This document shows, one piece after another, positions 1 to 64,000 of a stretch of 64,000 nucleotides of DNA. The notes beneath the pieces were generated by a model. That model ran no database searches and had not been told where the DNA came from. It saw nothing but the letters and a program-made list of their open reading frames with translations. How positions within the stretch are numbered: position 1 is the first letter of the stretch; every line of letters starts with the position of its first letter. Origin of the DNA: an uncultured Rhodospirillaceae bacterium (lineage in GTDB: Bacteria > Pseudomonadota > Alphaproteobacteria > UBA8366); NCBI GenBank assembly GCA_913043025.1, contig CAJWLM010000005.1, positions 62,001 to 126,000 on the forward strand, read 5' to 3'. The translations under genes were made by a program, and so were the position numbers.

Positions 1-1
1 A

Positions 2-1435
2 CAAGACACGACTGGACCAATGACGGTTCAAGAACTCGAAGCAATGGCGGCTACTGTCATATCACCGATCCTTGACGGCGCATATCAATCTGGATGCCAC
101 ACAGCATCAGTATGGGATGACAAGGCCAAAGCAAATACCCCGAAGCTGATGAAATTTATGAATGATTTTGGCCTTATTACAGGACGAGACCCAAAAGGAA
201 AATATCCACCATTCACAGATGTCATTCATAAGGTATTGAATGACATAACAGTAGATGATTGGTCGATCATTATAGGTGGGGATTCTCATACCAGGATGTC
301 AAAAGGGGTCGCATTCGGCGCAGACTCAGGAACAGTTGCCCTTGCATTAGCGACAGGTGAAACCACCATGCCAATTCCTGAGTCCGTTAAGGTCACTTTT
401 AAAGGTCGGATGAGTGATCACATGGACTTTCGTGATGTGGTGCATTCAACGCAAGCACAGATGCTTGAGCAATTTGGCGAAAATGTATTCCAGGGCAGAA
501 TCATTGAAGTCCATATAGGGACGCTGCTTGCAGACCAAGCCTTTACCTTCACTGACTGGACTGCCGAAATGAAGGCAAAAGCGTCTATCTGTATTTCAGA
601 TGACAAGACTCTCATTCAATCACTTGAAATTGCAAAGGACCGCATCCAAGGAATGATCAATAATGGCATGGATAACGATGTCCATATGCTCCAGTCTTTA
701 ATCACAAAGGCAGAAAACCGCATAGCCGATATAAAATCCGGTGAAAGACCAGCCCTAGCTCCTGACAAAAATGCCAAGTATTTTGCAGAAGTCGTGGTTG
801 ATCTGAGTTCAATCGATGAGCCAATGATTGCTGATCCTGATGTTGAAAACATAGATGTTTCAAAACGTTACACTCATGACACGATCCGTCCAATCTCCTA
901 TTATAATGCTGAAAAGAAGGTTGACCTTGGTTTCGTTGGTTCCTGCATGATTCACAAAGGCGATCTTAACATTGTAGCTCAGATGTTCAGGAATTTAGAG
1001 AAAACGCACGGCAAGGTAGAATTTAACGCCCCACTCGTTGTTGCGCCTCCTACCTACAACATCGTTGATGAGTTGAAGGAAGAGGGGGATTGGAGCATCC
1101 TGCAAAAATACGCAGGCTTTATATTTGACGACGATGCGCCGAAAGAGGCCAATCGTGTAAAGTATGATAACATAATGTATTTGGAACGACCCGGCTGCAA
1201 CCTGTGTATGGGTAATCAAGAAAAAGCGGAGAAGGGTGACACTGTTATGGCAACATCGACGCGCCTATTTGAAGGCAGGGTAGTCGAAGATGCAGATGAC
1301 AAAAAAGGTGAGTCTCTGCTGGCCTCAACACCTGTGGTCGTGCTTTCTACGATTCTGGGGCGCACACCGAGTATCGAGGAATATAAGTCGGCTGTGGACG
1401 GGATTGATTTGACTAATTTTGCGCCGCCAACGTAA
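2..1435 (+). CDS. acnB: Aconitate hydratase B (C-terminal part, 5' truncated by window edge)
   Basis: This is the C-terminal half of a bifunctional aconitase B / 2-methylisocitrate dehydratase, a [4Fe-4S] enzyme of the TCA cycle. The reading frame is already open at base 2 and reads QDTTGPMT across the first ATG at 20, which matches the interior of AcnB, so that ATG is not the start. Counting from it, the GGDSHTR substrate motif is at residues 86-92. The cluster cysteines are C309 (GSCM) and C393/C396 (GCNLCMGNQ). The sequence is clearly divergent from the E. coli AcnB type, with a longer segment before the last two cysteines. Function is confident; the N-terminal domains lie outside the window. 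Confidence 0.95.
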   Translation, partial: QDTTGPMTVQELEAMAATVISPILDGAYQSGCHTASVWDDKAKANTPKLMKFMNDFGLITGRDPKGKYPPFTDVIHKVLNDITVDDWSIIIGGDSHTRMSKGVAFGADSGTVALALATGETTMPIPESVKVTFKGRMSDHMDFRDVVHSTQAQMLEQFGENVFQGRIIEVHIGTLLADQAFTFTDWTAEMKAKASICISDDKTLIQSLEIAKDRIQGMINNGMDNDVHMLQSLITKAENRIADIKSGERPALAPDKNAKYFAEVVVDLSSIDEPMIADPDVENIDVSKRYTHDTIRPISYYNAEKKVDLGFVGSCMIHKGDLNIVAQMFRNLEKTHGKVEFNAPLVVAPPTYNIVDELKEEGDWSILQKYAGFIFDDDAPKEANRVKYDNIMYLERPGCNLCMGNQEKAEKGDTVMATSTRLFEGRVVEDADDKKGESLLASTPVVVLSTILGRTPSIEEYKSAVDGIDLTNFAPPT

Positions 1436-1520
1436 ATCGAGAAATTAAATACCAACGGTTTAAAACCGATCTATGAAACCCAGGCGCATCTGAAGTATGG
1501 ATCCTGTCCTTCCACAATCC

Positions 1521-1718
1521 TCAAAGGCGTGACCGTAGCCAGGAATAAATAAAAAACAAGGCGGAAGTTACCATTATTGCAAGTCCTAAAAGAGTTGGAC
1601 GATAGGGTTCCCCGCGAAATGTGCTGAGTGCAAGATCAATGAAGAATGCTCCGCAAAAAAAAACAATGTAAATCCTGCGTTTCTCACTGTCAGTTGGTCG
1701 ATCGTCACCTTGTTGCAT
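1521..1718 (-). CDS. Small hypothetical membrane protein
   Basis: A 65-residue protein with two predicted membrane segments, about residues 14-31 and 40-60, and a charged N-terminus (DDRPTDSEKRR). I do not recognise the family. The start is supported by a GAGGA ribosome-binding site seven bases before the ATG on the minus strand. It sits alone between convergent acnB and the divergent TauD-like gene, so context says little. Being short, it could be spurious, but the Shine-Dalgarno sequence and the clean two-helix pattern favour a real gene. Confidence 0.5.
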   Translation of the reverse strand: MQQGDDRPTDSEKRRIYIVFFCGAFFIDLALSTFRGEPYRPTLLGLAIMVTSALFFIYSWLRSRL

Positions 1719-1800
1719 TCATAATCCTCAAAACTATGCTAGTTGTGATATCAAGTGTAACCTATCCTCACCCTGAAAATTAAAATAGTATTTACGCAAT

Positions 1801-2817
1801 ATGTCCAAACTCTCAACTTCTAAACTCGAAAATGATCCCGCTGCTTGGCGGGGACACGATATGATGGCGCGCGATGATTGGCACGTGCCAATCAATACTA
1901 CGCAGCGTAAGGAATTAGATTCTGCTATCGAACATGCAAAGGGGCTTGATAAAAATGTTTTAGCTCTGACAAAAAATGATTTCCCGTTACCTACCCTCGG
2001 TCCCTTTCTTTCGGCACTCAACAATGAGCTTGAGGGCGGCCGCGGTTTTGTAGTTATAGAGGGTTTGCCAGCGCTGGAACTAGACGAAGAAACTGGGAAA
2101 ATTGCACTCTGGGGCATAGGGCAATATTTAGGGTTACCCGCCAAACAAGATGGTGTGGGTAGTTTGATACATTCAGTTCGGGATATTGGGGCTTCAGTTG
2201 AAAGTACTCATAATATTCGTTCGTACCAAACTGCTGATCCTATTTCATGGCACAACGATGGAGCAGACATATTTATGCTTTATTGCTTGCGTGCTGGAAA
2301 ATCAGGAGGCGAAAGTAAGCTTGTGAGTGCTGTTGAAATCTTTAACGAACTAGTTCGTCGGCGCCCCGATCTTGCCGAAACACTCGAGAGAGATTTCTGG
2401 TTTGACACACGAGGGCAACGTCAAGACGGTGCGCGTGTCGAAGTCATGCCTGTGTATAACCGCCATGACGGTTTGCTTACTGCAAATATGAAATACCGTT
2501 ATATCCACACTGCCCAGCGATTTGCGGATGTGCCGAGACTTACCAAACGCCAGCGTCAATCTCTCCAATGGGCACAAGATATTGCAAACGAGCCAGGCAT
2601 GGCGATGGAATTCCCACTAGCACCCGGAGATATTTTGGTTGCCAACAACTATGTCACTTTCCATGGCCGCAAGGCTTTTGAAGACTGGGAGAAACTGGAA
2701 GAGAAACGTCATATGCTTCGACTTTGGCTTACCATTCCGAATGGACGGCCATTGCCCAGTTGTTTTAAGGACTCCAGGATTTATGGCGAAGCCTATGAGC
2801 GACGCTTGGGGGTTTGA
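1801..2817 (+). CDS. TauD/TfdA-family Fe(II)/2-oxoglutarate-dependent dioxygenase
   Basis: A 338-residue non-heme iron oxygenase of the TauD / clavaminate-synthase-like fold. The 2-His-1-carboxylate iron site is visible as H151-N-D153 (WHNDGAD) and distal H288 (TFHGR). R307 (RHMLRLWL) is the likely 2-oxoglutarate carboxylate ligand. Such enzymes hydroxylate small molecules with loss of succinate and CO2; the substrate here is unknown. The N-terminus matches the longer TauD-like proteins rather than true taurine dioxygenase. No good ribosome-binding site precedes the ATG, so the start is approximate. It is monocistronic, with the probable sRNA following. Confidence 0.85.
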   Translation: MSKLSTSKLENDPAAWRGHDMMARDDWHVPINTTQRKELDSAIEHAKGLDKNVLALTKNDFPLPTLGPFLSALNNELEGGRGFVVIEGLPALELDEETGKIALWGIGQYLGLPAKQDGVGSLIHSVRDIGASVESTHNIRSYQTADPISWHNDGADIFMLYCLRAGKSGGESKLVSAVEIFNELVRRRPDLAETLERDFWFDTRGQRQDGARVEVMPVYNRHDGLLTANMKYRYIHTAQRFADVPRLTKRQRQSLQWAQDIANEPGMAMEFPLAPGDILVANNYVTFHGRKAFEDWEKLEEKRHMLRLWLTIPNGRPLPSCFKDSRIYGEAYERRLGV

Positions 2818-2910
2818 TATACAAAGGGGCGGGGTACCAAGTCCACACGCGCTGCCGTAATATTGCCTCAATTCAAGCAAATCATTGCCATAGTTAAGTA
2901 ATAACTTGGG

Positions 2911-3022
2911 TATACTGAGATATCCCCTCTCAGTCGGGGCTATGTACGTTTAGCCTCAACGAACGACATGGGTCGTTCCAAAAACTAGGCGGCTGCCGGC
3001 CACCCTCGGCAGTCGTCTTTTT
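2911..3022 (+). ncRNA. Putative small RNA made of serial hairpins
   Basis: The 287-base gap before ccmA holds four consecutive inverted repeats: 2915-2920/2928-2933 (CTGAGA/TCTCAG), 2936-2942/2951-2957 (GGGGCTA/TAGCCTC, one G-U pair), 2961-2967/2972-2978 (GAACGAC/GTCGTTC, perfect with loop ATGG) and an 11-bp stem at 2988-2998/3007-3017 followed by T5. A TATACT box at 2911-2916 could be a -10 element, with a poorly spaced TTGCCA at 2885-2890. In that case transcription would start near 2923 and the first repeat would be replaced by CCCC/GGGG pairing (2924-2927/2936-2939). There is no open frame. I do not recognise an Rfam family. It could instead be the 3' end of a longer leader. Confidence 0.45.
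2988..3022 (+). terminator. Rho-independent terminator
   Basis: An 11-bp GC-rich stem (GGCGGCTGCCG at 2988-2998 with CGGCAGTCGTC at 3007-3017, two G-U pairs when transcribed), an 8-base loop and five T at 3018-3022. It would separate the TauD-like gene and the putative small RNA from the ccm operon, which begins 82 bases later. Confidence 0.8.
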
Positions 3023-3104
3023 GCGCAAGTAATCATACAAATAAACAAAATGAATTACGTCTATGCTATACAATTAAAATTGTGTTAACTCCGAAATTTT
3101 TTTT

Positions 3105-3755
3105 ATGACTGACTATTTTCAAGCAAAAAATATTTCCTGTAACCGAGGAGGAAGGTGTGTTTTTAAGGGGCTTTCATTCTCACTTCAAAACGGGGATGCA
3201 TTAATACTGCGCGGCCCAAATGGAAGCGGCAAGTCGAGTTTATTACGAATGATGGCTGGCCTGAGTACTCCAGTGAAGGGAGAATTAGTTTGGAATAAAA
3301 AAAATATCTCACAAGACCCTTGTCTTCATCGAGATCGCATTCATTACCTCGGGCATTTTGACGCGGTGAAACCTGCGCTTACCGTGAGAGAAAATCTTGC
3401 GATTTGGCAAAAGTTAAGAGGTGATGGCTTATCAGTCCGACAAGAAGAAAAAAAAGCCGTTGAGCGTGCCTTGATAGCATTTGACATGCTTCACTTGGAG
3501 GACCTGCCAGCCCGGCTTTTATCTTCCGGCGAGTCTCGAAGATTAGCCCTAGCACGTCTGTTGGCAAACAATGCATTTTTGTGGCTATTGGATGAACCGG
3601 CAAATGGACTTGATGACAGCTCTCGGTGTGCTCTAGAGGAAATCATTTCGGAACATCAAATGGCTGGTGGCATGGTAGTAATATCGATACATGGGCCATC
3701 GAATCTGGCAAATACTCGCACCTTAAACCTCACTTCAAATGCTAATCTCAAATGA
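3105..3755 (+). CDS. ccmA: Heme exporter ATP-binding protein CcmA
   Basis: The ATPase of the CcmABCD complex, which releases holo-CcmE from CcmC during System I cytochrome c maturation. The 216 residues carry a Walker A motif GPNGSGKS (37-44), a signature LSSGE (139-143) and a Walker B ending FLWLLDEP (158-165). Length is normal for the family. It is the first gene of the ccm operon and its stop overlaps the ccmB start by four bases. No conventional Shine-Dalgarno sequence is obvious in the AT-rich stretch before the ATG. Confidence 0.95.
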   Translation: MTDYFQAKNISCNRGGRCVFKGLSFSLQNGDALILRGPNGSGKSSLLRMMAGLSTPVKGELVWNKKNISQDPCLHRDRIHYLGHFDAVKPALTVRENLAIWQKLRGDGLSVRQEEKKAVERALIAFDMLHLEDLPARLLSSGESRRLALARLLANNAFLWLLDEPANGLDDSSRCALEEIISEHQMAGGMVVISIHGPSNLANTRTLNLTSNANLK

Positions 3756-4417
3756 GGGTGTTCATGGCGTTATTGGTCCGAGACCTTCGTTTAGCAGTGC
3801 GACAAAGCAGCGATGGAGTTATGGTGTTATCTTTTTATGTTATCGCAATAGTCCTTTTCCCGTTAGGCCTTGGTCCAGACCCCCAAACACTTGCGTCACT
3901 TGCGCCGGGACTATTGTGTGTCGCTGCATTACTAGCTGCAATATTGTCTCTTGAAGGGCTTTTTCGCTCAGATTATGAGGATGGTTCGCTAGAGCTTATG
4001 GCCGTCAGTCCAAACGACCTAGCCGTTCAAGTGCTCGCAAAAATCACGGCACATTGGATAACCACGGGACTCCCTTTAATTTTAGCAACTCCGTTTTTAG
4101 CATTTCTGCTTAATTTACCAGTACAAGCTTTATTCACCCTGATGCTTGCTATGGTGTTAGCCACACCAAGCCTCAGTCTAATCGGTGCAGTGGGGGCAAG
4201 TCTCACTGTCGGCGCCCGGCGAAGTGGCGTTTTAATATCGGTTCTTGTTCTTCCGCTTTATATTCCCGTACTAATATTCGCCGTCTCAGCTATCGATGCA
4301 GTACTATTAACGTACTCTCCAAAACCCCACCTTATGCTGTTGGGGGCTATTTTTGTAGCAGCTCTGCCGTTATGTACAATAACTTCCACGATAGCGTTGC
4401 GGCAGGCACTTGAATGA
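3752..4417 (+). CDS. ccmB: Heme exporter membrane protein CcmB
   Basis: Integral inner-membrane permease of the CcmABCD complex, 221 residues with six hydrophobic segments. The N-terminal LLVRDLRLA and the later SLEGLFRSDYEDGSLELM are typical CcmB sequence. ATGA overlap with ccmA indicates translational coupling. The 80 bases between it and ccmC hold no convincing gene, only a 10-residue open frame. Confidence 0.94.
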   Translation: MRVFMALLVRDLRLAVRQSSDGVMVLSFYVIAIVLFPLGLGPDPQTLASLAPGLLCVAALLAAILSLEGLFRSDYEDGSLELMAVSPNDLAVQVLAKITAHWITTGLPLILATPFLAFLLNLPVQALFTLMLAMVLATPSLSLIGAVGASLTVGARRSGVLISVLVLPLYIPVLIFAVSAIDAVLLTYSPKPHLMLLGAIFVAALPLCTITSTIALRQALE

Positions 4418-4497
4418 ATGGGACTAAGAGTCACAGTTTTTTTGATTGGGTAAGCTAGAACACGCCCTATATATTTAGATGTAAGGATATTATTCTA

Positions 4498-5235
4498 ATG
4501 CACCGTTATGCAAACCCTAGTCGATTTATTAGGATTGCCGACACCATATTTCCGTGGGCGGGCGGAATAATGATTACGGCGTTTGCAATTGGACTATACC
4601 TGGCTCTCCTCAAATCTCCCGCAGATTACCAGCAGAGCGAAATGGTGCGGATAATGTACATACATGTACCAGCCGCGTGGATGGCACTTTTCACATACGC
4701 ATTCATGGCGCTTTCGTCGGCCGCTGTATTGATATGGAAGCATCCGATAGCGCTTTTGAGTGCAAAGGCTGCAGCGCCTATAGGAGCCTCTTTCACGGTG
4801 ATATGCTTAGCGACTGGTTCATTGTGGGGAAAACCTATGTGGGGAACATGGTGGGTATGGGATGCACGGTTGACTTCGGTCCTTATATTGCTCTTTTTGT
4901 ATCTAGGTTATATTGCACTTATAAATGCTTTCGACGAAACAGAGAGGGGAGGCAAAGCGGCATCGTTGCTTGCGTTAGTCGGCGCAGTCAACCTACCCAT
5001 TATCAAGTATTCGGTTGATTGGTGGAACACACTTCACCAACCTGCCAGTGTATTTCGTTTAGACGGTCCTGCCATACATCCCGACATGCTTTGGCCACTC
5101 ATCATTATGGCCATAGCTTTTAAAATGTTTCTCCTCACCACCCTTGTCACTAGAATAAAAAGCGAGTTAATTGCTGCGCGAGTGCAAAATGTTCAACGCA
5201 GCCTGCATGGAAATTTAGCTGATGGCAGAGGTTGA
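4498..5235 (+). CDS. ccmC: Heme-handling protein CcmC
   Basis: Membrane protein that loads heme onto CcmE. The 245 residues have six membrane spans, the tryptophan-rich WWD domain at 115-127 (WGTWWVWDARLTS) and the two heme-ligand histidines H56 (YIHVPAAW) and H180 (WNTLHQPAS). AAGGA lies about 12 bases before the ATG. The 3' end overlaps ccmD by 14 bases. Confidence 0.96.
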   Translation: MHRYANPSRFIRIADTIFPWAGGIMITAFAIGLYLALLKSPADYQQSEMVRIMYIHVPAAWMALFTYAFMALSSAAVLIWKHPIALLSAKAAAPIGASFTVICLATGSLWGKPMWGTWWVWDARLTSVLILLFLYLGYIALINAFDETERGGKAASLLALVGAVNLPIIKYSVDWWNTLHQPASVFRLDGPAIHPDMLWPLIIMAIAFKMFLLTTLVTRIKSELIAARVQNVQRSLHGNLADGRG

Positions 5236-5401
5236 AGCCTATTTGGGAATGGGGGGGTATGGCGCTTTCATTTGGGCTGCATATTTGCTAGCCACATTGA
5301 TTTTGGCAGGGTTATTAGCACAATCACGCCGTGCGCTAAAAAAACAAGAGGCCTTGCTTCTTCGTCTTAAGTCAATCCGACGAGGCGACAGTGATGACTG
5401 A
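5222..5401 (+). CDS. ccmD: Heme exporter subunit CcmD
   Basis: A 59-residue single-span protein. The N-terminus (MAEVEAYLGMGGYGAFIWAA) contains the usual CcmD pattern before a membrane helix at about 15-36, followed by a basic tail (SRRALKKQEALLLRLK). CcmD links CcmC and CcmE in the heme-loading complex. It overlaps ccmC by 14 bases and ccmE by 8, exactly where ccmD sits in complete ccm operons. Confidence 0.92.
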   Translation: MAEVEAYLGMGGYGAFIWAAYLLATLILAGLLAQSRRALKKQEALLLRLKSIRRGDSDD

Positions 5402-5894
5402 TTCGCTTGGTCTCAAACGCACTCGCCGACAAAAGAGCCAGCGAGTTTACACACTGCTTTTTGGTCTCACGATGCTTGGGCTAGCCACTGCTCTTGTGTT
5501 GAACGCACTCGAAGATAGCATCGTTTTTTTTTACAGCCCGAGCGACTTGAGGGAGCGGAGTATTTCTCCAGAACAGCGTATCCGGGTAGGCGGGCTCGTT
5601 GAATTGGGTAGCTGGAAGAAAGCTAAGAGCCAAACAGTTCATGAATTTACTGTTACTGATGGGAAAAATAAAATTACAGCTACATTTAATGGAATTCTTC
5701 CAGATCTTTTTCGTGAGGGGCAAGGGGTAATAGCTGAGGGCCGGCTAAAAAATAATAGGTTATTCATAGCTGAAGAAGTGTTAGCCAAACACGATGAAAA
5801 TTATATGCCTCGTGAGGTCGCTGACGCTCTAAAAAAATCAGGCCACTGGAATAAAGGGAGTGGATCAAGAAGGAGCTCAGGGGAGCCTAAATGA
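5394..5894 (+). CDS. ccmE: Cytochrome c-type biogenesis heme chaperone CcmE
   Basis: Periplasmic heme chaperone anchored by an N-terminal helix (about residues 18-40) with an OB-fold domain. The heme-binding motif is H133-DEN-Y137 (AKHDENYMP), where histidine forms the covalent heme bond. I chose the ATG at 5394, which overlaps the ccmD stop as ATGACTGA; a GTG at 5391 is an alternative one codon upstream. Length is 166 residues, normal for CcmE. ATGA overlap with ccmF. Confidence 0.95.
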   Translation: MTDSLGLKRTRRQKSQRVYTLLFGLTMLGLATALVLNALEDSIVFFYSPSDLRERSISPEQRIRVGGLVELGSWKKAKSQTVHEFTVTDGKNKITATFNGILPDLFREGQGVIAEGRLKNNRLFIAEEVLAKHDENYMPREVADALKKSGHWNKGSGSRRSSGEPK

Positions 5895-7870
5895 CCGTAG
5901 AATTAGGACATTTCACGCTGATTCTGGCGTTTGTTTTTTCAATAACACAGGCTGCTTTCGGCTTCGCGGGTGCGGCAGCCCAACGGGTTGATTGGATTAA
6001 CGCCGCTAAAATTGCGGCACTAGTGCAATTTTTATTTACTACCTTAGCTTTTGCGGCATTAACCTACGCATACGTGACCAGTGATTTCTCAGTTCGAAAT
6101 GTCTTCGAAAATTCACACACATTAAAACCGTTGATCTACAAAATTTCCGGGGTATGGGGTAATCACGAGGGGTCTATGCTACTCTGGGTTCTGGTTCTAG
6201 CACTTTTTGGCGCTGCAGTTGCTAGCTTTGGCGGTAAACTGCCTTCGACCTTGCGTGCCCGAGTTCTTGGCGTCCAAGCACTTATTGGCATCGCATTTCT
6301 TGCCTTTATTTTAGTAACCTCAAATCCTTTTGAGCGTATAGTTCCTGCACCACTAGATGGGCAGGGCCTCAACCCACTTCTTCAAGACCCTGGCCTTGCA
6401 CTACATCCACCCATCTTGTACGTGGGCTATGTAGGATTTTCAGTTGCGTTCTCTTTCGCTATTGCAGCTCTGATTGAGGGAAATATAGATACATCCTGGG
6501 CACGGTGGGTGCGTCCTTGGACACTTTTAGCCTGGTCATTTCTCACCGGCGGCATTGCACTTGGAAGTTGGTGGGCTTATTACGAACTTGGGTGGGGGGG
6601 GTGGTGGTACTGGGACCCAGTAGAGAATGCTTCCTTAATGCCTTGGCTCGTCGGCACTGCGCTTTTGCACAGCTCAATTGTGGTAGAGAAACGTAACAGC
6701 CTCAAAAGCTGGACAATTTTGTTATCAATACTGACCTTTGCCCTAAGCTTGATAGGTACCTTCCTGGTACGCTCCGGTGTTCTGACGTCTGTCCACACTT
6801 TTGCTACAGACCCTGATCGTGGAGTATTTATTCTCGGTATTTTGTGCCTCGCGATTGGTGGTGGTCTTACTCTCTACGCTTGGAGGGCTCCGCACATCAA
6901 AGGTGGTAGATTATTTCAACCGATTAGTCGCGAAGGAGGGGTGTTGCTAAACAATTTGCTGCTTACGACAGCAGCTGCAACAGTATTTCTAGGCACGATT
7001 TATCCACTTGTGCTTGAGGTCTTTAATGGCTCAAAAATCTCTGTTGGCCCTCCATATTTTAATGCGACATTTGTGCCGCTCATGACACCACTAATAGCTG
7101 CGCTAGCAGTAGGGCCTTTACTTGGATGGAAAAGAGGAGACATTGCCGGAGCGTTGTCCCGGTTAAAAGCTACGGCTGCAACAGCCATAACCGTATTTAT
7201 TTTTGTGGCATGGACAGCAGGACAAAACAGTGTTTGGGCAGCATTCGGAATATTTCTAGGGGTTTGGCTTGCTGGCGGCGTGATTACAGAATTAGCCAAA
7301 AAAATCGGTTTGGGCCAAAGGTCACCCATGGAAAGTTGGCGGCGCTTATTAAAAATTTCGCGAAGTTCGTGGGGCATGTCTCTGGCGCATTTCGGCCTCG
7401 CGGTATTTATAATAGGCGCGACTGGTTTATCCTTTTGGAAAGAAGAGAAAATCGTTTTAATGCAGCCAGCTGAAACAGCCGAAATAGGAGATTACAGGGT
7501 CACATTTAATGGAGTGCGAGATCAAAACGGGCCTAATTATATCGCACGACAAGCCGTTTTTACCGTGGAGCATGAAGATAAAGAAAAGTTCAACATGACA
7601 GCAGAAAAACGCCGTTATCCCGTTTCCCAACAAGAAACAACCGAGGCCGGAATAAAAAATGGCTGGCTTGAAGATTTGTATATCGTGATCGGCACTAATG
7701 ATAAAAAAAACGGCCAAACGGTGCGCATTTACCTCATGCCTTTAGTGGGTTGGATCTGGATGGGTGTCCTTATAATGGTATTTGGAGGACTCTTTTCACT
7801 AACAGATCGGCGCTTTCGGATTGGAGTCCCAGAACGTGAAGAGATTGCTGGGCCAGCTCCAGCAGAGTAG
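5891..7870 (+). CDS. ccmF: Cytochrome c heme lyase subunit CcmF
   Basis: Large polytopic membrane protein, 659 residues, that ligates heme from CcmE to apocytochrome c together with CcmH and CcmI. The WWD motif is at 235-252 (WGGWWYWDPVENASLMPW). Conserved WGNHEGSMLLW is at 89-99, and a late periplasmic domain is followed by the final membrane helix near 630-650. Overlaps ccmE by four bases; ccmG starts eight bases after its stop. Confidence 0.97.
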   Translation: MTVELGHFTLILAFVFSITQAAFGFAGAAAQRVDWINAAKIAALVQFLFTTLAFAALTYAYVTSDFSVRNVFENSHTLKPLIYKISGVWGNHEGSMLLWVLVLALFGAAVASFGGKLPSTLRARVLGVQALIGIAFLAFILVTSNPFERIVPAPLDGQGLNPLLQDPGLALHPPILYVGYVGFSVAFSFAIAALIEGNIDTSWARWVRPWTLLAWSFLTGGIALGSWWAYYELGWGGWWYWDPVENASLMPWLVGTALLHSSIVVEKRNSLKSWTILLSILTFALSLIGTFLVRSGVLTSVHTFATDPDRGVFILGILCLAIGGGLTLYAWRAPHIKGGRLFQPISREGGVLLNNLLLTTAAATVFLGTIYPLVLEVFNGSKISVGPPYFNATFVPLMTPLIAALAVGPLLGWKRGDIAGALSRLKATAATAITVFIFVAWTAGQNSVWAAFGIFLGVWLAGGVITELAKKIGLGQRSPMESWRRLLKISRSSWGMSLAHFGLAVFIIGATGLSFWKEEKIVLMQPAETAEIGDYRVTFNGVRDQNGPNYIARQAVFTVEHEDKEKFNMTAEKRRYPVSQQETTEAGIKNGWLEDLYIVIGTNDKKNGQTVRIYLMPLVGWIWMGVLIMVFGGLFSLTDRRFRIGVPEREEIAGPAPAE

Positions 7871-7878
7871 GTATCCAT

Positions 7879-8415
7879 ATGCGCCAGTTATTATTTCTCT
7901 TGCCATTGTCCACCTTTATTTTACTCGCAGCATACTTCGGACTGGGACTTACAAAAGATCCAGGATTAATTCCGTCTGCACTAATTGGCAAGCCAGCCCC
8001 AAAGTTTGATCTGCCGTCGTTAATGCCGGGAGAAAAGGGTATCAATGAACATGATTTCAAAGGCAGGGTATCAATTATAAATGTTTTTGCGTCATGGTGC
8101 GTACCTTGCCTTGCTGAGCATCCTATTTGGATGCAAATTCATAATAACACTTCGATACCGATCTACGGGATTGCGTGGAAAGACAAACGAGAAAGTACAA
8201 TGCGTTGGTTAGAAAAACACGGAAATCCCTACGTCAGGATCGGTTACGATCCTCTGAATGTGTTTGGCATAGAATGGGGAGTTTACGGTGCACCTGAAAC
8301 CTACATAGTCGACAAGACGGGTCGGATTAGGTTCAAGCATGTTGGTCCTATTTTCCCAGGTTTATGGCAATCGCAAATCTTTCCTTTAGTAGAAAAAATA
8401 CGGGCAGAAAAATAA
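7879..8415 (+). CDS. ccmG: Thiol:disulfide interchange protein CcmG/DsbE
   Basis: Membrane-anchored periplasmic thioredoxin that keeps the apocytochrome CXXCH motif reduced. The 178 residues have an N-terminal anchor at 4-24 and an active site ASWC74-VP-C77 with a conserved acid downstream (CLAEHP). The late cis-proline region is YGAPETYIVD. The stop overlaps the ccmH start as TAATG. Confidence 0.95.
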   Translation: MRQLLFLLPLSTFILLAAYFGLGLTKDPGLIPSALIGKPAPKFDLPSLMPGEKGINEHDFKGRVSIINVFASWCVPCLAEHPIWMQIHNNTSIPIYGIAWKDKRESTMRWLEKHGNPYVRIGYDPLNVFGIEWGVYGAPETYIVDKTGRIRFKHVGPIFPGLWQSQIFPLVEKIRAEK

Positions 8416-8885
8416 TGAAACTTTTTCTGATTCCTTTGTTTTTAATGATGCTGTTTGCCACCTCTGCTGAGGCGGTTGAGCCTGATGAGTTATTAGAGGA
8501 TTCACGTCTTGAAGCCCGTGCAAGGGCCTTATCTGTAGATATTCGATGTCTTGTTTGTCAGAATCAATCAATCGATGATTCCGACTCCGACCTGGCCAAA
8601 GATCTTCGTAAGCTTGTGCGCAAAAAAGTGAAAGAGGGCGCCTCTGATGAGGATATAAGGAATTATCTTGTAACCAGGTATGGCGAATTCGTATTACTAC
8701 ACCCTCGCATTACCAGCGACACCTACATCCTTTGGTTTGGTCCCATTGTAATCTTACTAGCTGGCATCATTGGTATATTTACATTTTTCCTGCGCCATTC
8801 CAAAAACAACTCCATACAACCCTCACTAGTTCTGAGTGAAGATGAAGAGAAACGGATTTCAGAACTCATCAATAACAGGGGCTGA
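8415..8885 (+). CDS. ccmH: Cytochrome c-type biogenesis protein CcmH (CcmL)
   Basis: Thioredox-active subunit of the heme lyase, 156 residues: signal peptide (about 1-20), active-site C45-LV-C48 in the family motif (RCLVCQNQSI), a three-helix domain and a C-terminal membrane helix at about 112-133. I start it at the ATG overlapping the ccmG stop; longer frames upstream lie inside ccmG. It is the short form of CcmH, with the TPR part encoded separately as ccmI. Confidence 0.94.
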   Translation: MKLFLIPLFLMMLFATSAEAVEPDELLEDSRLEARARALSVDIRCLVCQNQSIDDSDSDLAKDLRKLVRKKVKEGASDEDIRNYLVTRYGEFVLLHPRITSDTYILWFGPIVILLAGIIGIFTFFLRHSKNNSIQPSLVLSEDEEKRISELINNRG

Positions 8886-8891
8886 TAAAAA

Positions 8892-10289
8892 ATTTTCTGG
8901 TTATTTGCATCTATACTGCTAGGGACTGGCCTAGGCGCCCTACTGTGGCCACTCTTAAGATTTCAGTCTGTAAAAAGTAATTTTCCCAGAGATCATAAGG
9001 AAGGTTACACGGACCAGCTCAACAAGCTTGAGCGTGATCGTAAGAAAGGCAAATTAAGCGACACTGAAGCAAGAATTGGCCGAACTCATATCGCGCGCCA
9101 CCTTCTAGCTTCTACTAGGGCCGCCAAAGGTGGCATAACAGCCATCTTTTCAAAAAAACTGAGGAATATCATCCTCGTTACCACAGTAATCCTCGTTCCT
9201 GTGGTTTCATTCGGACTTTATATTGCCGTTGGCCAGCCTAGCCTAGTTGATCAAAGATTTGCCATGCCCCCAAAAGATGAGAATCGGTTAGATTCTGTTA
9301 ATTCGAATAATCTTGAGGTCATAGCCCAAGGCTTGTTGCAGCAGTTGCAAGTTGAATCAAAAAATGTGCGCGGCTGGGTAATGTTGGCACGCTATTACAT
9401 AAATCTTGGAAAGTATGGAAAAGCTGTGCTTGCTGCGGAGAGGGCTGTTAGCATTGACAGTCAAGATTCAGAAGCTCAGTCTGTTTATGGGGAAACTCTT
9501 TATTTCGCGGCTGACAGAATAATTACACCAATTGTTCGATCAACATTTTTGACCGTCTTAGAGAAAGAGCCCACAGAACCAAGAGCGCGCTACTACTTAG
9601 CCTTAGCGGATGCAATCGACGGGAAAGAGCCAGAGGCTCATTCAGCACTACAAACCTTGATAGACGAGAGTCCTATTGAGGCACCATATCTACCGATACT
9701 GTTATATACTGCAGATACTATTGCAAAAAAGATTGGGCTAAAGTCAATACTATCCACTAAAGCAAGGCACGTGATGCGGGAATTATTAAAAAAATCACCC
9801 GCATGGTGGACAACGAAGGAAGATCTCAGAGCTGCCACAATTATATTTGAGGCCGATCAGAACCGAGTGGTTAGATATATTGTGGGACGACTGGAACACA
9901 AGCTTCGTAAAAATCAAGCTGATTTGAATGGCTGGGTAAAATCTGCAAATGCATATCAAGTGTTAGGAGAAGTTTCCAAAGAGGAGGCTGCTTTGCGGAA
10001 AGCAGCTCATCTTGCGCCACAGAATGTTGAGATCCTCCTGCGCTATGGACGCATATTACGAAAGGTTGCGGAAAACAAACAGACTGAAGAATCTGTCGCG
10101 TTGATGCGTCAAGTTCTGACAGTTGACCCAGACAATCTTGAAGCACTATTTCTGGTAGGCCGCGCAGAAGCCTCAGCGGGTCGCATTGACATCGGCAAAG
10201 CTCTTATGATGAAAGCGCTCCGCAAGCTTCCCCAGGACACTAAAGAATACATTGCGCTTAAAAAACAAATCGAGTCCATTAGCGAATAA
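8892..10289 (+). CDS. ccmI: Cytochrome c-type biogenesis TPR protein CcmI (non-canonical 5' end)
   Basis: Apocytochrome chaperone of the heme lyase. The frame reads IFWLFASILLGTG from base 8892, a typical CcmI first membrane helix, then a cytoplasmic loop, a second helix near 9170-9230, and TPR repeats to the C-terminus (about 465 residues in all). No ATG, GTG or TTG occurs in frame until the GTG at 9201, which would cut off both the first helix and the loop. An in-frame TAA lies at 8886-8888. Candidate starts are ATT at 8892, or a CTG at 8882 if one A of the A6 run (8887-8892) is an extra base. Function is confident, start is not. Confidence 0.85.
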   Translation: MFWLFASILLGTGLGALLWPLLRFQSVKSNFPRDHKEGYTDQLNKLERDRKKGKLSDTEARIGRTHIARHLLASTRAAKGGITAIFSKKLRNIILVTTVILVPVVSFGLYIAVGQPSLVDQRFAMPPKDENRLDSVNSNNLEVIAQGLLQQLQVESKNVRGWVMLARYYINLGKYGKAVLAAERAVSIDSQDSEAQSVYGETLYFAADRIITPIVRSTFLTVLEKEPTEPRARYYLALADAIDGKEPEAHSALQTLIDESPIEAPYLPILLYTADTIAKKIGLKSILSTKARHVMRELLKKSPAWWTTKEDLRAATIIFEADQNRVVRYIVGRLEHKLRKNQADLNGWVKSANAYQVLGEVSKEEAALRKAAHLAPQNVEILLRYGRILRKVAENKQTEESVALMRQVLTVDPDNLEALFLVGRAEASAGRIDIGKALMMKALRKLPQDTKEYIALKKQIESISE

Positions 10290-10369
10290 ATTCAAGACCG
10301 CGCTGCTTGCACCTCTGTGAGAGCTCAGCTAGCTTGCTCAATAGGAATTTGTATAAAGGGGGGACATAC

Positions 10370-11452
10370 ATGTCCGACAGCGTCGAATGTATAGGCTGCG
10401 AGCTAACCTATCGTGCCAACGCACCATGTTTTGAAAGAAACCCGTCGGCGCTGACATCCGATACACCACGGCCAGTTACTGTCAACGGTAAGAAACAACT
10501 TGTCATCGATATGCATGCGCATTGCCAGTTTCCCGAAATCATGCCCCTAATCAAAGATAGACCTGAGTTAGACGGTAAAGATCCGTTTGGCCAAGGAGGA
10601 TGGGGAAAAGGGCAGGAAATTGAAAGGCGCCTGAACGCAATGAATGCCATGGGCGTTGACATCCAAGTATTGTCGATTAGCGTTTTTCATCATCATCATT
10701 GGGCGGAGTACAGCCTAGCCGAGGATTTGTGCCAAATTCAAAATGAGAGAATGACAGAGATTTGTGCCCTTTATCCCGACCGCTTTGTGCCCCTCTCCAT
10801 AGTAGCACTGCAGCACCCCGAACTTGCAGCAACCCAGCTCGAGTGTAATGTAAAGGAAATGGGGCACCGGGGGGCAATGATTACTGCTGCGCTTGATGGC
10901 GAAGAGTTATCGAATGAGCGTTTTCACCCCTTCTGGGCCAAAGCAGAAGAGTTGGATGTTCCTATCTTTATACATCCTCGTCATTTCCGAGAAGGTGCGC
11001 CGCGTTTCAAGGGACAAGGTTTCCTATCGAATATCATCGGCAACCCGCTCGACACGACAGTAGCGTTAGCACATCTTATCTACGAGGGCACGCTAGATAA
11101 GTTCCCAGGAGTCAAAATTGTCGCCGCCCATGGCGGCGGATATTTAGCCTCCAATATAGGTCGCTTTGACCACGGCCATAACAGTGGCGATCGCGGAGGG
11201 CGAGGTGCTGAAAAAAAAGCACCAAGCGACTACCTAAATCAGCTTTATTTCGACACAGTAGTCTTTGGCACCGAAAATCTACACCACCTCATTCGTGAAT
11301 GCGGTGCCGGGCAATTAGTCCTAGGAACTGATTACCCAGCCGGAATGAGCAATATCAATCCAGTCGCCCATTTGCTGAGTGTCGAAGGATTGAGCGACGA
11401 AGATATAGAAGCCATTCTCAGCGGTACAGTTAAGAAGCTTTTAAAAATATGA
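10370..11452 (+). CDS. Amidohydrolase-2 / ACMSD-family metal-dependent hydrolase or decarboxylase
   Basis: A 360-residue TIM-barrel enzyme of the family containing aminocarboxymuconate-semialdehyde decarboxylase, gamma-resorcylate decarboxylase and LigW. All expected metal ligands are visible: H49 and H51 (DMHAHCQFP), H202 (IHPRHF), H254 (AAHGGGYL) and D321 (GTDYPAG). The N-terminus carries three cysteines (C7, C10, C20), unusual for the family. The ATG at 10370 is chosen because AAGGGGGG precedes it by six bases. It is followed 19 bases later by an alpha/beta hydrolase, suggesting a two-gene operon for ring-compound breakdown. The substrate cannot be told from sequence. Confidence 0.85.
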   Translation: MSDSVECIGCELTYRANAPCFERNPSALTSDTPRPVTVNGKKQLVIDMHAHCQFPEIMPLIKDRPELDGKDPFGQGGWGKGQEIERRLNAMNAMGVDIQVLSISVFHHHHWAEYSLAEDLCQIQNERMTEICALYPDRFVPLSIVALQHPELAATQLECNVKEMGHRGAMITAALDGEELSNERFHPFWAKAEELDVPIFIHPRHFREGAPRFKGQGFLSNIIGNPLDTTVALAHLIYEGTLDKFPGVKIVAAHGGGYLASNIGRFDHGHNSGDRGGRGAEKKAPSDYLNQLYFDTVVFGTENLHHLIRECGAGQLVLGTDYPAGMSNINPVAHLLSVEGLSDEDIEAILSGTVKKLLKI

Positions 11453-11471
11453 AAAATTTAGGGATGCCAAA

Positions 11472-12641
11472 ATGAAAAACCCGATCCGCGCGCGTGATGG
11501 TCAACAGTGGATCTATGACTATGTGCTCAATACTTCAGGCCGGGCAGTTCACTACGAATACGACGCACGTGATATGCCTAAACAAGCAAAGTCGATACGC
11601 ATGGTATCGAAATACTTGCTGAAAGAAGCTCAACATTCCGAGAAAATTGCCCGCGGAGCAGATGCGGCCGGAGACACACTCAATGCACGAAAGCTTTACG
11701 AGATAGCTGCCGAAAATTACAAGGAAGCACAGCATTTTTTTATTCCGCCAACGGACCCTAAACGCTGGGAAATTCTTGGCCGCGCCCATGATTGTGCCCG
11801 ACGTGCATTTGCTCTAGCTGATTACAAAATTGAACTAGTGGAAATCCCTTACCGTGATACAACTATTCCCGGTGTTTTACATTTAGCGCCGGGGCACGGA
11901 GAAAAACCAACGGTGCTGTTTATTCCCGGAATGGATAACACAAAGGAAAACTATCCAAAAATCGATGCTAACCCATTCATCGCACGCGGCATAAACTTGC
12001 TATGCATTGATGGGCCAGGCCAAGGTGAAGCGTTGATGCGGGGAATCCATGTCCATCCTGGCGATCATTCAGTAGCCGCATCTGGCGCTTTCAACTTTCT
12101 TAAAAAGCGTGATGACGTCGATGAAAACCGGATTGGCATTTCAGGACGCAGCTTTGGCACCTATTGGTCACTGCGAGCGGCTGCTGAGGACGGCCGCTTC
12201 GCATGTGTTGCTGGTGCTGTGGCTTGTTACTACTGGGATCGTATTGTTATTTTTCAGGAGGTTACCATTCGCTTTAAACAGGTCTTCATGGCTATGGCGG
12301 GTACTGAGGATGAGGAAGCTTTTGATGAAGAAATTAAAGGGTACACTCTGAAAGGTTTTGCCAACAAGGTGCAATGTCCTGTCCTCATGGGGATCGGGGA
12401 ATTTGATCCATTAAATCCCCTCGAAGATGCCGAGGAAGTTTACAATGTACTAAGCTGCCCCAAAGAAATGTGGATATTCGAGGACGAATTCCACCGTATT
12501 CGTGCACCAAAGAATCTTGGGGGCGGTGTCACCTTCGATTTTATCGCACAATGGATGCTAAACGCCATGAATGGCAACCTCGCAGCAGGTCATAATAAAA
12601 AGCGTTTCATAAAGCTCAATGGTGACGGATTCTTCGATTGA
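11472..12641 (+). CDS. Alpha/beta hydrolase, 2,6-dihydroxypseudooxynicotine-hydrolase/FrsA-like
   Basis: A 389-residue hydrolase with a helical N-terminal cap domain (about 1-115) before the alpha/beta core, as in the C-C bond hydrolase of nicotine breakdown and related FrsA-type esterases. The triad is visible: S227 in GRSFG, D312 (GEFDPLNP) and H341 (DEFHR). Oxyanion-side motif IPGMDNTKEN is at 151-160. It follows the amidohydrolase by 19 bases in the same direction and converges on the CoA-transferase genes. Role inferred: hydrolytic C-C or ester cleavage of a ring-derived intermediate. Confidence 0.82.
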   Translation: MKNPIRARDGQQWIYDYVLNTSGRAVHYEYDARDMPKQAKSIRMVSKYLLKEAQHSEKIARGADAAGDTLNARKLYEIAAENYKEAQHFFIPPTDPKRWEILGRAHDCARRAFALADYKIELVEIPYRDTTIPGVLHLAPGHGEKPTVLFIPGMDNTKENYPKIDANPFIARGINLLCIDGPGQGEALMRGIHVHPGDHSVAASGAFNFLKKRDDVDENRIGISGRSFGTYWSLRAAAEDGRFACVAGAVACYYWDRIVIFQEVTIRFKQVFMAMAGTEDEEAFDEEIKGYTLKGFANKVQCPVLMGIGEFDPLNPLEDAEEVYNVLSCPKEMWIFEDEFHRIRAPKNLGGGVTFDFIAQWMLNAMNGNLAAGHNKKRFIKLNGDGFFD

Positions 12642-12645
12642 GAAA

Positions 12646-13383
12646 TTAGTTGAAGAGATACTGAAGGCACGATCTTGCCGCTTCCAGTTCTTTTTTCCCA
12701 AATTTTTCTATCGACGCAAAGTCCGGTGTTTTTTTTACTTTCCATGATAGACCCTCGACTGCGTCTTCTTCACTGTAACCCGGCATAGTTGCGGAAAGCG
12801 CTGCCGTGCCGCTCTCAAAAGAAAACCTGGCTCTCTCGGTGATTAGCGAAACCGGCCCCGGAGGGAGCTTCAAATCAGAGCGCCTGTCCGACAAGCCAGG
12901 ACTAGTAATGAAGTCTACTTTCTCTAAAAATCTTCTCGGGTCATGCGGCATCAGAATAATAAGGCGTTTAACGAGGCAGGCAATATCATGTGCACCGCCT
13001 GAACCGACCATTCGAATTTTGGGCTGGTTGTATGATCCAATCACGGTACTATTAAGATTACCAAATAGGTCCACTTGCGCTGCTGATAGGAGGCCTACAT
13101 CGATACGACCTGCCTGTAGCTCTGAAAAAACTGCCAGCCCATCAGTGATCATTGTCGCCTTCTCAGCGACTGAAGGGCTCCCAGTCGAGAGGGGTGGTTT
13201 AGAGATTGGATTTGAACCCACAACACCCGACTCAAAAATCAAAGTCAATTCAGGAGCCCGGCTATGTTTGGCAAGCAGTGCCGCATCAGATGGATTACCA
13301 ATGCCAACAAAACAGACCTCGCCATTCTGCAATTCGCGCGCGGCAGCAAGCGCTAATCTAATAGCAACCGGAAGACCTATCAC
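12646..13383 (-). CDS. CoA-transferase subunit B, glutaconate-CoA-transferase/IpdB-like
   Basis: Beta subunit of a family I CoA-transferase, 245 residues. A glutamate at position 51 in the IFESGVVG context lines up with the catalytic Glu of glutaconate CoA-transferase subunit B, so real CoA transfer is possible. The SGGAHD motif (about 127-132) is also typical. IpdB of steroid ring degradation belongs to the same family but acts as a ring hydrolase. Its start overlaps the stop of the alpha-subunit gene by four bases, so the two are translationally coupled. Confidence 0.82.
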   Translation of the reverse strand: MIGLPVAIRLALAAARELQNGEVCFVGIGNPSDAALLAKHSRAPELTLIFESGVVGSNPISKPPLSTGSPSVAEKATMITDGLAVFSELQAGRIDVGLLSAAQVDLFGNLNSTVIGSYNQPKIRMVGSGGAHDIACLVKRLIILMPHDPRRFLEKVDFITSPGLSDRRSDLKLPPGPVSLITERARFSFESGTAALSATMPGYSEEDAVEGLSWKVKKTPDFASIEKFGKKELEAARSCLQYLFN

Positions 13384-14279
13384 CCTATTTCCCTTCGGCT
13401 CGCCTGCTCTTCGAGAACGTTGAGACGTTTTTTACCCACTGCGTTCAAATAAGCCGAATGATTTGCACAGTTATATATCCATCGCCTAAGGTAATCCTCC
13501 AATCCCTCTACATTACGTGCCTCTCGGTCATAAGCGAAATATTGATCATCATCACGCCCGTAAACGCCCTCCACGTAGGATGGGTGCGCCCCCCAAGGCA
13601 CCGCAGCCACCGCAGTAGTCCGGTAGGCAGGGATACGGGTGGCCTCAGGTAATCTAGTTATTCTCGCGGTATCAACAAACCGCTCTACTGTCACCAGAAT
13701 CTTTTCCGAAGCAAGAGCGCCAGTAAACATGTCTCCATCAACACCTATTAGCTGAACATTACCGGACCTATCCGACTGATGAGCATGCACCAACGCCACA
13801 TCGGGTTTAAGAGCAGGAATACATGCTAGTTTTTCGCTAGTATAGGGACAGTCTATCGTCTTCACTTCGATCGTGCCGGGTATAGAAGCATTTGCAATGT
13901 CCCCTAATTGTAATATTCGTGCCGGCAGGAAGGGAATCCCTTGGCGGGCCGCCTCGAAACGCAGAATCATAGACATGTTCGTCCAATCCTCGTAAGTCAA
14001 CGTCCCGGCTTCAACCGCCCTACGGAAAGCATGGCCAAGTCCGATACCCGGATTCCCCAAGTAACCAAAGATAACTTTTGATGCAACTCCAGCGCCAATC
14101 ATTATATCGAACAGAATATCGGTACCCGAACGGCAAAGTGTCAGGTCCCTCTTTCCCTGACGAATAATCTCAAAGCATAATGCAAAGGGGACACAATGGC
14201 CAAACCCACCGACAAATATTGTGTCGCCATCATTTACATGCTCCTCAACCAAATCGCTTATTTCGGCGGATTTATCCAT
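13380..14279 (-). CDS. CoA-transferase subunit A, glutaconate-CoA-transferase/IpdA-like
   Basis: Alpha subunit partner of the preceding gene, 299 residues. The N-terminal DGDTIFVGGFGHCVPFAL is the family's glycine-rich CoA-binding loop (about 18-35). GYLGNPGIGLGHAFRRAVEAG and HAHQSDRSGNVQLIGVDG are characteristic later motifs. It lies directly downstream of a CaiB-type CoA-transferase and an enoyl-CoA hydratase on the same strand, so it probably acts on a CoA thioester in one pathway. Assignment to the Gct or Ipd branch needs a tree. Confidence 0.83.
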   Translation of the reverse strand: MDKSAEISDLVEEHVNDGDTIFVGGFGHCVPFALCFEIIRQGKRDLTLCRSGTDILFDIMIGAGVASKVIFGYLGNPGIGLGHAFRRAVEAGTLTYEDWTNMSMILRFEAARQGIPFLPARILQLGDIANASIPGTIEVKTIDCPYTSEKLACIPALKPDVALVHAHQSDRSGNVQLIGVDGDMFTGALASEKILVTVERFVDTARITRLPEATRIPAYRTTAVAAVPWGAHPSYVEGVYGRDDDQYFAYDREARNVEGLEDYLRRWIYNCANHSAYLNAVGKKRLNVLEEQASRREIG

Positions 14280-14293
14280 ATTTGCCCGTCTCC

Positions 14294-15508
14294 CTAGATA
14301 GCGCCACCTTTTCTTAGCTTTGCCAGCTCTTCCGCGCTTATGTTAGCAAGCTGAGACAACACGGCATCAGTATCAGCTCCTAGCAGTGGCGGCGGCGCCG
14401 AAATACCCGCCGGGGTATCAGAAAATTGATAGGGTATGCCCAGCATAGAAATCAATCCAGCGGTCGGGTGCTCAATTTTTTCTATCATCATATTCGCTTT
14501 GGTCTGAGGGCTACGTAACGCATCACCTACAGAATTGATCACACTACAAGGAATTCCCTCACTTTCGAAAAGCGCAATCCAGTCAACAGCCTTCTTCGCA
14601 CTCAAGGCTTCGCGCACCATTTCGTCAACCTCTTCACGGTGACGGACCCGGTTAGGGTTAGTCTTATATCGTTCATCTTGAGACCATTCTGGATGCCCAA
14701 CCAATACAGCAAGCTTTGCAAATTGATTATCGTTGCCGACAGCCAGGGCAATCTCACTATCGCCCGCTGGGCCACAAGGAAAATCCCGATAAGGTACAAT
14801 ATTGGGGTGACCATTTCCATAGCGCTCAGCCTCATCTCCACTTATTAAATAATTCGATGCCACATTGACCAAAACTGAAAGTGCGGAGTCATAAAGCGTT
14901 ACTGAGGTTTTTTGGCCCTTGCCAGTGCGGTTCCGAGCATTCAGAGCAGCAAGTATGCTCATTGCTGCATAAATACCCGTGCATACATCAACAATAGCGA
15001 CACCAAGTTTCATCGGGGAACTTTTTTCTTCTCCAGTAATTGCCATCAAGCCAGCTTCTGCCTGAAGTAAAAAGTCGTACCCTGGCATTCCCGCTTTCGG
15101 ACCCTTTTCTCCATATCCGGTAATCTGAGCATGAACCACCTTCGGTGCATTCATCTCCATCCATTCCCGAGTGAGACCCCACCTTTCCAATGTGCCAACC
15201 TTAAAGTTTTCGATAATGACGTCAGCACCCTTAATCAGCGTCTTGAGTATCTCCAACCCATGACGGTTCTTAAGATCGAGGGTAACACTTTTCTTATTAC
15301 GATTTATTCCAAGGAAGTACGCGGATTCTGATCCCACAAACGGAGGTCCCCACGCGCGAGTGTCGTCGCCCTTTCTGGGCTGCTCAATTTTTATAATCTC
15401 AGCACCCATATCTCCCAAGTTCATTGTGCAAAAAGGCCCGGCGAGTATCCGGGTCAAATCAATGACCCGGATGCCAGATAGAGGCCGTCCACTTGCTTTC
15501 TCACTCAT
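14294..15508 (-). CDS. CaiB/BaiF family III CoA-transferase
   Basis: A 404-residue formyl-CoA-transferase-like enzyme that moves CoA between carboxylic acids. N-terminal GIRVIDLTRILAGPFCTMNLGDMGAEIIKIE-type sequence is present, and D145 (MPGYDFLLQA) matches the aspartate that forms the acyl anhydride. The gene lies between the crotonase (11 bases upstream) and the IpdA-like gene (14 bases downstream) in one operon, which suggests it activates the pathway substrate. Substrate unknown. Confidence 0.9.
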   Translation of the reverse strand: MSEKASGRPLSGIRVIDLTRILAGPFCTMNLGDMGAEIIKIEQPRKGDDTRAWGPPFVGSESAYFLGINRNKKSVTLDLKNRHGLEILKTLIKGADVIIENFKVGTLERWGLTREWMEMNAPKVVHAQITGYGEKGPKAGMPGYDFLLQAEAGLMAITGEEKSSPMKLGVAIVDVCTGIYAAMSILAALNARNRTGKGQKTSVTLYDSALSVLVNVASNYLISGDEAERYGNGHPNIVPYRDFPCGPAGDSEIALAVGNDNQFAKLAVLVGHPEWSQDERYKTNPNRVRHREEVDEMVREALSAKKAVDWIALFESEGIPCSVINSVGDALRSPQTKANMMIEKIEHPTAGLISMLGIPYQFSDTPAGISAPPPLLGADTDAVLSQLANISAEELAKLRKGGAI

Positions 15509-15519
15509 GAACTATAACC

Positions 15520-16389
15520 TTATTTCTTTGGTGGGCGCATGTTCTCGTCGTTTGCTAGACCGTGTAGATAATCATCCATAGCATTCTTATTACGCTCACG
15601 GAATTTGCCGAAATCTGGCTTCCGTTTTTCCATGAAGGCGTTCATCCCTTCCAAGCTCTCTTCTGAACCCCAGACATGTGCCAGTAACTCCATTCCGTGC
15701 TGCCAAGAAGCGTAAAGCTGGTCAGATTCAAAATTTAGTGATCGCTTGGTCTGCCTTAAAGTTTGGGCGCTATAACCCTTTATGCGCTCGCAATATTCCT
15801 CAACAGTTGCACGCAATTTTTCTTTCGGCACTGACCGATTAATGAGTCCAACTGCCTCTGCTTCCGGCCCTTTAAAAGTACGGCACCCGAAAATCATATC
15901 GCGAGCAAGACGTTCACCAATTAGGCGCGGTATATATTGAGTTGCACCCACTGTCGGGCAAGCCCCGACACGGGCACCGGTTTGTCCTAGTGTTGCATCA
16001 TCTGATGCGATTGCTAAATCACACCAAAGGGCCAGCTCATGGCCACCCCCCATGCACCAGCCGTTAATCATAGCGATGACAGGAATATGAAGCCCCCGTA
16101 TTGCCATAGCACAACCGAGCATGCGATCGTTCCATTGAGCCGCATTTTGCCAGTTTAACCGCATCATCGCATGAAAATCACCGCCAGCAGAAAATGCCGT
16201 GTCGCCTGCACCGGTTACTACGGCAACCGCAATAGTTGGGTCGTGACGAGTTGATTGAAAGGCATCAATCAACTCGTCTAACGTCTGTTCACGGAATGCG
16301 TTCTGCACTTCTGGCCGGTTGATTGTAATCCATGCAATCCCATTTTTAACTTCGTAGATGATTTCATCGTAGTTAGTATTTTCACCCAT
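15520..16389 (-). CDS. Enoyl-CoA hydratase/isomerase (crotonase), BadI/MenB-like
   Basis: A 289-residue crotonase-fold protein. Oxyanion-hole sequences are AGGDF near residue 70 and the GGGHELAL helix near 110. The opening YDEIIYEVKNGIAWITINRPE and the TGARVGACPTVGAT segment resemble 2-ketocyclohexanecarboxyl-CoA hydrolase (BadI) and naphthoyl-CoA synthase rather than plain enoyl-CoA hydratases. That is consistent with a ring-opening or ring-closing step. The ATG at 16389 is preferred because GGAG lies nine bases upstream; an ATG at 16404 would add five residues. First catabolic gene after the epimerase-like gene on this strand. Confidence 0.85.
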   Translation of the reverse strand: MGENTNYDEIIYEVKNGIAWITINRPEVQNAFREQTLDELIDAFQSTRHDPTIAVAVVTGAGDTAFSAGGDFHAMMRLNWQNAAQWNDRMLGCAMAIRGLHIPVIAMINGWCMGGGHELALWCDLAIASDDATLGQTGARVGACPTVGATQYIPRLIGERLARDMIFGCRTFKGPEAEAVGLINRSVPKEKLRATVEEYCERIKGYSAQTLRQTKRSLNFESDQLYASWQHGMELLAHVWGSEESLEGMNAFMEKRKPDFGKFRERNKNAMDDYLHGLANDENMRPPKK

Positions 16390-16434
16390 ATCTATAATCT
16401 CCATACTTTTTAAAAGGCTTGGTAAGCAAAATTT

Positions 16435-16869
16435 TTATTCAATTTCAATTAATGTCCCAAAAGTATCTTTAGGGTGCAGAAAAAACAGATCCTGACCTTC
16501 ATAGCCTTTGGCCAGCTCTTCCCCGCTTAATATGCGCAATCCAGCTCTTCTAGCGCCATCAGCAGCTTTACTGACCTCAGGTACACGCAAACATATATGA
16601 TGTATACCCCCATTGGGGTTACGTTCGATGAATTTCGAGATTGGCGACTCCTCGCCGATAGGTTCCATAAGTTCAAGATTAGTATCCCCCAGATGAACGT
16701 AGGCCATACGTATAAGCTGAGTGTCCACAACAACAGGTTCACTGACTTCGCAACCAAAATGCTCTTTATAGAAATTCATAGCGATATCTAAATCCGGCAC
16801 TGCAATAGCCACATGGCCAAGACTGGAAACTGGGACTGAGCCGCCCTTGCGCTTTTTTTTATCGACCAT
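16435..16869 (-). CDS. Methylmalonyl-CoA epimerase-like VOC protein
   Basis: A glyoxalase/VOC-fold protein of about 144 residues with the epimerase pattern LGHVAIAVPDLD near the N-terminus, GGIHHICLRV in the middle and a terminal FGTLIEIE glutamate. Metal ligands are the two histidines in these motifs plus a glutamate. Methylmalonyl-CoA epimerase interconverts the 2R and 2S forms in propionyl-CoA breakdown. The start is uncertain: ATG at 16869 has AAAGGA about 15 bases upstream, while an ATG at 16923 would add 18 residues unlike the family. It is the promoter-proximal gene of the run 16869 to 12646. Confidence 0.82.
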   Translation of the reverse strand: MVDKKKRKGGSVPVSSLGHVAIAVPDLDIAMNFYKEHFGCEVSEPVVVDTQLIRMAYVHLGDTNLELMEPIGEESPISKFIERNPNGGIHHICLRVPEVSKAADGARRAGLRILSGEELAKGYEGQDLFFLHPKDTFGTLIEIE

Positions 16870-17028
16870 AACTACTTGCTCTGTTCCTTTATTATGAATA
16901 GTCAATAGCTTCATGAATGGCATACAACAGCATGGCCACCTACGACAACTCCACCTAGGAATTTTCTCAACACCAAATACATTGCATTAACAAGCAACAA
17001 AAATGGTGCAGTGCGAAAGGTTTATAAG

Positions 17029-18213
17029 ATGGTAAATTTTCCAGACAATTTGCAGCACATCATCTCCCAAGAATATCCCAGATTTACCGACACAGAATAT
17101 CTCCGGCGGCGAGAAACTTTCGAACAAAAAATGACCGCGCGTGAGGTCTCTCATGTTCTAGTTCGGGGGTTTTTGCGTATTGGAACAGCAATCCCCTATT
17201 TTACCGGCTGGCAAACCACTCATGATGCGGTGGCCCTGATGACGCCTGGAGAGGAACTTTTACTATTCGTAAATCACTACAACCATCTGCCGATGGCACA
17301 AATGATGGCAAGGCTCACAGATGTGCGCTGGGGCGGCGTATCAGCCGTCGATTCGGCCCTAACTGAATTAAAGGCACGCGGGGGATCCTCAAGTAGAGTC
17401 GGAGTGCTAGGTAACTTTACGGCAAATCAGCATAGCAAACTAATCGCAGGTACTGGGCGAATAATAGATATGAACGGCGATTTTACGCAACAACGGCTTA
17501 TTAAAAGTGAGGAAGAGCATAATTGGATGCAGATTGGCGCTGTTCTTTCAGACGCAGGCATCGGGGCTATACCTGAAAAACTCATATTGGAAATGAACGA
17601 GTATGAGCTCGCAGATGCAGTAGAGCGTTCCTTCATACGCCACGGCGCAGTAAGTCAGACCCATTATTTTATGATAAATAATATGCAAAACCCCAAATAC
17701 TGTGTCCCGCGACAATTCCTATCAAACCGCAAAATAAAAAAAGGAGATATCATCTCAACAGAGCTCAGCGCTCAATATTGGGGTTATGCTGGCCAGATTT
17801 TACGAACCTTCACAGTTGGAGCAGATGCTACACCGCTCTTCACGGACCTTCATGATGTTGCAATGGCAGCCTTTGATGCCATTTGCAAAATTATGAAGCC
17901 GGGCACACGACCCGAAGAGATCATTCATGCAGCAAATATAATTGAGGATTCGGGATTTACTATTTGGGACGACCTAGTCCACGGCTTTGGCGGAGGGTAT
18001 CTACCTCCTGTTGTAGGATCAAAAAGCCGTAATATCTTTCCTTATCCCGACATGGAATTGCAAGAAGGAATGTATATTGTAGTTCAACCAAATGTAATAA
18101 CGACCAATAACACGGCTGGCGTTCAAACTGGGGAGATGATGAGAATTACTGCTGCAGGATGTGAACCGGTACACAAATACCCACGAGGCATGGAACGAAT
18201 AGATTTTGACTAA
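17029..18213 (+). CDS. M24-family creatinase/Xaa-Pro-peptidase-like hydrolase with degenerate metal site
   Basis: A 394-residue pita-bread-fold protein with an N-terminal creatinase domain and a C-terminal catalytic domain. The usual five metal ligands (D, D, H, E, E) appear here as E245 (STELSAQY), Q256 (GYAGQILRTF), H318 (VHGFGGGY), Q353 (VVQPNVI) and E369 (TGEMMRIT). Three are changed, so a dinuclear metal centre is unlikely and the protein may work like metal-free creatinase. The ATG at 17029 is chosen because AAAGG precedes it by eight bases. It is divergent from the epimerase gene, with a short shared promoter region. Confidence 0.8.
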   Translation: MVNFPDNLQHIISQEYPRFTDTEYLRRRETFEQKMTAREVSHVLVRGFLRIGTAIPYFTGWQTTHDAVALMTPGEELLLFVNHYNHLPMAQMMARLTDVRWGGVSAVDSALTELKARGGSSSRVGVLGNFTANQHSKLIAGTGRIIDMNGDFTQQRLIKSEEEHNWMQIGAVLSDAGIGAIPEKLILEMNEYELADAVERSFIRHGAVSQTHYFMINNMQNPKYCVPRQFLSNRKIKKGDIISTELSAQYWGYAGQILRTFTVGADATPLFTDLHDVAMAAFDAICKIMKPGTRPEEIIHAANIIEDSGFTIWDDLVHGFGGGYLPPVVGSKSRNIFPYPDMELQEGMYIVVQPNVITTNNTAGVQTGEMMRITAAGCEPVHKYPRGMERIDFD

Positions 18214-18256
18214 CCCAAAATAGTTTGTGCCCGTGTTATATTTCCCAAAAGTTTTT

Positions 18257-19327
18257 TTAAATTTTTATTGACTTTCCGGTCTGCGCCGACTCCTCAATTG
18301 CCAGTGTCACCTCAAGTGTACGCCTTCCGTCAAGCGCTGTTGGGTGCGGCGTGGAGCGACCGGTTACTAAATGATCAAGCCAAGATCGAGTTTCATTTGC
18401 AATAGGACCCCAGTAGTCTCCCTGCGCCCAATCACCAGACGAATTAGTCTGCATAAAAAGCATCGACGTTTTATGATCTGGCACATAAGCGTGCTCTGCG
18501 CCATTATCAGTATAAAGAAGACTGTCCTTATTATCAGCGTCTAACAGGATAACGCCTTGGTCTCCAAGAATTTCAAATCTGGGGCTCTGCCCAAAGGTGG
18601 GATACTTGGATGGCAGCGCGTAAAAAATACCTAGATTTACAATACAACCAGTTTCAAATGTAACGATTGCCCAAGTTACCTCATTGATGTTGTGACCAAG
18701 CTCGCGATAGACTTTACCGTGACTGCGCGCGACCACCTCGACCGGCTTTATGCCCTCTAAGAACCAACAAGCCATGTCGACATAATAGGTAAGAACATCA
18801 AGCACCGGTGTCGCCTCTGGCGAGCGTTTTAAAATCTGAAGCATCTGGGAACGTGAGTTATAAACCCGTTGCTGAATGGCTAGCACCTCGCCGAGACGGC
18901 CGTCCTCGATTTGCTGTTTTGCCATCATCCATCGGCGATCATGTCGACGCGAGTAACCAATAACAACTTCCGTCTGTGATTTCTTAACCGCCTCGATAAT
19001 CTTATTGGCCTCATTCAGCGTCAACGCGATTGGCTTCTCTAAAAATACTGGTTTTCCAAAGGACAAAGCTTGCAAGACTGCTTCCGTATGATCGTGTTCC
19101 GGAGTAGAGACAAAAACCGCGTCTACGTTTTCATTTGATATCACCTCATAGTTTTTGGGCGAAACAAGATCAGCACCGGTCTGCTGTGCTAATATTTTTG
19201 CCTTCCTTTCGTCTCGGTCAGACAAAGCCAAAAAATTGACGGAAGGATGCCGCGCTGCCAAATTCGCCCGCAAGGTCCCAATTCTACCCGATCCGACAAC
19301 CGCTATCCCGATTTCTTTCTTATTCAT
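18257..19327 (-). CDS. Gfo/Idh/MocA-family NAD(P)-dependent oxidoreductase
   Basis: A 356-residue sugar/inositol-dehydrogenase-like enzyme. The Rossmann fold begins GIAVVGSGRIGTLRANLAA, the EKPIAL motif carries the catalytic lysine near residue 96, and a C-terminal alpha/beta domain follows. I start it at the ATG at 19327, where GAGGGCG lies just upstream, rather than 12 codons earlier. It converges on the M24 gene with 43 bases between. Substrate not evident, and the 331-base region upstream separates it from the flavin reductase. Confidence 0.87.
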   Translation of the reverse strand: MNKKEIGIAVVGSGRIGTLRANLAARHPSVNFLALSDRDERKAKILAQQTGADLVSPKNYEVISNENVDAVFVSTPEHDHTEAVLQALSFGKPVFLEKPIALTLNEANKIIEAVKKSQTEVVIGYSRRHDRRWMMAKQQIEDGRLGEVLAIQQRVYNSRSQMLQILKRSPEATPVLDVLTYYVDMACWFLEGIKPVEVVARSHGKVYRELGHNINEVTWAIVTFETGCIVNLGIFYALPSKYPTFGQSPRFEILGDQGVILLDADNKDSLLYTDNGAEHAYVPDHKTSMLFMQTNSSGDWAQGDYWGPIANETRSWLDHLVTGRSTPHPTALDGRRTLEVTLAIEESAQTGKSIKI

Positions 19328-19658
19328 CGCCCTCTTCTTTGATGCCAAGTGAATGCTCCCCAATTTTTGATTTCAATAAACCCAAACATTAGCGGATTCC
19401 ACGAATGCCGTGAAGATACGGCTTAATGCTGCGTCAATTTATAGCTAGAAAGATATTCAGTATTCATTGTAAGTATGTCGAAACCTGGTGGGGTGTACTT
19501 GTTGAAAATATTAATTATTAATTGTGTTGTTTCTCTCAAAGCAAAAATCCTTTGAAAGATTGAGTAAGATTATTCTGTTCGAATTAGGTTGATTATTGCG
19601 CTCAACCTACAAATGTGTAGGTTTGGTCTTGAGATTTAGGCAATTGGGTTCAAAGTTA
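19328..19658. other. Intergenic region between divergent genes
   Basis: These 331 AT-rich bases lie between the divergent Gfo/Idh/MocA and flavin reductase genes. The region must carry promoters for both, but I cannot assign -35/-10 boxes with confidence. The one clear structure is the inverted repeat at 19604-19623. A looser one, CTCAAAG with CTTTGA, lies near 19536-19555. No gene is convincing; a TTG-started extension of the downstream gene reaches 19596. Confidence 0.6.
19604..19623 (+). promoter_or_regulatory. Perfect 8-bp inverted repeat upstream of flavin reductase
   Basis: AACCTACA (19604-19611) and TGTAGGTT (19616-19623) form a perfect dyad with a 4-base AATG spacer, 36 bases before the flavin reductase ATG. 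No T-run follows, so it is not a terminator. It could be an operator for a dimeric regulator or a hairpin in the mRNA leader. Confidence 0.35.
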
Positions 19659-20222
19659 ATGGCCAAAAAAATTATATCGTCGGAACACAACCAAATCGAT
19701 CAACGTGAGCTACGAAATGCGTTAGGGCGCTTTGCAACCGGAATCACGGTTGTTACCACAACTACCGCCGACGGTGTCAATGAAGCACTTACTGCCAATT
19801 CTTTTGCAGCCCTATCCTTAGACCCACCTCTTGTGCTCTGGAGTTTAACAATCGAGTCCCCCTCGCGAGTAGGTTTCCTATCTGCAGGTCGTTTCGCAAT
19901 AAATGTGTTGGGTGCTCATCAACGCTCGATTTCGAATCAATTTGCCCAAAGTGCGCAAGATAAATTTGATGGAATTGCATGGCATCACGGTAGAATAGGT
20001 TGTCCGATACTTGACGATCATTTAGCAGTTTTTGAATGCAGCACCGAGCGCGCTATCGAAAGCGGAGATCATTTATTATTCATAGGCCGCGTTGAAGGCT
20101 TGAGTTATAGGGAAGGGGCTGCACTTGTTTATAGTGCGGGGAAATATTGTATGGCGGCCGAATTGCCTGACGATAACACCACTGGAGAAACCACTTTCAC
20201 TGATATCCTGCGGTGGAGCTAA
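19659..20222 (+). CDS. Flavin reductase-like FMN-binding protein (two-component monooxygenase reductase)
   Basis: A 187-residue member of the HpaC/DIM6 flavin reductase family. Typical motifs are RELRNALGRFATGITVVTT, TANSFAALSLDPPLVLWSL and a late FIGRVEGL. Such proteins supply reduced flavin to a partner oxygenase. The ATG at 19659 is chosen by homology, although its ribosome-binding site is weak; a TTG at 19596 would add 21 residues. Candidate partners in the window are the HsaA-like oxygenase at 29309-30511 and the luciferase-like protein at 22765-23850. It converges with the MaoC gene, with no gap. Confidence 0.87.
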   Translation: MAKKIISSEHNQIDQRELRNALGRFATGITVVTTTTADGVNEALTANSFAALSLDPPLVLWSLTIESPSRVGFLSAGRFAINVLGAHQRSISNQFAQSAQDKFDGIAWHHGRIGCPILDDHLAVFECSTERAIESGDHLLFIGRVEGLSYREGAALVYSAGKYCMAAELPDDNTTGETTFTDILRWS

Positions 20223-21344
20223 TTATTTAGGTTTATATGGCAGAAGGACTGTTGCCCAACCTTTTGCAGTGGTTTGATTGCGTTGATCCTTTGCCAATAC
20301 ATTTAGTCTAATTCGACCCGACCCTTCATTGGTCTTTTCTTTTCTTGTTACCTGCGCCTCACCATAGGTAACATCACCCACCAAGTTGAATCGTCTAATC
20401 TCACAATAGAATTCTTCTAAAAACCCCGAATCTCCTATCCAATTGGTTAGCATGGTTGCTAACCAAGAAATTCTTTCTGGACCGTAGTCATAGGCTTCAG
20501 GAACACCAACCGACTTGGCCAAGAGAGAATCCCAATGAACTGCCTCTGGCGGTTCTGGCACACCGTAAGCATTAGGTATTCCAGCCGCAGGATGGCGTTT
20601 TAGATAATCGAACCAATACGAATGTGCCTTTATAAAAAGCCCACCCCACGCCTGTTCGAAACAAACAGCGACTGTGGGTGAATAAGGTCCACGCACAATT
20701 CCTGGTATGACTTCAGATTCGCTAACATCTTCCCAATAAAGAGGTTTGTTCCCTCGTGGAATCTCCTCATCATAGGCCGCAGCTACATCTCTCAACTGAT
20801 CCTGGGAAACGAACTCCGGCTCGAGTTTTTTATATTTTCCTTTCTTACGTGCCTTCACCCGCTCAGTACGCATTCCCCAACTATCGGAGTTAGCCAGCTC
20901 TACTCCCATTTCATCTTTGTATTTAATATGAGAAGACTGTTTAAACATTCGCCCAGCAAAACGGCTCGGATACTCTGTTAATTCTTTAAAAGTTACCTCT
21001 GCAGAGATATGCGCACCTAAAAGTATCGGATTCTTCCAACGCCAATGAGTGCCACCAAACATTGAATGTACGCCTGGCAGTCCCCCACGATAACCGATCG
21101 ACATTTTACTAAACCCATATAGCATGCAAGGTGGTGCGCTTATTTTCCCGATAGGTGAGGACCCAGCATATTCGTCATCTAGATAGAGAGGATTTTTGTC
21201 GCCAGTTGCCCATGCCCAATGTCGGATTGCATCTCGTGTCACCTCAGTTAAGTAAGGCGGTTCTGAGATTTCCACCCGCTCACCGATTTTTCCGCGCAGC
21301 CGGGCTAACTCTTCATCCGTAGCGATCCCGTACGTGTCATTCAT
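20223..21344 (-). CDS. Double-hotdog MaoC/FAS1-like dehydratase-domain protein
   Basis: A 373-residue protein with an N-terminal hydratase-type hotdog (HWAWATGDKNPLYLDDEYA, about residues 42-60) and a second hotdog-like half ending in FNLVGDVTYGEAQVTRK. It belongs to the MaoC-like N-terminal dehydratase family, which hydrates or dehydrates enoyl/acyl-CoA thioesters. The start overlaps the stop of the CaiB gene by four bases, so the two are coupled and likely act on the same CoA thioester. The exact reaction is not known. Confidence 0.8.
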   Translation of the reverse strand: MNDTYGIATDEELARLRGKIGERVEISEPPYLTEVTRDAIRHWAWATGDKNPLYLDDEYAGSSPIGKISAPPCMLYGFSKMSIGYRGGLPGVHSMFGGTHWRWKNPILLGAHISAEVTFKELTEYPSRFAGRMFKQSSHIKYKDEMGVELANSDSWGMRTERVKARKKGKYKKLEPEFVSQDQLRDVAAAYDEEIPRGNKPLYWEDVSESEVIPGIVRGPYSPTVAVCFEQAWGGLFIKAHSYWFDYLKRHPAAGIPNAYGVPEPPEAVHWDSLLAKSVGVPEAYDYGPERISWLATMLTNWIGDSGFLEEFYCEIRRFNLVGDVTYGEAQVTRKEKTNEGSGRIRLNVLAKDQRNQTTAKGWATVLLPYKPK

Positions 21345-22552
21345 TGTATGATACCGTCATTTTTCAGCCTCGCTAGCTCCTCTTCGTCATAGCCTAGTAA
21401 TTCAGACAAAACGGTGTTGGTATGTTGACCTAGCGTAGCTGACGAAGCATACGGCTCATCTTCAAACGCCCCTTTAAATTGAATAGGGCTCCCAACAACA
21501 TCTATAGATCCCGCTTTAGGATTATTTATCGCCTTTACCAACCCCCGATGAGTGATGGAGGCCTGGCTTAATGCCTCACCAATATCAAGTACTGGTCCAC
21601 TCGGAATGTCGGCGGCACTGAAAAGATCACACCATTCATCTGATGTTTTTTTTGAAAGAATTTCCAAAACGATAGACTCTAACGCAACCCTGTTTTTTTG
21701 CCTATTAGCCGTTGTTTTAAATCTCGGATCATTCAAAAGGTCCAGACGCTCAACCGCATTACAAAACTTTCGCCAAAAAGGCCCTACATGTAGAGCGAGA
21801 ACTATATGCCCATCCTTAACTGGATAACGACCATACGGAACGATGGAATGGTGTCCGCTACCTACCCTTCCCGGACTTTTGCCTGTAACGAGAAAGATCT
21901 CGGCTAAATAGCCCAAGAGTGCGACAAGACCATCCAGTAGACTCAAATCTACATGTAGCCCCTTACCTGTTGCGTTTCGATGCTGCAGTGCCGCTAAAAC
22001 TGCAATTGCTGCCCACAAACCTCCACCCACATCTCCCATCGGAATACCCATTTTAGTAGGCGGACCATCCTTCTCACCGTTAATACTCATGATTCCACTG
22101 AGTGCCTGTGTGACCAGATCGAAAGAGGGTGCATGAGCCATTGGACCCTCTTGGCCAAAGCCAGTAATCGAACAAATGATAAGCTCAGGTTTCTCAGTCT
22201 GTATCTTTTCATAGGAAAGTCCAAGGCGATCCATGACGCCCGGGCGAAAATTTTCAATTAGAATGTCTGATGCGCCGATGAGTGAAAGAGCTATCTCGCG
22301 ACCTTCATCGCTTTTAAGGTCAACTACTATGCTTTTTTTATTACGGTTTATAGCCATAAAATAATGGCTTTCACCATTTACAAAGGGTGGAACTGTTCGA
22401 GTTTGATCTCCCGACCCAGGCTCTTCAAGTTTTATAACCTCTGCACCTAAGTCAGCCAGAACCATCGTGCAAAATGGGCCAGTGAGCACTCGACTGAGGT
22501 CGAGCACGCGAAGCCCACTCAAAGGGCCTTTCGGGAAAGGTTGTTCGGCCAT
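21341..22552 (-). CDS. CaiB/BaiF family III CoA-transferase
   Basis: A second CaiB-type CoA-transferase, 403 residues, paralogous to that at 14294-15508. LSGLRVLDLSRVLTGPFCTM opens the protein and D145 (APSFDLVTQA) is the predicted acyl-anhydride aspartate. I start at the ATG at 22552, where homology begins; an upstream ATG at 22624 would add 24 hydrophobic, unconserved residues. It forms an operon with the MaoC gene. The ribosome-binding site is weak, as for several genes here. Confidence 0.9.
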   Translation of the reverse strand: MAEQPFPKGPLSGLRVLDLSRVLTGPFCTMVLADLGAEVIKLEEPGSGDQTRTVPPFVNGESHYFMAINRNKKSIVVDLKSDEGREIALSLIGASDILIENFRPGVMDRLGLSYEKIQTEKPELIICSITGFGQEGPMAHAPSFDLVTQALSGIMSINGEKDGPPTKMGIPMGDVGGGLWAAIAVLAALQHRNATGKGLHVDLSLLDGLVALLGYLAEIFLVTGKSPGRVGSGHHSIVPYGRYPVKDGHIVLALHVGPFWRKFCNAVERLDLLNDPRFKTTANRQKNRVALESIVLEILSKKTSDEWCDLFSAADIPSGPVLDIGEALSQASITHRGLVKAINNPKAGSIDVVGSPIQFKGAFEDEPYASSATLGQHTNTVLSELLGYDEEELARLKNDGIIQ

Positions 22553-22764
22553 ATGGTCAATATAAAAAATAATACCATGAATCACCAACAATGAATTATG
22601 CTGTAGAACTAGACAGACTTTCATGTTTTATCTGAGACGAACAATTTGAGGTGGGAGTCCCAAAATTAATTTTCTATATGACACGGCACTTTAAGGTTTT
22701 TTTATTAAAAGGATGTACGTAAGTGCTCCCTTTGAACTGGCACCTAGAAAGAAAGTTTTCCGAG

Positions 22765-23850
22765 ATGGATTTAGGTTTTTTCACGATGCCCATTCACCCT
22801 CAAAGTCGTAACTATGTAGAGACTCTGAAGGAAGATAGAGAATGTGCGATCCTTGCTGACCAACTCGGCTACAAGGAGGCTTTTTTTGGTGAGCATATCA
22901 CCGACGCCGCCGAAACAATTACCTCGAGCTTAATTTTCATCGCCTGGCTATTAAATGAAACCAAAAATATAAAGCTCGGCACTGGGACGTTGAATATCCC
23001 AAACCACCACCCCGCCAAAATTGCGGCTGAAGTTGCCATGGTTGATAACATGGCAAAGGGACGTTTTATTATGGGCATAAGCCCTGGTGGTTTGATTTCC
23101 GATGCCGAAGTGATGGGTAATCTGGAACGCGATAGAACTGCGATGCTCGTTGAAGGCATCGAGATGGTGCTAAACATATGGGCAAAGGATCCCCCATATA
23201 AGCTAACTGGCAAATTCTGGAATGTGACGACCGAGAAGACTCAAATGCCAGACATTGGCCAAGGCACTATTATTAGTCCCTATCAGAAACCCCACCCACC
23301 AATCGTGGTAACTGCTGTAGCCCCGTTCTCACTTGGAGTCACAAAGGCTGCCGAGCGAGGTTGGGATCCCATATCTGCCAACTTTCTTCAGCCCCGATGG
23401 GTCGCATCTCATTGGCCCAAGTATGTAGATGGCTGTAAAGCTGCAGGTCGCGCCGCAGATCCTGCAAATTGGAGAGTCGCAAAATGCATATTTGTTGGGG
23501 ATGATTTGGCAACCGCAAAACGCTACGCCACAGACCCTCAGGGACCTTATTATCAATATTTCAGTTCACTATTCAAAAAATTGAAGGCAGCGGGAAGAGC
23601 AGAGCTTTTTAAAACAGACCGCGATCAGGACGATGACGAGCTAACCATAGAGGATATTGTTGAGCAATTGGTCATATATGGGACGCCGGATAAGGTAGCT
23701 GATGAACTTTTGGAGTTTCGCGAGACAGTAGGCGAATTTGGCACCCTTCTTTACGCAGGAATGGATTGGAAGGACAAAATACTGGGAAAACATTCGATGG
23801 AATTATTGGCAAGAGACGTTATGCCAGCAGTCAATGCCGCCATATATTGA
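22765..23850 (+). CDS. LLM-class flavin-dependent monooxygenase (luciferase-like)
   Basis: A bacterial-luciferase-family TIM-barrel oxygenase, 361 residues from the chosen ATG. It starts MDLGFFTMPIHPQSR, with GTGTLNIPNHHPAKIAAEVAMVD-type sequence typical of the family's flavin pocket, and a C-terminal YGTPDKVADELLEF. Reduced flavin would come from a separate reductase, plausibly the one at 19659-20222. Start is ambiguous: a GTG at 22723 has AAAAGGA ten bases upstream and adds 14 residues, whereas homology favours 22765. Divergent from the CaiB gene. Confidence 0.87.
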   Translation: MDLGFFTMPIHPQSRNYVETLKEDRECAILADQLGYKEAFFGEHITDAAETITSSLIFIAWLLNETKNIKLGTGTLNIPNHHPAKIAAEVAMVDNMAKGRFIMGISPGGLISDAEVMGNLERDRTAMLVEGIEMVLNIWAKDPPYKLTGKFWNVTTEKTQMPDIGQGTIISPYQKPHPPIVVTAVAPFSLGVTKAAERGWDPISANFLQPRWVASHWPKYVDGCKAAGRAADPANWRVAKCIFVGDDLATAKRYATDPQGPYYQYFSSLFKKLKAAGRAELFKTDRDQDDDELTIEDIVEQLVIYGTPDKVADELLEFRETVGEFGTLLYAGMDWKDKILGKHSMELLARDVMPAVNAAIY

Positions 23851-23859
23851 TAGGCGGTA

Positions 23860-24597
23860 ATGGCCAAGGCTCCTTATAATTTGATCATACCTTTTGGCAC
23901 CTCAGACCCTGAAAGGGTAGAGTTAATAGGGTCACAGCGGGAATCTGAGGGCGGGTCTTTATCAGCTAATTTGTTCAAACTCAACACCGCTGCAACTCCA
24001 ACGCTTAGACTCCACCACGGACCTTATGATTTTCGTGCCTCCCCCGGTCCCGGCACGCTTAGCGACGCCCATACGCGGCTAACGGTGCTACAAAATTATT
24101 CTCACGCGCTCTGCGACCTTTGGAGGAAAACTCAGCATGTGTTTGTCGAAGCCTATTTCGATTTCATTCGACACTCGCTGGACAAAGAACAGGTTGACCT
24201 CACAGAAGCTTTAGCGCCCTACAATGGACTCTACACTTACAAGGATTGGTCATTTTCCGCTCTCCGTCCTTTGCCCCGTGCTCACTTACCAACCGAAACG
24301 AAGACCTTCATTGCTATGGATTTCATTTTTTGGACGGGAAAAACCTTAATAGCAATCGACATAATCGATTTTCAGACACCAACAAAAGCCCGCCGAACCG
24401 AGCTAGAAACACTAATTAGAAACGACATTGTAATAATATCCGTCGAGAGCGCCAAGCTTATAAGAGATCGTGATACTTATTTAAAATTAATTTTTCCGTC
24501 ACCTTTCCATCAATTCTGGGATGATGAGGTGCTTCCACAAAGCCCTTTCAAACCAAAAATTTCAAAAATCCTGAGCCCTCGACATCTTGGTTTTTAA
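23860..24597 (+). CDS. Hypothetical protein of unknown family
   Basis: A 245-residue protein I do not recognise. It has no signal peptide or membrane span. Visible features are a histidine-containing segment LRLHHGPYDFRASPGPG (about 49-65), a helical middle, and a hydrophobic-acidic core ETKTFIAMDFIFWTGKTL followed by IAIDIIDF. AGGCGG lies a few bases before the ATG, nine bases after the luciferase-like gene, so the two are probably co-transcribed and functionally linked. It ends one base before the convergent LVIVD gene. No function can be assigned. Confidence 0.7.
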   Translation: MAKAPYNLIIPFGTSDPERVELIGSQRESEGGSLSANLFKLNTAATPTLRLHHGPYDFRASPGPGTLSDAHTRLTVLQNYSHALCDLWRKTQHVFVEAYFDFIRHSLDKEQVDLTEALAPYNGLYTYKDWSFSALRPLPRAHLPTETKTFIAMDFIFWTGKTLIAIDIIDFQTPTKARRTELETLIRNDIVIISVESAKLIRDRDTYLKLIFPSPFHQFWDDEVLPQSPFKPKISKILSPRHLGF

Positions 24598-24598
24598 T

Positions 24599-25813
24599 CT
24601 AGATATCCATCTCCAAAATATATAGACCACCAGAAAAACGATCCATCCCATATACAATCTGGTGCTCGTCAACGTAAACGTCATTTATCTGGATTTCGCC
24701 AACACGCGATCCTTCCGGGGATTCCGGCACATAATAAGCAATCTCCTGAGGTTGAAATGGATTGCTCAAATCATGCACCCGTATGCCCGCGTTAAAATAG
24801 TTTCCAATAATTACTGTATCAGACTGGAAAGATGGCCCCGGTCGGTTCTCATGTAAATTATGGGATCCGAAGCGACCCGGGCGACCACCAAATTCGTCAA
24901 AAGCTGGCATTGGCAAAGTGGAAATTGGTACAGGATTTGTTTCAACCCTGTTATCAACAACAAATGTAATGCGCGGCCAGTCAGCCCCACCAGCATAGGT
25001 GGCCTCAGCAGCGACCAATAAAAGATCCCGACTAAAAAGTGGTAAAACGGTATGCGTAAATCCTGTGAAAGGTGGACTATGGTTCCAATGCGCAACCATC
25101 CTTGGTGCTGACATATCTGAAATATCCAAAATTACCATTCCTCCATCTATGTAAGCCACATAGGCGCGGTCCGGGCGCTCTGGGAAAACGTTGGTGTTAT
25201 GCGGACGAAACCCTTCGTCAAATTCCGGGTGACGAATCAGCGGCGGCTCCGCATCAGTTTCAAGTTGTCCCGGCATCCACCAGCGACCTACTTCCCGCGG
25301 GTTTGTGGGGTCTCGCACATCAAGGATCTGGTAAAATTGAAAGTCCTTTTCAGGTTCTCGGGCGTTTAAGTTGCCATCAGCCCCAGCACAATGAACATAT
25401 TCACCATCAACAAACCAGACGCAATGTACACCCCTTGATTTTGGCCCTGAACAATCAAAAAAACCAACTGATTTTGGGTTTTCGGGATCACTCACGTCAA
25501 ACATCTCAACCCCAGCCGGCTCTAGTCCCAGCGCATTCGTCTGATAGGCGACTGCTAAAAGATCACCAGAGAGTTCAAGTGAGTTAGACCTAACATGCTG
25601 ATGCGGAAGTTCGGTTTGAACAACCATTTTAGGATTATTAAGGTCCGTTACGTCGATACCAGAAAAATTTTTAGGGGGACTTTCGTGAGCCAACCAGATC
25701 ACACGTCTTCCGTCAGCGGTGACTTGCAATGACATCCCTTCACCCATGTTACCAAAACCATTCAATGTGTGCTGAGCTATGAGGCGCATGTTCTTTGATT
25801 GAGCCTTGCTCAT
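24599..25813 (-). CDS. LVIVD-repeat beta-propeller protein, paralogue 1
   Basis: A 404-residue protein of LVIVD-type beta-propeller repeats (blades such as AGVEMFDVSDPENPKSVGFF and GGMVILDISDMSAPRMVAHW). No signal peptide is seen, so it is probably cytoplasmic. Histidines at 43, 71, 130, 141, 205, 254, 318 and 321 all recur at the same positions in the neighbouring paralogue, suggesting a metal site, though this is inference. It lies downstream of the paralogue on the same strand, 44 bases apart. Function of this family is not established. Confidence 0.8.
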   Translation of the reverse strand: MSKAQSKNMRLIAQHTLNGFGNMGEGMSLQVTADGRRVIWLAHESPPKNFSGIDVTDLNNPKMVVQTELPHQHVRSNSLELSGDLLAVAYQTNALGLEPAGVEMFDVSDPENPKSVGFFDCSGPKSRGVHCVWFVDGEYVHCAGADGNLNAREPEKDFQFYQILDVRDPTNPREVGRWWMPGQLETDAEPPLIRHPEFDEGFRPHNTNVFPERPDRAYVAYIDGGMVILDISDMSAPRMVAHWNHSPPFTGFTHTVLPLFSRDLLLVAAEATYAGGADWPRITFVVDNRVETNPVPISTLPMPAFDEFGGRPGRFGSHNLHENRPGPSFQSDTVIIGNYFNAGIRVHDLSNPFQPQEIAYYVPESPEGSRVGEIQINDVYVDEHQIVYGMDRFSGGLYILEMDI

Positions 25814-25857
25814 GACGATTCTCCATCCATCGAATTTATATTGCTACTGCGACTGAT

Positions 25858-27072
25858 CTAAACATCCATTTCAAGGATGTAGAGCCCTCCGCCGAAACGA
25901 TCCATTGCATAAACAATCTGGTTCTCATCAACATATACGTCGTTAATCTGGATTTCCCCGATCCGTGAGTTATCAGGATCTTCGGGAACATAGAAAGCCA
26001 CTTCCTCAGGCCGAAATGGATTAGATATATCATGAACCCTAATCCCGGCATTAAAGTAGTTACCAATCACTAAAGTTTCGGAACGGAATGAGGGGCCCGG
26101 GCGATTTTCATGCAAATTATGGGCTCCAAAGCGGCCCGGGCGACCACCAAATTCGTCGAACGGGGGCAATGGCAAAATCGCGAGGGGAACAGGATTTGAC
26201 TCATGGCGATTGTCTAGTACCCATGTGACCTTTGGCCAGTCCTCTGCGCCAAGCTTGTTACATTCATGACTTACAACCAAAAGCTCCCGCTCAAACAATG
26301 GCATGACTGTATGAATAAACCCGGGAAAGGGAGGTGACGGATTCCAATTGGCAATCATTTTTGGGCTTGCCATATCAGTAATATCTAACGTTACAGCACC
26401 ACCATCTATGTAGCCTATAAAAGCTCTATTCGGGCGTTCGGGGTAAACATTTGTGTTGTGGGGCCGCCAGCCAGCATTATATTTCGGCTCGCGCAAATTG
26501 GGTGGCTCTTCATCACTTTCGCATTGGCCCGGCATCCACCAGCGACCCTCTTCTTTCATGTTTGTCGGGTCTTTTGCATTTATGATTTGGTAAAATTGAT
26601 AATCTTTTTCTGGTAAGCGCGCATTAAAGTGTGGGTCAGCACCAGCACAATGGATAAATTCGCCATCAACATACCAAACCTGGTGTACTCCCTTAGACAT
26701 TGGACCTGACGTATCAAAAAACCCAATACTTTTTGGTTCGTCAGGAACCGAAATATCAAACATTTCAATTCCTGCGGGCTGCTCGCCAAGCTTATTTGTT
26801 TGGTAAGCAACAGCCATAGTGTCGCCGCACACCTCCAACGAATTTGACCGCACACTTTGATGTGGTAGTTCAGTCTGACAGATAAGTTTGGGGTTTTTTA
26901 TGTCCGTAACGTCAACGGCGGAAAAATTTTTCGGCGCTGATACATGTGCCATCCACATTATACGCCTTAAGTCCCTTGTAACCTGTATCGACATGCCCTC
27001 ACCCATGCCACCAAACCCATTGAGCAAATGATGAGAAATTAGATTCATATTCTTGGACAGTGCTTTTTTCAT
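25858..27072 (-). CDS. LVIVD-repeat beta-propeller protein, paralogue 2
   Basis: Same length (404 residues) as the next gene, and collinear with it over the roughly 350 residues I numbered; by hand count 70 of the first 100 residues are identical. Repeats such as AGIEMFDISVPDEPKSIGFF and GGAVTLDITDMASPKMIANW mark the propeller blades. Invariant motifs include ELPHQ, GVH near 128-130, RPHNTNV, GAHNLHENRPGP and GEIQINDVYVDE. It is encoded 39 bases after the CobW-family GTPase gene, so the three are likely one operon. The pair arose by tandem duplication. Confidence 0.8.
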   Translation of the reverse strand: MKKALSKNMNLISHHLLNGFGGMGEGMSIQVTRDLRRIMWMAHVSAPKNFSAVDVTDIKNPKLICQTELPHQSVRSNSLEVCGDTMAVAYQTNKLGEQPAGIEMFDISVPDEPKSIGFFDTSGPMSKGVHQVWYVDGEFIHCAGADPHFNARLPEKDYQFYQIINAKDPTNMKEEGRWWMPGQCESDEEPPNLREPKYNAGWRPHNTNVYPERPNRAFIGYIDGGAVTLDITDMASPKMIANWNPSPPFPGFIHTVMPLFERELLVVSHECNKLGAEDWPKVTWVLDNRHESNPVPLAILPLPPFDEFGGRPGRFGAHNLHENRPGPSFRSETLVIGNYFNAGIRVHDISNPFRPEEVAFYVPEDPDNSRIGEIQINDVYVDENQIVYAMDRFGGGLYILEMDV

Positions 27073-27111
27073 GCTAGCCTCAGAATCATTGAAATTTAAA
27101 ACTGTATCGCC

Positions 27112-28176
27112 TTAATCCAACCTTAAATTTTGTTCATTTAAACAGAATGTTGTGAGCGATTTTTCCAGACCCTCCTCGGATATATTGCGAGTGATGAAAA
27201 CAATCCGAGTGGAATGGTCTTTGTCGGGCCAAGCATTCAGGCGGATCGGCGGATGGAAAACATGTTGAACGCCGTGGATAACAACGGGCGTATCATACTC
27301 AACAATATTGATAACACCTTTAACGCGGAGCAGGTTCTCGCCGCACAAGGAAACGATAGACTCTAACCAAGCCTTGACCCCTTCCCAGGGCAAGGGTTCA
27401 GCACGAGTTAAACAAAAAGTTAAGATATCGGAAGTGTGGCGATTGAGGTTATCGTCATCGTTGAGATGGCCATGGTTATGATGGTCGTGTTTATGAATGA
27501 TCCCATGGGCTTCAGAGAGCCATTTGGTTACTGAGTCTGTTTTCCCGCCTAGGTTATATAGTCCGAGACCAAAAATGCTCTTTGGTGAGACCAATCCATT
27601 CACAACATGCTCTACTGGCGCATTCGGATTGAGAAGAGCCAAATGCTTCTCCATATTCGTTACGGTTTTGTTATCCGTGATATCAGTCTTTGTTAAAAGT
27701 AATCTATCAGAGACGGCAGCCTGCTTGACAGCTTCTGAGTATCTTTCGAAAGTACCGCTACCATTAACAGCGTCGACCGTAGCGACTACACCACCCAAAC
27801 AATATTTATCCACCAACAATGGGTCAGACATTACCGTTTGTAATATAGGTGCGGGATCCGCTAGACCCGTGGTTTCGACCAACACTCTACTAAAAGAGGG
27901 CAGATCACCGTTTTTATTTCGAGCCTCAAGATCAGCTAAGGTGTCAACAAGATCGCCGCGAATAGTGCAGCAAATGCATCCCGACTGCATCACAACAATC
28001 TCATCTTCTTCGAAGGAGGTATCAACCAACAGATGATCAATGCCGACTTCACCAAATTCATTAATTATAACTGCAGTGTCTGCAAAATGTTCATCGCTCA
28101 ATAAATGATTCAAGACTGACGTCTTGCCGCTACCAAGAAAGCCCGTGATTATAGTAATTGGTTTCTTTGTGGTCAT
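27112..28176 (-). CDS. CobW/COG0523-family metallochaperone GTPase
   Basis: A 354-residue G3E P-loop GTPase. Walker A is GFLGSGKTS (12-20), the metal-binding CxCC motif is C67-I-C69-C70, and a histidine-rich stretch (HKHDHHNHGH, about 233-242) precedes the C-terminal CobW domain. The family delivers Zn or other metals to client enzymes. It is promoter-proximal to the two LVIVD genes, which makes them, or another metalloprotein of this block, candidate clients. It could also be a general zinc-stress protein; no Zur box was identified upstream. Confidence 0.9.
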   Translation of the reverse strand: MTTKKPITIITGFLGSGKTSVLNHLLSDEHFADTAVIINEFGEVGIDHLLVDTSFEEDEIVVMQSGCICCTIRGDLVDTLADLEARNKNGDLPSFSRVLVETTGLADPAPILQTVMSDPLLVDKYCLGGVVATVDAVNGSGTFERYSEAVKQAAVSDRLLLTKTDITDNKTVTNMEKHLALLNPNAPVEHVVNGLVSPKSIFGLGLYNLGGKTDSVTKWLSEAHGIIHKHDHHNHGHLNDDDNLNRHTSDILTFCLTRAEPLPWEGVKAWLESIVSLCGENLLRVKGVINIVEYDTPVVIHGVQHVFHPPIRLNAWPDKDHSTRIVFITRNISEEGLEKSLTTFCLNEQNLRLD

Positions 28177-28309
28177 ACTGAATAAGAGATTTGCATCTGA
28201 ATTTCCTGTTAGCCCGCAAACTTGTGGACGGATATTTTTCCAGCACCTACATTAAACCTTCAACTCACTTAATCAAAGCCAGTTTCGGCTGGTCCTTTGG
28301 AGAAGATAA

Positions 28310-29302
28310 ATGCTGAAGGTGGGACTTGTAGGGCTCGGGTGGTGGGGCAAACATATCATACGCACGATCAATGGCAGTTCAAAACTTACATTAGTTCGTG
28401 CTGTCGAAGTTAATTTGCCAGAAGGAAATAACATCGCTGCTGAACATGGGATAAGTGTCAGCAGTAATTTTGATGATTTGCTCAATGACGATGAAGTTCA
28501 GGTGGTTATATTAGCAACGCCACATTCTCTTCATGAAAAGCAAATCGCTAGGGTTGCCAGCGCTGGCAAACATGTTTTCTGTGAGAAACCATTGGGGCTT
28601 ACGAAGAAAAGTGCTGAACGCTCAGTTGCTAGATGCGACCGAGCTAATGTGATGTTAGGCGTCGGACATGAAAGGCGCTTTGAGCCTGCCCTGCAAGAAA
28701 TCAAAAAGATGGTGCAAACGAACAGGCTCGGCACAATAATGCAGGTGGAAGCCAACTTTAGCCACGACATCCTCGCAAAAATGCCAAAAGGAGATTGGCG
28801 CACCACAAACGAAAATGCACCCGCTGCAGGTATGACGGCAATGGGTATTCATCTATCGGATGCTTTTATCTGGATGTTTGGAGAAATAGATGAAGTATTT
28901 GCACAAACAGCCCAACGTGTTGCAGAACAAGAAAATGGTGATGTCGTAATGGCACAAGTTCGGTTCAAGAGTGGTGCTCTCGGTTACCTTAACGCAACAA
29001 TGGTAACTCCACACTTTATGCGATTCCAAGTGTTTGGATCAGAAGGATGGGTAGAAGCGCGAGACAGTGCACACCCTGAGTACGGAGGCGTTACAACCCT
29101 TACTTTTTGTAAAAAAGGTGATATCCCGAAAAGTTGCACAATGGCAACGTCAAATACAGTTCTCGATAATCTTGAGAATTTTGCAGATGCAATTACTGGA
29201 CAGGACAAATATATCCACACGCAAGAAGAAATGATTGAAAATATTGCACTACTTGAGGCTGTAACTCAGTCCGCTGTTAGTGGAAAACTTATAAAAGTGT
29301 AA
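28310..29302 (+). CDS. Gfo/Idh/MocA-family oxidoreductase
   Basis: A 330-residue NAD(P)-dependent dehydrogenase-like protein. It starts LKVGLVGLGWWGKHIIRTI (Rossmann GxGxxG), has EKPLGL with the catalytic lysine near residue 95, and a C-terminal dimerisation domain. GGAG precedes the ATG by about eight bases. Divergent from the CobW gene and convergent with the flavin monooxygenase gene six bases away. It differs from the relative at 18257-19327 and is not a recent duplicate. Substrate unknown. Confidence 0.87.
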   Translation: MLKVGLVGLGWWGKHIIRTINGSSKLTLVRAVEVNLPEGNNIAAEHGISVSSNFDDLLNDDEVQVVILATPHSLHEKQIARVASAGKHVFCEKPLGLTKKSAERSVARCDRANVMLGVGHERRFEPALQEIKKMVQTNRLGTIMQVEANFSHDILAKMPKGDWRTTNENAPAAGMTAMGIHLSDAFIWMFGEIDEVFAQTAQRVAEQENGDVVMAQVRFKSGALGYLNATMVTPHFMRFQVFGSEGWVEARDSAHPEYGGVTTLTFCKKGDIPKSCTMATSNTVLDNLENFADAITGQDKYIHTQEEMIENIALLEAVTQSAVSGKLIKV

Positions 29303-29308
29303 CCCTTT

Positions 29309-30511
29309 TTACATTGCCGACAACTCTGGCTCATGACCTAAAAGATAAGATCCAACAGTTTGATAATGCACCTTATGACCCTGCGTTTGTTGGGTAACAG
29401 CATGCAAGTCACGGTACCGTCGCTCATAGTTTTGAGCAGCAAAAATCGCCGTAGCACCAGCTGAATGATAAGCAATATCAGCAGCAGCTTTTGCCTCTTG
29501 AATAGCAAAAGTACTAGCAAGGCGAATCCGCACTCGCTGGTCAGGTGTTAGCGCACCCCCGACCAATACATCGTTGTATATTCCGTTAAATTCGCTTTCG
29601 ATGTACGCCGTCGCTGAACGTATCCTTGCCTCGGCCATCGAAGCGTCCGCTTGAGCAACCGCGTTATCCATCAAAAGTGTCTTTCCGTATTTACCTTTTT
29701 TTTCTGCTGCCAATTCCTTAAATTCTTCCAAAATGCCTCTTGCAAGTCCAAGAGCAACGCCGGCAAAGCTAGCGGCGTAAAGATTTTTGGCCCGAAAGGC
29801 ATAGAGCGGGCTTTTTATCTTAACATCCTCTATTCGATCACGCTTGAGCGAATAGCCTTTTGGGACATAGACATCTTCAACAGTAAATGCATCACTGGCA
29901 GTGCCCCTCAGGCCTATCACATTCCAGATATCCTTCCATTGAACCCTTTCCGCCGGAATAAGAAATGTACGAGTTATAAGTTTTTCGTCCTTATCGAACT
30001 GTTCATTACCATGCTCATCTAGAACCGCTGTTGTTTGAGCGCCTAACCAACTACAGTGCCGCCTACCACTTGCAAACATCCAACTACCATTTACTCGATA
30101 GCCCTCACCGTCTGGCATGGCGGTGCCCTTTCCAGGGCCCCAAGCTAAAGCTCCGACTGGGTTATTACCCCAGATTTCATTAGCAACCTCCGGATTGACT
30201 GCCGCAGCTGTTGTCGAACAACCATTTTGCTGACCGATGCACCAACCAACAGATCCATCGCAAGCAGCAAGCGCCATCACTGTCTTGAAAAAAGTTACTG
30301 GGTGTACTTCACCACCCCCGTAGCATTTAGGAAGGAGCATTTTGAAAAGTCCCGCCGAATGGAGTTTATTTATTAACGATTGAGGTATTCTTCTTTCCGC
30401 TTCTATTTGGGGCGCAATGGACACAATCTCATCGCTCAAGTTACGAACCCGACCAGTGTAATCAGTCGCCTCATCCGTACCGACGGGGAACTTCAATACC
30501 TGTGAACTCAT
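29309..30511 (-). CDS. Acyl-CoA-dehydrogenase-fold flavin monooxygenase, HsaA/group D-like
   Basis: A 400-residue oxygenase component of two-component flavin monooxygenases with the acyl-CoA dehydrogenase fold. PQIEAERRIPQSLINKLHSAGLFKMLLPKCYGG and CDGSVGWCIGQQN near the N-terminus and GLRGTASDAFTVEDVYVP mid-protein are typical of the HsaA/HpaH-like group rather than true dehydrogenases. It requires reduced flavin, perhaps from the reductase at 19659. Start at 30511 is supported by AAGGAGAGGG upstream; an ATG 19 codons earlier is possible. Probably hydroxylates an aromatic or alicyclic compound. Confidence 0.83.
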   Translation of the reverse strand: MSSQVLKFPVGTDEATDYTGRVRNLSDEIVSIAPQIEAERRIPQSLINKLHSAGLFKMLLPKCYGGGEVHPVTFFKTVMALAACDGSVGWCIGQQNGCSTTAAAVNPEVANEIWGNNPVGALAWGPGKGTAMPDGEGYRVNGSWMFASGRRHCSWLGAQTTAVLDEHGNEQFDKDEKLITRTFLIPAERVQWKDIWNVIGLRGTASDAFTVEDVYVPKGYSLKRDRIEDVKIKSPLYAFRAKNLYAASFAGVALGLARGILEEFKELAAEKKGKYGKTLLMDNAVAQADASMAEARIRSATAYIESEFNGIYNDVLVGGALTPDQRVRIRLASTFAIQEAKAAADIAYHSAGATAIFAAQNYERRYRDLHAVTQQTQGHKVHYQTVGSYLLGHEPELSAM

Positions 30512-30642
30512 CCCTTTCCCTCTCCTTACAAAAACACCAGTTGAGTATATTAAGGCTACGACCATCATAGATGAAATGAAGTGATAGACAATGTCAGATC
30601 ATATACACAATTTTGTGTCGTTAGTTGTGGTGTCGTAATACC

Positions 30643-31785
30643 TTACTGGTATTGATGCAAAATTGATTTATCAACATCTGTTAAATTTTTTTGTCCACAA
30701 AGTCCCATTGTCAGGTCAAGTTCTTTTCTGAGAATCTCTAATGTCTGATGAACTCCATGTTGCCCGCTAGCGCCAAGGCCATATAAAAAGGCCCTGCCGA
30801 TTAGAGTGCCTGTAGCACCCAAGGCTACCGCACGGAGTATGTCTTGCCCACTGCGTATGCCGCCATCCATCCACACCTCACATTTGTTACCCACCGCATC
30901 TAAGATTCTGGGCAGAGCATCTATTGATGAAATTGTACCATCTAATTGGCGTCCACCATGGTTTGAAACAACAATCGCGTCAGCACCGGCTTGAACAGCA
31001 GCTATTGCATCCTCCTTATCCATTATCCCCTTAATAATGAATTTTCCACCCCAAATACCCCGAATTTCAGACACGTCTTTCCAATCCAAACTTGGATCGA
31101 ATTGGCTAGTTACCCAATTAGATAAAGAAGACATATCATCAATACCTTTGACATGCCCAAAGATGTTTCCGAAGTTTCTTCTTTTAGTTTTCAGCATTTC
31201 AAAACACCAATTGGGTTTTGTGCAAATATTCAGCAAATTTTTTAAATTGAGCTTTGGCGGCGCGCTAAGACCATTTCGAATATCTTTGTGACGTTGTGCT
31301 AATATCTGTAGATCAAGTGTTACCATGAGAGCTGAACATCCTGCTGCCTCTGCTCGACTGATTAACGTCTTCATAAATGCACGATCGCGCATCACATATA
31401 ACTGAAACCAAAATGGCACCGACGTATTAGATGCTACATCTTCAATCGAACAAATTGACATAGTCGAGAGTGTAAATGGTACCCCAAAATCTTCTGCTGC
31501 CTTGGCTGAGAGTATCTCTCCATCTGGGTACTGCATACCCGCCATACCAATCGGAGCGAGGGCTGTTGGCATCGGAAGGTCTTGCCCCAACATGGTCATC
31601 CGGGTGCTGCGATTGCTAACGTCAACCCCGACTCTTTGACGAAATCTGATTTTTTCAAAATCTTTTTCATTTAGATTATAGGTGCTCTCTGTCCACGAAC
31701 CCGTGTCAGCGTAGTCATAGAACATTTTTGGAACCTTGCGCTTAGCAAGCTGCCGCTGGTCCTCAACACAAGTAATTTCTGTCAT
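30643..31785 (-). CDS. FMN-dependent alpha-hydroxy-acid oxidase/dehydrogenase
   Basis: A 380-residue TIM-barrel enzyme of the L-lactate dehydrogenase/glycolate oxidase family, oxidising 2-hydroxy acids to 2-oxo acids. The FMN and catalytic motifs are ALAPIGMAGMQYPDGE near 75, PFWFQLYV near 125, the active-site histidine in VVSNHGGRQLDG near 275 and DGGIRSGQDILRA near 310. It lies upstream of the HsaA-like monooxygenase on the same strand, 131 bases apart. Whether it acts on lactate or on a pathway hydroxy acid is unclear. Confidence 0.88.
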   Translation of the reverse strand: MTEITCVEDQRQLAKRKVPKMFYDYADTGSWTESTYNLNEKDFEKIRFRQRVGVDVSNRSTRMTMLGQDLPMPTALAPIGMAGMQYPDGEILSAKAAEDFGVPFTLSTMSICSIEDVASNTSVPFWFQLYVMRDRAFMKTLISRAEAAGCSALMVTLDLQILAQRHKDIRNGLSAPPKLNLKNLLNICTKPNWCFEMLKTKRRNFGNIFGHVKGIDDMSSLSNWVTSQFDPSLDWKDVSEIRGIWGGKFIIKGIMDKEDAIAAVQAGADAIVVSNHGGRQLDGTISSIDALPRILDAVGNKCEVWMDGGIRSGQDILRAVALGATGTLIGRAFLYGLGASGQHGVHQTLEILRKELDLTMGLCGQKNLTDVDKSILHQYQ

Positions 31786-31935
31786 ATAAGAACCTCACAG
31801 TCCGGCCACAGTTTTTTGTCACGTTTTATGAAGAAAGTGTGCAGGAGTCCTACACCGTCTTCTATCAAAATAAAGCCAACTAGCCCTGTCTAATCAACTG
31901 GCCTGAAAACCCTTCCGTTTATCCACAAATCGCTT

Positions 31936-32011
31936 TGGTGGAGCCGAGGGGAATCGAACCCCTGACCTCTACGTTGCGAACGTAGCGCTCTCCCAACTGA
32001 GCTACGGCCCC
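31936..32011 (-). tRNA. tRNA-Ala (anticodon CGC)
   Basis: A 76-base tRNA on the minus strand. Acceptor GGGGCCG pairs with CGGCTCC, including the alanine identity pair G3-U70. The D arm is AGCTCAGTTGGGAGAGC. The anticodon arm CTACG-TTCGCAA-CGTAG gives anticodon CGC, reading GCG. The T arm has GGTTCGATTCC, and the CCA end is encoded. Confidence 0.96.
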
Positions 32012-32173
32012 TTCCTGATGTACGCATGAAATGCATACGCTTAACTACAAACTATGAGGTCGCTCACTTTCACTGTCAAGCTGAGTGATGAAATCTATCG
32101 CATTTCTTGCCTCAACAGTCGGGGGCGGTTAGTTTGCTTGTATATTTTCACATCGCGAGTAGGCTGACCCCTG

Positions 32174-32464
32174 ATGCAATATGGCAATCCATTTCTCGAT
32201 CTTATTCTTGTTGTCCTTAAGCTATATTCATGGGCACTAATAATATCTGTTATACTAAGCTGGTTAATAGCTTTTAATGTTGTGAACACACATAGCCCCT
32301 TCGTCAGCGCTATTGGGCGTTTTTTGTATCGGCTCACTGAGCCCCTGCTTAAACCTATTCGTCAATTTTTACCTGACTTTGGTGGCATCGACATATCACC
32401 AGTAGTATTGCTTTTATTAATTTGGTTTGTCGAAAACTTGTTGATTACCTATTGGCCATTTTAG
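32174..32464 (+). CDS. YggT-family membrane protein
   Basis: A 96-residue protein with two membrane segments and the family's [12 protein letters not shown] then [34 protein letters not shown] pattern. YggT proteins are small inner-membrane proteins linked in some bacteria to cell division or turgor; the role is not settled. It sits 46 bases upstream of folD in the same direction, so co-transcription is likely. Confidence 0.88.
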
Positions 32465-32510
32465 CTGCCTAATGGCGTTGATAGACAATTACTTCCAAAA
32501 AGGTAAAATC

Positions 32511-33410
32511 ATGGGTAAAGCAAAAGTAATCAATGGGAAGGCCTACGCAGAGAGGCTAAGAAGCCGTATCGCTGAAGCCGTTACTCATTTAAAAGTCACA
32601 CATAACATAACTCCGGGCTTGGCCGTTGTCCTGGTGGGAGATGATCCTGCTAGCCAAGTCTACGTCCGCAACAAAGAGAAGCAAACAGCTGAAGCAGGGA
32701 TGGCGAGCTTCGAGAACAAACTGAGTGCTGACATAAAGGAAAATGAACTTCTGGCACTAATAGCTAATCTTAATGGAGATACCGCAGTACATGGCATCCT
32801 AGTGCAATTACCTCTACCGGATCATATTGACTCGGGGAAAATAATAAACGCTATCAACCCTGACAAAGATGTCGATGGCTTTCATGCCATAAATGTTGGC
32901 CGCCTCACCACTGGAAATAAAGGCATGGTGCCATGTACTCCTTTGGGTTGTTTAATGTTACTCAAAGATCAGTTTTGCGACCTCCAAGGCAAACACGCCG
33001 TCATCGTTGGGCGTTCAAATATTGTTGGAAAACCAATGGCTGCGCTTTTGCTGCAAGAAAGCTGCACAGTCACCATTGCCCATTCCAGAACCAAGAAGCT
33101 ACGCGAAATTTGTCAATCTGCCGATATCTTAGTTGCCGCCGCAGGGCGCCCACAAATGATAGGATCCGACTGGATAAAGCCTGGAGCCACAATAATTGAC
33201 GTCGGCATAAATCGAGTGCCTAAAGAAGAGGGGCCCGGCAAGTTTAGGCTTGTTGGCGATGTTGATTTTTCCGCAGCTGCAGAGGTAGCAGCCGCAATAA
33301 CACCAGTGCCAGGCGGTGTAGGGCCAATGACGATAGCTTGCTTGCTGAAAAACACCGTGACAAGTACATGTAGGATTCATGGCGTAGAAGAACCAATAAT
33401 TGCGAGTTAG
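32511..33410 (+). CDS. folD: Methylenetetrahydrofolate dehydrogenase/cyclohydrolase FolD
   Basis: Bifunctional one-carbon enzyme of 299 residues interconverting methylene-, methenyl- and formyl-tetrahydrofolate. Conserved YVRNKEKQ (catalytic lysine and tyrosine), [26 protein letters not shown] (NADP loop) and [11 protein letters not shown] are all present. The ATG at 32511 has AAAAAGG seven bases upstream; an ATG 13 codons earlier lacks support. The stop overlaps the convergent MFS gene by four bases. Confidence 0.96.
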
Positions 33411-34582
33411 GTAGATCGCAAAAAGTAACCCCACGGCACCGACAAAGCTGCTCCCAGTCCCATAAAGCCGCCAGCAAGCCAAAATAGAGACCTGTAGGTC
33501 TCACTCTGTTCAAAAAAAATAGGCAGGCAAATCCCGGCTATGGCGGCAGCGCTTCCATTTATTAAAATCAATTGACGCATCAACAAAGGGAGTACATTTA
33601 GGCAACCTACGTCTCTAGCGCGAGCTGCAATTAAAGCTGAGACACCAGGTTGAGCGCCGAAAATCATGCTAGAAATTGTTAGCACCACAGTATCGGTTTG
33701 GAAGCCTGGCGCAGAAATGCCCACCGCAAGAATTCCAAACATGAGGACCAAAGCCCAGGCAGTCCCAACCTGTCGAGCCAATATGAAAGCGACAGTAGGC
33801 CCCAATAGTGAAAACACTCCAACTATACCCCAGTGATAGCCAGCTGCGTTTAAGCCTAGCCCTACCTCCCTAGCGATGAAATCAGCCCAATATATTGTGT
33901 GCGGCACCAAACCAATGGCGAAACAAGCATGAGCGAGAAGCAGCATCCCCCAAGCTCGCGAGAACTGTGTCTTCGCATGATTGTTGTCGAAAGAGCATTT
34001 AAAGTCTTCCAGACTACGCCATCCCCATATGGCCACAGCTGCAGAGCAAACACCAAGCCCTGTTATCCCAAGCCATGGGATTGAATTTCCGTTTGATGCG
34101 ACACGCGGGATTGTGAGTCCAGAAAGAAAAATTCCAAGCCCTACTCCTGCAAAAACCAGGGAAGTAGCCAGTGATCTAAATGCTTTTGGTGTCACTGCAG
34201 TAGTAATCGTAAGACCCAAAACCATAATCACGCCCAATGTCAAACCAAGAACACCTCGCCAAATAGCGAGCCACCAGAACCCAGCCTCGTATGAAGAAGC
34301 CGCTAATGCTGCGACCGAAATGAATAACATAGTTCGTAAGATAAGCGACACGTTCCAGCGCCGCCGCAGCTGTTCAGTAATAAAAACACCAACGATAAAG
34401 CCGCATAGATTAGTAGCGCCAACGTACCAAGCCTCAAATTCGGTTAATTCGCCACGTTGAATTAACAGTGGCACCATAGTTGTGTATGAAAAACGACCGA
34501 ACCCCATAGCCAAACACATAGCAGCCGATACGCCGATTGCTATGCGCAGCCAACCTCGTTCAATCATCAGTGATGGGCTCAA
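33407..34582 (-). CDS. YbfB/YjiJ-family MFS transporter
   Basis: A 391-residue, twelve-helix major facilitator. The N-terminal [21 protein letters not shown] is the hallmark of the YbfB/YjiJ family, whose substrates are unknown. Its first codons overlap the 3' end of the DUF3253 gene by 23 bases, so it may be translationally coupled to it; a second ATG six codons in would reduce the overlap. Likely part of an argG-DUF3253-MFS transcription unit. Confidence 0.87.
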
Positions 34583-34877
34583 CCAACTGATAGTAAACCA
34601 AACCTTTTACGGTGTTTGGATCAACCGGCTTACCTCTTCGTACAATAACGATACGACCATTCCGAGCCAAAAATTTCGCTTGATTGCGAACTGCTGGTAA
34701 ATAACGGCGCCACAGACCGGGAACATTGGCACGGCTTTTACGCTTTTCTGCAATATATTTTGCAACCTCAATCGGCTTCACGACATTTTTTTGATCTCGT
34801 AAGCACAAAAAGTCCAGGATTGCTTGCGCAATCGGATCCAATTCTTGCGGAGGCAGTTCTACATCTTTGGAATTCAT
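34560..34877 (-). CDS. DUF3253-domain protein
   Basis: A 105-residue soluble protein with a winged-helix-like pattern: AILDFLCLRD, then KPIEVAKYIA, WRRYLPAVRNQAKFLARNGRIVIVRRGKPVDP. The sequence fits DUF3253, a small family of unknown function whose fold suggests nucleic-acid binding. It begins 30 bases after argG ends on the same strand, and the MFS gene overlaps its end. Confidence 0.8.
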   Translation of the reverse strand: MNSKDVELPPQELDPIAQAILDFLCLRDQKNVVKPIEVAKYIAEKRKSRANVPGLWRRYLPAVRNQAKFLARNGRIVIVRRGKPVDPNTVKGLVYYQLVEPITDD

Positions 34878-34906
34878 AAGGCCAGCCTGTCAGTTTCAAA
34901 ATAGCT

Positions 34907-36121
34907 TTAGATGCCGCCAATCTTTTTTGCAGCAAGACGCAACCTTAAAGCGTTCAGCTTGATAAAGCCCTCCGCATCTTTTTGATTATAAACCTCATCT
35001 TCTTCAAATGTAACGTGAGCCTCACTATAAAGACTATTCCCACTCTCACGGCCCAATGTCGTGATGTTACCTTTGTACAGCTTGAGTCGCACAGAGCCGC
35101 AAACATTGCACTGAGAATCATCTATTGCGGCTTGCAGCATTTTTCGTTCAGGTGCAAACCATAACCCATTGTAAATTAATTCTGCGTACTTAGGCATCAG
35201 CTCGTCTTTGAGGTGAGCTGCGCCGCGATCTAAAGTTATTGATTCTATAGCTCTATGCGCGGCCAGCAATACAGTTCCTCCCGGGGTTTCATAGACACCT
35301 CGCGATTTCATCCCAACAAAACGATTCTCTACAATATCCAATCGCCCAATACCGTGTTCGCCCGCCATTTGGTTGAGCTTTGTCAACAGAGCCGCCGGAC
35401 TAAGTGTCTCGCCATCAACAGACACAGGGTCACCGTTTTCGAAGCTAATTTCTACCTCAACACCTTCACTGGGAGCCGATTCCGGATTGACGGTCCGCGA
35501 GAAGACATATTCCGGAGCTGGCATCGCTGGATCCTCTAAGACTTTTCCCTCAGCAGAAATATGCAAAAGATTTGCATCAGTTGAGAATGGAGCTTCACCA
35601 CGCTTATCCTGAGGAACCGGGATTTGGTTTCGTTCTGCATAGGCGATCAGCGCTTCCCGTGAGTTCAAATCCCATTCTCGCCACGGTGATATCACGCGAA
35701 TGTCGGGAGCCAGACCATAATACCCAAGTTCAAACCGCACCTGATCATTACCCTTTCCGGTAGCTCCATGAGCAACTGCATCCGCGCCGGTTTGGCGGGC
35801 GATCTCAATTTGCCGTTTGGCTATTAATGGACGAGCTATTGACGTTCCAAGTAGATAAGTGCCCTCATATAGCGCATTCGCCCGGAACATGGGGAAAACA
35901 TAATCACGCACAAATTCCTCACGAAGGTCCTCAATGAATATTTCCTGAACACCCAGCATTTTTGCTTTATCTCGGGCTGGCTCTATCTCATCATCCTGCC
36001 CCAGATCAGCAGTAAATGTAACTACTTCGCAATCGTACTCATCCTGCAGCCATTTCAATATCACGGATGTATCAAGCCCTCCGGAATAGGCCAGCACAAC
36101 TTTTTTTACATTACTCAACAT
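34907..36121 (-). CDS. argG: Argininosuccinate synthase
   Basis: ATP-dependent ligase joining citrulline and aspartate in arginine synthesis, 404 residues. N-terminal PP-loop [15 protein letters not shown] (about 10-24), [12 protein letters not shown] near 120 and [24 protein letters not shown]-type C-terminal sequence are diagnostic. Length is normal. Preceded on its strand by a 270-base region, so it probably has its own promoter and heads a unit with DUF3253 and the MFS gene. Confidence 0.97.
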
Positions 36122-36260
36122 GATCTCTCGCCAAAATTATAACTTTCCAATTGCGCGCGGAGTATAGGCATCACACACCAGCCCGCAAGCTACATTCCCA
36201 TTCCAGTAGAAAACCCACAGGCTACTTGTTACTATTTTAATCATACCGGAGGATATCGAC

Positions 36261-36359
36261 ATGACAGACTCTAGTCAAAAGACTCGATTTTTCAAAATAT
36301 CACTATCAAGCTTTGGTCAGTCATTAGTGCGGCTTGTGAAGAGAAAAATTTTAATTTGA
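36261..36359 (+). CDS. Putative small basic peptide (32 residues)
   Basis: A short open frame, too short for routine gene calling, preceded by a strong ribosome-binding site (CGGAGGAT, about seven bases before the ATG). The peptide opens MTDSSQKTRFFKISLSSFGQ and ends SLVRLVKRKILI: polar, then an amphipathic basic tail, net positive. It lies between divergent-looking flanks, antisense to neither gene, in the 272-base gap between argG and rlmN. No homologue is recognised. Only the Shine-Dalgarno sequence argues for reality. Confidence 0.35.
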   Translation: MTDSSQKTRFFKISLSSFGQSLVRLVKRKILI

Positions 36360-36393
36360 ACGCCTAAGGAAAAGATTGGAACCCAGATATTAT

Positions 36394-37524
36394 TCATTGA
36401 TCTAATTTGGTTCGCTTTTGTCGTACACTTTCGCTTTTGAGTTGGCCGCAAGCAGCCAAGATGTCGCGCCCACGGGGTCGCCTTATCACAGAAGTGATCC
36501 CAGCATCATTAATGATTTCATTAAAATCTCGGATGACATTTTCGGAAGAGCATTCGTAATTGGCACCAGGCCACGGATTGAAGGGTATCAAATTTACCTT
36601 AGACGGAATATTTCGCAAAAGTTGAGTAAGCTCACGGGCCTCTTCTAACGAGTCGTTGAAATTTTTAAGCATTACATACTCAAATGTTATTCGGCGAGCA
36701 TTTCGCCCGCCCGGATAATGTCGACACGCATCGAGCAGCTCTGCTATGGGCCATTTCTTGTTTATTGGGACTAAAATGTCCCGGAGTTCATCACGAACAG
36801 CATGCAGTGAAATCGCAAGCTGAACTCCAATTTCGCGACCCACTCTTTCGATCATTGGCACCACTCCAGACGTCGATAAAGTGATTTTACGTTTGGAAAT
36901 GCTGAGGCCTTCATTATCAATCGCAATGAGCAGTGCCTTTTTAACATTATCAAAATTATAAAGGGGCTCTCCCATACCCATCATAACCAAATTGCTGACT
37001 TTCCTGTTGAAGTCAGGGGCTGGCCATTCGCCAAAATCATCTCGCGCCACCATTAATTGTCCTAAAATCTCAGATGGCCCAAGGTTCCGCACCATTCTTT
37101 GAGTACCAGTATGACAAAAGCTGCAATTCAGCGTACAGCCCACCTGGCTTGAAACACACAACGTGCCCCTCTCAGCTTCTGGTATATGGACACATTCTGC
37201 CTCTTGAGCATCATCAAATCGAAGTAGCCATTTTTGGGTTCCATCATCAGACTTTTGATGTTGACTGATTGCCGGCCGAGCAAGCGAAAAATGTTTGGCC
37301 AATTCAGATTGCAGGTCTTTCGATATATTTGTCATTTCACTGAAATCAGCGACACCGCGATTATATATCCAGCGAAAAATTTGCTGCGCGCGAAATGGCT
37401 TCACACCCAACGGCTCAATAACTCTAGCTAAATCAACCCGATCAAGCCCAATCAACGAGAGAAGCTCCCCATTTTCACGGGTCCGTGATTGTAAAGCCGA
37501 AAGGTTGCAAGCTAATTTGATCAT
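36394..37524 (-). CDS. rlmN: Dual-specificity RNA methyltransferase RlmN
   Basis: Radical-SAM enzyme that methylates C2 of A2503 in 23S rRNA and A37 in some tRNAs. The 376 residues have the iron-sulfur motif C130-TLN-C134-SF-C137 (CX3CX2C), the [15 protein letters not shown] loop and a C-terminal catalytic cysteine in LAACGQL. The upstream IalB-like gene ends 12 bases before this start, so the pair is co-transcribed. Confidence 0.96.
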
Positions 37525-37536
37525 AATACAAGGACG

Positions 37537-38100
37537 CTATTTTATCCGACAAGCCTTACTAATTGCGTTGTGAGCAGCCGAAAAACCGGTAAGTGAATAG
37601 ATGTCTGTGGTCCTGGTTGACCGGGATGAAAGACCGTCTAATGTCATTGTTCTGCCCCTCCGCATTGCATTGACAAGCGCCTGATCCTGTTCGGCAGTTT
37701 GTAACCATGCAACATCTTTTTCCGTAAAAAACAGAAATTTAGTCCCTCCTATCAATGCCCTTGGCTCGCTATCTTTTTTGTAAGTATAACCCGCAAGGAC
37801 ACTTATTTGATTTTTAACCTTTAACCATGGTCGGTGGGTCACATACAGCGCGACATCACCGCGCTTTCGATATTTTCCTTTCTTTTTGATTGGCCTAGAC
37901 CATATGTGACATGTTTTCTTATTTTTACTTTCAACGTAAGTTTCTGCGTTCCAATTGCAGATCAACCTACGGCCTACCTCCCGACAATTTCCGAAACCAC
38001 CTAGTTGGCTCACCTTGGATTCAGCATTAGCGTCGGCCAAACCGCCAGCATTTAAAACCATAACGAACAACAAAATAAGTTTTGTATAAGGCCACATCAT
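37537..38100 (-). CDS. IalB-family periplasmic protein
   Basis: An exported protein of 187 residues. It has a signal peptide (MMWPYTKLILLFVMVLNAGG with an ADANAES cleavage region), then the invasion-associated-locus-B pattern: VALYVTHRPWLKVKNQISVLAGY, FLFFTEKDVAWLQT, AMRRGRTMTLDG, TDIYSLTGFSAA. The start at 38100 has GGAGG six bases upstream; a longer frame to 38154 would overlap the methyltransferase gene. IalB proteins are common in alphaproteobacteria and not restricted to pathogens; their role is poorly defined. Confidence 0.82.
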   Translation of the reverse strand: MMWPYTKLILLFVMVLNAGGLADANAESKVSQLGGFGNCREVGRRLICNWNAETYVESKNKKTCHIWSRPIKKKGKYRKRGDVALYVTHRPWLKVKNQISVLAGYTYKKDSEPRALIGGTKFLFFTEKDVAWLQTAEQDQALVNAMRRGRTMTLDGLSSRSTRTTDIYSLTGFSAAHNAISKACRIK

Positions 38101-38122
38101 CAGCAACCTCCATCCTCTGAAA

Positions 38123-38647
38123 CTAATGACGTACCACCCTACCACCATGCACATGTGGAGCTAATTCCTCAACCGGCCCTCCTACCACTTCGGGTCGTGG
38201 CGCAAATCGACCGCGCGTAATCAACCGGTCATACATCAGAATTGCACCTGCAATGCCAACGTTCACGCAAAATTTTGTTGGTATTTTTACCACGTAATCG
38301 CATCGGGCATTTACTTCAGGAGACAGGCTCCCCTTTTCAGGCCCAAGAATATAAGCCGCACGCTCAGGGTGATTAAAACTTGGAAGATCTGCCGCCTCAT
38401 CCATCAGTTCAACACCAACCAACTGACAATCGCGAGGCAAAACGAGTTTTGAAGCTTCTGGAAACTCGTAAAGAGGAAGATGCTTTACGGTACGTGATGT
38501 ATCTGCTTTCTGAATCTCTTTAAGATCAACCGCAGGCGCAATGGCAAAGATAAAATCCGCCCCAAAAGCGTGTGCAGACCGAAAAAGGTTTCCTACATTC
38601 ATCGGTTTAGAGATGTGTTCAACTCCTATACCAAAATAACCTCGCAT
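38123..38647 (-). CDS. SpoU/TrmH-family RNA 2'-O-methyltransferase
   Basis: A 174-residue SPOUT methyltransferase. Motif 1 is KPMNVGNLFRSAHAFGADF, motif 2 is AYILGPEKGSLSPEV, and motif 3 is KFCVNVGIAGAILMYDRL, making the trefoil-knot SAM site. It is a minimal catalytic domain, closest in style to TrmH/TrmL-like tRNA enzymes; the RNA target is not evident. An operon with the IalB-like gene and rlmN is likely (22-base and 12-base gaps). Confidence 0.9.
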   Translation of the reverse strand: MRGYFGIGVEHISKPMNVGNLFRSAHAFGADFIFAIAPAVDLKEIQKADTSRTVKHLPLYEFPEASKLVLPRDCQLVGVELMDEAADLPSFNHPERAAYILGPEKGSLSPEVNARCDYVVKIPTKFCVNVGIAGAILMYDRLITRGRFAPRPEVVGGPVEELAPHVHGGRVVRH

Positions 38648-38699
38648 CCTTGCCCTTCCACTTTAATTTTCACGAACGTCACGTAAAAATAACCATAAA

Positions 38700-39884
38700 T
38701 CAAGCAAATACGTTTGCCAGCCTGTCCATTGCGGTTGATAACTCACTACTATCACGGGCAAAACAAAGCCTCAGCCAGCCAGCTCCTTCCGGACCGAACG
38801 CTGTACCGGGCGCAAGCCCAACGCCCACATCAAGTACTAACTGCTTTGCGAATTTAAGCGAGTTCTCCATCCCTTCTAAAGCGAAAAAGGCATAAAATGC
38901 TGCCTCGGGTGCTCGATAGCGAACGCGGGGCCATTCAGACATTGCGGTGCCTACAATATCTCGACCTTCCCTACACAGGTCTACCATATCATTAATTACA
39001 TGCTCCCCATCATTTAAAGCAGTTATGCACGCTTTCTGAAGAAAAGCTGGTGTGCCACTAGTGTTGAATTCAATCAAATCTGAAAATGGCTTGGCGAATG
39101 AAGGCGGGTGGGTCAGCCATCCCAACCGCCATCCAGTCATCGCCCAATTTTTTGAGAAGCTATTAACTACTAGCACCGAGTCTTCTGGTTCGATTACCTC
39201 GAGAAAAGATGGGGCCACAAGACGGTCATATACAATCCGACTATATACTTCATCAGCTATGATCCAAATATTACGCAGGCGGCAAAACTCTAGAATTTCT
39301 TTTTGTTCTCGAGTTGACATCATCCAGCCGGTAGGGTTTCCCGGAGAATTAATAAATATCGCTCGCGTATTTTCAGTGCACATAGCGAAAAGGTATTCTA
39401 TGTCTAAGTGCCAGCTCTGTGTCTCACCGTCCTCGTATCGAAGTGGTAATTGACAGACCTCACCACCCATAATATTCGCTGCCGCCTCAGCGTTGGGCCA
39501 AACGGGACCAACCAAAATCACTCTATCACCAGGGTCAATTACAACCTGCATGGCTATCATAATTGCAGTCATACCAGAGGACGTAACAGTAATTCTATCA
39601 GCACCAACCGGCAGCCCATATAAGCGTTGACTGTAATCAGCCAATGCTTCACGTAACTCGGGTAATCCGCGCTTATGGGTATAGAAGGTATAACCCTCTT
39701 CCATAGCAGTTGCAGCTGCATGACAGATAAAGGCAGGTGTTTTTACGTCGGACTCTCCGTACCAAAGGGGTATCACATCACGATTCCCCAGTGCCATTTC
39801 TGAAACCTGCATAATCTCTTGGGTTTTAAGTGCTCTAATTGCGGATCTAATGTTGGCCCGAGAATATCTCCTGTTTTTTGCCAC
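38700..39884 (-). CDS. Class I/II pyridoxal-phosphate aminotransferase
   Basis: A 394-residue fold-type I aminotransferase of the aspartate-aminotransferase-like group. Visible are the glycine-containing TSSGMTAIMIAMQ, INSPGNPTGW, IADEVYSRI and the PLP-lysine motif NSFSKNWAMTGWRLGW. It appears to start with GTG overlapping the acetoacetyl-CoA synthetase stop (TAGTG), so the two are coupled, which is unusual for an amino-acid enzyme and hints at a shared pathway. Substrate not assigned. Confidence 0.9.
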   Translation of the reverse strand: MAKNRRYSRANIRSAIRALKTQEIMQVSEMALGNRDVIPLWYGESDVKTPAFICHAAATAMEEGYTFYTHKRGLPELREALADYSQRLYGLPVGADRITVTSSGMTAIMIAMQVVIDPGDRVILVGPVWPNAEAAANIMGGEVCQLPLRYEDGETQSWHLDIEYLFAMCTENTRAIFINSPGNPTGWMMSTREQKEILEFCRLRNIWIIADEVYSRIVYDRLVAPSFLEVIEPEDSVLVVNSFSKNWAMTGWRLGWLTHPPSFAKPFSDLIEFNTSGTPAFLQKACITALNDGEHVINDMVDLCREGRDIVGTAMSEWPRVRYRAPEAAFYAFFALEGMENSLKFAKQLVLDVGVGLAPGTAFGPEGAGWLRLCFARDSSELSTAMDRLANVFA

Positions 39885-41842
39885 TATGATTTCAATTCTA
39901 TGATATTTTTGAAATTTTCCAGAGCTTCTGGGTTTGCAAGCGCCTCCTTGTTTTTCACGGGCAATCCATGAACCACGTTCCTCACAGCTAGCTCAGTAAT
40001 TTTTCCAGACCGTGTACGCGGAATATCGGCGACTGCGATAACTTTTGCGGGGATGTGGCGGGGTGAGCAATTTTTGCGGACACGCTTCCGAATTTTAGCC
40101 ACTAAACTTTCGTCAAGCTCTTTACCTTTTGTCATCCTAACAAAGAGTATAATTCTCGTATCATTATCCCAATCTTGGCCAATACAGATCGCTTCTTCGA
40201 TATTTACGAAAGTTTCAACTTGGCGATAAATTTCCGCAGTTCCGATTCTCACACCTCCCGGATTGAGCGTCGCATCCGAGCGCCCATAAATTATCATACC
40301 TCCATTTTTGGTTATCTCAACAAAATCACCATGACACCAAACGTTTGGGAAACGTTCAAAGTATGCCGCATAATAACGGCTTCCATCTGGATCATTCCAA
40401 AACCCTATTGGAAGCGAGGGGAAAGATGCAGTGCAAACCAACTCACCTTTTCCACCGCGAACGGGTTTGCCATTGCTATCAAATACATCTGTGGCCATCC
40501 CCAAAGCTAGTACTTGTATCTCTCCACGATAAACAGGGGCCGTTGGATTTCCACAAACAAAGCACCCGAGAATGTCGGTGCCTCCAGAAATTGATGACAG
40601 GCAAATATCTCTTTTAACATTTTGATAAATGTAGTCGAAGCCTTCAGGCGCCAATGGTGACCCAGTCGAGGCAAATGTACGAAGTGCCCGAAGATCATGA
40701 CTTTGAGAAGGCTGAGCTCCACGTTTGGCCAAGGTGTCGATATATTTTGCTGAGGTGCCGAAGAACGTCATCTTTTCTTCTGATGCGAAATCAAAAAGTA
40801 TGTCATCTTTGATTGCAAACGGTGAACCATCATAAAGAAGCAGTGTTGCTTCTGAAGCCAATGCGCTCACTAACCAATTCCACATCATCCAACCGCAGGT
40901 AGTGAAGTAGAAAACGCGATCATTAGGCTTTATGTCACAATGTAGCTGATGTTCTTTGAGATGCTGCAGCAATGTACCTCCTGCACTGTGCACGATACAT
41001 TTTGGGACTCCAGTGGTCCCAGACGAGTACATGATGTAAAGGGGGTGATTGAAAGGCATAAGTTCAAAGCTTATCTGATCTTGGGTCCGGCCTGTATTGA
41101 ACTCACTCCACAAAACTGAATTATTAATCGGTTTTATATCCGGCACCGAGTCTGAAAATGGAACCACTATAACCTGCTGCACACTTGGTAATTCAGCTAA
41201 AATATCTTCCACGCGCGGAAGGCTGACATGCCACTTTTGATCATAAATATATCCATCAGTAGCAAACAAAACCTTAGGCGCTACCTGTCCGAATCTATCC
41301 AGAACGCCCCTGGTCCCGAAGTCGGGAGAACATGAGGTCCAAATTGCTCCAAGGCTCGCTGTAGCCAACATGGCAACAACTGCTTCAGGACTGTTCGGCA
41401 AAAACCCGGCACAACGGTCTCCGGGCTGGACCCCCACCATTTTAAGCGCCGCTGCAATTCTTGAAACCTCTTCATATAATTCGCGCCAACTTAATCTTCT
41501 CTCTATTTGATCCTCTGCACGAAACACTAGAGCTTCTCCATCATCTCGACGGCGCAATAGATTTTCTGCAAAATTCAGTTTAGCATCTGGAAAAAATTGT
41601 GCGCCGGGCATGCTGTTTCCGTCGACCACCACACGATCACCCCTTGTGTCAGCAATGACGCCACTAAACTGCCACACAGCAGCCCAAAACTCTTCTTGCC
41701 TAGAGACCGAGAACTGATGCAATGCTGAATAGCTGTTAAGAGATACTTCGTATTCTTCTTTTAACCAATTCCTGAATGCGGTCATATTTGCACTTTTAAC
41801 ACGGCTACTGTCGGGTCGCCAAAGTGGTTCTGCCACGCACAT
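39884..41842 (-). CDS. Acetoacetyl-CoA synthetase
   Basis: A 652-residue ANL-superfamily acid-CoA ligase. The N-terminal [24 protein letters not shown] and mid-protein [28 protein letters not shown] are typical of acetoacetate-CoA ligase rather than acetyl-CoA synthetase. AMP-binding motif is [14 protein letters not shown], and the catalytic lysine is K614 (TRSGKI). AAGGAG lies directly before the ATG with a tight spacing. It activates acetoacetate for lipid or PHB synthesis or ketone use. Confidence 0.93.
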
Positions 41843-42010
41843 CGCTCCTTCTTAAACCTATCCCATTAAAATTCTTATCATGTCACTAAGAGCTCACCAA
41901 GGACCCTCGGAGTAGATATCAAAGCCGAAAAAGCATATTCTAAGTTGCCGTGACTAAATCTTATTCTTCTGCCCCTCAAAGTTTGAGCAAGCCGAAAAAA
42001 TAAACAGAAA

Positions 42011-42937
42011 ATGATAATTTTGCCAGTCAATCTAAGAAATCGTTGGGATCGTACGCCAGAGAATCTCCGCGGTGCAATGTGGATGCTGTTGATGGCGATT
42101 TTTTTTGTAGCTGCAGACAGCATAATCAAAATATTAAGCCGGCGCCTTGATCCTTTAGAAATAGTATTTTTTAGAAATGTTTTCAGCATTCTCTGGCTTA
42201 TACCCGCAATTGCGAATGCTGGGGGGGTCAAAGCTTTTCGGACTAATAACCCGTGGCTTCAGCTGACACGAGCTACGCTCGGTGGCATTGCTATGATTTG
42301 TATCTTTTACAGTCTCAAATTATTGCCGCTCGCTGATGCCACAGCCGTCATGTTTTCAAGAGCAATTTGGATGATCCCATGCGCTGTTTTATTACTAGGT
42401 GAAACTATCCAGTGGCGTCGTTGGACTGCGACCATCGTGGGGTTTATTGGTGTAATATTGATGGTTCAGCCAACCGAACTTCTTAATTTTGGTAGCGTCA
42501 AAACGGGAATGGTCTTCGCACTGACCAATGCATTTCTTGCTGCGATTATTTTCACCTTAATCAAGATTTTAAAAGGTAGAGGAGAATCAAATCTCACAAT
42601 ATTATTGTGGCATGCCTCAGTTTCAGTTTTGATGACCTCTATTCCGACATGGTTTCTGTGGATTATGCCGACGCCATTTGAAATATTATTACTGGTCGCA
42701 CTGGGTCTGATTGTCACCATTGCTCACTCTTGTTTGATTCAAGCACTGGCAGTGGGCCAAGCAACTGCAGTTACACCATTTGAATATTCGCGGGTATTAT
42801 TTGCAGGGTTAGTGGGTTTCATTTTTTTCTCAGAGGTGCCGACGATATGGACGTGCATTGGCACACTTCTCTTAATCGCTAGCGCTTTGTACATAGCAAA
42901 ACGCGAGGCGTTAGCCGGTAATAACCAAGAAGGCTAA
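42011..42937 (+). CDS. EamA/DMT-superfamily transporter
   Basis: A 308-residue protein with ten predicted membrane helices in two EamA repeats (starts RGAMWMLLMAIFF; second repeat from about GMVFALTNAFLAAIIFTLIK). The family exports or imports metabolites; related alphaproteobacterial proteins include S-adenosylmethionine uptake carriers, but the substrate cannot be set here. Divergent from acetoacetyl-CoA synthetase with 168 bases between. Weak ribosome-binding site, so the start is approximate. Confidence 0.86.
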   Translation: MIILPVNLRNRWDRTPENLRGAMWMLLMAIFFVAADSIIKILSRRLDPLEIVFFRNVFSILWLIPAIANAGGVKAFRTNNPWLQLTRATLGGIAMICIFYSLKLLPLADATAVMFSRAIWMIPCAVLLLGETIQWRRWTATIVGFIGVILMVQPTELLNFGSVKTGMVFALTNAFLAAIIFTLIKILKGRGESNLTILLWHASVSVLMTSIPTWFLWIMPTPFEILLLVALGLIVTIAHSCLIQALAVGQATAVTPFEYSRVLFAGLVGFIFFSEVPTIWTCIGTLLLIASALYIAKREALAGNNQEG

Positions 42938-42949
42938 GAACCACTGAGC

Positions 42950-43549
42950 TCAATTTTTATTAGCAGATCGCCACATTGCAGTGCGTTTTTTCGCATCAAT
43001 AATTTGATCGGAAGACATTTCTTCTTCTATAGCCAAACGATTTTTCACAACCATTTCACGGCCCTCGCCTTCAAGGTGTTCGGCTGCCAGGGACAGCCAT
43101 TTCCAAGCCTCAACAATATCCTGTTTTACACCAACACCAGCATAAAAAAACGTACTGAGGTTATTTTGAGCTTTCCCATGTCCGTTATTAGCTGCACGCT
43201 GAAGCCACTGAGCTGCCTTTGATGAGTCTTTTGGCACACCTTTTCCAAACTGGTAAAATATGCCAAGATTGAATTGTGCAGAGGGATTATTGCCAGTAGC
43301 TGCTTTTTCAAACCAGTAAGCGGCGGCGTTCAAGTCAGAGGGACGGCCGAGCCCTTGTTCATAAATTGTCCCCAGCATGAACTGAGCTCGCACATTACCT
43401 GATTGAGCTAAACTATGAAACAACTGCGAAGACTTGAAATATTTTTTTTGCAGATGCATGCGCATGCCATCCGAAAAACTTTCCGCCAAACTGGGTAATG
43501 ACCATAAAAGCAAAGCGGCTGACAAAAATGGCACCAAGATACTACGCAT
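42950..43549 (-). CDS. Secreted Sel1-repeat protein
   Basis: A 199-residue exported protein with a signal peptide (1-22, cut after SLAES or nearby) and three Sel1-like repeats (AQFMLGTIYEQGLG, AQFNLGIFYQFGKG, AQNNLSTFFYAGVG). Sel1 repeats mediate protein contacts in the periplasm. It overlaps the pterin dehydratase gene by eight bases, so they share a transcript although no functional link is obvious. Convergent with the DMT transporter gene. Confidence 0.87.
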   Translation of the reverse strand: MRSILVPFLSAALLLWSLPSLAESFSDGMRMHLQKKYFKSSQLFHSLAQSGNVRAQFMLGTIYEQGLGRPSDLNAAAYWFEKAATGNNPSAQFNLGIFYQFGKGVPKDSSKAAQWLQRAANNGHGKAQNNLSTFFYAGVGVKQDIVEAWKWLSLAAEHLEGEGREMVVKNRLAIEEEMSSDQIIDAKKRTAMWRSANKN

Positions 43550-43865
43550 GTTCTTTCTCCCGATTCGTTGTCATTTCGTGCACAGTAGAATCTATGAATC
43601 TTGCTAAGAGTATATCCCTTTCGCTGAGACCATCACACTCATGAGTCGTCAGCGTAACCTCAACTTTTCCATAGACATTTAACCACTCGGGATGGTGATT
43701 AATCCGTTCAGCCTCCAATGCTATCCGGGTCATGAACCCCCACGCTTGATTGAAGTCATCAAACTTAATAACCCTCTTGATAGCGTCACTTCCTTGTAGT
43801 TTCTTCCAGGCCGGTAATTCTGTTAACATCGAAGCTAGAGCATCGGCTGATATTTTTGCAACCAT
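43542..43865 (-). CDS. 4a-hydroxytetrahydrobiopterin dehydratase (PCD/DCoH)
   Basis: A 107-residue pterin-4a-carbinolamine dehydratase. The signature is AERINHHPEWLNVYGKVEVTL with two adjacent histidines, followed by the TTHECDGLSERD segment. It recycles the oxidised pterin of phenylalanine hydroxylase, though many alphaproteobacteria keep it without that partner, possibly for molybdopterin. The ATG at 43865 has GAGGG about ten bases upstream; a TTG two codons earlier is an alternative. Confidence 0.93.
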   Translation of the reverse strand: MVAKISADALASMLTELPAWKKLQGSDAIKRVIKFDDFNQAWGFMTRIALEAERINHHPEWLNVYGKVEVTLTTHECDGLSERDILLARFIDSTVHEMTTNREKEHA

Positions 43866-44134
43866 GTTCAATATCCCTCGGAATTTTTGTTTTCACAACT
43901 TTACTTCAACCAGGCATCAATATTATGGCTAAAAGATGTTACTATCTGTATCGACTATAAACGTTTTTTTGTTTGCTACATTATTTGACGTGCTTGTCCA
44001 CATTTATGTTCGCTGTCGGTAGTCTAATATACAAATTTAGCATCTCAAAGAGCAGCGCTTAAAATGCAGGTGACCTAGACCAGACTGCGATCATGAGTAT
44101 GATAGATTGGAACAATTATTTCAGGTGCTAATAA

Positions 44135-44995
44135 ATGGAAATCATACCTCTTGGCAGAAAACTAGGGGCCGAGATAATAGGCATAGATGCTAGCAAGCCG
44201 ATCACACCACATCGCTCTGAACAGCTTCGCGACGCTCTTAAAAAACACTTGGTTCTCTTATTCAAAAACCAAACATTACCCGTTACCGAGCATGTCATTT
44301 TTGCTCAAGTTTTTGGCGACCTTGGGAAGATAGCTGACACTCTTCTTGGCCTTGGAAAACGGAAATATCCAGAGGATGATATCCCTGATTGTGTCAGCGT
44401 TATTTCAAACATTAAAGTAAATAATGAGTCGATCGGAAGCCTTGGTGACAGCGAATGTTTCTGGCATACTGATAGCTGTTTTTCCAATACTCCGCCTTCT
44501 GCAAGTACCTTATATTCAGTTGAAATACCAGATAACGGAGGCAACACGGCCTTCCTTAATATGGTGGATGCGTTAGAAACTTTGCCTGTTGATATTCGAG
44601 CTCAGGTTAACAAACTGTCAATACGACACTCGCAAGTCTATGACAGCACGGGAACCAAGCGCCCAGAGTTTGATGAGGCCAGCGACATTACTAAAAATCC
44701 GGGTCCGACACACCCAATCGTCCGAACTTTACCCGAAAATAACAGGCAAGTTCTCTACCTGGGACGGCGGCTTGGCGCTTATATTCCCGGTTTGACGGTG
44801 AATGATAGTGAGAATCTTCTGGATGTACTTTGGGCACACACAATCCGAGAGTGCCGCACATGGTCACATCAGTGGTGCCTCGGAGATCTCCTTGTCTGGG
44901 ATAACCGAACTACTATGCATCATCGGGATTCTTTTGACCCAAGGCAGCGGCGGCGTCTGCACAAGGTTCAAGTTGCTGGCGAACGACCCGTATGA
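44135..44995 (+). CDS. TauD/TfdA-family 2-oxoglutarate-dependent dioxygenase
   Basis: A 286-residue dioxygenase close in length to taurine dioxygenase and TfdA. The iron ligands are H111 and D113 (FWHTDSCF) and H262 (WDNRTTMHH); the 2-oxoglutarate arginine is in the RQRRRLHKVQV stretch near 270-275. The N-terminal IIPLGRKLGAEIIGIDASKPI is typical. AGGTGCTAATAA precedes the ATG. It is isolated: the 269 bases upstream hold no gene. Substrate (taurine, sulfonate, phenoxyacetate or other) not determinable. Confidence 0.9.
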   Translation: MEIIPLGRKLGAEIIGIDASKPITPHRSEQLRDALKKHLVLLFKNQTLPVTEHVIFAQVFGDLGKIADTLLGLGKRKYPEDDIPDCVSVISNIKVNNESIGSLGDSECFWHTDSCFSNTPPSASTLYSVEIPDNGGNTAFLNMVDALETLPVDIRAQVNKLSIRHSQVYDSTGTKRPEFDEASDITKNPGPTHPIVRTLPENNRQVLYLGRRLGAYIPGLTVNDSENLLDVLWAHTIRECRTWSHQWCLGDLLVWDNRTTMHHRDSFDPRQRRRLHKVQVAGERPV

Positions 44996-45146
44996 CGATA
45001 CACTCTTTAGCATGATGATGCTAAAAGCAAACCTCTCTAAATGATCAACATTGATGGAGTTTTAACTCTTTATTGCTCGGGGCCGTGCCACCGTTAATCA
45101 AATGCCCCTCTTTGATCAACATTCTGAAAGGCCGAGAAATTAGAGA

Positions 45147-46277
45147 TTAAAGAAAAACTGTGAGAACACCCGTATAGCCGTACAAGCGATTATTACTTAT
45201 CTCTCCATTCGCAAAAAAACCAACTAATGGGAAGTCGCCCAATTCGGATGAAATCAGTTTGAGTTCCTCACTATCAGACCCGAATTGATTTGGCCCTCTA
45301 GCACAACACGAAAAGTATAATCCTCCTCTAATCGCACCGATTTCAGTCCGAGACTTTATATCCTTAAGCATGCGCTTCATATCGGTAATTGCACTTTCAT
45401 GGTCGCGACGACAAAATATTACTTGGTCACCGGCGGTAACATAGTCGCCGATCGCCACGACTCCAGTTTCAGGATCTACACCCACCAGGTTACGAACGAG
45501 ATAGTCACCCGTATCGCTGCCGGTAACTGGCAATGCAACAAAAATATAACCAGCTGCACGTTGCAGATCGCGAGACAGCACCTCTCCAACGTCTTCTTTA
45601 AACACATCGAGTGCAGGCTTGCCATCAAGTTCAATCAATAGATTTTGATCTGCAGCGGTTATTCTATGTGGACTACCGATCGGCGAGCAACCCTGCGTCA
45701 CGCCTACCTGCGCTGGTATTTCGTCCAGTGCAAACATAGCACCCGAGAGACCGCCCTCGCTTACGTCATCCGCTAGCTGAAAGAAATTTTGCTGAGACGC
45801 CGTTAATCCCCCAACTAGGAACCCTTCGGTTTCGGAGGATATTTTCTCAATGAGATCATTAATCTTTTGATTCCTCGGGTCTCCATGGACCACCGTTAAC
45901 GGCGATAAAATATTATCAAGCCAAGACTCATGCTTATCAGTAATGGCTGTAATATTGTCTGTCACGCTGTCGAAAATTCGGAATGCTGACTCGCGCGCAG
46001 GCACAATCATTACTACCATTGCCGGTTCGTCAAAATATTCTTTACTCGTAGTGCAAACTCCTAGCCCTACTGTTCCTATCCAATGATCGACCCCGATCCT
46101 GTCCTTAAAGAAGTTTGATATATCACCAAGTACGGCGCTGAAATGATCCGTAACGTAAAGAAATCCAAGTCTATGTTCGGGACTAGCTGCTTTCAGCTGA
46201 GCCGCGCAGTCTTGAGCTACTGACTGCCAATCCGGCCCCGAGCCATGTGCGCTAATAAATGGTGCTGAGTTACTCAT
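45147..46277 (-). CDS. FIST-domain protein (FIST_N and FIST_C)
   Basis: A 376-residue protein with the FIST N-terminal (ligand-binding) and C-terminal domains. Markers are TVGLGVCTT, a GGLTASQ turn, QGCSPIGSPHRIT, FCRRDHESAITDM and ARGPNQFG. FIST domains are predicted small-molecule sensors, usually linked to signalling, but here no kinase or cyclase domain is attached. Its start overlaps the esterase gene's stop by four bases, so it is in an operon with the tesA-like gene. Confidence 0.86.
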   Translation of the reverse strand: MSNSAPFISAHGSGPDWQSVAQDCAAQLKAASPEHRLGFLYVTDHFSAVLGDISNFFKDRIGVDHWIGTVGLGVCTTSKEYFDEPAMVVMIVPARESAFRIFDSVTDNITAITDKHESWLDNILSPLTVVHGDPRNQKINDLIEKISSETEGFLVGGLTASQQNFFQLADDVSEGGLSGAMFALDEIPAQVGVTQGCSPIGSPHRITAADQNLLIELDGKPALDVFKEDVGEVLSRDLQRAAGYIFVALPVTGSDTGDYLVRNLVGVDPETGVVAIGDYVTAGDQVIFCRRDHESAITDMKRMLKDIKSRTEIGAIRGGLYFSCCARGPNQFGSDSEELKLISSELGDFPLVGFFANGEISNNRLYGYTGVLTVFL

Positions 46278-46947
46278 CTTATTTTCTCCAGTGAACGTTT
46301 AACTGTAGGCAAAATTCGTTCAACAATAACCTTAATACCGAGTTTATTCGGATGGATTCCATCAACAAGATTGAGCTCGGATTTTGAGGCAACCCCGTCA
46401 AGAAAAAAAGGGTAGAAATCAACCTGATTTTTTTTTGCAAGATCGGGAAAAATATCGTCAAAAGCTACTCCATAATCATCTCCTAGGTTTGGAGGAGCTC
46501 GCATCCCAGCAAGCAAGACATGTGCCCCCTTCGCTCGTATTCGGCGAATGATTATTGCCAAGTTATTTTTCGTCACATTTGGGTCAAACCCGCGCAATCC
46601 ATCATTGGCACCAAGCTCTAAAATCACAAGATCGGGATTGACTCGCATCACCCAATCAACGCGCGCAACTCCCCCCGCAGTTGTATCCCCTGAAATCCCG
46701 GCGTTAATGACGATAACATGATATCCGTCTCGCTTTAATGAGCGAGATAATTGTTCTGAGAAACCATCGTAGTTTTGAAGCCCAAATCCGGCAATTAAAC
46801 TATCGCCAAAAGCCAATATTTTGATAGGCGCGCGACTAGTTTCAGACACCCCTGTGCTACCTGTTAGCGATGACAAGACCAAAGAAAATAACAGTACTGC
46901 ATTGAAATAAAAACAGCGTGCCGCATATGTGTTAGTGATTTCGCCAT
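46274..46947 (-). CDS. tesA: SGNH/GDSL esterase, TesA-like (5' end disrupted or unresolved)
   Basis: Periplasmic arylesterase/thioesterase I type. Block I is ILAFGDSLIAGFG (Ser nucleophile), block III is ELGANDGLRG, and block V is DGIHPNKLG. A hydrophobic signal segment FNAVLLFSLVLSSLTG precedes them, but the frame has no ATG, GTG or TTG before that segment except a TTG at 47056 deep inside the divergent ABC gene. An ATG at 46947 is out of frame by one; adding one T to the T5 run (46909-46913 on the other strand) would join it as MAKSLTHMRHAVFYFNAVLL. The coordinates given follow that joined model. Conserved neighbour of ybbA/ybbP. Confidence 0.78.
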
Positions 46948-46982
46948 ACCTCCGTACAAAAAATTGTTGTAGTCTTTCAGTT

Positions 46983-47681
46983 ATGTCACAGGCAAAAAAG
47001 ATCGAGCCACTCGTGCAATTTGAGATGGTGAACCTTACACTGGGCGGCCCTACCAATCAGGTAAAGATTTTACAATCTGTAAATTTAAATATCTTAAATA
47101 ACACAAAAGTTAGTATTGTTGGGTCCTCTGGGTCAGGTAAAACATCGTTACTACTATTGATAGGCGGACTAGAAAAGGCGACTAGCGGTCGCATCAAAGT
47201 CAACGGACAAGACCTCTCTACCCTATCGGAAGATTCTCTAGCCTCGTTTAGGCGCGATACTATCGGCATAATTTTTCAATCTTTTCACCTAATCCCGACA
47301 ATGACAGCGTTAGAAAATGTTGCAATTCCTCTTGAACTAGCGGGGAACATGAATTCATTCCCGATGGCTGAACTCGAGCTCTCCCACGTTGGACTCGAGA
47401 ACCGTCTTGCTCACTATCCCAGCGAACTATCTGGCGGGGAGCAGCAACGAGTGGCCATTGCTCGGGCCTTGGCACCTAAACCAAAATTAATTTTAGCAGA
47501 TGAACCAACCGGCAATCTCGACGGCGAGACGGGGTCTCAAATCGTTGATTTATTATTTTCACGAGCTGATGAATGCCAATCAACATTGATATTCGTAACG
47601 CATGATAATGGATTAGCAGAGCAGGCCGAGCATATGATCCAGCTTCACGACGGTAAAATCCAGGCTGACAGCAACGGTTAA
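46983..47681 (+). CDS. ybbA: ABC transporter ATP-binding protein, YbbA/LolD-like
   Basis: A 232-residue ATPase: Walker [10 protein letters not shown]-loop [17 protein letters not shown], signature LSGGEQQR, Walker [14 protein letters not shown]. It pairs with the FtsX-like permease encoded eight bases downstream. In E. coli the tesA-ybbA-ybbP arrangement is the same, with tesA divergent. The transporter probably moves lipids or lipoproteins, but its substrate is not firmly known. Start chosen at 46983; upstream frame sequence is not conserved. Confidence 0.93.
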
Positions 47682-47688
47682 CAGAAAT

Positions 47689-50238
47689 ATGTGTAAATCC
47701 AAATTATTGAGGATGGCATGCAGAGTGGCCAGAAGGGAGTGCCGTAGCGGTACTCGTGGTTTCAAGATATTCGTAATGTGTTTAATGCTAGGTGTCGCAG
47801 CTATAGCCGCTATCGGTTCGGTATCCGAAGGTATAAAGACGGCAATAGACAATGATGGACGACTTTTACTTGGTGGAGACGTGGATATCCGCCTTACGCA
47901 CAGCCCAGCAACAAGAAATCAGCTGGTTTGGTTAAAGCAAAATTCAACATCATTATCGCAAGTGGTGCAAATGCGAGTGATGACGCAATCGGTAGACAAG
48001 ACGCAAAGTATTCTTGCAGAGCTTAAAGCGGTAGACAAGTTTTACCCACTGTTCGGAGGCTTCCGATTGAAAGATTCTGCGTCCCTGCCAACAGCTTTAT
48101 CATCAAAAGGGGGGATGTATGGGGTGGTCGTTGAACAACAAGTTTTGAACAAGCTCAGCCTCCACCTTGGTGATAAAATCCGGATTGGCGCTAGAGAATT
48201 TGTAATTCGAGCAGTTATTGATCGGGAGCCCGACCGTAGCTCTCAGGTCTTCCGACTAGGCCCTCGTGTCATAATTTCGATTGGAGGATTGAGAGCAACA
48301 GGTTTGGTAAAACCCGGAAGTTTAGTCAGATTTCATTACAGGGTTGGGCTGAATGAAAAATCGGCTCATGCGGAATGGGTTCGACGCCTGAATGCAAAAT
48401 TTCCAGAGGCAGGGTGGCGTATCCAGACAATTGAAAATGCAGCACCCAACGTGAAGCGCTTTACGGAGCGTGTGGAACTCTTCCTCAATCTGGTTGGCTT
48501 GACCACATTACTAATCGGCGGAATCGGAATCGCTATTGGAGTACGAAGTTTCGTAGAATCCCGCTTCACCACTGTGGCCACACTTAAATCGCTCGGGGCT
48601 TCGGGTAATCTAATATTTACCGTTTACCTGATTCAGATACTTGTAATTGCTAGCATCGCAACCGCTGCGGGCCTTGCGCTGGGAATAGTATCGCCCCTCA
48701 TGATAGGTCCCTTCTTGGAGGAATACTTAGGGGTGTTTAGTGCCTTCGGTATATACCCAAATGCACTTTTGAAGGCGGCCACATTTGGCTTTTTAACCGC
48801 TCTAATTTTCTCTATCTGGCCGCTGGCCCGTGCTCGAAATGTGGCGGCTAGCTCACTATTCCGACACGCAATACAATCTCCTCATGGTCGGCCAACAAGA
48901 GGAATAGTTTTTTCACTAATATTGTTATCAGCACTACTGGCACTAACAGCCATTATAACAGCGGAACCGATGTCTGCCGGACTTTGGTTCGTTTTGGGAA
49001 CCCTACTTGTTTTGACTGCTTTCCATTTGTTGGCAAAACTTCTTGTCATATTACTACGTCGGATAAAGTTGCGTACGAGGCTAATTAGCACTGTTGCATT
49101 AAACAATTTATGTCGGCCCGACGCCCAAACACCCGCAGTTATACTGGCATTAGGCATGAGCCTCTCGGTGATAACTGCAATCGTATTGATCGAAGAAAAC
49201 ATCAGGCTCCAAATCGATAATACTATCCCCAAGGCTGCGCCTGCTTACTATTTTATAGACATACAAAGTAGCCAAATAAAAGAGTTTGTAGAGATCGCTG
49301 AAAACCACCCCAGTGTTTCCAGAATTAATAAAGTACCAATGCTGCGTGGACGAATAATAAAATTAGCCGGTGTGCCGGTGCAAAGTATTCAACCCTCACC
49401 AGAAGTAGCATGGGTACTGCGCGGAGATCGGGGTATTACTTGGTCTGATGACCCACCCGAAGAGGGAAGCGCCGTAGTAGAAGGTAGCTGGTGGCCAGTG
49501 GATTATTCGGGTCCGCCGTTGGTTTCTTTTGATAAGGCTAAGGCCGAAGCTTTCGGCTTAGACATAGGCGATACAATAACGGTTAACCTTTTAGGAATTC
49601 CGTTAACGGCTCGCATAGCTAACCTCAGAGATATTAATTGGAATAGTTTGTCGATTAATTTTCTTATGATCTTTTCCCCTAATGCTCTGAAAGGAACACC
49701 TCTATCCTACGTTGCAACCGCGCATTTTCTGCGTGATTCATCAGAGTTTGAAGAATTGGAACTGGCAAAAAAAATCACACAAGCACTACCTAATGTTTCA
49801 GCAATTCGAGTTAAAGACGTGCTTGCCGATATTAAAAATATGATAGCAGATATTGGAGTCGCCGTTCGCGCTATAGGAATGATCGCTGTATGTGTAAGTG
49901 TGCTCGTACTCTCTGCCGCCATTGCGGCCAACCACAATCGCCGCATTTATGAAGCTGTAATTTTAAAGGTTTTGGGTGCATCACGGCTGCAAGTTATAAA
50001 AATTTTTGCTTTTGAATTCTTTTTTCTTGGACTTATTACAGCAGCACTTTCGGCATTGGCGGCAACTGGTGTAAGTTGGGGTCTAGTGGTACACGTTATG
50101 CGCGCAGATTGGACATTCCTACCAGGTATTTTAGTTGTTACATTGTTGTTAAGTCTCACATTCACCATCACTGGTGGGCTATTAGCGACTTGGCTAGCAC
50201 TGAACGGGAAATCAACTAACTATTTGCGAAATGAATAG
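47689..50238 (+). CDS. ybbP: FtsX-like ABC transporter permease, YbbP
   Basis: An 849-residue permease with two FtsX-type modules. Hydrophobic segments are near the N-terminus (about 25-45), at 260-400 (four helices), a central group near 405-455 and the C-terminal group near 720-840. Large periplasmic MacB-like domains lie between them. The amino end reads RRECRSGTRGFKIFVMCLMLGVAAIAAIGS, typical for YbbP. Partner of YbbA. Confidence 0.92.
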   Translation: MCKSKLLRMACRVARRECRSGTRGFKIFVMCLMLGVAAIAAIGSVSEGIKTAIDNDGRLLLGGDVDIRLTHSPATRNQLVWLKQNSTSLSQVVQMRVMTQSVDKTQSILAELKAVDKFYPLFGGFRLKDSASLPTALSSKGGMYGVVVEQQVLNKLSLHLGDKIRIGAREFVIRAVIDREPDRSSQVFRLGPRVIISIGGLRATGLVKPGSLVRFHYRVGLNEKSAHAEWVRRLNAKFPEAGWRIQTIENAAPNVKRFTERVELFLNLVGLTTLLIGGIGIAIGVRSFVESRFTTVATLKSLGASGNLIFTVYLIQILVIASIATAAGLALGIVSPLMIGPFLEEYLGVFSAFGIYPNALLKAATFGFLTALIFSIWPLARARNVAASSLFRHAIQSPHGRPTRGIVFSLILLSALLALTAIITAEPMSAGLWFVLGTLLVLTAFHLLAKLLVILLRRIKLRTRLISTVALNNLCRPDAQTPAVILALGMSLSVITAIVLIEENIRLQIDNTIPKAAPAYYFIDIQSSQIKEFVEIAENHPSVSRINKVPMLRGRIIKLAGVPVQSIQPSPEVAWVLRGDRGITWSDDPPEEGSAVVEGSWWPVDYSGPPLVSFDKAKAEAFGLDIGDTITVNLLGIPLTARIANLRDINWNSLSINFLMIFSPNALKGTPLSYVATAHFLRDSSEFEELELAKKITQALPNVSAIRVKDVLADIKNMIADIGVAVRAIGMIAVCVSVLVLSAAIAANHNRRIYEAVILKVLGASRLQVIKIFAFEFFFLGLITAALSALAATGVSWGLVVHVMRADWTFLPGILVVTLLLSLTFTITGGLLATWLALNGKSTNYLRNE

Positions 50239-50365
50239 TGATGTGTGTTATACTAAATGAAAATGAGGTTATTTTGATTAATATAAAATACCCTATTGAA
50301 ATTAGGTGATATTTTCCAATATCTTCATATATATTTATTTGTTGTTTTTATGGACGGAGTTATAA

Positions 50366-51091
50366 ATGAGTTACGATCCGCAGCATACACAGCAGGCACA
50401 AACATACGGTGTCACGGCTTCGCGAGATGAAATCGATGCAGGCCTTCGAGCATACATGCTCCGCGTATACAACTATATGGCACTTGGGGTAGCATTTACC
50501 GGCATAGTTGCTTTGGTGGTAGCCTCTTCCCCAGCCCTTATGCAGACTATTGCATTGGGTCCGTTTAAATGGGTATTTTTTATTGGTATCCTAGGTTTAG
50601 GCTGGTTTGCACCAAAGGTTATTCTTACTGGAAGCACTGTAGCCGGTCATGCTGCCTTTTGGGCATATGCGGCGATGTGGGGCGCGCTGATTGCGCCAAT
50701 GTTTTATATTTATACCGAGGCTAGCATAGCGCGGGTATTTTTTATCACGGCAGGGGCTTTCGCAGGCCTTAGTCTCTACGGATACACAACGAAAAAAGAT
50801 CTGGCGCCTATGGGTCGGTTCCTTGCAATGGCGTCAATAGGGATACTGATAGCTTTAGTGGTTAATATGTTTCTTGAAAGCAGTGGTTTTCAAACTGTTT
50901 TGTCAATCGTAGTTGTTTTAGTTTTTGCCGGACTGACAGCTTACGAAACTCAAGCAATCAAAGAGTCGTATTTTCAGGATGACTCACACGATATACAATC
51001 TAAGAAGGCAGTATTCGGCGCGTTTATTTTATACGGCTGCTTCATCACATTATTCATATGGATGTTGCACCTATTCGGCAACCGCGAATAA
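50366..51091 (+). CDS. Bax inhibitor-1/YccA-family membrane protein
   Basis: A 241-residue protein with seven membrane helices and a hydrophilic N-terminus (MSYDPQHTQQAQTYG), of the YbhL/YccA type in the Bax inhibitor-1 family. LRAYMLRVYNYMALGVAFTG and the late ETQAIKE then FGAFILYGCFITLFIWML stretches are characteristic. Related bacterial proteins regulate membrane proteolysis (FtsH) or act as pH-sensitive calcium leaks. GGACGGAG lies six bases before the ATG. Followed by a clear terminator. Confidence 0.9.
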   Translation: MSYDPQHTQQAQTYGVTASRDEIDAGLRAYMLRVYNYMALGVAFTGIVALVVASSPALMQTIALGPFKWVFFIGILGLGWFAPKVILTGSTVAGHAAFWAYAAMWGALIAPMFYIYTEASIARVFFITAGAFAGLSLYGYTTKKDLAPMGRFLAMASIGILIALVVNMFLESSGFQTVLSIVVVLVFAGLTAYETQAIKESYFQDDSHDIQSKKAVFGAFILYGCFITLFIWMLHLFGNRE

Positions 51092-51114
51092 ATAATACTC
51101 GATGAACTCAAAAA

Positions 51115-51142
51115 GCCGCGCCTAACGGGTGCGGCTTTTTTT
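51115..51142 (+). terminator. Rho-independent terminator
   Basis: Stem GCCGC at 51115-51119 with GCGGC at 51131-51135, extended by further pairs around a TAAC loop, then seven T at 51136-51142. It lies 23 bases after the Bax-inhibitor-1 stop codon. Confidence 0.88.
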
Positions 51143-51211
51143 GTTCACCCACAGCTGAAAAGTAACTAATATCTATTCTTCCGCAATAAATTTGGGGTAG
51201 ACGACATAAAT

Positions 51212-51571
51212 ATGGCTTCCCAGAAAGCGACCACTGTCCTTGATCGCAAAACAGTCCCATCAGGAACAGTAGTATTCCGCGAAGGCGAAACTGGTAGTAC
51301 TGCGTTTATCGTTGAGTCCGGAAAAGTTGAAATTTGGAAAGGAAATGAATCAGAGCGGCACCGCTTAGGTGTAATTTCCGAGGGGGGCATCTTTGGGGAA
51401 ATGGCTTTGATAGATGGGGAACCTCGTATGGCATCGGCGACTACTCTTACAGATTGTGTGTTAGTTTCGGTGTCCGAAGGCATGTTCCAGGAAAAGCTTG
51501 ATAACTCTGACCCATTTGTCGTAGCCCTTCTACGCATATTTGCGCATAACATACGGACCATAACAAAATAA
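51212..51571 (+). CDS. Stand-alone cyclic nucleotide-binding domain protein
   Basis: A 119-residue protein consisting of a single CRP-type cNMP-binding beta-roll. TVVFREGETGSTAFIVESGKVEIWK and FGEMALIDGEPRMASATT form the phosphate-binding cassette, with the Arg-Ala-Ser-type contact partly kept (RMASA). There is no helix-turn-helix or enzyme domain, so it must act through a partner. It stands alone between a terminator and tRNA-Thr. Confidence 0.87.
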   Translation: MASQKATTVLDRKTVPSGTVVFREGETGSTAFIVESGKVEIWKGNESERHRLGVISEGGIFGEMALIDGEPRMASATTLTDCVLVSVSEGMFQEKLDNSDPFVVALLRIFAHNIRTITK

Positions 51572-51588
51572 AATCGTCAAACTCGAAA

Positions 51589-51664
51589 TGGTGCCGCTTG
51601 CGTGACTCGAACACGCGACCCCCGCATTACGAATGCGATGCTCTACCAACTGAGCTAAAGCGGC
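51589..51664 (-). tRNA. tRNA-Thr (anticodon CGT)
   Basis: A 76-base tRNA on the minus strand. Acceptor GCCGCTT pairs with AAGCGGC, the D arm is AGCTCAGTTGGTAGAGC, and the anticodon arm TCGCA-TTCGTAA-TGCGG gives CGT (reads ACG). The T arm contains GTTCGAGTC, and CCA is encoded. Confidence 0.95.
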
Positions 51665-51939
51665 CTCAAATCTAAATGACAAGATAAGCCTAGCTAACGA
51701 CGGGTACAATACACTTAGAGGTTTGGCGTCAAACAAATTGCAAAGTGGTCTGAGCACGGAAGCACAAAAATTTTTTAATTCACTCATTGAATATGCTGAA
51801 ATGTGCGATTAATTGAAGCTTATTACCATTAAAACTGTCTGTTTATAGGTGCTCTTGTTAAAGCCTTGATAGGCATGAAACCCATAGGAAACTGGCTAAA
51901 TTTTAGCATTCGAGTTGCACATAATACAAAATTTGATAG
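51665..51939. other. Intergenic region with nothing evident
   Basis: About 275 AT-rich bases upstream of tRNA-Thr and downstream of hemY. It must contain the tRNA promoter on the minus strand. No gene, strong hairpin or repeat was found. Confidence 0.5.
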
Positions 51940-53274
51940 TTAGCTACTTGGATCTTGATTATCCGGAAGACGCACAACACGCAGAGGGCGCGCCCATAAA
52001 AGCGTATCAAAATCACCACAATTTTTGCAACATGCCTGCCAAACAGGTGCCTCGGATCCACAATTATCGCAAAGCCAAGCTTCATCAAGTTCAGCAGATG
52101 CAACCCTATCTAACCAATAGCGGGATTGGTCGATATTCCCGAACTCACCTTCTTCGATTTCGGCCATTAAGCGACAAACTCGGCGAGTGGGATCACTTTG
52201 GTCTAAGAGAATCTTTAATTGTGCTCGAGCCTCCCCCCAAAGTTTAGCCACTATTGCAGCTTCTGCGATCGCTAAGTAGCTCTCAAAATGTCCTGGATTT
52301 TTTGAAGCCAATACCTCAAAGCGTTTAACCTGCATGAGAGGATCTAAATCAGACTTTATTGAACGATAAGCAGCAGCTAAAGAAGGGTGGGGCTTTTTTG
52401 ACCACAACTTCTCTACCAGCTTATCAGCCCTTTTTACTTTGCCCTCAAGACTCAAAAGCTCCGCTAATTTGACTGTTGCGATGATAAAGCCAGGCTCTAG
52501 CTTAACTGCCTCATTAAGAAGGGATAGCTGAAGATCCTTTTCACTGTTCCTCTCAGCTATACATGCCCTCTCGTACAATATGGCTGCATGCTGCCTATTG
52601 CCGGTCTTCAAACTAAGCTGTTTGCGGTTAATAGCTTCGACAATTGTCTCTCCAGCATCAAACCAAAGACCGTTCTTTATTTGCAAGTCTAATCTTTGCA
52701 ACCAAAGTCCCTCAGCATTGGGATTAATGCGATAGGTTTCATTGGCTAACCTAAGCGCCTCAGAATGGTTGCCTATGCGAAGTGCCTCATTCATCAAGCC
52801 CCTTAAACCAAGTAAAGCTGTCTCAGGCTCTTGCCTTAAAGACTGATAAGTTTCCTGAACTTTTGCCGTATCACCTGCAAGCTGAGCCGCTTGGGCCGCT
52901 AAAAGCTCAGCGCTTGCAGGGGAGTCTAGCAATGCGCTAGCTTTTTTTGCATGCCTCATTGCATCATCAGAGTTGCCAGATGCTAGTGAGATCAGACTTG
53001 CACTTAGTGCCTCATGACCGCGGCGCTGTTTGCCCAAAAAATTACGATGCCGTATCTGCTGCGGCATCCGCTTCGCTGCAACCCATGCCCTATAAACAAA
53101 TGCCGATAGTAAACAGAATATTATGAAAACGTGTAAAAATAAGGCCGCACTTGTATCAATGCGATGATCACCCCAAAAAATTGTTACTGACCCTGGGTTA
53201 GTAGCTAGCCATACCTCAGCTACAATCACAGTAGTTGCGACGATCAAGAAAATACAAATGCGAAAAACAGTCAT
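51940..53274 (-). CDS. hemY: HemY-like membrane TPR protein with C-terminal zinc ribbon
   Basis: A 444-residue protein: two N-terminal membrane helices (about 4-24 and 42-62) with the HemY motif (TIFWGDHRIDTS), TPR repeats through the middle, and a C-terminal rubredoxin-like zinc ribbon CDNCG then CCKNCGDFDTL. It is the last gene of the hemC-hemD-Mic60-hemY run. This is HemY of the TPR family, of uncertain role, not protoporphyrinogen oxidase. Start at 53274 chosen by homology and a GGGG-containing leader. Confidence 0.88.
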   Translation of the reverse strand: MTVFRICIFLIVATTVIVAEVWLATNPGSVTIFWGDHRIDTSAALFLHVFIIFCLLSAFVYRAWVAAKRMPQQIRHRNFLGKQRRGHEALSASLISLASGNSDDAMRHAKKASALLDSPASAELLAAQAAQLAGDTAKVQETYQSLRQEPETALLGLRGLMNEALRIGNHSEALRLANETYRINPNAEGLWLQRLDLQIKNGLWFDAGETIVEAINRKQLSLKTGNRQHAAILYERACIAERNSEKDLQLSLLNEAVKLEPGFIIATVKLAELLSLEGKVKRADKLVEKLWSKKPHPSLAAAYRSIKSDLDPLMQVKRFEVLASKNPGHFESYLAIAEAAIVAKLWGEARAQLKILLDQSDPTRRVCRLMAEIEEGEFGNIDQSRYWLDRVASAELDEAWLCDNCGSEAPVWQACCKNCGDFDTLLWARPLRVVRLPDNQDPSS

Positions 53275-53290
53275 GCTGCCCCGCTGTTTA

Positions 53291-54739
53291 TTAATTGGCC
53301 TCGGGCTTAGCACCGAGTAATGCGCTCACATGCCAACGTAATTTTTCTATATGCTGTTTTACCTGAATATGCGCTCGAACATCCTCAATCCACGAACTAA
53401 AACTATCGAAATACAAGTCTTCCCTCGATAGCAACTCCAAATGGTTGGCGGCACTCGCAAAATCTCCATTTGCTACTGCCACCTCCGCCATACTGAAAGG
53501 GGGTAATTTACCAGACCCACCGACCCTGCGAATAGAGAATAATCCTGTTAATTCAGATTTGAGTCGTTCCATAATGCTTTCGCTGCTGGACTTTTTTAAG
53601 TCCATAGTACGGTTTTTATGCGCCCTTTGGATTGCCAAATTATTAAAGCTTGTGACAAGCATTAGAGGAGTTGGTACCCCTTGGTCTGCTCTTCTGGCAA
53701 GGCCCTCAAATATTTGCTTTGGAACAGGTGCCGCCAAAGATTTTCGGAGGGACTGAAGCCGATTTAGATAAGGCCTACCGGCTAAAATTTCATTCTCCAG
53801 CTGCCCGAGCAATAGCGCTTGCAATGCTATATCCTTGCCTCCCTGCCGCCTCTCAAAAGACAGATTCTTTATTTTATTTTCCATCTTATTTATATTGTCA
53901 TTAATTTGACTAACTTGGCCCGCAAATTGGCTAAGCGCATAGTTGTTCTCTTTAGCTAAACTAAGTATCGAACCGTTTATTTTTTCAAGCCTCCGCTGGA
54001 AAAGATCAAGCCGAAGTTCGATATTTTCAATCTTGGCCTCAAGCGGTTCGCGTGTCATTTCCTGCTCTATTTTAACAGGCACGTTATTGTCTGGCATTTT
54101 TGTCTCCTCACTGGATTCTGAAACAATCGGTTTTATGACCTTGACCCCCGATTCTGTTTCTTGACCCCCCAATGCGGGAACTTTTTTAATGGGATGAACT
54201 TGCCCACTGCCAGAAAAATATGACTGAATCCAATTACTTTCGGATAAAACAAACCATCCGCTCCAAGTAACAGCTGCAGCAGCCAAAAGTATCAAACCTC
54301 CGCTGCGCCAGTAACTTCGATTCTTTTCATTGGTCCTCGAAGCATCATGTGTGTCCGTTGATGGAGATGCTAGATTGTTTTTCTTTTTTACATCATTATT
54401 AGGATTGGTCTTTGGCCCTTCTAAACTCTTCTCAAATTGGCCTGAAGTCGAAACTTTTTCATTACCAGGCGCTGGAATGGATGTGAGCGTTACGGGCTCT
54501 CGATCAAGCTCTCGCAACACAGCATCTGATAAATTGACATTGTGTCTACGTGCCGCCTCCAAAATAGGCTTTCGCCTATTTAATGGTATATGCCCACGCG
54601 ATTTCCACCCTTGAACTGTCGTTACTGGAATACCGAGCTTTGCGGCCATTGGTCTGATGCCACCGAAATCTTTGATTATCGCCTCAGCACTGAAATTATT
54701 AATGCGGCTAAAACCAGACTCAGGCATTTGCTCATTCAT
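53291..54739 (-). CDS. Mic60/mitofilin-like inner-membrane protein with N-terminal helix-turn-helix
   Basis: A 482-residue protein. Residues 17-70 are a small DNA-binding-type helix-turn-helix of the carph-isopro kind (FGGIRPMAAKLGIP then TTVQGWKSRGHIP). A polar linker follows to 142, one membrane helix lies at 148-165, a periplasmic coiled coil at about 223-300, and a C-terminal helical domain at 310-482 fits the mitofilin/Mic60 signature region. Alphaproteobacterial Mic60 genes are known to sit between hemD and hemY and to shape intracytoplasmic membranes, and the location here matches. The N-terminal domain is the odd part. Confident on layout, moderate on the Mic60 name. Confidence 0.78.
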   Translation of the reverse strand: MNEQMPESGFSRINNFSAEAIIKDFGGIRPMAAKLGIPVTTVQGWKSRGHIPLNRRKPILEAARRHNVNLSDAVLRELDREPVTLTSIPAPGNEKVSTSGQFEKSLEGPKTNPNNDVKKKNNLASPSTDTHDASRTNEKNRSYWRSGGLILLAAAAVTWSGWFVLSESNWIQSYFSGSGQVHPIKKVPALGGQETESGVKVIKPIVSESSEETKMPDNNVPVKIEQEMTREPLEAKIENIELRLDLFQRRLEKINGSILSLAKENNYALSQFAGQVSQINDNINKMENKIKNLSFERRQGGKDIALQALLLGQLENEILAGRPYLNRLQSLRKSLAAPVPKQIFEGLARRADQGVPTPLMLVTSFNNLAIQRAHKNRTMDLKKSSSESIMERLKSELTGLFSIRRVGGSGKLPPFSMAEVAVANGDFASAANHLELLSREDLYFDSFSSWIEDVRAHIQVKQHIEKLRWHVSALLGAKPEAN

Positions 54740-54745
54740 ATATTT

Positions 54746-55498
54746 TTAAACTCCGTTACTCACTTGTAGCGACTCATTATCCAGGGCATTTAACAGCGCA
54801 GACTGCGTAGGGGCTGACGCTGTTATGATCCTCCGCCAAGGTAATTTCTGCAATTTTTCAGCAATGGGATCACTTAAACATAGCGCCACTGAAGTCTCAA
54901 ATTCCTTGTCAAAACCCGCTGACAGCGCCAAGTCAACAAATTGTATAGCGGTGCGCGGAGAGAAGAAAAGAGCAAAATCCATGCTACAGCCAGCAATTGT
55001 TTCTTTGCAGCGCTGATCCAACACCCCTAATTCCTCAGCTTTATAGAGTACCTCACGCTTGTATTTGTATCCAGCTAACGACAATCTCTTTCCAAGATCG
55101 CCAGCTAAATTACTTCCAGCAATATGAAGGAGATCGCCACCCTTAGGGTCACATCTTGAAATTAATAAATTTGCAAGTTTGTTCACATCACCGCCAGCGC
55201 TTTCAGCTTGGACGCAGCCATAGGCGCGTGCGGCAGCTGCGGTAACTTCACCGACTGCATAGGCAGGCAATGAAACATCTTGAGATCGAGAAAAAAAAGA
55301 ATGCACTCCATTTGCTGATGTGAATACCAGTGCCTGCACTCCGTCCAGAGAAGGTCCAGCACCTTCAAAATATGTTATTTTTAACATCGGAGATAACAAA
55401 GGGGAAAACCCTCGTTCTCTGAGTTCTGATTCAAGTACTATGGCGTCTTGTTGAGGTCGGGTTACTAATACAATCGGAGTTTTTTTGCGATCAATCAT
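54746..55498 (-). CDS. hemD: Uroporphyrinogen-III synthase
   Basis: Cyclises hydroxymethylbilane to uroporphyrinogen III. The 250 residues show weak but typical HemD pattern: VLVTRPQQDA at the start, LVFTSANGVHSF near 75, AYAVGEVTAAAARAYG near 92, and FFSPRTAIQF near 178. The ATG at 55498 overlaps the hemC stop by eight bases. It is followed seven bases later by the Mic60-like gene. Confidence 0.9.
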   Translation of the reverse strand: MIDRKKTPIVLVTRPQQDAIVLESELRERGFSPLLSPMLKITYFEGAGPSLDGVQALVFTSANGVHSFFSRSQDVSLPAYAVGEVTAAAARAYGCVQAESAGGDVNKLANLLISRCDPKGGDLLHIAGSNLAGDLGKRLSLAGYKYKREVLYKAEELGVLDQRCKETIAGCSMDFALFFSPRTAIQFVDLALSAGFDKEFETSVALCLSDPIAEKLQKLPWRRIITASAPTQSALLNALDNESLQVSNGV

Positions 55499-56432
55499 TA
55501 AAAACCTTTTCACCACGGTTTTCCACAACTAGCGCCCGTAACTCCCTCCCCGTTTTCCTGCCCAATACTTCAGCATCGCTGGCCTGTGCCGTACTCTCAA
55601 TGCGATGGAGCCACTCGCCATTAGGATCGGCTATTAGAGCCCTGAGACGCATCTTTCCTCCTGGAATATGTTCTGCTAAAGCACCAATTGGGGTGTAACA
55701 AGAGCCACCGAGCTCGTGAAGCAAAGTTCGCTCTGCTAAGGTAGCTTGCATTGTTTCCAAATGGCAGATTGGCGCAAGCAGATCTGCAATTTTTTCATCC
55801 CCTGCACGACTTTCAATCCCTATTGTACCTTGGGATGCAGATGGAAGCATTACCCCCGGCCCTAGTACTTCCATATCTTCGGGAGATAGTCTTAGCCTTC
55901 TCAATCCCGCCAGAGCTAGTAAGATTGCATCTACATTACCGTCCCTTAGTTTTTTAAGGCGTGTCTCAACGTTCCCTCGAAGCGAGACAATGTCTAATTC
56001 AGGAAAAGAATTTAGAATTTGGGCACGTCTGCGTGGCGATGTAGTTCCAACTACACTTCCTGCAGGCAGGCTGGATAGCGAATTTCCTCCTGAGGATAAA
56101 AAAACATCGCGCGGGTCCTCCCGTGGTAACACCGCCGCTAAGGTAAGGGCAGCCGGCAAATGGGTTTCCATATCTTTCGCAGAATGCACAGCAATATCGA
56201 TTCTATTTTCAAGAAGAGCCGCTTCAATTTCTTTAGTGAAGAGGCCCTTGCCGCCAATTGACGTCAGAGGTTTATCCAGCACCGAGTCGCCTGTGGTTTT
56301 TATCATTATGATCTCTGTGACGATTCCCGGATGCGCAATTTCCAGAGCTTTTACAACCAGTCTTGTCTGCGCCTGGGCCAAGGGTGACTCACGACTGCCA
56401 ATTATTAGTTTTTCAATACATGACTTTTTCAT
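55491..56432 (-). CDS. hemC: Hydroxymethylbilane synthase (porphobilinogen deaminase)
   Basis: Polymerises four porphobilinogens in heme synthesis. The 313 residues have IGSRESPLAQAQ at the start, the substrate-binding VHSAKDME stretch, TSPRRRAQ near 131, RGNVETRLKKL near 152, and the dipyrromethane-cofactor cysteine C245 (GGSCYTPIG). The ATG at 56432 is preferred over a TTG two codons upstream. First gene of the heme operon, divergent from tsaD with 74 bases between. Confidence 0.96.
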   Translation of the reverse strand: MKKSCIEKLIIGSRESPLAQAQTRLVVKALEIAHPGIVTEIIMIKTTGDSVLDKPLTSIGGKGLFTKEIEAALLENRIDIAVHSAKDMETHLPAALTLAAVLPREDPRDVFLSSGGNSLSSLPAGSVVGTTSPRRRAQILNSFPELDIVSLRGNVETRLKKLRDGNVDAILLALAGLRRLRLSPEDMEVLGPGVMLPSASQGTIGIESRAGDEKIADLLAPICHLETMQATLAERTLLHELGGSCYTPIGALAEHIPGGKMRLRALIADPNGEWLHRIESTAQASDAEVLGRKTGRELRALVVENRGEKVFND

Positions 56433-56506
56433 AACCAATTAATACCTGATTGTGCTCAACAACATAAGCGTTTGCCGAAACCAACTCAAAAGCAGTACAA
56501 AGAGTA

Positions 56507-57547
56507 ATGCGGATACTTGGTATTGAAAGCTCTTGCGATGAGACTGCCGTGGCCATCGTTGATGGTGATAGGCAGATACTTAGTAATCAAGTGCTGTCCC
56601 AAATTACTGAACACGAGGAATATGGAGGTGTTGTGCCTGAAATAGCGGCCCGCAGCCATCTCAGTCACATCGATCGTTTAGTTAAAAAAGCCATGACGGA
56701 AGCAAAAATAGACTTTCGAGACCTTAACGGAATTGCTGCGACCGCAGGGCCCGGCCTCATCGGTGGTGTGTTGGTTGGCATGATGACCGCCAAGGGACTA
56801 TCTATCGCCACAGGTTTACCATTTATAGCTATCAACCATATGGAGGGACACGCCCTAACTCCTCGACTAACTGGAACATTGGATTTTCCATATTTAGCGC
56901 TTTTAATTTCAGGTGGCCATTCGCAATTCGTTTCCATAACGGGGATTAGCAAATATTCTATTCTTGGTACTTCAATAGATGATGCAGTTGGAGAGGCTTT
57001 TGATAAAACCGCTAAGCTCCTTGATTTGGACTTTCCAGGGGGCCCAGCATTGGAAAAAAGGGCAAAATCTGGAGACCCAACTCGATTTGCCTTACCAAGA
57101 CCGATGCTAGGCCGACCCAATTGTGACTTATCTTTCTCAGGCCTCAAAACAGCCGTCCGAAATGTCGTTGAAAAACACAAGGGACATCTAGACAACGAAG
57201 CTATATCAGACCTAGCAGCAAGCTTCCAAAACGCTGTTGCCGATTGCCTTATTGATCGATGTAATAAGGCTGTGGAAGATTTTCGATCAATACACCCTAC
57301 TGGTAATACTTTTGTAATCGGTGGGGGCGTGGCGGCAAATGAGTATATTCGCAAAAAGCTCAAAAATTGCGTTAATGATCTTGGCTTAAGATTCGTTGCT
57401 CCACCAATTAATTTATGTGGAGATAATGGAGCGATGATCGCTTGGGCTGGTATTGAACGACTCCGTCTCGGCCTCATCAATAAACTAGATTTTCCGGCGC
57501 GGCCACGATGGCCGCTTGACGCACCTCATTCAGGCGCCCATAGCTAG
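56507..57547 (+). CDS. tsaD: tRNA N6-adenosine threonylcarbamoyltransferase
   Basis: Makes t6A37 in ANN-decoding tRNAs with TsaB and TsaE. The 346 residues begin ILGIESSCDETAVAIVDGD. Metal-binding H111 and H115 (INHMEGHAL), the GGHSQ motif, GPALEKRA and VIGGGVAANEYIR are all typical. Length is normal. It is followed three bases later by gpsA, the usual alphaproteobacterial order. Confidence 0.96.
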   Translation: MRILGIESSCDETAVAIVDGDRQILSNQVLSQITEHEEYGGVVPEIAARSHLSHIDRLVKKAMTEAKIDFRDLNGIAATAGPGLIGGVLVGMMTAKGLSIATGLPFIAINHMEGHALTPRLTGTLDFPYLALLISGGHSQFVSITGISKYSILGTSIDDAVGEAFDKTAKLLDLDFPGGPALEKRAKSGDPTRFALPRPMLGRPNCDLSFSGLKTAVRNVVEKHKGHLDNEAISDLAASFQNAVADCLIDRCNKAVEDFRSIHPTGNTFVIGGGVAANEYIRKKLKNCVNDLGLRFVAPPINLCGDNGAMIAWAGIERLRLGLINKLDFPARPRWPLDAPHSGAHS

Positions 57548-57550
57548 AGT

Positions 57551-58555
57551 ATGATTAAAGTATCAATTATAGGAGCGGGTGCTTGGGGTACGGCGTTAGC
57601 CTGCATTTCACGACGGGCAAACCACGAGGTTATGCTTTGGGCTTTAGAGGATGAAGTTGTTCATTCGGTAAATGCCGAAAAAGGCAATCCTATGTATCTT
57701 CCTGGAGTGAGACTTGATAAGGGCATATTTGCGACGGGGGATATCTCCGAAGCTATCGCACAAAGCCAAGTTGTCTTTTCTGTTGTTCCGTCACAGTTTT
57801 TTCGATCCGTCGCAGAAAAAATTGCGTTAACTATAGCTCCTGGAACTCCATTAGTAATCTGTTCAAAAGGCATTGAAGTTGAAACCGGCGCGCTAATGAC
57901 GGAAATTGCCGATGAAATAATACAAAAAAACCCGGTCTTGGTCTTGTCTGGTCCATCTTTTGCGCATGAAGCAATCGCTGGCTCGCCAACAGCGGTCGCC
58001 CTTGCCGGCACAAACCTTAAAGATGCAGAAATTATCACCAGCTTGATAGGGACCAGCCGTTTCCGGCCATATCCGATGGATGACCCAATTGGCGCCGAGG
58101 TGGGCGGTGCAGCAAAAAACGTTCTCGCTATTGCGTGCGGCATAGTCGTCGGCCGCGAAATGGGCGACAACACCCGTGCCGCACTTATAACCCGCGGCTT
58201 ATTCGAAATGGCGATGCTTGGTGTAGCGAAGGGCGCCAAGGCACGAACATTTATGGGGCTTTCTGGTCTTGGTGACCTCACCCTTACCTGCAATGGCCTA
58301 AAATCACGTAACATGTCACTCGGGGTAGAGCTTGGGAAGGGGTATTCCTTAGCTGACATATTAGCTAACCGAAATTCTATTGCAGAAGGCGTTGAGACTG
58401 CACGAGGAATTGTAGCATTAGCACGAAGCCTTAATGTCGAGTTACCTATTATGGAAGCTGTATACCGTATTTTGCATCGCCAAGCGGATATAAATCAAGC
58501 TATAGACAATCTCTTAGATCGACCATTCACTCCTGAATTCAAAGGCCTAGATTGA
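57551..58555 (+). CDS. gpsA: Glycerol-3-phosphate dehydrogenase [NAD(P)+]
   Basis: Supplies sn-glycerol-3-phosphate for phospholipids, 334 residues. NAD-binding GAGAWGTALA is at 8-17, and VPSQFFR, LSGPSFAHE, the catalytic lysine in AAKNVLAIACG and MGLSGLGDLTLTC are diagnostic. Co-transcribed with tsaD. The YciI gene starts 57 bases downstream. Confidence 0.96.
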   Translation: MIKVSIIGAGAWGTALACISRRANHEVMLWALEDEVVHSVNAEKGNPMYLPGVRLDKGIFATGDISEAIAQSQVVFSVVPSQFFRSVAEKIALTIAPGTPLVICSKGIEVETGALMTEIADEIIQKNPVLVLSGPSFAHEAIAGSPTAVALAGTNLKDAEIITSLIGTSRFRPYPMDDPIGAEVGGAAKNVLAIACGIVVGREMGDNTRAALITRGLFEMAMLGVAKGAKARTFMGLSGLGDLTLTCNGLKSRNMSLGVELGKGYSLADILANRNSIAEGVETARGIVALARSLNVELPIMEAVYRILHRQADINQAIDNLLDRPFTPEFKGLD

Positions 58556-58611
58556 CCGCATTCCTGCCCTGAGCTAGCATTCTACTTTTAACACCCACTA
58601 GGAGATTTATT

Positions 58612-58914
58612 ATGCTTTGGTGCATTACATGCGTAGACAAGCCTGGAGACTCGACTGCAAGATTATCTGTTCTGGAAACTCATCGTGCATATCTCAAAAC
58701 ACAAGATGATAAAATAGTTATGTCAGGCGCCACTCTGTCGGATGACGGGGAAACTATGACAGGCAGCTGTTTTATAATCTCTGCTAATAGTCGTTCAGAA
58801 GCTGAGGCTTTTTCAAACGGTGACCCTTTCACTGCGGCCGGCGTATTCGAAAGCGTTAATATCACCCGGATGAAAAAGAGTTCGTTTTATCCTGATAATT
58901 ATGAAAAAGCATAA
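58612..58914 (+). CDS. YciI-family protein
   Basis: A 100-residue ferredoxin-fold protein of the YciI family. ETHRAYLK supplies the conserved histidine and DPFTAAGVFESVNI is the typical C-terminal half. AGGAG precedes the ATG by seven bases, a strong site. YciI proteins may be small lyases or hydrolases using a His-Asp pair; the reaction here is unknown. The next YciI gene follows after three bases. Confidence 0.88.
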   Translation: MLWCITCVDKPGDSTARLSVLETHRAYLKTQDDKIVMSGATLSDDGETMTGSCFIISANSRSEAEAFSNGDPFTAAGVFESVNITRMKKSSFYPDNYEKA

Positions 58915-58917
58915 AAC

Positions 58918-59520
58918 ATGCTGTTCGTGTGCTTTCTAATTGACAACTCAAATATGGCTAACGTACGTAGAGAATTTTTGAAAGTTCATCAAAGTTATTT
59001 AAAAAGTCATGAGGATATAATTTATTTTGCGGGACCGCTTGAGAATGAGAAGCAAACAGAAAATGTAGGTTCACTTTATGTAGTAGAACAACCAAACCGC
59101 GCAGCAGCTGATGCATGGCTGGCTAATGAGCCATTTACTAAAAACGGCTTGTTTAACACAAAACATATTTTCGCTTGGCACCACTTAAAAGGTGCCCGTA
59201 AATTATATCAGAGACTGTACCTTTACTTTCAGCTCGATGGAAAACGGTCGCATGACAAACGATCTCGGTTGCGTGATGAGCATGTAGATTATCTTTTGGC
59301 TCATGAAAATCATTTGTTTGCTGCAGGTCCCCTATTCAAAGATAGCGACAAGATTAAATTTGAAAATCGCATTGGGTCGCTCTTCGTTGTCGGTTTTTCA
59401 ACTCGGATTCTTGCAGACCATTGGCGAGAGCAGGAGCCTTACACGAAAAATAATGTCTATAATCAGACTTGGGGGTATGCCTATAAAAACCATTGGCTTG
59501 GTGCAGAAAAGTCTGTGTAG
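58918..59520 (+). CDS. Tandem double-YciI domain protein
   Basis: A 200-residue protein made of two YciI modules, about 1-92 and 97-200. Each repeats the pattern: VHQSYLKSHEDIIYFAGPL then ANEPFTKNGLFN in the first, EHVDYLLAHENHLFAAGPL then EQEPYTKNNVYN in the second. The conserved histidine is kept in both. It lies three bases after the single-module gene, so three YciI modules are made from one transcript. YciI proteins form dimers, so the fusion may be a built-in dimer. Confidence 0.86.
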   Translation: MLFVCFLIDNSNMANVRREFLKVHQSYLKSHEDIIYFAGPLENEKQTENVGSLYVVEQPNRAAADAWLANEPFTKNGLFNTKHIFAWHHLKGARKLYQRLYLYFQLDGKRSHDKRSRLRDEHVDYLLAHENHLFAAGPLFKDSDKIKFENRIGSLFVVGFSTRILADHWREQEPYTKNNVYNQTWGYAYKNHWLGAEKSV

Positions 59521-59900
59521 AGGTCACTCGGATCTCTCTATTTTTAAATCCTTTGCATTTTATGAAATCGGAAGAGCCCATTTGTTAATCAAGGCTTACC
59601 CTAGATGGCAGTCTTAATAAGATCTGCCGCGAGGGAACAATAATTTTCAGAGTAAGCCTTCGGGCTTTTAAGAAACAATCATGTGGGCACGATTAGAGAC
59701 AACAAAATATGTGGTAATCACTCCATAAAAAAATGGTTAGATCGGTCGTTGAGGCAAGCACCGATATCCGACTTTTTCTGAGAAGAATACCTGTACAAGT
59801 ATTTAGGCCACAAAGTGATGGACCATGTAGAAAAATATTTTAAACTCCCAACTACAATAAACGTTAAATCACTTTTAATACGAGAAAAAAACTACTGGTC
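59521..59900. other. Intergenic region between YciI and Rieske genes
   Basis: A 380-base AT-rich gap. Its one clear structure is the weak terminator hairpin at 59654-59669. The rest presumably holds a promoter for the Rieske gene, but no convincing boxes, repeats or genes were found. Confidence 0.5.
59654..59669 (+). terminator. Weak hairpin terminator
   Basis: AAGCC (59654-59658), tetraloop TTCG and GGCTT (59663-59667) with T to 59669. A short stem with a stable UUCG-type loop, 133 bases after the double-YciI stop codon. Confidence 0.45.
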
Positions 59901-60245
59901 ATGACTGAAGAAACTGTTCTCGGATTGCTCGCTGATATTCCCGACGGGGAGGGAAAAGAATACACCATCGAAAATGATGACGAGGAGGTTGGACTTTTTG
60001 TTGTACGTCAAGGAACCGCATTCTATGGCTACGTCAATTATTGTCCTCATGCGGGAACCCCTTTAAACTGGGAAGGTGACAGGTTTATGACCCTCGACAA
60101 AAAACATATTTTATGTGCCACTCACGGTGCGACATTTAATATTCATGATGGTGTCTGTATTTCTGGGCCGTGTGTCGGAGACTGGCTAGCTCCCCTAAAT
60201 CTAAGACTTGAAGATGGAGTGCTTGTGTTGATCCACCCTGACTGA
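59901..60245 (+). CDS. Rieske [2Fe-2S] protein
   Basis: A 114-residue soluble Rieske ferredoxin-like protein. The cluster ligands are C48 and H50 (YCPHAGTPL) and C72 and H75 (LCATHGATF). No oxygenase or cytochrome domain is attached, and there is no signal peptide, so it is probably a cytoplasmic electron carrier or a ferredoxin-like subunit. It lies 73 bases before acs in the same direction; the partner enzyme is not evident nearby. Confidence 0.88.
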
Positions 60246-60318
60246 AAACACCACGGGTTTAAGTGCCAACGGCGGACAGAGTCGGTTAAAAAAGTTTATA
60301 AATGTAGGGAGGCTAATT

Positions 60319-62256
60319 ATGCCAAATGAAATTTTCCCAGTTTCAATTGAAGCCGCACAGCAGGCGACAGTAAATAGAGAAAAATACGTCAAAATGTATG
60401 AGGAATCCATTTCCGACCCCGATGTATTTTGGAAAAAACATGGAAAACGAATTGATTGGATAAAACCATATACTAGAGTCAAAGACGTTTCCTACTCTAG
60501 CGATGATATACATGTGCAATGGTTCTATGACGGCACACTGAACGCCTCTGCTAATTGCATCGACCGACATTTAAAAACACGAGGCGATGAAACTGCAATT
60601 ATTTGGGAAGCTGATGATCCGGATGTTGATTTATACATTACCTACAATGAGTTGCATGACAACGTTTGCAAGTTTGCGAATGGGCTGAAATCATTAGGCG
60701 CGAAAAGAGGTGACCGAATATGTATCTATATGCCTATGATACCAGAGGCTGCATATGCAATGCTCGCATGCGCGCGAATAGGTGCTATTCATTCGGTTGT
60801 TTTCGGCGGTTTCTCCCCGGACGCCTTAGCGGGTCGCATACAAGACTGTGGATGCAAAATAGTAATAACGGCTGACGAAGGCGTCCGAGGGGCACGCACC
60901 ATACCGCTCAAAAAAAATATCGATATCGCGCTAGATAACTGCCCGACGATTGAAAGATGTGTGGTGGTGAGACGAACAGGTAACGATGTAAACTGGAGGT
61001 GCGACCGCGATGTTTGGTATCATGAGCTCGTAGCCGGACAACCAAGCGTTTGCCAACCTGAAGAAATGAATGCTGAGGATCCACTCTTCATTCTTTACAC
61101 TTCGGGCTCTACAGGAAAACCAAAGGGGGTCCTGCATACAACAGGTGGCTATATGGTTTATTCCTCAATGACCCATCAATACGTCTTTGACTACCAGCAG
61201 GGCCAAATCTATTGGTGTACGGCTGATGTCGGCTGGGTTACTGGACATAGCTACATCGTTTACGGTCCATTAGCCAACGGCGCTACTACGGTAATGTTTG
61301 AGGGTGTACCCAATTATCCTGACACCAGTCGTTTCTGGGAAATATGTGACAAGCACAATGTAGAGATCTTTTACACTGCCCCCACGGCTATTCGCGCTTT
61401 GATGAGGGATGGCGACGCCCCAGTAAAAAAAACGAGTAGAAATTCGCTCAAACTTCTTGGGACGGTCGGGGAGCCCATCAATCCCGAGGCTTGGCTTTGG
61501 TACCACAAGGTTGTTGGTGATAGCCGCTGCCCTATAGTGGACACATGGTGGCAAACTGAAACAGGAGGCATATTAATCACACCTCTTCCTGGCGCCACTG
61601 ACTTAAAGCCCGGGTCGGCCACACTACCATTTTTTGGGATCGAGCCAGAATTAGTGGATGCAGATGGTAACAAGCTTGAGGGTGCCGCCTCAGGAAACCT
61701 TTGCATAACGAACTCCTGGCCGGGACAAATGAGGACAATATTTGGTGATCATAACCGGTTTGTGAGTACATATTTCAGCACTTTCAAGGGAAAATACTTT
61801 ACGGGTGACGGATGTCGTAGAGACGAGGATGGTTACTACTGGATAACCGGAAGAGTGGATGACGTTATCAACGTATCAGGCCACAGAATGGGCACGGCCG
61901 AGGTCGAATCCGCTCTGGTCGCGCACCCAACCGTTGCGGAGGCAGCTGTAGTAGGTGCGCCTCACAACATCAAAGGCCAGGGAATTTACGCATACGTTAC
62001 ACTCAATGCAGATACGGAACCATCTGACGAATTAAGAAAAGATCTCACTGATTGGGTTCGTAAGGAAATAGGCCCTATAGCAACGCCCGATTGGTTACAA
62101 TGGGCGGTAGGCCTCCCTAAAACGCGTTCAGGGAAAATAATGCGGAGAATCCTAAGGAAAATAGCAGAGGATGACTTCGATGAATTGGGAGACACCTCCA
62201 CGCTTGCGGAACCTGGCGTAGTAAACGATCTCGTTAATAATAGAATGAACCGATGA
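60319..62256 (+). CDS. acs: Acetyl-CoA synthetase
   Basis: AMP-forming acetate-CoA ligase, 645 residues. The adenylate loop is [23 protein letters not shown] is present, and the acetylatable catalytic lysine is K606 (TRSGKIMRR). The N-terminal half has the Acs-type FADH-free leader ending [26 protein letters not shown] lies seven bases before the ATG. It feeds acetate into acetyl-CoA. Confidence 0.96.
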
Positions 62257-62311
62257 AGGGGCAAGGTTGGTACGTATGCAGGAAGCTTATCATTGCGAAA
62301 ATATTACCTAA

Positions 62312-62590
62312 TTAAAAATCCACACAACGACCGGCTTTTTCCCAATCACCATACCTCGTTGGCTCGAGTCCTTTGGGGCCGCCAATTTCTTTCTGCACCT
62401 TACCATCCGCTTCCGCCTTCTCGCGCCATATACGGCCAGCTTCCTCGGCTTTGCGCTCAGCCATGCGCCTCGCGTCGCTGCCAGGTTCCTGTGCGGGCTC
62501 AATGCCAACATCGGGTCTAGTATCTTTACCCGGTGTATTGAACACAGGTTTTTTGTTATCTGTTTTCAAAAGGTCGAAAATATTTGCCAT
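62312..62590 (-). CDS. DUF1674/SDHAF4-like protein
   Basis: A 92-residue protein whose C-terminus (EIGGPKGLEPTRYGDWEKAG then RCVDF) is the DUF1674 signature shared with succinate dehydrogenase assembly factor 4. SDHAF4 binds the flavoprotein subunit of complex II during assembly. The N-terminus (MANIFDLLKTDN) is not part of the conserved core. Divergent from rsmB, a common alphaproteobacterial arrangement. Start at 62590 preferred over 62614. Confidence 0.88.
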   Translation of the reverse strand: MANIFDLLKTDNKKPVFNTPGKDTRPDVGIEPAQEPGSDARRMAERKAEEAGRIWREKAEADGKVQKEIGGPKGLEPTRYGDWEKAGRCVDF

Positions 62591-62707
62591 GTAATTTATA
62601 TGGGTAAATCCCAACCAAATTCCAAGAGGAGAAAACTAAAAAGGGATATTAATGCTCCTCGTAGTAAATAACACCAAATAGTAAACTACACCTAGGAACT
62701 TTTTCTG

Positions 62708-64000
62708 TTGACAAAATCACCCATCAAATTTTCCGCCCAAAATTCTGAGGGACTAAGGTCCCGCTGGGCGGCGCTGGAAGCACTCGAGGGCGTGCTTGAA
62801 AACCGCCGCACAATCAATCTTGCACTGGACAACGCAACGGGATGGAAAAGATTAAAGGCTGAGGATCGTGCCTTTACCAAATTGCTAATTTTGGAGACAG
62901 TTCGGCATTTACCCGAAATAGACCATATTTATTCGAATTTTCTCGACCGGCCACTGCCACGACGTTCACACCGTTTAAAGCATTTATTACGACTTGGAAC
63001 TGCGCAGCTGGTTTTTTTAAGAACGCCACCTCACGCTGCAGTCAACACAACCGTCGCCCTAGCGGGACAGTTATTAAATCAAAAATTCAAGGGGCTCACA
63101 AATGCCCTGCTCCGCAAAATAGCGCGCACTGACGCAAGGCTTAGTCCTGACAAATCAGCTCGAATTAATACTCCTGACTGGCTCTGGAGAAGCTGGCGTA
63201 AGACATATGGGGAAGAAAAAACTTTGAAGATTGCCCAGCAACACCTGGAATTGGCGCCAACAGATCTGACGGTGGCGAAGACAAGTCCAGAACTGGCTTC
63301 ACATCTCAACGCAGACACCTTGGAAAGTGGCAGTTTGCGCTGCAGAGACTTCGGCAACCCAGCCGAGTGGTGGGGATACGAAGATGGTAGGTGGTGGGTG
63401 CAAGATGCAGCGGCTGCTCTGCCAATAAAACTCATCGGTGACGTAAGAGGATTAAATGTAATTGACCTTTGTGCGGCGCCGGGAGGTAAAACAGCGCAAT
63501 TAGCGATGGGTGGCGCTAACGTAGTGTCACTAGACAGTTCAAAATTACGCTCCGAGACCTTGAAGGCCAATATGAAAAGATTGGGTTTGAAATCTAATAC
63601 TATTATTTCTGACCTTCGGAATTGGGAGCCATCAATCACAGCTGATTTGGTCGTTTTAGATGCACCTTGTACTGCGACCGGAACGTGCCGCCGGCACCCA
63701 GAAATTTTAAGGCTTCGAGGCTCGGAAGACGTTCAAAAAATGGTAAGGATACAGAAAAATTTACTGGATGCAGGTGCCGCAATGGTTCCCAACGGCGGTA
63801 CTTTGTTATACATAACATGCTCGCTACAACCTGAAGAAGGACCAGACCAAGTTACCGATTTCCTCAACCGCTGGATAAATTTTGCCCGAAGCCCCTTCAA
63901 GCCTCTAACTTGGAAAGGGCTTGAAGGTGTTATTGATACGAATGGAGCACTTCGCACCCTGCCATTTCACTGGTCATCCCGAGGAGGAATGGATGGATTT
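62708..64000 (+). CDS. rsmB: 16S rRNA m5C967 methyltransferase RsmB (3' truncated by window edge)
   Basis: SAM-dependent rRNA methyltransferase with an N-terminal NusB-like domain (about 15-150) and a C-terminal Rossmann domain. The SAM motif is DLCAAPGGKTAQLA (about 253-266). The two cysteines are C321 (DAPCTATGTC) and the catalytic C371 (ITCSLQPEEG). The frame is open to the window end at residue 431 (SRGGMDGF), probably only a few residues short of the stop. Start taken as TTG at 62708; no ATG exists in frame before it and a stop lies at 62693. AGGA is about 11 bases upstream. Confidence 0.93.
   Translation, partial: MTKSPIKFSAQNSEGLRSRWAALEALEGVLENRRTINLALDNATGWKRLKAEDRAFTKLLILETVRHLPEIDHIYSNFLDRPLPRRSHRLKHLLRLGTAQLVFLRTPPHAAVNTTVALAGQLLNQKFKGLTNALLRKIARTDARLSPDKSARINTPDWLWRSWRKTYGEEKTLKIAQQHLELAPTDLTVAKTSPELASHLNADTLESGSLRCRDFGNPAEWWGYEDGRWWVQDAAAALPIKLIGDVRGLNVIDLCAAPGGKTAQLAMGGANVVSLDSSKLRSETLKANMKRLGLKSNTIISDLRNWEPSITADLVVLDAPCTATGTCRRHPEILRLRGSEDVQKMVRIQKNLLDAGAAMVPNGGTLLYITCSLQPEEGPDQVTDFLNRWINFARSPFKPLTWKGLEGVIDTNGALRTLPFHWSSRGGMDGF

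Follow-up and report, generated by a model that had tools for sequence, protein, structure and literature searches.

In all three genomes of its genus examined here, the cytochrome c maturation gene ccmI has lost its standard start codon, probably in a single event, and the most likely replacement, judged from sequence comparison, is an AUU codon at positions 8892-8894 (forward strand) of the window, i.e. the 64,000-nucleotide stretch of DNA analysed in this study. CcmI and the pathway it serves are ordinary; what is new is the start codon, a further case of a small known class.

Results

The ccm operon and the ccmI frame

The assembly behind the window (G000) comprises 3.08 Mb in 65 contigs and, together with two congeners (G001 and G002), makes up the genus sample of three genomes. 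The cytochrome c maturation operon spans positions 3105-10289 in the order ccmA, ccmB, ccmC, a ccmD-like frame, ccmE, ccmF, ccmG, ccmH and ccmI, with ccmI directly downstream of ccmH. Family models back CcmC, CcmE, CcmF, a DsbE-type CcmG, CcmH and CcmI, and we take ccmA, ccmB and the ccmD-like frame of 59 amino acids (5222-5401) to be such from their place in the operon and from general knowledge of these genes. Five of the eight junctions in the operon are overlapping (A/B, C/D, D/E, E/F and G/H), and B/C, F/G and H/I are without overlap. The ccmH gene (8415-8885, forward strand; 156 aa; Pfam PF03918 at 162.8 bits with a query protein taken from 8418, one residue short) starts with an ATG overlapping the ccmG stop (TAATG) and ends with TGA at 8883-8885, followed by an in-frame TAA at 8886-8888. 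The gene 3' of ccmI (10307-11452) is presumably amidohydrolase-like, and a strong Shine-Dalgarno match (-11.6 kcal/mol) precedes its ATG at 10370, in contrast to the situation at ccmI. Across the 64-kb window, Rfam returned two tRNAs and nothing else.

The open ccmI frame (8889-10289) begins after the TAA at 8886 with AAA ATT TTC TGG TTA TTT GCA, and in the window sequence no ATG, GTG or TTG is present in this frame between that TAA and a GTG at 9201-9203 (forward strand), which is codon 104 counted from ATT 8892, a start there costing 103 residues. Taken from ATT, ccmI (8892-10289, forward strand) consists of 465 codons and a stop, and encodes a first helix, a loop, a second helix and a TPR domain. 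The TIGR03142 (CcmI) model covers residues 3-117 of the stop-to-stop frame with 67.9 bits against a cut-off of 29.3, indicating that the stretch before GTG 9201 is genuine CcmI, and the product also matched PF23914 (TPR_CcmH_CycH) and TPR models. Hydrophobic peaks are observed over residues 1-22 and 89-119, the peak window of the first starting at residue 1; two membrane helices, read from these peaks, and a TPR domain are the make-up of CcmI. Among the 55 frames of the window (at least 150 codons, kept by length, less than 30% overlap), ccmI is the sole outlier, no other frame having its first standard start past codon 40: counted from the stop, this start is at codon 105, and at codon 37 in the next-highest frame.

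Coding constraint on the N-terminal part

Relative to both congeners, synonymous change per site exceeds non-synonymous change in codons 1-30 as well as in codons 1-103. For codons 1-30 the Fisher test gave p 0.0006 (G001) and 0.02 (G002), with 11 changes at the third position and 3 and 2 (G001) or 2 and 2 (G002) at the other positions. The synonymous/non-synonymous contrast is also significant over codons 1-103 (p 0.02 and 0.009), but there the substitutions by codon position are not significantly uneven (p 0.39 and 0.13). The dN/dS values against G000 are 0.45 and 0.48 in codons 1-103 and 0.26 and 0.24 in the rest of ccmI, suggesting that the N-terminal part is constrained, less tightly than the rest. 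The position counts over codons 1-103 and their higher dN/dS both weigh against the AUU start. Taken together, sequence, coordinates, the TIGR03142 match and the synonymous excess confirm the claim of an earlier note on this DNA that the coding frame extends upstream of GTG 9201 to 8889, behind TAA 8886, and the loss of about 100 residues that it foresaw in automatic annotation corresponds to the 103 residues between ATT and GTG 9201.

The junction in the congeners

The ccmI products of G001 and G002 share 79% and 78% amino-acid identity with that of the window, and a standard ccmI start (ATG, GTG or TTG) is absent in all three genomes. Since both congeners are also without it, the missing start is not a single base-calling error; the loss in three members of the genus may nevertheless be one inherited event and not three independent samples. 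The A6 run at 8887-8892 (forward strand) makes the spacer of the window one base longer than that of the congeners: the run reads GATAAAAAATT in the window and GATAAAGATT in G001 and G002, and the junction reads GGCT(G/A)ATAAAGATTTTCTGG in the congeners against GGCTGATAAAAAATTTTCTGG, with one more base, in the window. A homopolymer error hiding a usable start does not account for the finding, as the congeners read AAAG, one base fewer, and still have no standard start, which makes its absence independent of homopolymer length.

Upstream of ATT, the ccmI frame of the congeners is open over five to six codons (CAG AGG CTG ATA AAG in G001, CAA CAG AGG CTA ATA AAG in G002), and no ATG, GTG or TTG occurs among these codons in either genome. 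The one-nucleotide length difference sits directly 5' of ATT, and the 465 codons that follow align without gaps; a length change outside the frame from ATT and none inside it fits a coding start at ATT. Further inside ccmI, in-frame standard codons are found at TTG 24 and ATG 40 in both congeners, and at ATG 17 and TTG 72 in G002, and these codons between 17 and 72 could make gene callers choose a truncated start that differs from one species to the next. A scan of genome contigs for the same junction gave one locus (L044), whose 200 bases at the junction are identical to those of G001 and which is hence not an independent sample; viral contigs gave 0 matches. An overlapping upstream frame beginning at ATG 8842 was rejected as a candidate since, on our reading, it is closed in G002 and hence not conserved.

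Starts of ccmI in the order and class

TIGR03142, used to find ccmI in relatives, matched in 38 of the 43 genomes of the order and in 96 of the 190 of the class. N-termini were read for 131 genes, 128 outside the genus and three in it; G180, G078, G094, G153:C181, G079:C14 and G012:C11 were left out because the N-terminus was missed or the match was weak. Comparison with orthologues had been proposed as a check, and it supports the missing start: the congeners have no conventional start at ccmI, whereas a standard start lies within six codons in 127 of the 128 relatives outside the genus. From six codons before to five codons after the domain start, an ATG is present in 108 of these 128 and a GTG or TTG without ATG in 19, and the sole ATG of the remaining one lies ten codons upstream of the domain start. 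None of the 128 N-termini is without any standard start, in a test that takes any ATG, GTG or TTG between 20 codons before and 5 codons after the domain start, so that chance codons could mask a loss.

The ccmI start overlaps the upstream stop as NTGA (mostly ATGA) in 82 of the 128 relatives, and in five of the six examined in the same family; a TAATG-type overlap is found in 8 and neither overlap type in 38, when a standard start near the domain start is compared with the stop of a preceding frame (50 codons or longer) that is presumed to be ccmH. At this overlap site the genus reads CTGA in the window (8882-8885, forward strand), CTGA in G001 and CTAA in G002, likely a relic of the ancestral start. 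Some relatives read ATG ATT TTC TGG (L058, L077 and L177) or GTG ATT TTC TGG (L057) at the beginning of ccmI. ATT 8892 stands two codons ahead of the conserved Trp, and among the 107 relatives that could be anchored on this residue the nearest standard start is at -2 in 30 and at -3 in 53 (20 of the 128 have no TGG near the anchor, and one has no start within ten codons).

Candidate start codons and their ribosome-binding context

Within codons 1-110, a standard or near-cognate start is present in all three species at codons 1, 8, 18, 90, 93, 94, 100 and 104. Codon 1 is ATT, codon 8 ATA, codon 18 CTG and codon 104 GTG in each species, and among the shared codons only codon 1 retains the entire first hydrophobic stretch. 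A near-cognate ATT is conserved at the right place in the three related genomes, 6 nt past the ccmH stop in the window, and ATT alone combines the right frame, a Shine-Dalgarno-like stretch ahead of it and presence in all three species. This stretch is AGGGG at 8877-8881 (forward strand), 10 nt before ATT, and AGAGG in both congeners, 9 nt before it; the predicted pairing with the 16S tail extends from AGGGG through CTGA to 8885. The duplexes formed by the 20 bases before ATT reach -7.0 (G000), -6.3 (G001) and -5.8 kcal/mol (G002), compared with -11.5 kcal/mol for infC, and since 66, 100 and 142 of 1000 random window 20-mers, respectively, pair as strongly, they give modest support. Four folds of the RNA at the ccmI start gave z values of +0.87 to +1.39, i.e. 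less structure than shuffles; such weak structure is compatible with easy initiation and is not evidence for it.

infC as a control

The infC gene is the textbook case of a non-AUG start. A search through the family's 11 genomes located it in nine, G001 and G010 being the exceptions; locus L189 is cut and was left out of the count. At the eight readable loci (L054, L055 and L183-L188) the product begins IARRP at ATA (six) or ATC (two), and no standard start in the first codons is common to all eight; these starts are relatives of the AUU of E. coli infC. A strong Shine-Dalgarno match (-11.5 kcal/mol) precedes the ATA of G000 and G002; codon 7 is a possible standard start (ATG or TTG) in these two genomes and is not conserved elsewhere in the family. 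With infC of the family read as starting at ATA or ATC, the comparison picks up, in these organisms, a non-AUG start of a known kind. For the infC matches L184 (G007) and L186 (G003), the search reported one internal TGA each.

Discussion

We consider it likely, from the pattern of conservation across the three genomes, that ccmI is a working gene, translated from AUU 8892-8894 into a normal CcmI whose N-terminus is (f)Met-Phe-Trp-Leu-Phe-Ala. AUU and CUG are weak start codons. Several observations count against this start: the Shine-Dalgarno match is of modest strength, G002 having the weakest; and the sample holds only three genomes, two of them close (92% nucleotide identity over ccmI), so that the conservation of one codon is statistically weak. 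A switch from AUG to AUU is moreover very rare, the available part of one survey giving 1 of 61,358 ancestral AUG starts (PMC5622118), which we also count against the AUU reading.

The earlier note had left the choice between ATT 8892 and CTG 8882, and the congeners separate the two, ATT being kept in both and CTG being in frame only in G001, replaced by CTA in G002 and out of frame in the window. A start at CTG 8882 or ATA 8885, with the additional A of the window explained by an assembly or sequencing error or by a rare frameshift, appears to us rather improbable. CTG 8882 does stand at the NTGA overlap site of 82 of the 128 relatives and ATA is in frame in both congeners, in a genus whose infC appears to use ATA as start; but neither codon is in frame in the deposited sequence of G000, and the gap from the end of AGGGG is 0 nt for CTG and 3 nt for ATA, a spacing closer than is usual for a Shine-Dalgarno sequence. 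The use of a standard downstream codon, GTG 9201 in the window, to make a shorter protein is very unlikely: this GTG is found at codon 104 in all three genomes, but it falls within the second hydrophobic stretch and lacks a Shine-Dalgarno match (+0.6 kcal/mol), a start there would delete the conserved first helix and the loop, and none of the earlier standard codons of G001 (24, 40) and G002 (17, 24, 40, 72) is common with G000.

Two further explanations dispense with a separate start or with the protein itself. Loss of the start codon would be a plausible first step of gene decay, but a frame of 465 codons, free of stops and gaps in all three species, and a dN/dS of 0.24-0.37 in codons 104 to the end and 0.29-0.48 in codons 1-103 make it highly improbable that ccmI is decaying and not made. 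Production of CcmI as a fusion with CcmH by readthrough or frameshifting, similar to the fused CcmH of E. coli, would agree with the common frame of ccmH and ccmI in G000, where TGA TAA lies between them. These are, however, two consecutive stops, no shared slippery site was seen by eye at the junction, and the two frames differ in G001 and G002; as the frame relation varies between species, we reject such a fusion, to which we give hardly any probability.

If AUU is the start, the simplest account of the junction would be that the ancestral ccmI start overlapped the ccmH stop, probably as ATGA, and that the overlapping ATG was lost in the genus, where CTG or CTA now stands. An extra 6-7 nt, AAAGAT-like, would now lie between the old start site and the former codon 2, and this old second codon, Ile (ATT), would have taken over as start. 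Ribosomes bound at the end of ccmH or just released from it, and held by AGGGG or AGAGG, would initiate at the AUU 5-6 nt past the stop, and re-initiation by ribosomes finishing ccmH perhaps helps this start. That AUU is the codon used, and that its use brings low output and sensitivity to IF3, is what we infer for the genus. A stronger proposal, in which the genus has swapped a coupled ATGA for AUU so that CcmI is low, needs re-initiation from ccmH and is gated by IF3, itself AUA-started, is speculative and in our opinion unlikely to be correct in full; if true, it would tie cytochrome c assembly to the fidelity of initiation through the gating of CcmI by IF3.

Bacterial genes that start with a codon outside the set AUG, GUG and UUG have rarely been characterised, according to the available text of PMC5472188, and among the titles seen in literature naming both 'CcmI' and 'start codon', none has a non-standard ccmI start as its topic. 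The ccmI gene of this genus would join the small known class of infC, pcnB and sigR, most likely with AUU 8892, the best-supported replacement. For gene callers restricted to three start codons this is a practical warning, as they would truncate or misplace the CcmI membrane protein, by 103 residues here. The case also carries its own history, since the NTGA overlap persists in relatives and what replaced it can be read from the genus.

In the part of the literature consulted, CcmI consists of two helices and a large periplasmic domain, and the c-type cytochromes of Rhodobacter capsulatus and Bradyrhizobium japonicum depend on it (PMC3884852). The CcmI of the window resembles these other alphaproteobacterial proteins in its domain make-up (two helices, periplasmic TPR) and in the place of its gene after ccmH (PMC3884852), and the genus differs from other Alphaproteobacteria in the start itself, which is standard within six codons in 127 of the 128 relatives examined. 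In E. coli, infC and pcnB both start with AUU (PMC1780047; for infC also PMC5472188), and ccmI would be similar to them in that the same rare AUU starts a conserved protein, in so far as these sources describe it. They differ in role: E. coli infC forms an autoregulatory loop of IF3 and the expression of pcnB is lowered by its AUU, whereas ccmI is an assembly gene. IF3 is described as repressing non-canonical starts, e.g. those of infC and Streptomyces sigR (PMC5472188), and by analogy it may repress that of ccmI. The lepA genes of Borrelia burgdorferi and Bacillus licheniformis, which reach full length only with AUU, were likewise recognised by comparison, as far as the excerpt of PMC1780047 tells, but concern another gene in other lineages. 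A further parallel is sigR, which starts with GTC in 32 of 34 Streptomyces genomes and with GTT in 2, the sections available giving no evidence for it in other genera (PMC5472188); as ccmI would, it combines a non-canonical start confined to one genus with a translationally coupled operon and a misassignment by annotation. The ribosome site of sigR is extensive (AGGAGGTG) and its start is proven by experiment (PMC5472188), whereas the site of ccmI is modest and its AUU start a prediction from sequence comparison.

Follow-up and report, generated by a model that had tools for sequence, protein, structure and literature searches.

Mic60 is a crista-shaping protein that has been reported to be older than mitochondria (PMC12631773). 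In alphaproteobacteria its gene lies in the order hemC-hemD-mic60-hemY, head to head with tsaD-gpsA-YciI, according to PMC7641849. The Mic60 proteins of Rhodobacter/Cereibacter sphaeroides and relatives possess a mitofilin C-terminus, a single transmembrane (TM) helix, a coiled coil and this hem neighbourhood (PMC7641849, PMC12136173), all of which are shared by the protein described here. Unlike that protein, the sphaeroides-type Mic60 is given no DNA-binding head in these descriptions, and the passages on the locus consulted in PMC7641849 contain no mention of a helix-turn-helix (HTH). No paper describing a carph-isopro HTH in Mic60 was found in a literature search.

We analyzed a 64,000-nucleotide stretch of DNA from an uncultured Rhodospirillaceae bacterium (the window), in which a first-pass annotation had noted an HTH fused to a Mic60/mitofilin-like membrane protein (HTH-Mic60). 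The following features were identified:

53291..54739, minus strand: HTH-Mic60 gene, 482 aa, in the hemD-hemY interval (open reading frame)
54530..54691, minus strand: Cro/carph-isopro HTH, aa 17-70, predicted cytoplasmic (NF046037; AlphaFold2 model of the domain alone, pLDDT 86.6; Foldseek)
54299..54529, minus strand: polar linker, aa 71-147, predicted disordered (pLDDT <50 over most of it)
54242..54298, minus strand: single TM helix, aa ~148-166 (hydropathy; helix in the model)
53855..54043, minus strand: long coiled-coil helix, aa ~233-295 (helix in the model)
53312..53833, minus strand: divergent mitofilin C-terminal domain, aa ~303-476 (PF09731 in 20 of 25 profile members; 7pv1)
54746..55528, minus strand: hemD, upstream neighbour (PF02602), with no CGTACG/ACGTAC array in the window, although the hemD of most HTH-Mic60 relatives has one
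55491..56438, minus strand: hemC, first gene of the operon (TIGR00212, E=6.9e-99)
51940..53313, minus strand: hemY, downstream neighbour (PF07219, E=1.7e-23)
56507..57547, plus strand: tsaD, divergent neighbour, conserved across HTH-Mic60 loci (TIGR03723; synteny in named loci)

The hem operon of the window (hemC, hemD, the HTH-Mic60 gene, hemY) is divergent from tsaD-gpsA. This order recurs in named loci from public genomes and matches PMC7641849. The Mic60 neighbourhood described in the first-pass annotation was recovered, as was its placement of the gene: profile matches put hemC and hemD on the upstream side and hemY on the downstream side. Consecutive YciI-like reading frames follow gpsA (58612-59520 of the window); the second is roughly double the usual length, which looks like a tandem duplication.

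The domain layout proposed in the first-pass annotation was borne out, and so were both ends of the protein when searched separately with profiles. NCBIfam NF046037 (carph-isopro) matched aa 18-70 with 61.2 bits (cut-off 38, E=7.8e-17), in line with the HTH proposed at residues 17-70. The membrane helix was placed by hydropathy, and the coiled coil is present in the AlphaFold model of the window protein, in which the HTH and the C-terminal domain are mostly above pLDDT 90 and the polar linker below 50. The best solved folds for the HTH model in Foldseek were phage Cro (3bd1) and the N15 Cro-operator complex (6on0), both with probability 1.00 but with E-values of only 0.02-0.05; the profile of the HTH family matched Xfaso 1 Cro (E=2.4e-4) and P22 Cro (E=6.7e-3). 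With the full-length model, the HTH was the sole Foldseek match. By profile and fold the HTH is shared with carph-isopro (NF046037) and phage Cro (Xfaso 1 Cro, 3bd1; N15 Cro, 6on0); however, these occur in soluble proteins, either as small repressors or as the N-terminal part of enzymes, whereas HTH-Mic60 is a membrane protein. The Pfam Mitofilin model (PF09731) was not reached by the lone window sequence, although the mitofilin-like C-terminus was confirmed with a profile made from the window protein and 24 relatives: PF09731 was matched by 20 of these 25 members (best E=1.1e-31), and the profile matched the solved MIC60 mitofilin domain 7pv1 (E=1e-9). Judged by its sequence, HTH-Mic60 is a true Mic60.

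Positive residues lie on the N-terminal side of the TM helix (hydropathy and sequence), and the window protein has the layout of Mic60-type proteins, with the N-terminus inside and the TM helix followed by the coiled coil. HemD, the HTH and Mic60 form one open frame in 17 of 80 named loci; because the cytoplasmic HemD precedes HTH-Mic60 in the same frame there, the HTH is placed on the cytoplasmic side, as the first-pass annotation had supposed. Single HemD-Mic60 frames without an HTH were also seen (L207-L211), and HemD and Mic60 share an uninterrupted frame, with the HTH between them or absent, in L095, L096, L100, L117, L149, L155 and others.

The fusion, for which the first-pass annotation knew of no precedent in Mic60, turned out to be recurrent without being universal, and the domain is already modelled by NCBI as carph-isopro. 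A class-wide sample of 387 genomes contained 278 with a mitofilin match and 75 with a carph-isopro match over the cut-off. HTH and mitofilin were found in one reading frame in about 52 of the 278 Mic60-bearing genomes, from roughly twenty family codes, a count made by comparing the two sets of matches with the loci themselves. Among the named hosts are Azospirillum, Nitrospirillum, Skermanella, Rhodovibrio, Pacificispira, Aestuariispira, Marivibrio, Curvivirga, Kiloniellaceae and Micavibrio. Alphaproteobacterial-type loci were also present in records that are probably misbinned or mislabelled, one under an Anaerolineae bin (L131, with L142) and one in a Mesoflavibacter record (L155).

On a HemC+TsaD tree the HTH trait required eight changes, at least four of them forced by well-supported branches; the rows were partly picked for the HTH, so the count is not a rate. 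Several of the changes appear to be losses, a pattern that a decaying passenger domain without function would produce. Such decay is scarcely credible given that, across the same 97 HTH-Mic60 proteins, mean pairwise identity was 56% for the HTH and 31% for mitofilin. The HTH carries the near-invariant motifs FGGIRPM and T-[VI]-QGWK-x-R ... IP, and its recognition helix is invariant, with residues T, Q, G, W, K and R conserved at 98-100%, column values inflated by the many rows that were found via exact HTH patterns.

The first clue to a possible DNA target came from the gaps between hemD and mic60, where GTACGTAC-like sites lie a short way upstream of the HTH codons. An unbiased 6-mer screen, covering the 230 bp that precede these codons in 88 non-redundant HTH-Mic60 loci, ranked ACGTAC first (54 vs 4.6 expected) and CGTACG second (40 vs 3.8 expected). 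The positional peak lay over hemD only, and its bins were free of both 6-mers in 20 Mic60 loci without the HTH. Two conserved motifs of the HemD protein, NGVRA and SPRTA, can be spelled with these 6-mers; synonymous codon choice was therefore tested. In a synonymous shuffle with neighbour-gene codon usage, hemD contained 196 sites vs 32.5 expected, whereas no enrichment was observed in hemC (28 vs 25.1), hemY (20 vs 25.9), tsaD (22 vs 21.3) or the hemD of loci without the HTH (0 vs 4.3). Permutation of synonymous codons within each gene gave, for hemD, CGTACG 97 vs 26.0 and ACGTAC 90 vs 27.5, ranks 1 and 2 of all 6-mers; neither was notably enriched in hemC, hemY or tsaD. The array is thus specific to hemD and dependent on the HTH. 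In 20 loci outside the discovery set, which had been fetched earlier for another purpose and some of which share families with discovery loci, the density was 4.56 sites/kb over the 800 bp before the HTH vs 0.39/kb elsewhere, and 17 of the 20 had at least one site.

Among 99 tree rows, HTH and sites occurred together in 57, the HTH only in 24, neither in 18 and sites only in none; this contrast includes only four well-supported independent pairs (2.3 in the same direction, 0 opposite) and is not significant alone. The hemD sites are 6 bp long and clustered, unlike a classic Cro operator. The selection that they indicate at the DNA level supports a putative reading of the operon across the family, and HTH-Mic60 is probably a membrane-anchored DNA-binding protein acting at its own heme operon. 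Another motif, TAGAGTC, which occurs in hemD of some Micavibrio-type genomes, was set aside as a single conserved place and not an array.

Other lineages, including that of the window, keep the HTH without the array. No CGTACG/ACGTAC sites were found in the hemD of the window or of two genus-mates, no array in the hemD of genomes G001 and G002, and no excess of hemD sites in families f2 and f4, despite the same recognition helix. Differences in that helix were rejected as the cause, since it is the same in site-less lineages. The proposal of the first-pass annotation that the protein may tether DNA or read an operator at the membrane is therefore supported for the family, where hemD sites track the HTH, and so far unsupported for the window lineage, which has no hemD sites and no palindrome that stands out at hemC. 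We infer from its family that the window protein would still bind some DNA, though its hemD either lost the array or never had it.

The HTH could instead act mainly as a membrane tether for the chromosome wherever Mic60 sits, with the hemD array as a local anchor, expression beside the point and array-less lineages binding elsewhere. A membrane anchor, a long linker and multiple short sites fit avidity better than a single operator, and human Mic60 has been reported to contact TFAM, TFB2M and the mtDNA D-loop (PMC4303897). We regard this as a tentative possibility, on the unlikely side: the sites concentrate in the gene adjoining mic60, as with autogenous regulators, and a scan of 1.2 of 2.1 Mb (57%) of genome G311 detected only four places with at least three sites in 800 bp, hemD included. 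Another of the four, the densest GTACGT/CGTACG cluster in the sampled part of that genome, lies at a second heme locus, hemH-hemJ-rho (L307:3216-4292, hemJ-rho); as a second target this locus was rejected, the cluster being absent from most of 18 HTH genomes.

A classic autorepressor at the hemC promoter would fit the Aestuariispiraceae (f3), in which hemC has a 29-bp palindrome, TGTAGC-N17-GCTACA, with a single copy in each genome (11 of 14 exact, two more near; L172-L182, L248, L250). Within the class-wide sample it was found only in this family, and a neighbouring lineage without the HTH lacks it. As a general account, repression from hemC is very unlikely, because the window and most other HTH-Mic60 families have no comparable hemC palindrome despite the invariant HTH. 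No palindrome stands out upstream of the window hemC, and 76 HTH-Mic60 upstream regions showed no general palindrome excess over shuffles, the clear cases being Aestuariispiraceae and a few Micavibrio-type genomes. Two further searches for a general site were negative: a TGTAR-YTACA motif was confined to the Aestuariispiraceae and Micavibrio-type groups, and unbiased enumeration of palindromes over the whole operon returned nothing but coding motifs and, downstream of hemY, a repeat resembling part of a tRNA.

Homologous heads were identified on other alphaproteobacterial proteins. A carph-isopro-type HTH is N-terminal on CarA (L183-L185, L231), SerA (L186), HisZ (L187-L191, L195), CoaBC (L192-L194, L196), ArgB (L198), ArgH (L200), NnrD (L227-L228) and PyrB (L229), and further on crotonyl-CoA carboxylase/reductase (Ccr; L223-L226) and TorD-like chaperones; likely fusions to AccC, GlmU and PdhA were identified by eye. 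NF046037 scored above the cut-off in most fusions scanned, HisZ and ArgB being below it; the CoaBC and TorD-like fusions fell short of E 1e-6, and the TorD-like one matches YdaS. A YdaS/Cro-like domain on TorD-type chaperones (nitrate reductase delta family) was noted in L239-L242. No paper on this HTH family fused to biosynthetic proteins was found in a literature search.

Several of these fused genes have a family-specific palindrome immediately upstream. For CarA, five genomes contain one or two copies each of TGGGAA-N5-TTCCCA; in three of them all exact copies lie at carA, and the remaining two have a one-base variant at carA and the exact copy elsewhere. CGTCAA-N13-TTGACG was present at the fused ccr gene in four of four genomes, one of them with a variation in one arm, and each genome has 0-2 additional copies; the CoaBC palindrome is less clear than either. 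The NnrD fusion (helix TTIQGWS) has GTACGTATTTTACGTAC at its own promoter and the ArgH fusion (helix TTVQGWK) has AACGTATTAAATACGTT, both of which have an ACGTA/TACGT half-site in common with the hemD array. The match in half-site and recognition motif is a correspondence and no proof. From the palindromes upstream of fused genes, the HTH family has the look of a self-regulating module that binds operators.

The domain might have become a protein-interaction module, comparable to the RodZ HTH for MreB, with the hemD sites serving another factor. Retention of the HTH in the window lineage without hemD sites would suit such a change of role. We consider it decidedly unlikely: the residues that face the DNA rank with the most invariant ones, hemD sites occur only together with the HTH, and the same HTH family on enzymes accompanies palindromes at their own promoters.

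The reading that we slightly favour is that of a true Mic60 with a DNA-binding domain of the Cro type, flexibly tethered, as its cytoplasmic N-terminus. In most lineages the HTH heads would bind the CGTACG/ACGTAC array, which lies within hemD and shortly after it, next to mic60 on the upstream side; this binding may keep the operon at the inner membrane, and may adjust read-through into mic60-hemY, a form of autogenous control. Both the binding of the hemD sites and its effect on transcription or location are what we infer from sequence patterns. With somewhat more confidence, we suggest that in many Alphaproteobacteria Mic60 is a sequence-specific membrane DNA binder on the hemD array, and that it belongs to a wider, apparently undescribed class of biosynthetic proteins that each gained a phage Cro-like domain and, beside their own gene, a matching operator.

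If many bacterial Mic60 proteins bind heme-operon DNA, then membrane architecture, heme supply and gene control would be joined in one polypeptide, and the reported contact of human Mic60 with mtDNA and its transcription factors (PMC4303897) would gain a possible ancestral counterpart. The parallel merits testing, and we make no claim that the two activities are homologous. The Cro-fused enzymes would represent a new way for metabolic proteins to turn into regulators of themselves. What is new here is the enrichment of CGTACG/ACGTAC in the hemD of HTH-Mic60 loci, and since synonymous changes suffice to edit these sites, the idea lends itself to a direct test.

Several known proteins resemble HTH-Mic60 in part. 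CadC and ToxR are membrane-anchored one-component regulators with, like HTH-Mic60, a cytoplasmic HTH, one TM helix and a periplasmic domain; however, their HTH is winged and their periplasmic domain sensory, whereas the periplasmic part of HTH-Mic60 is a membrane-shaping protein. RodZ is closer in build, sharing a cytoplasmic Cro-like HTH, one TM helix, a periplasmic part and a role in shape; its HTH binds MreB, whereas the DNA-contact residues of HTH-Mic60 are nearly invariant. BirA and PutA are catalytic proteins with their own repressor domain, from which HTH-Mic60 is set apart by its membrane-anchored partner and its intragenic array of sites.
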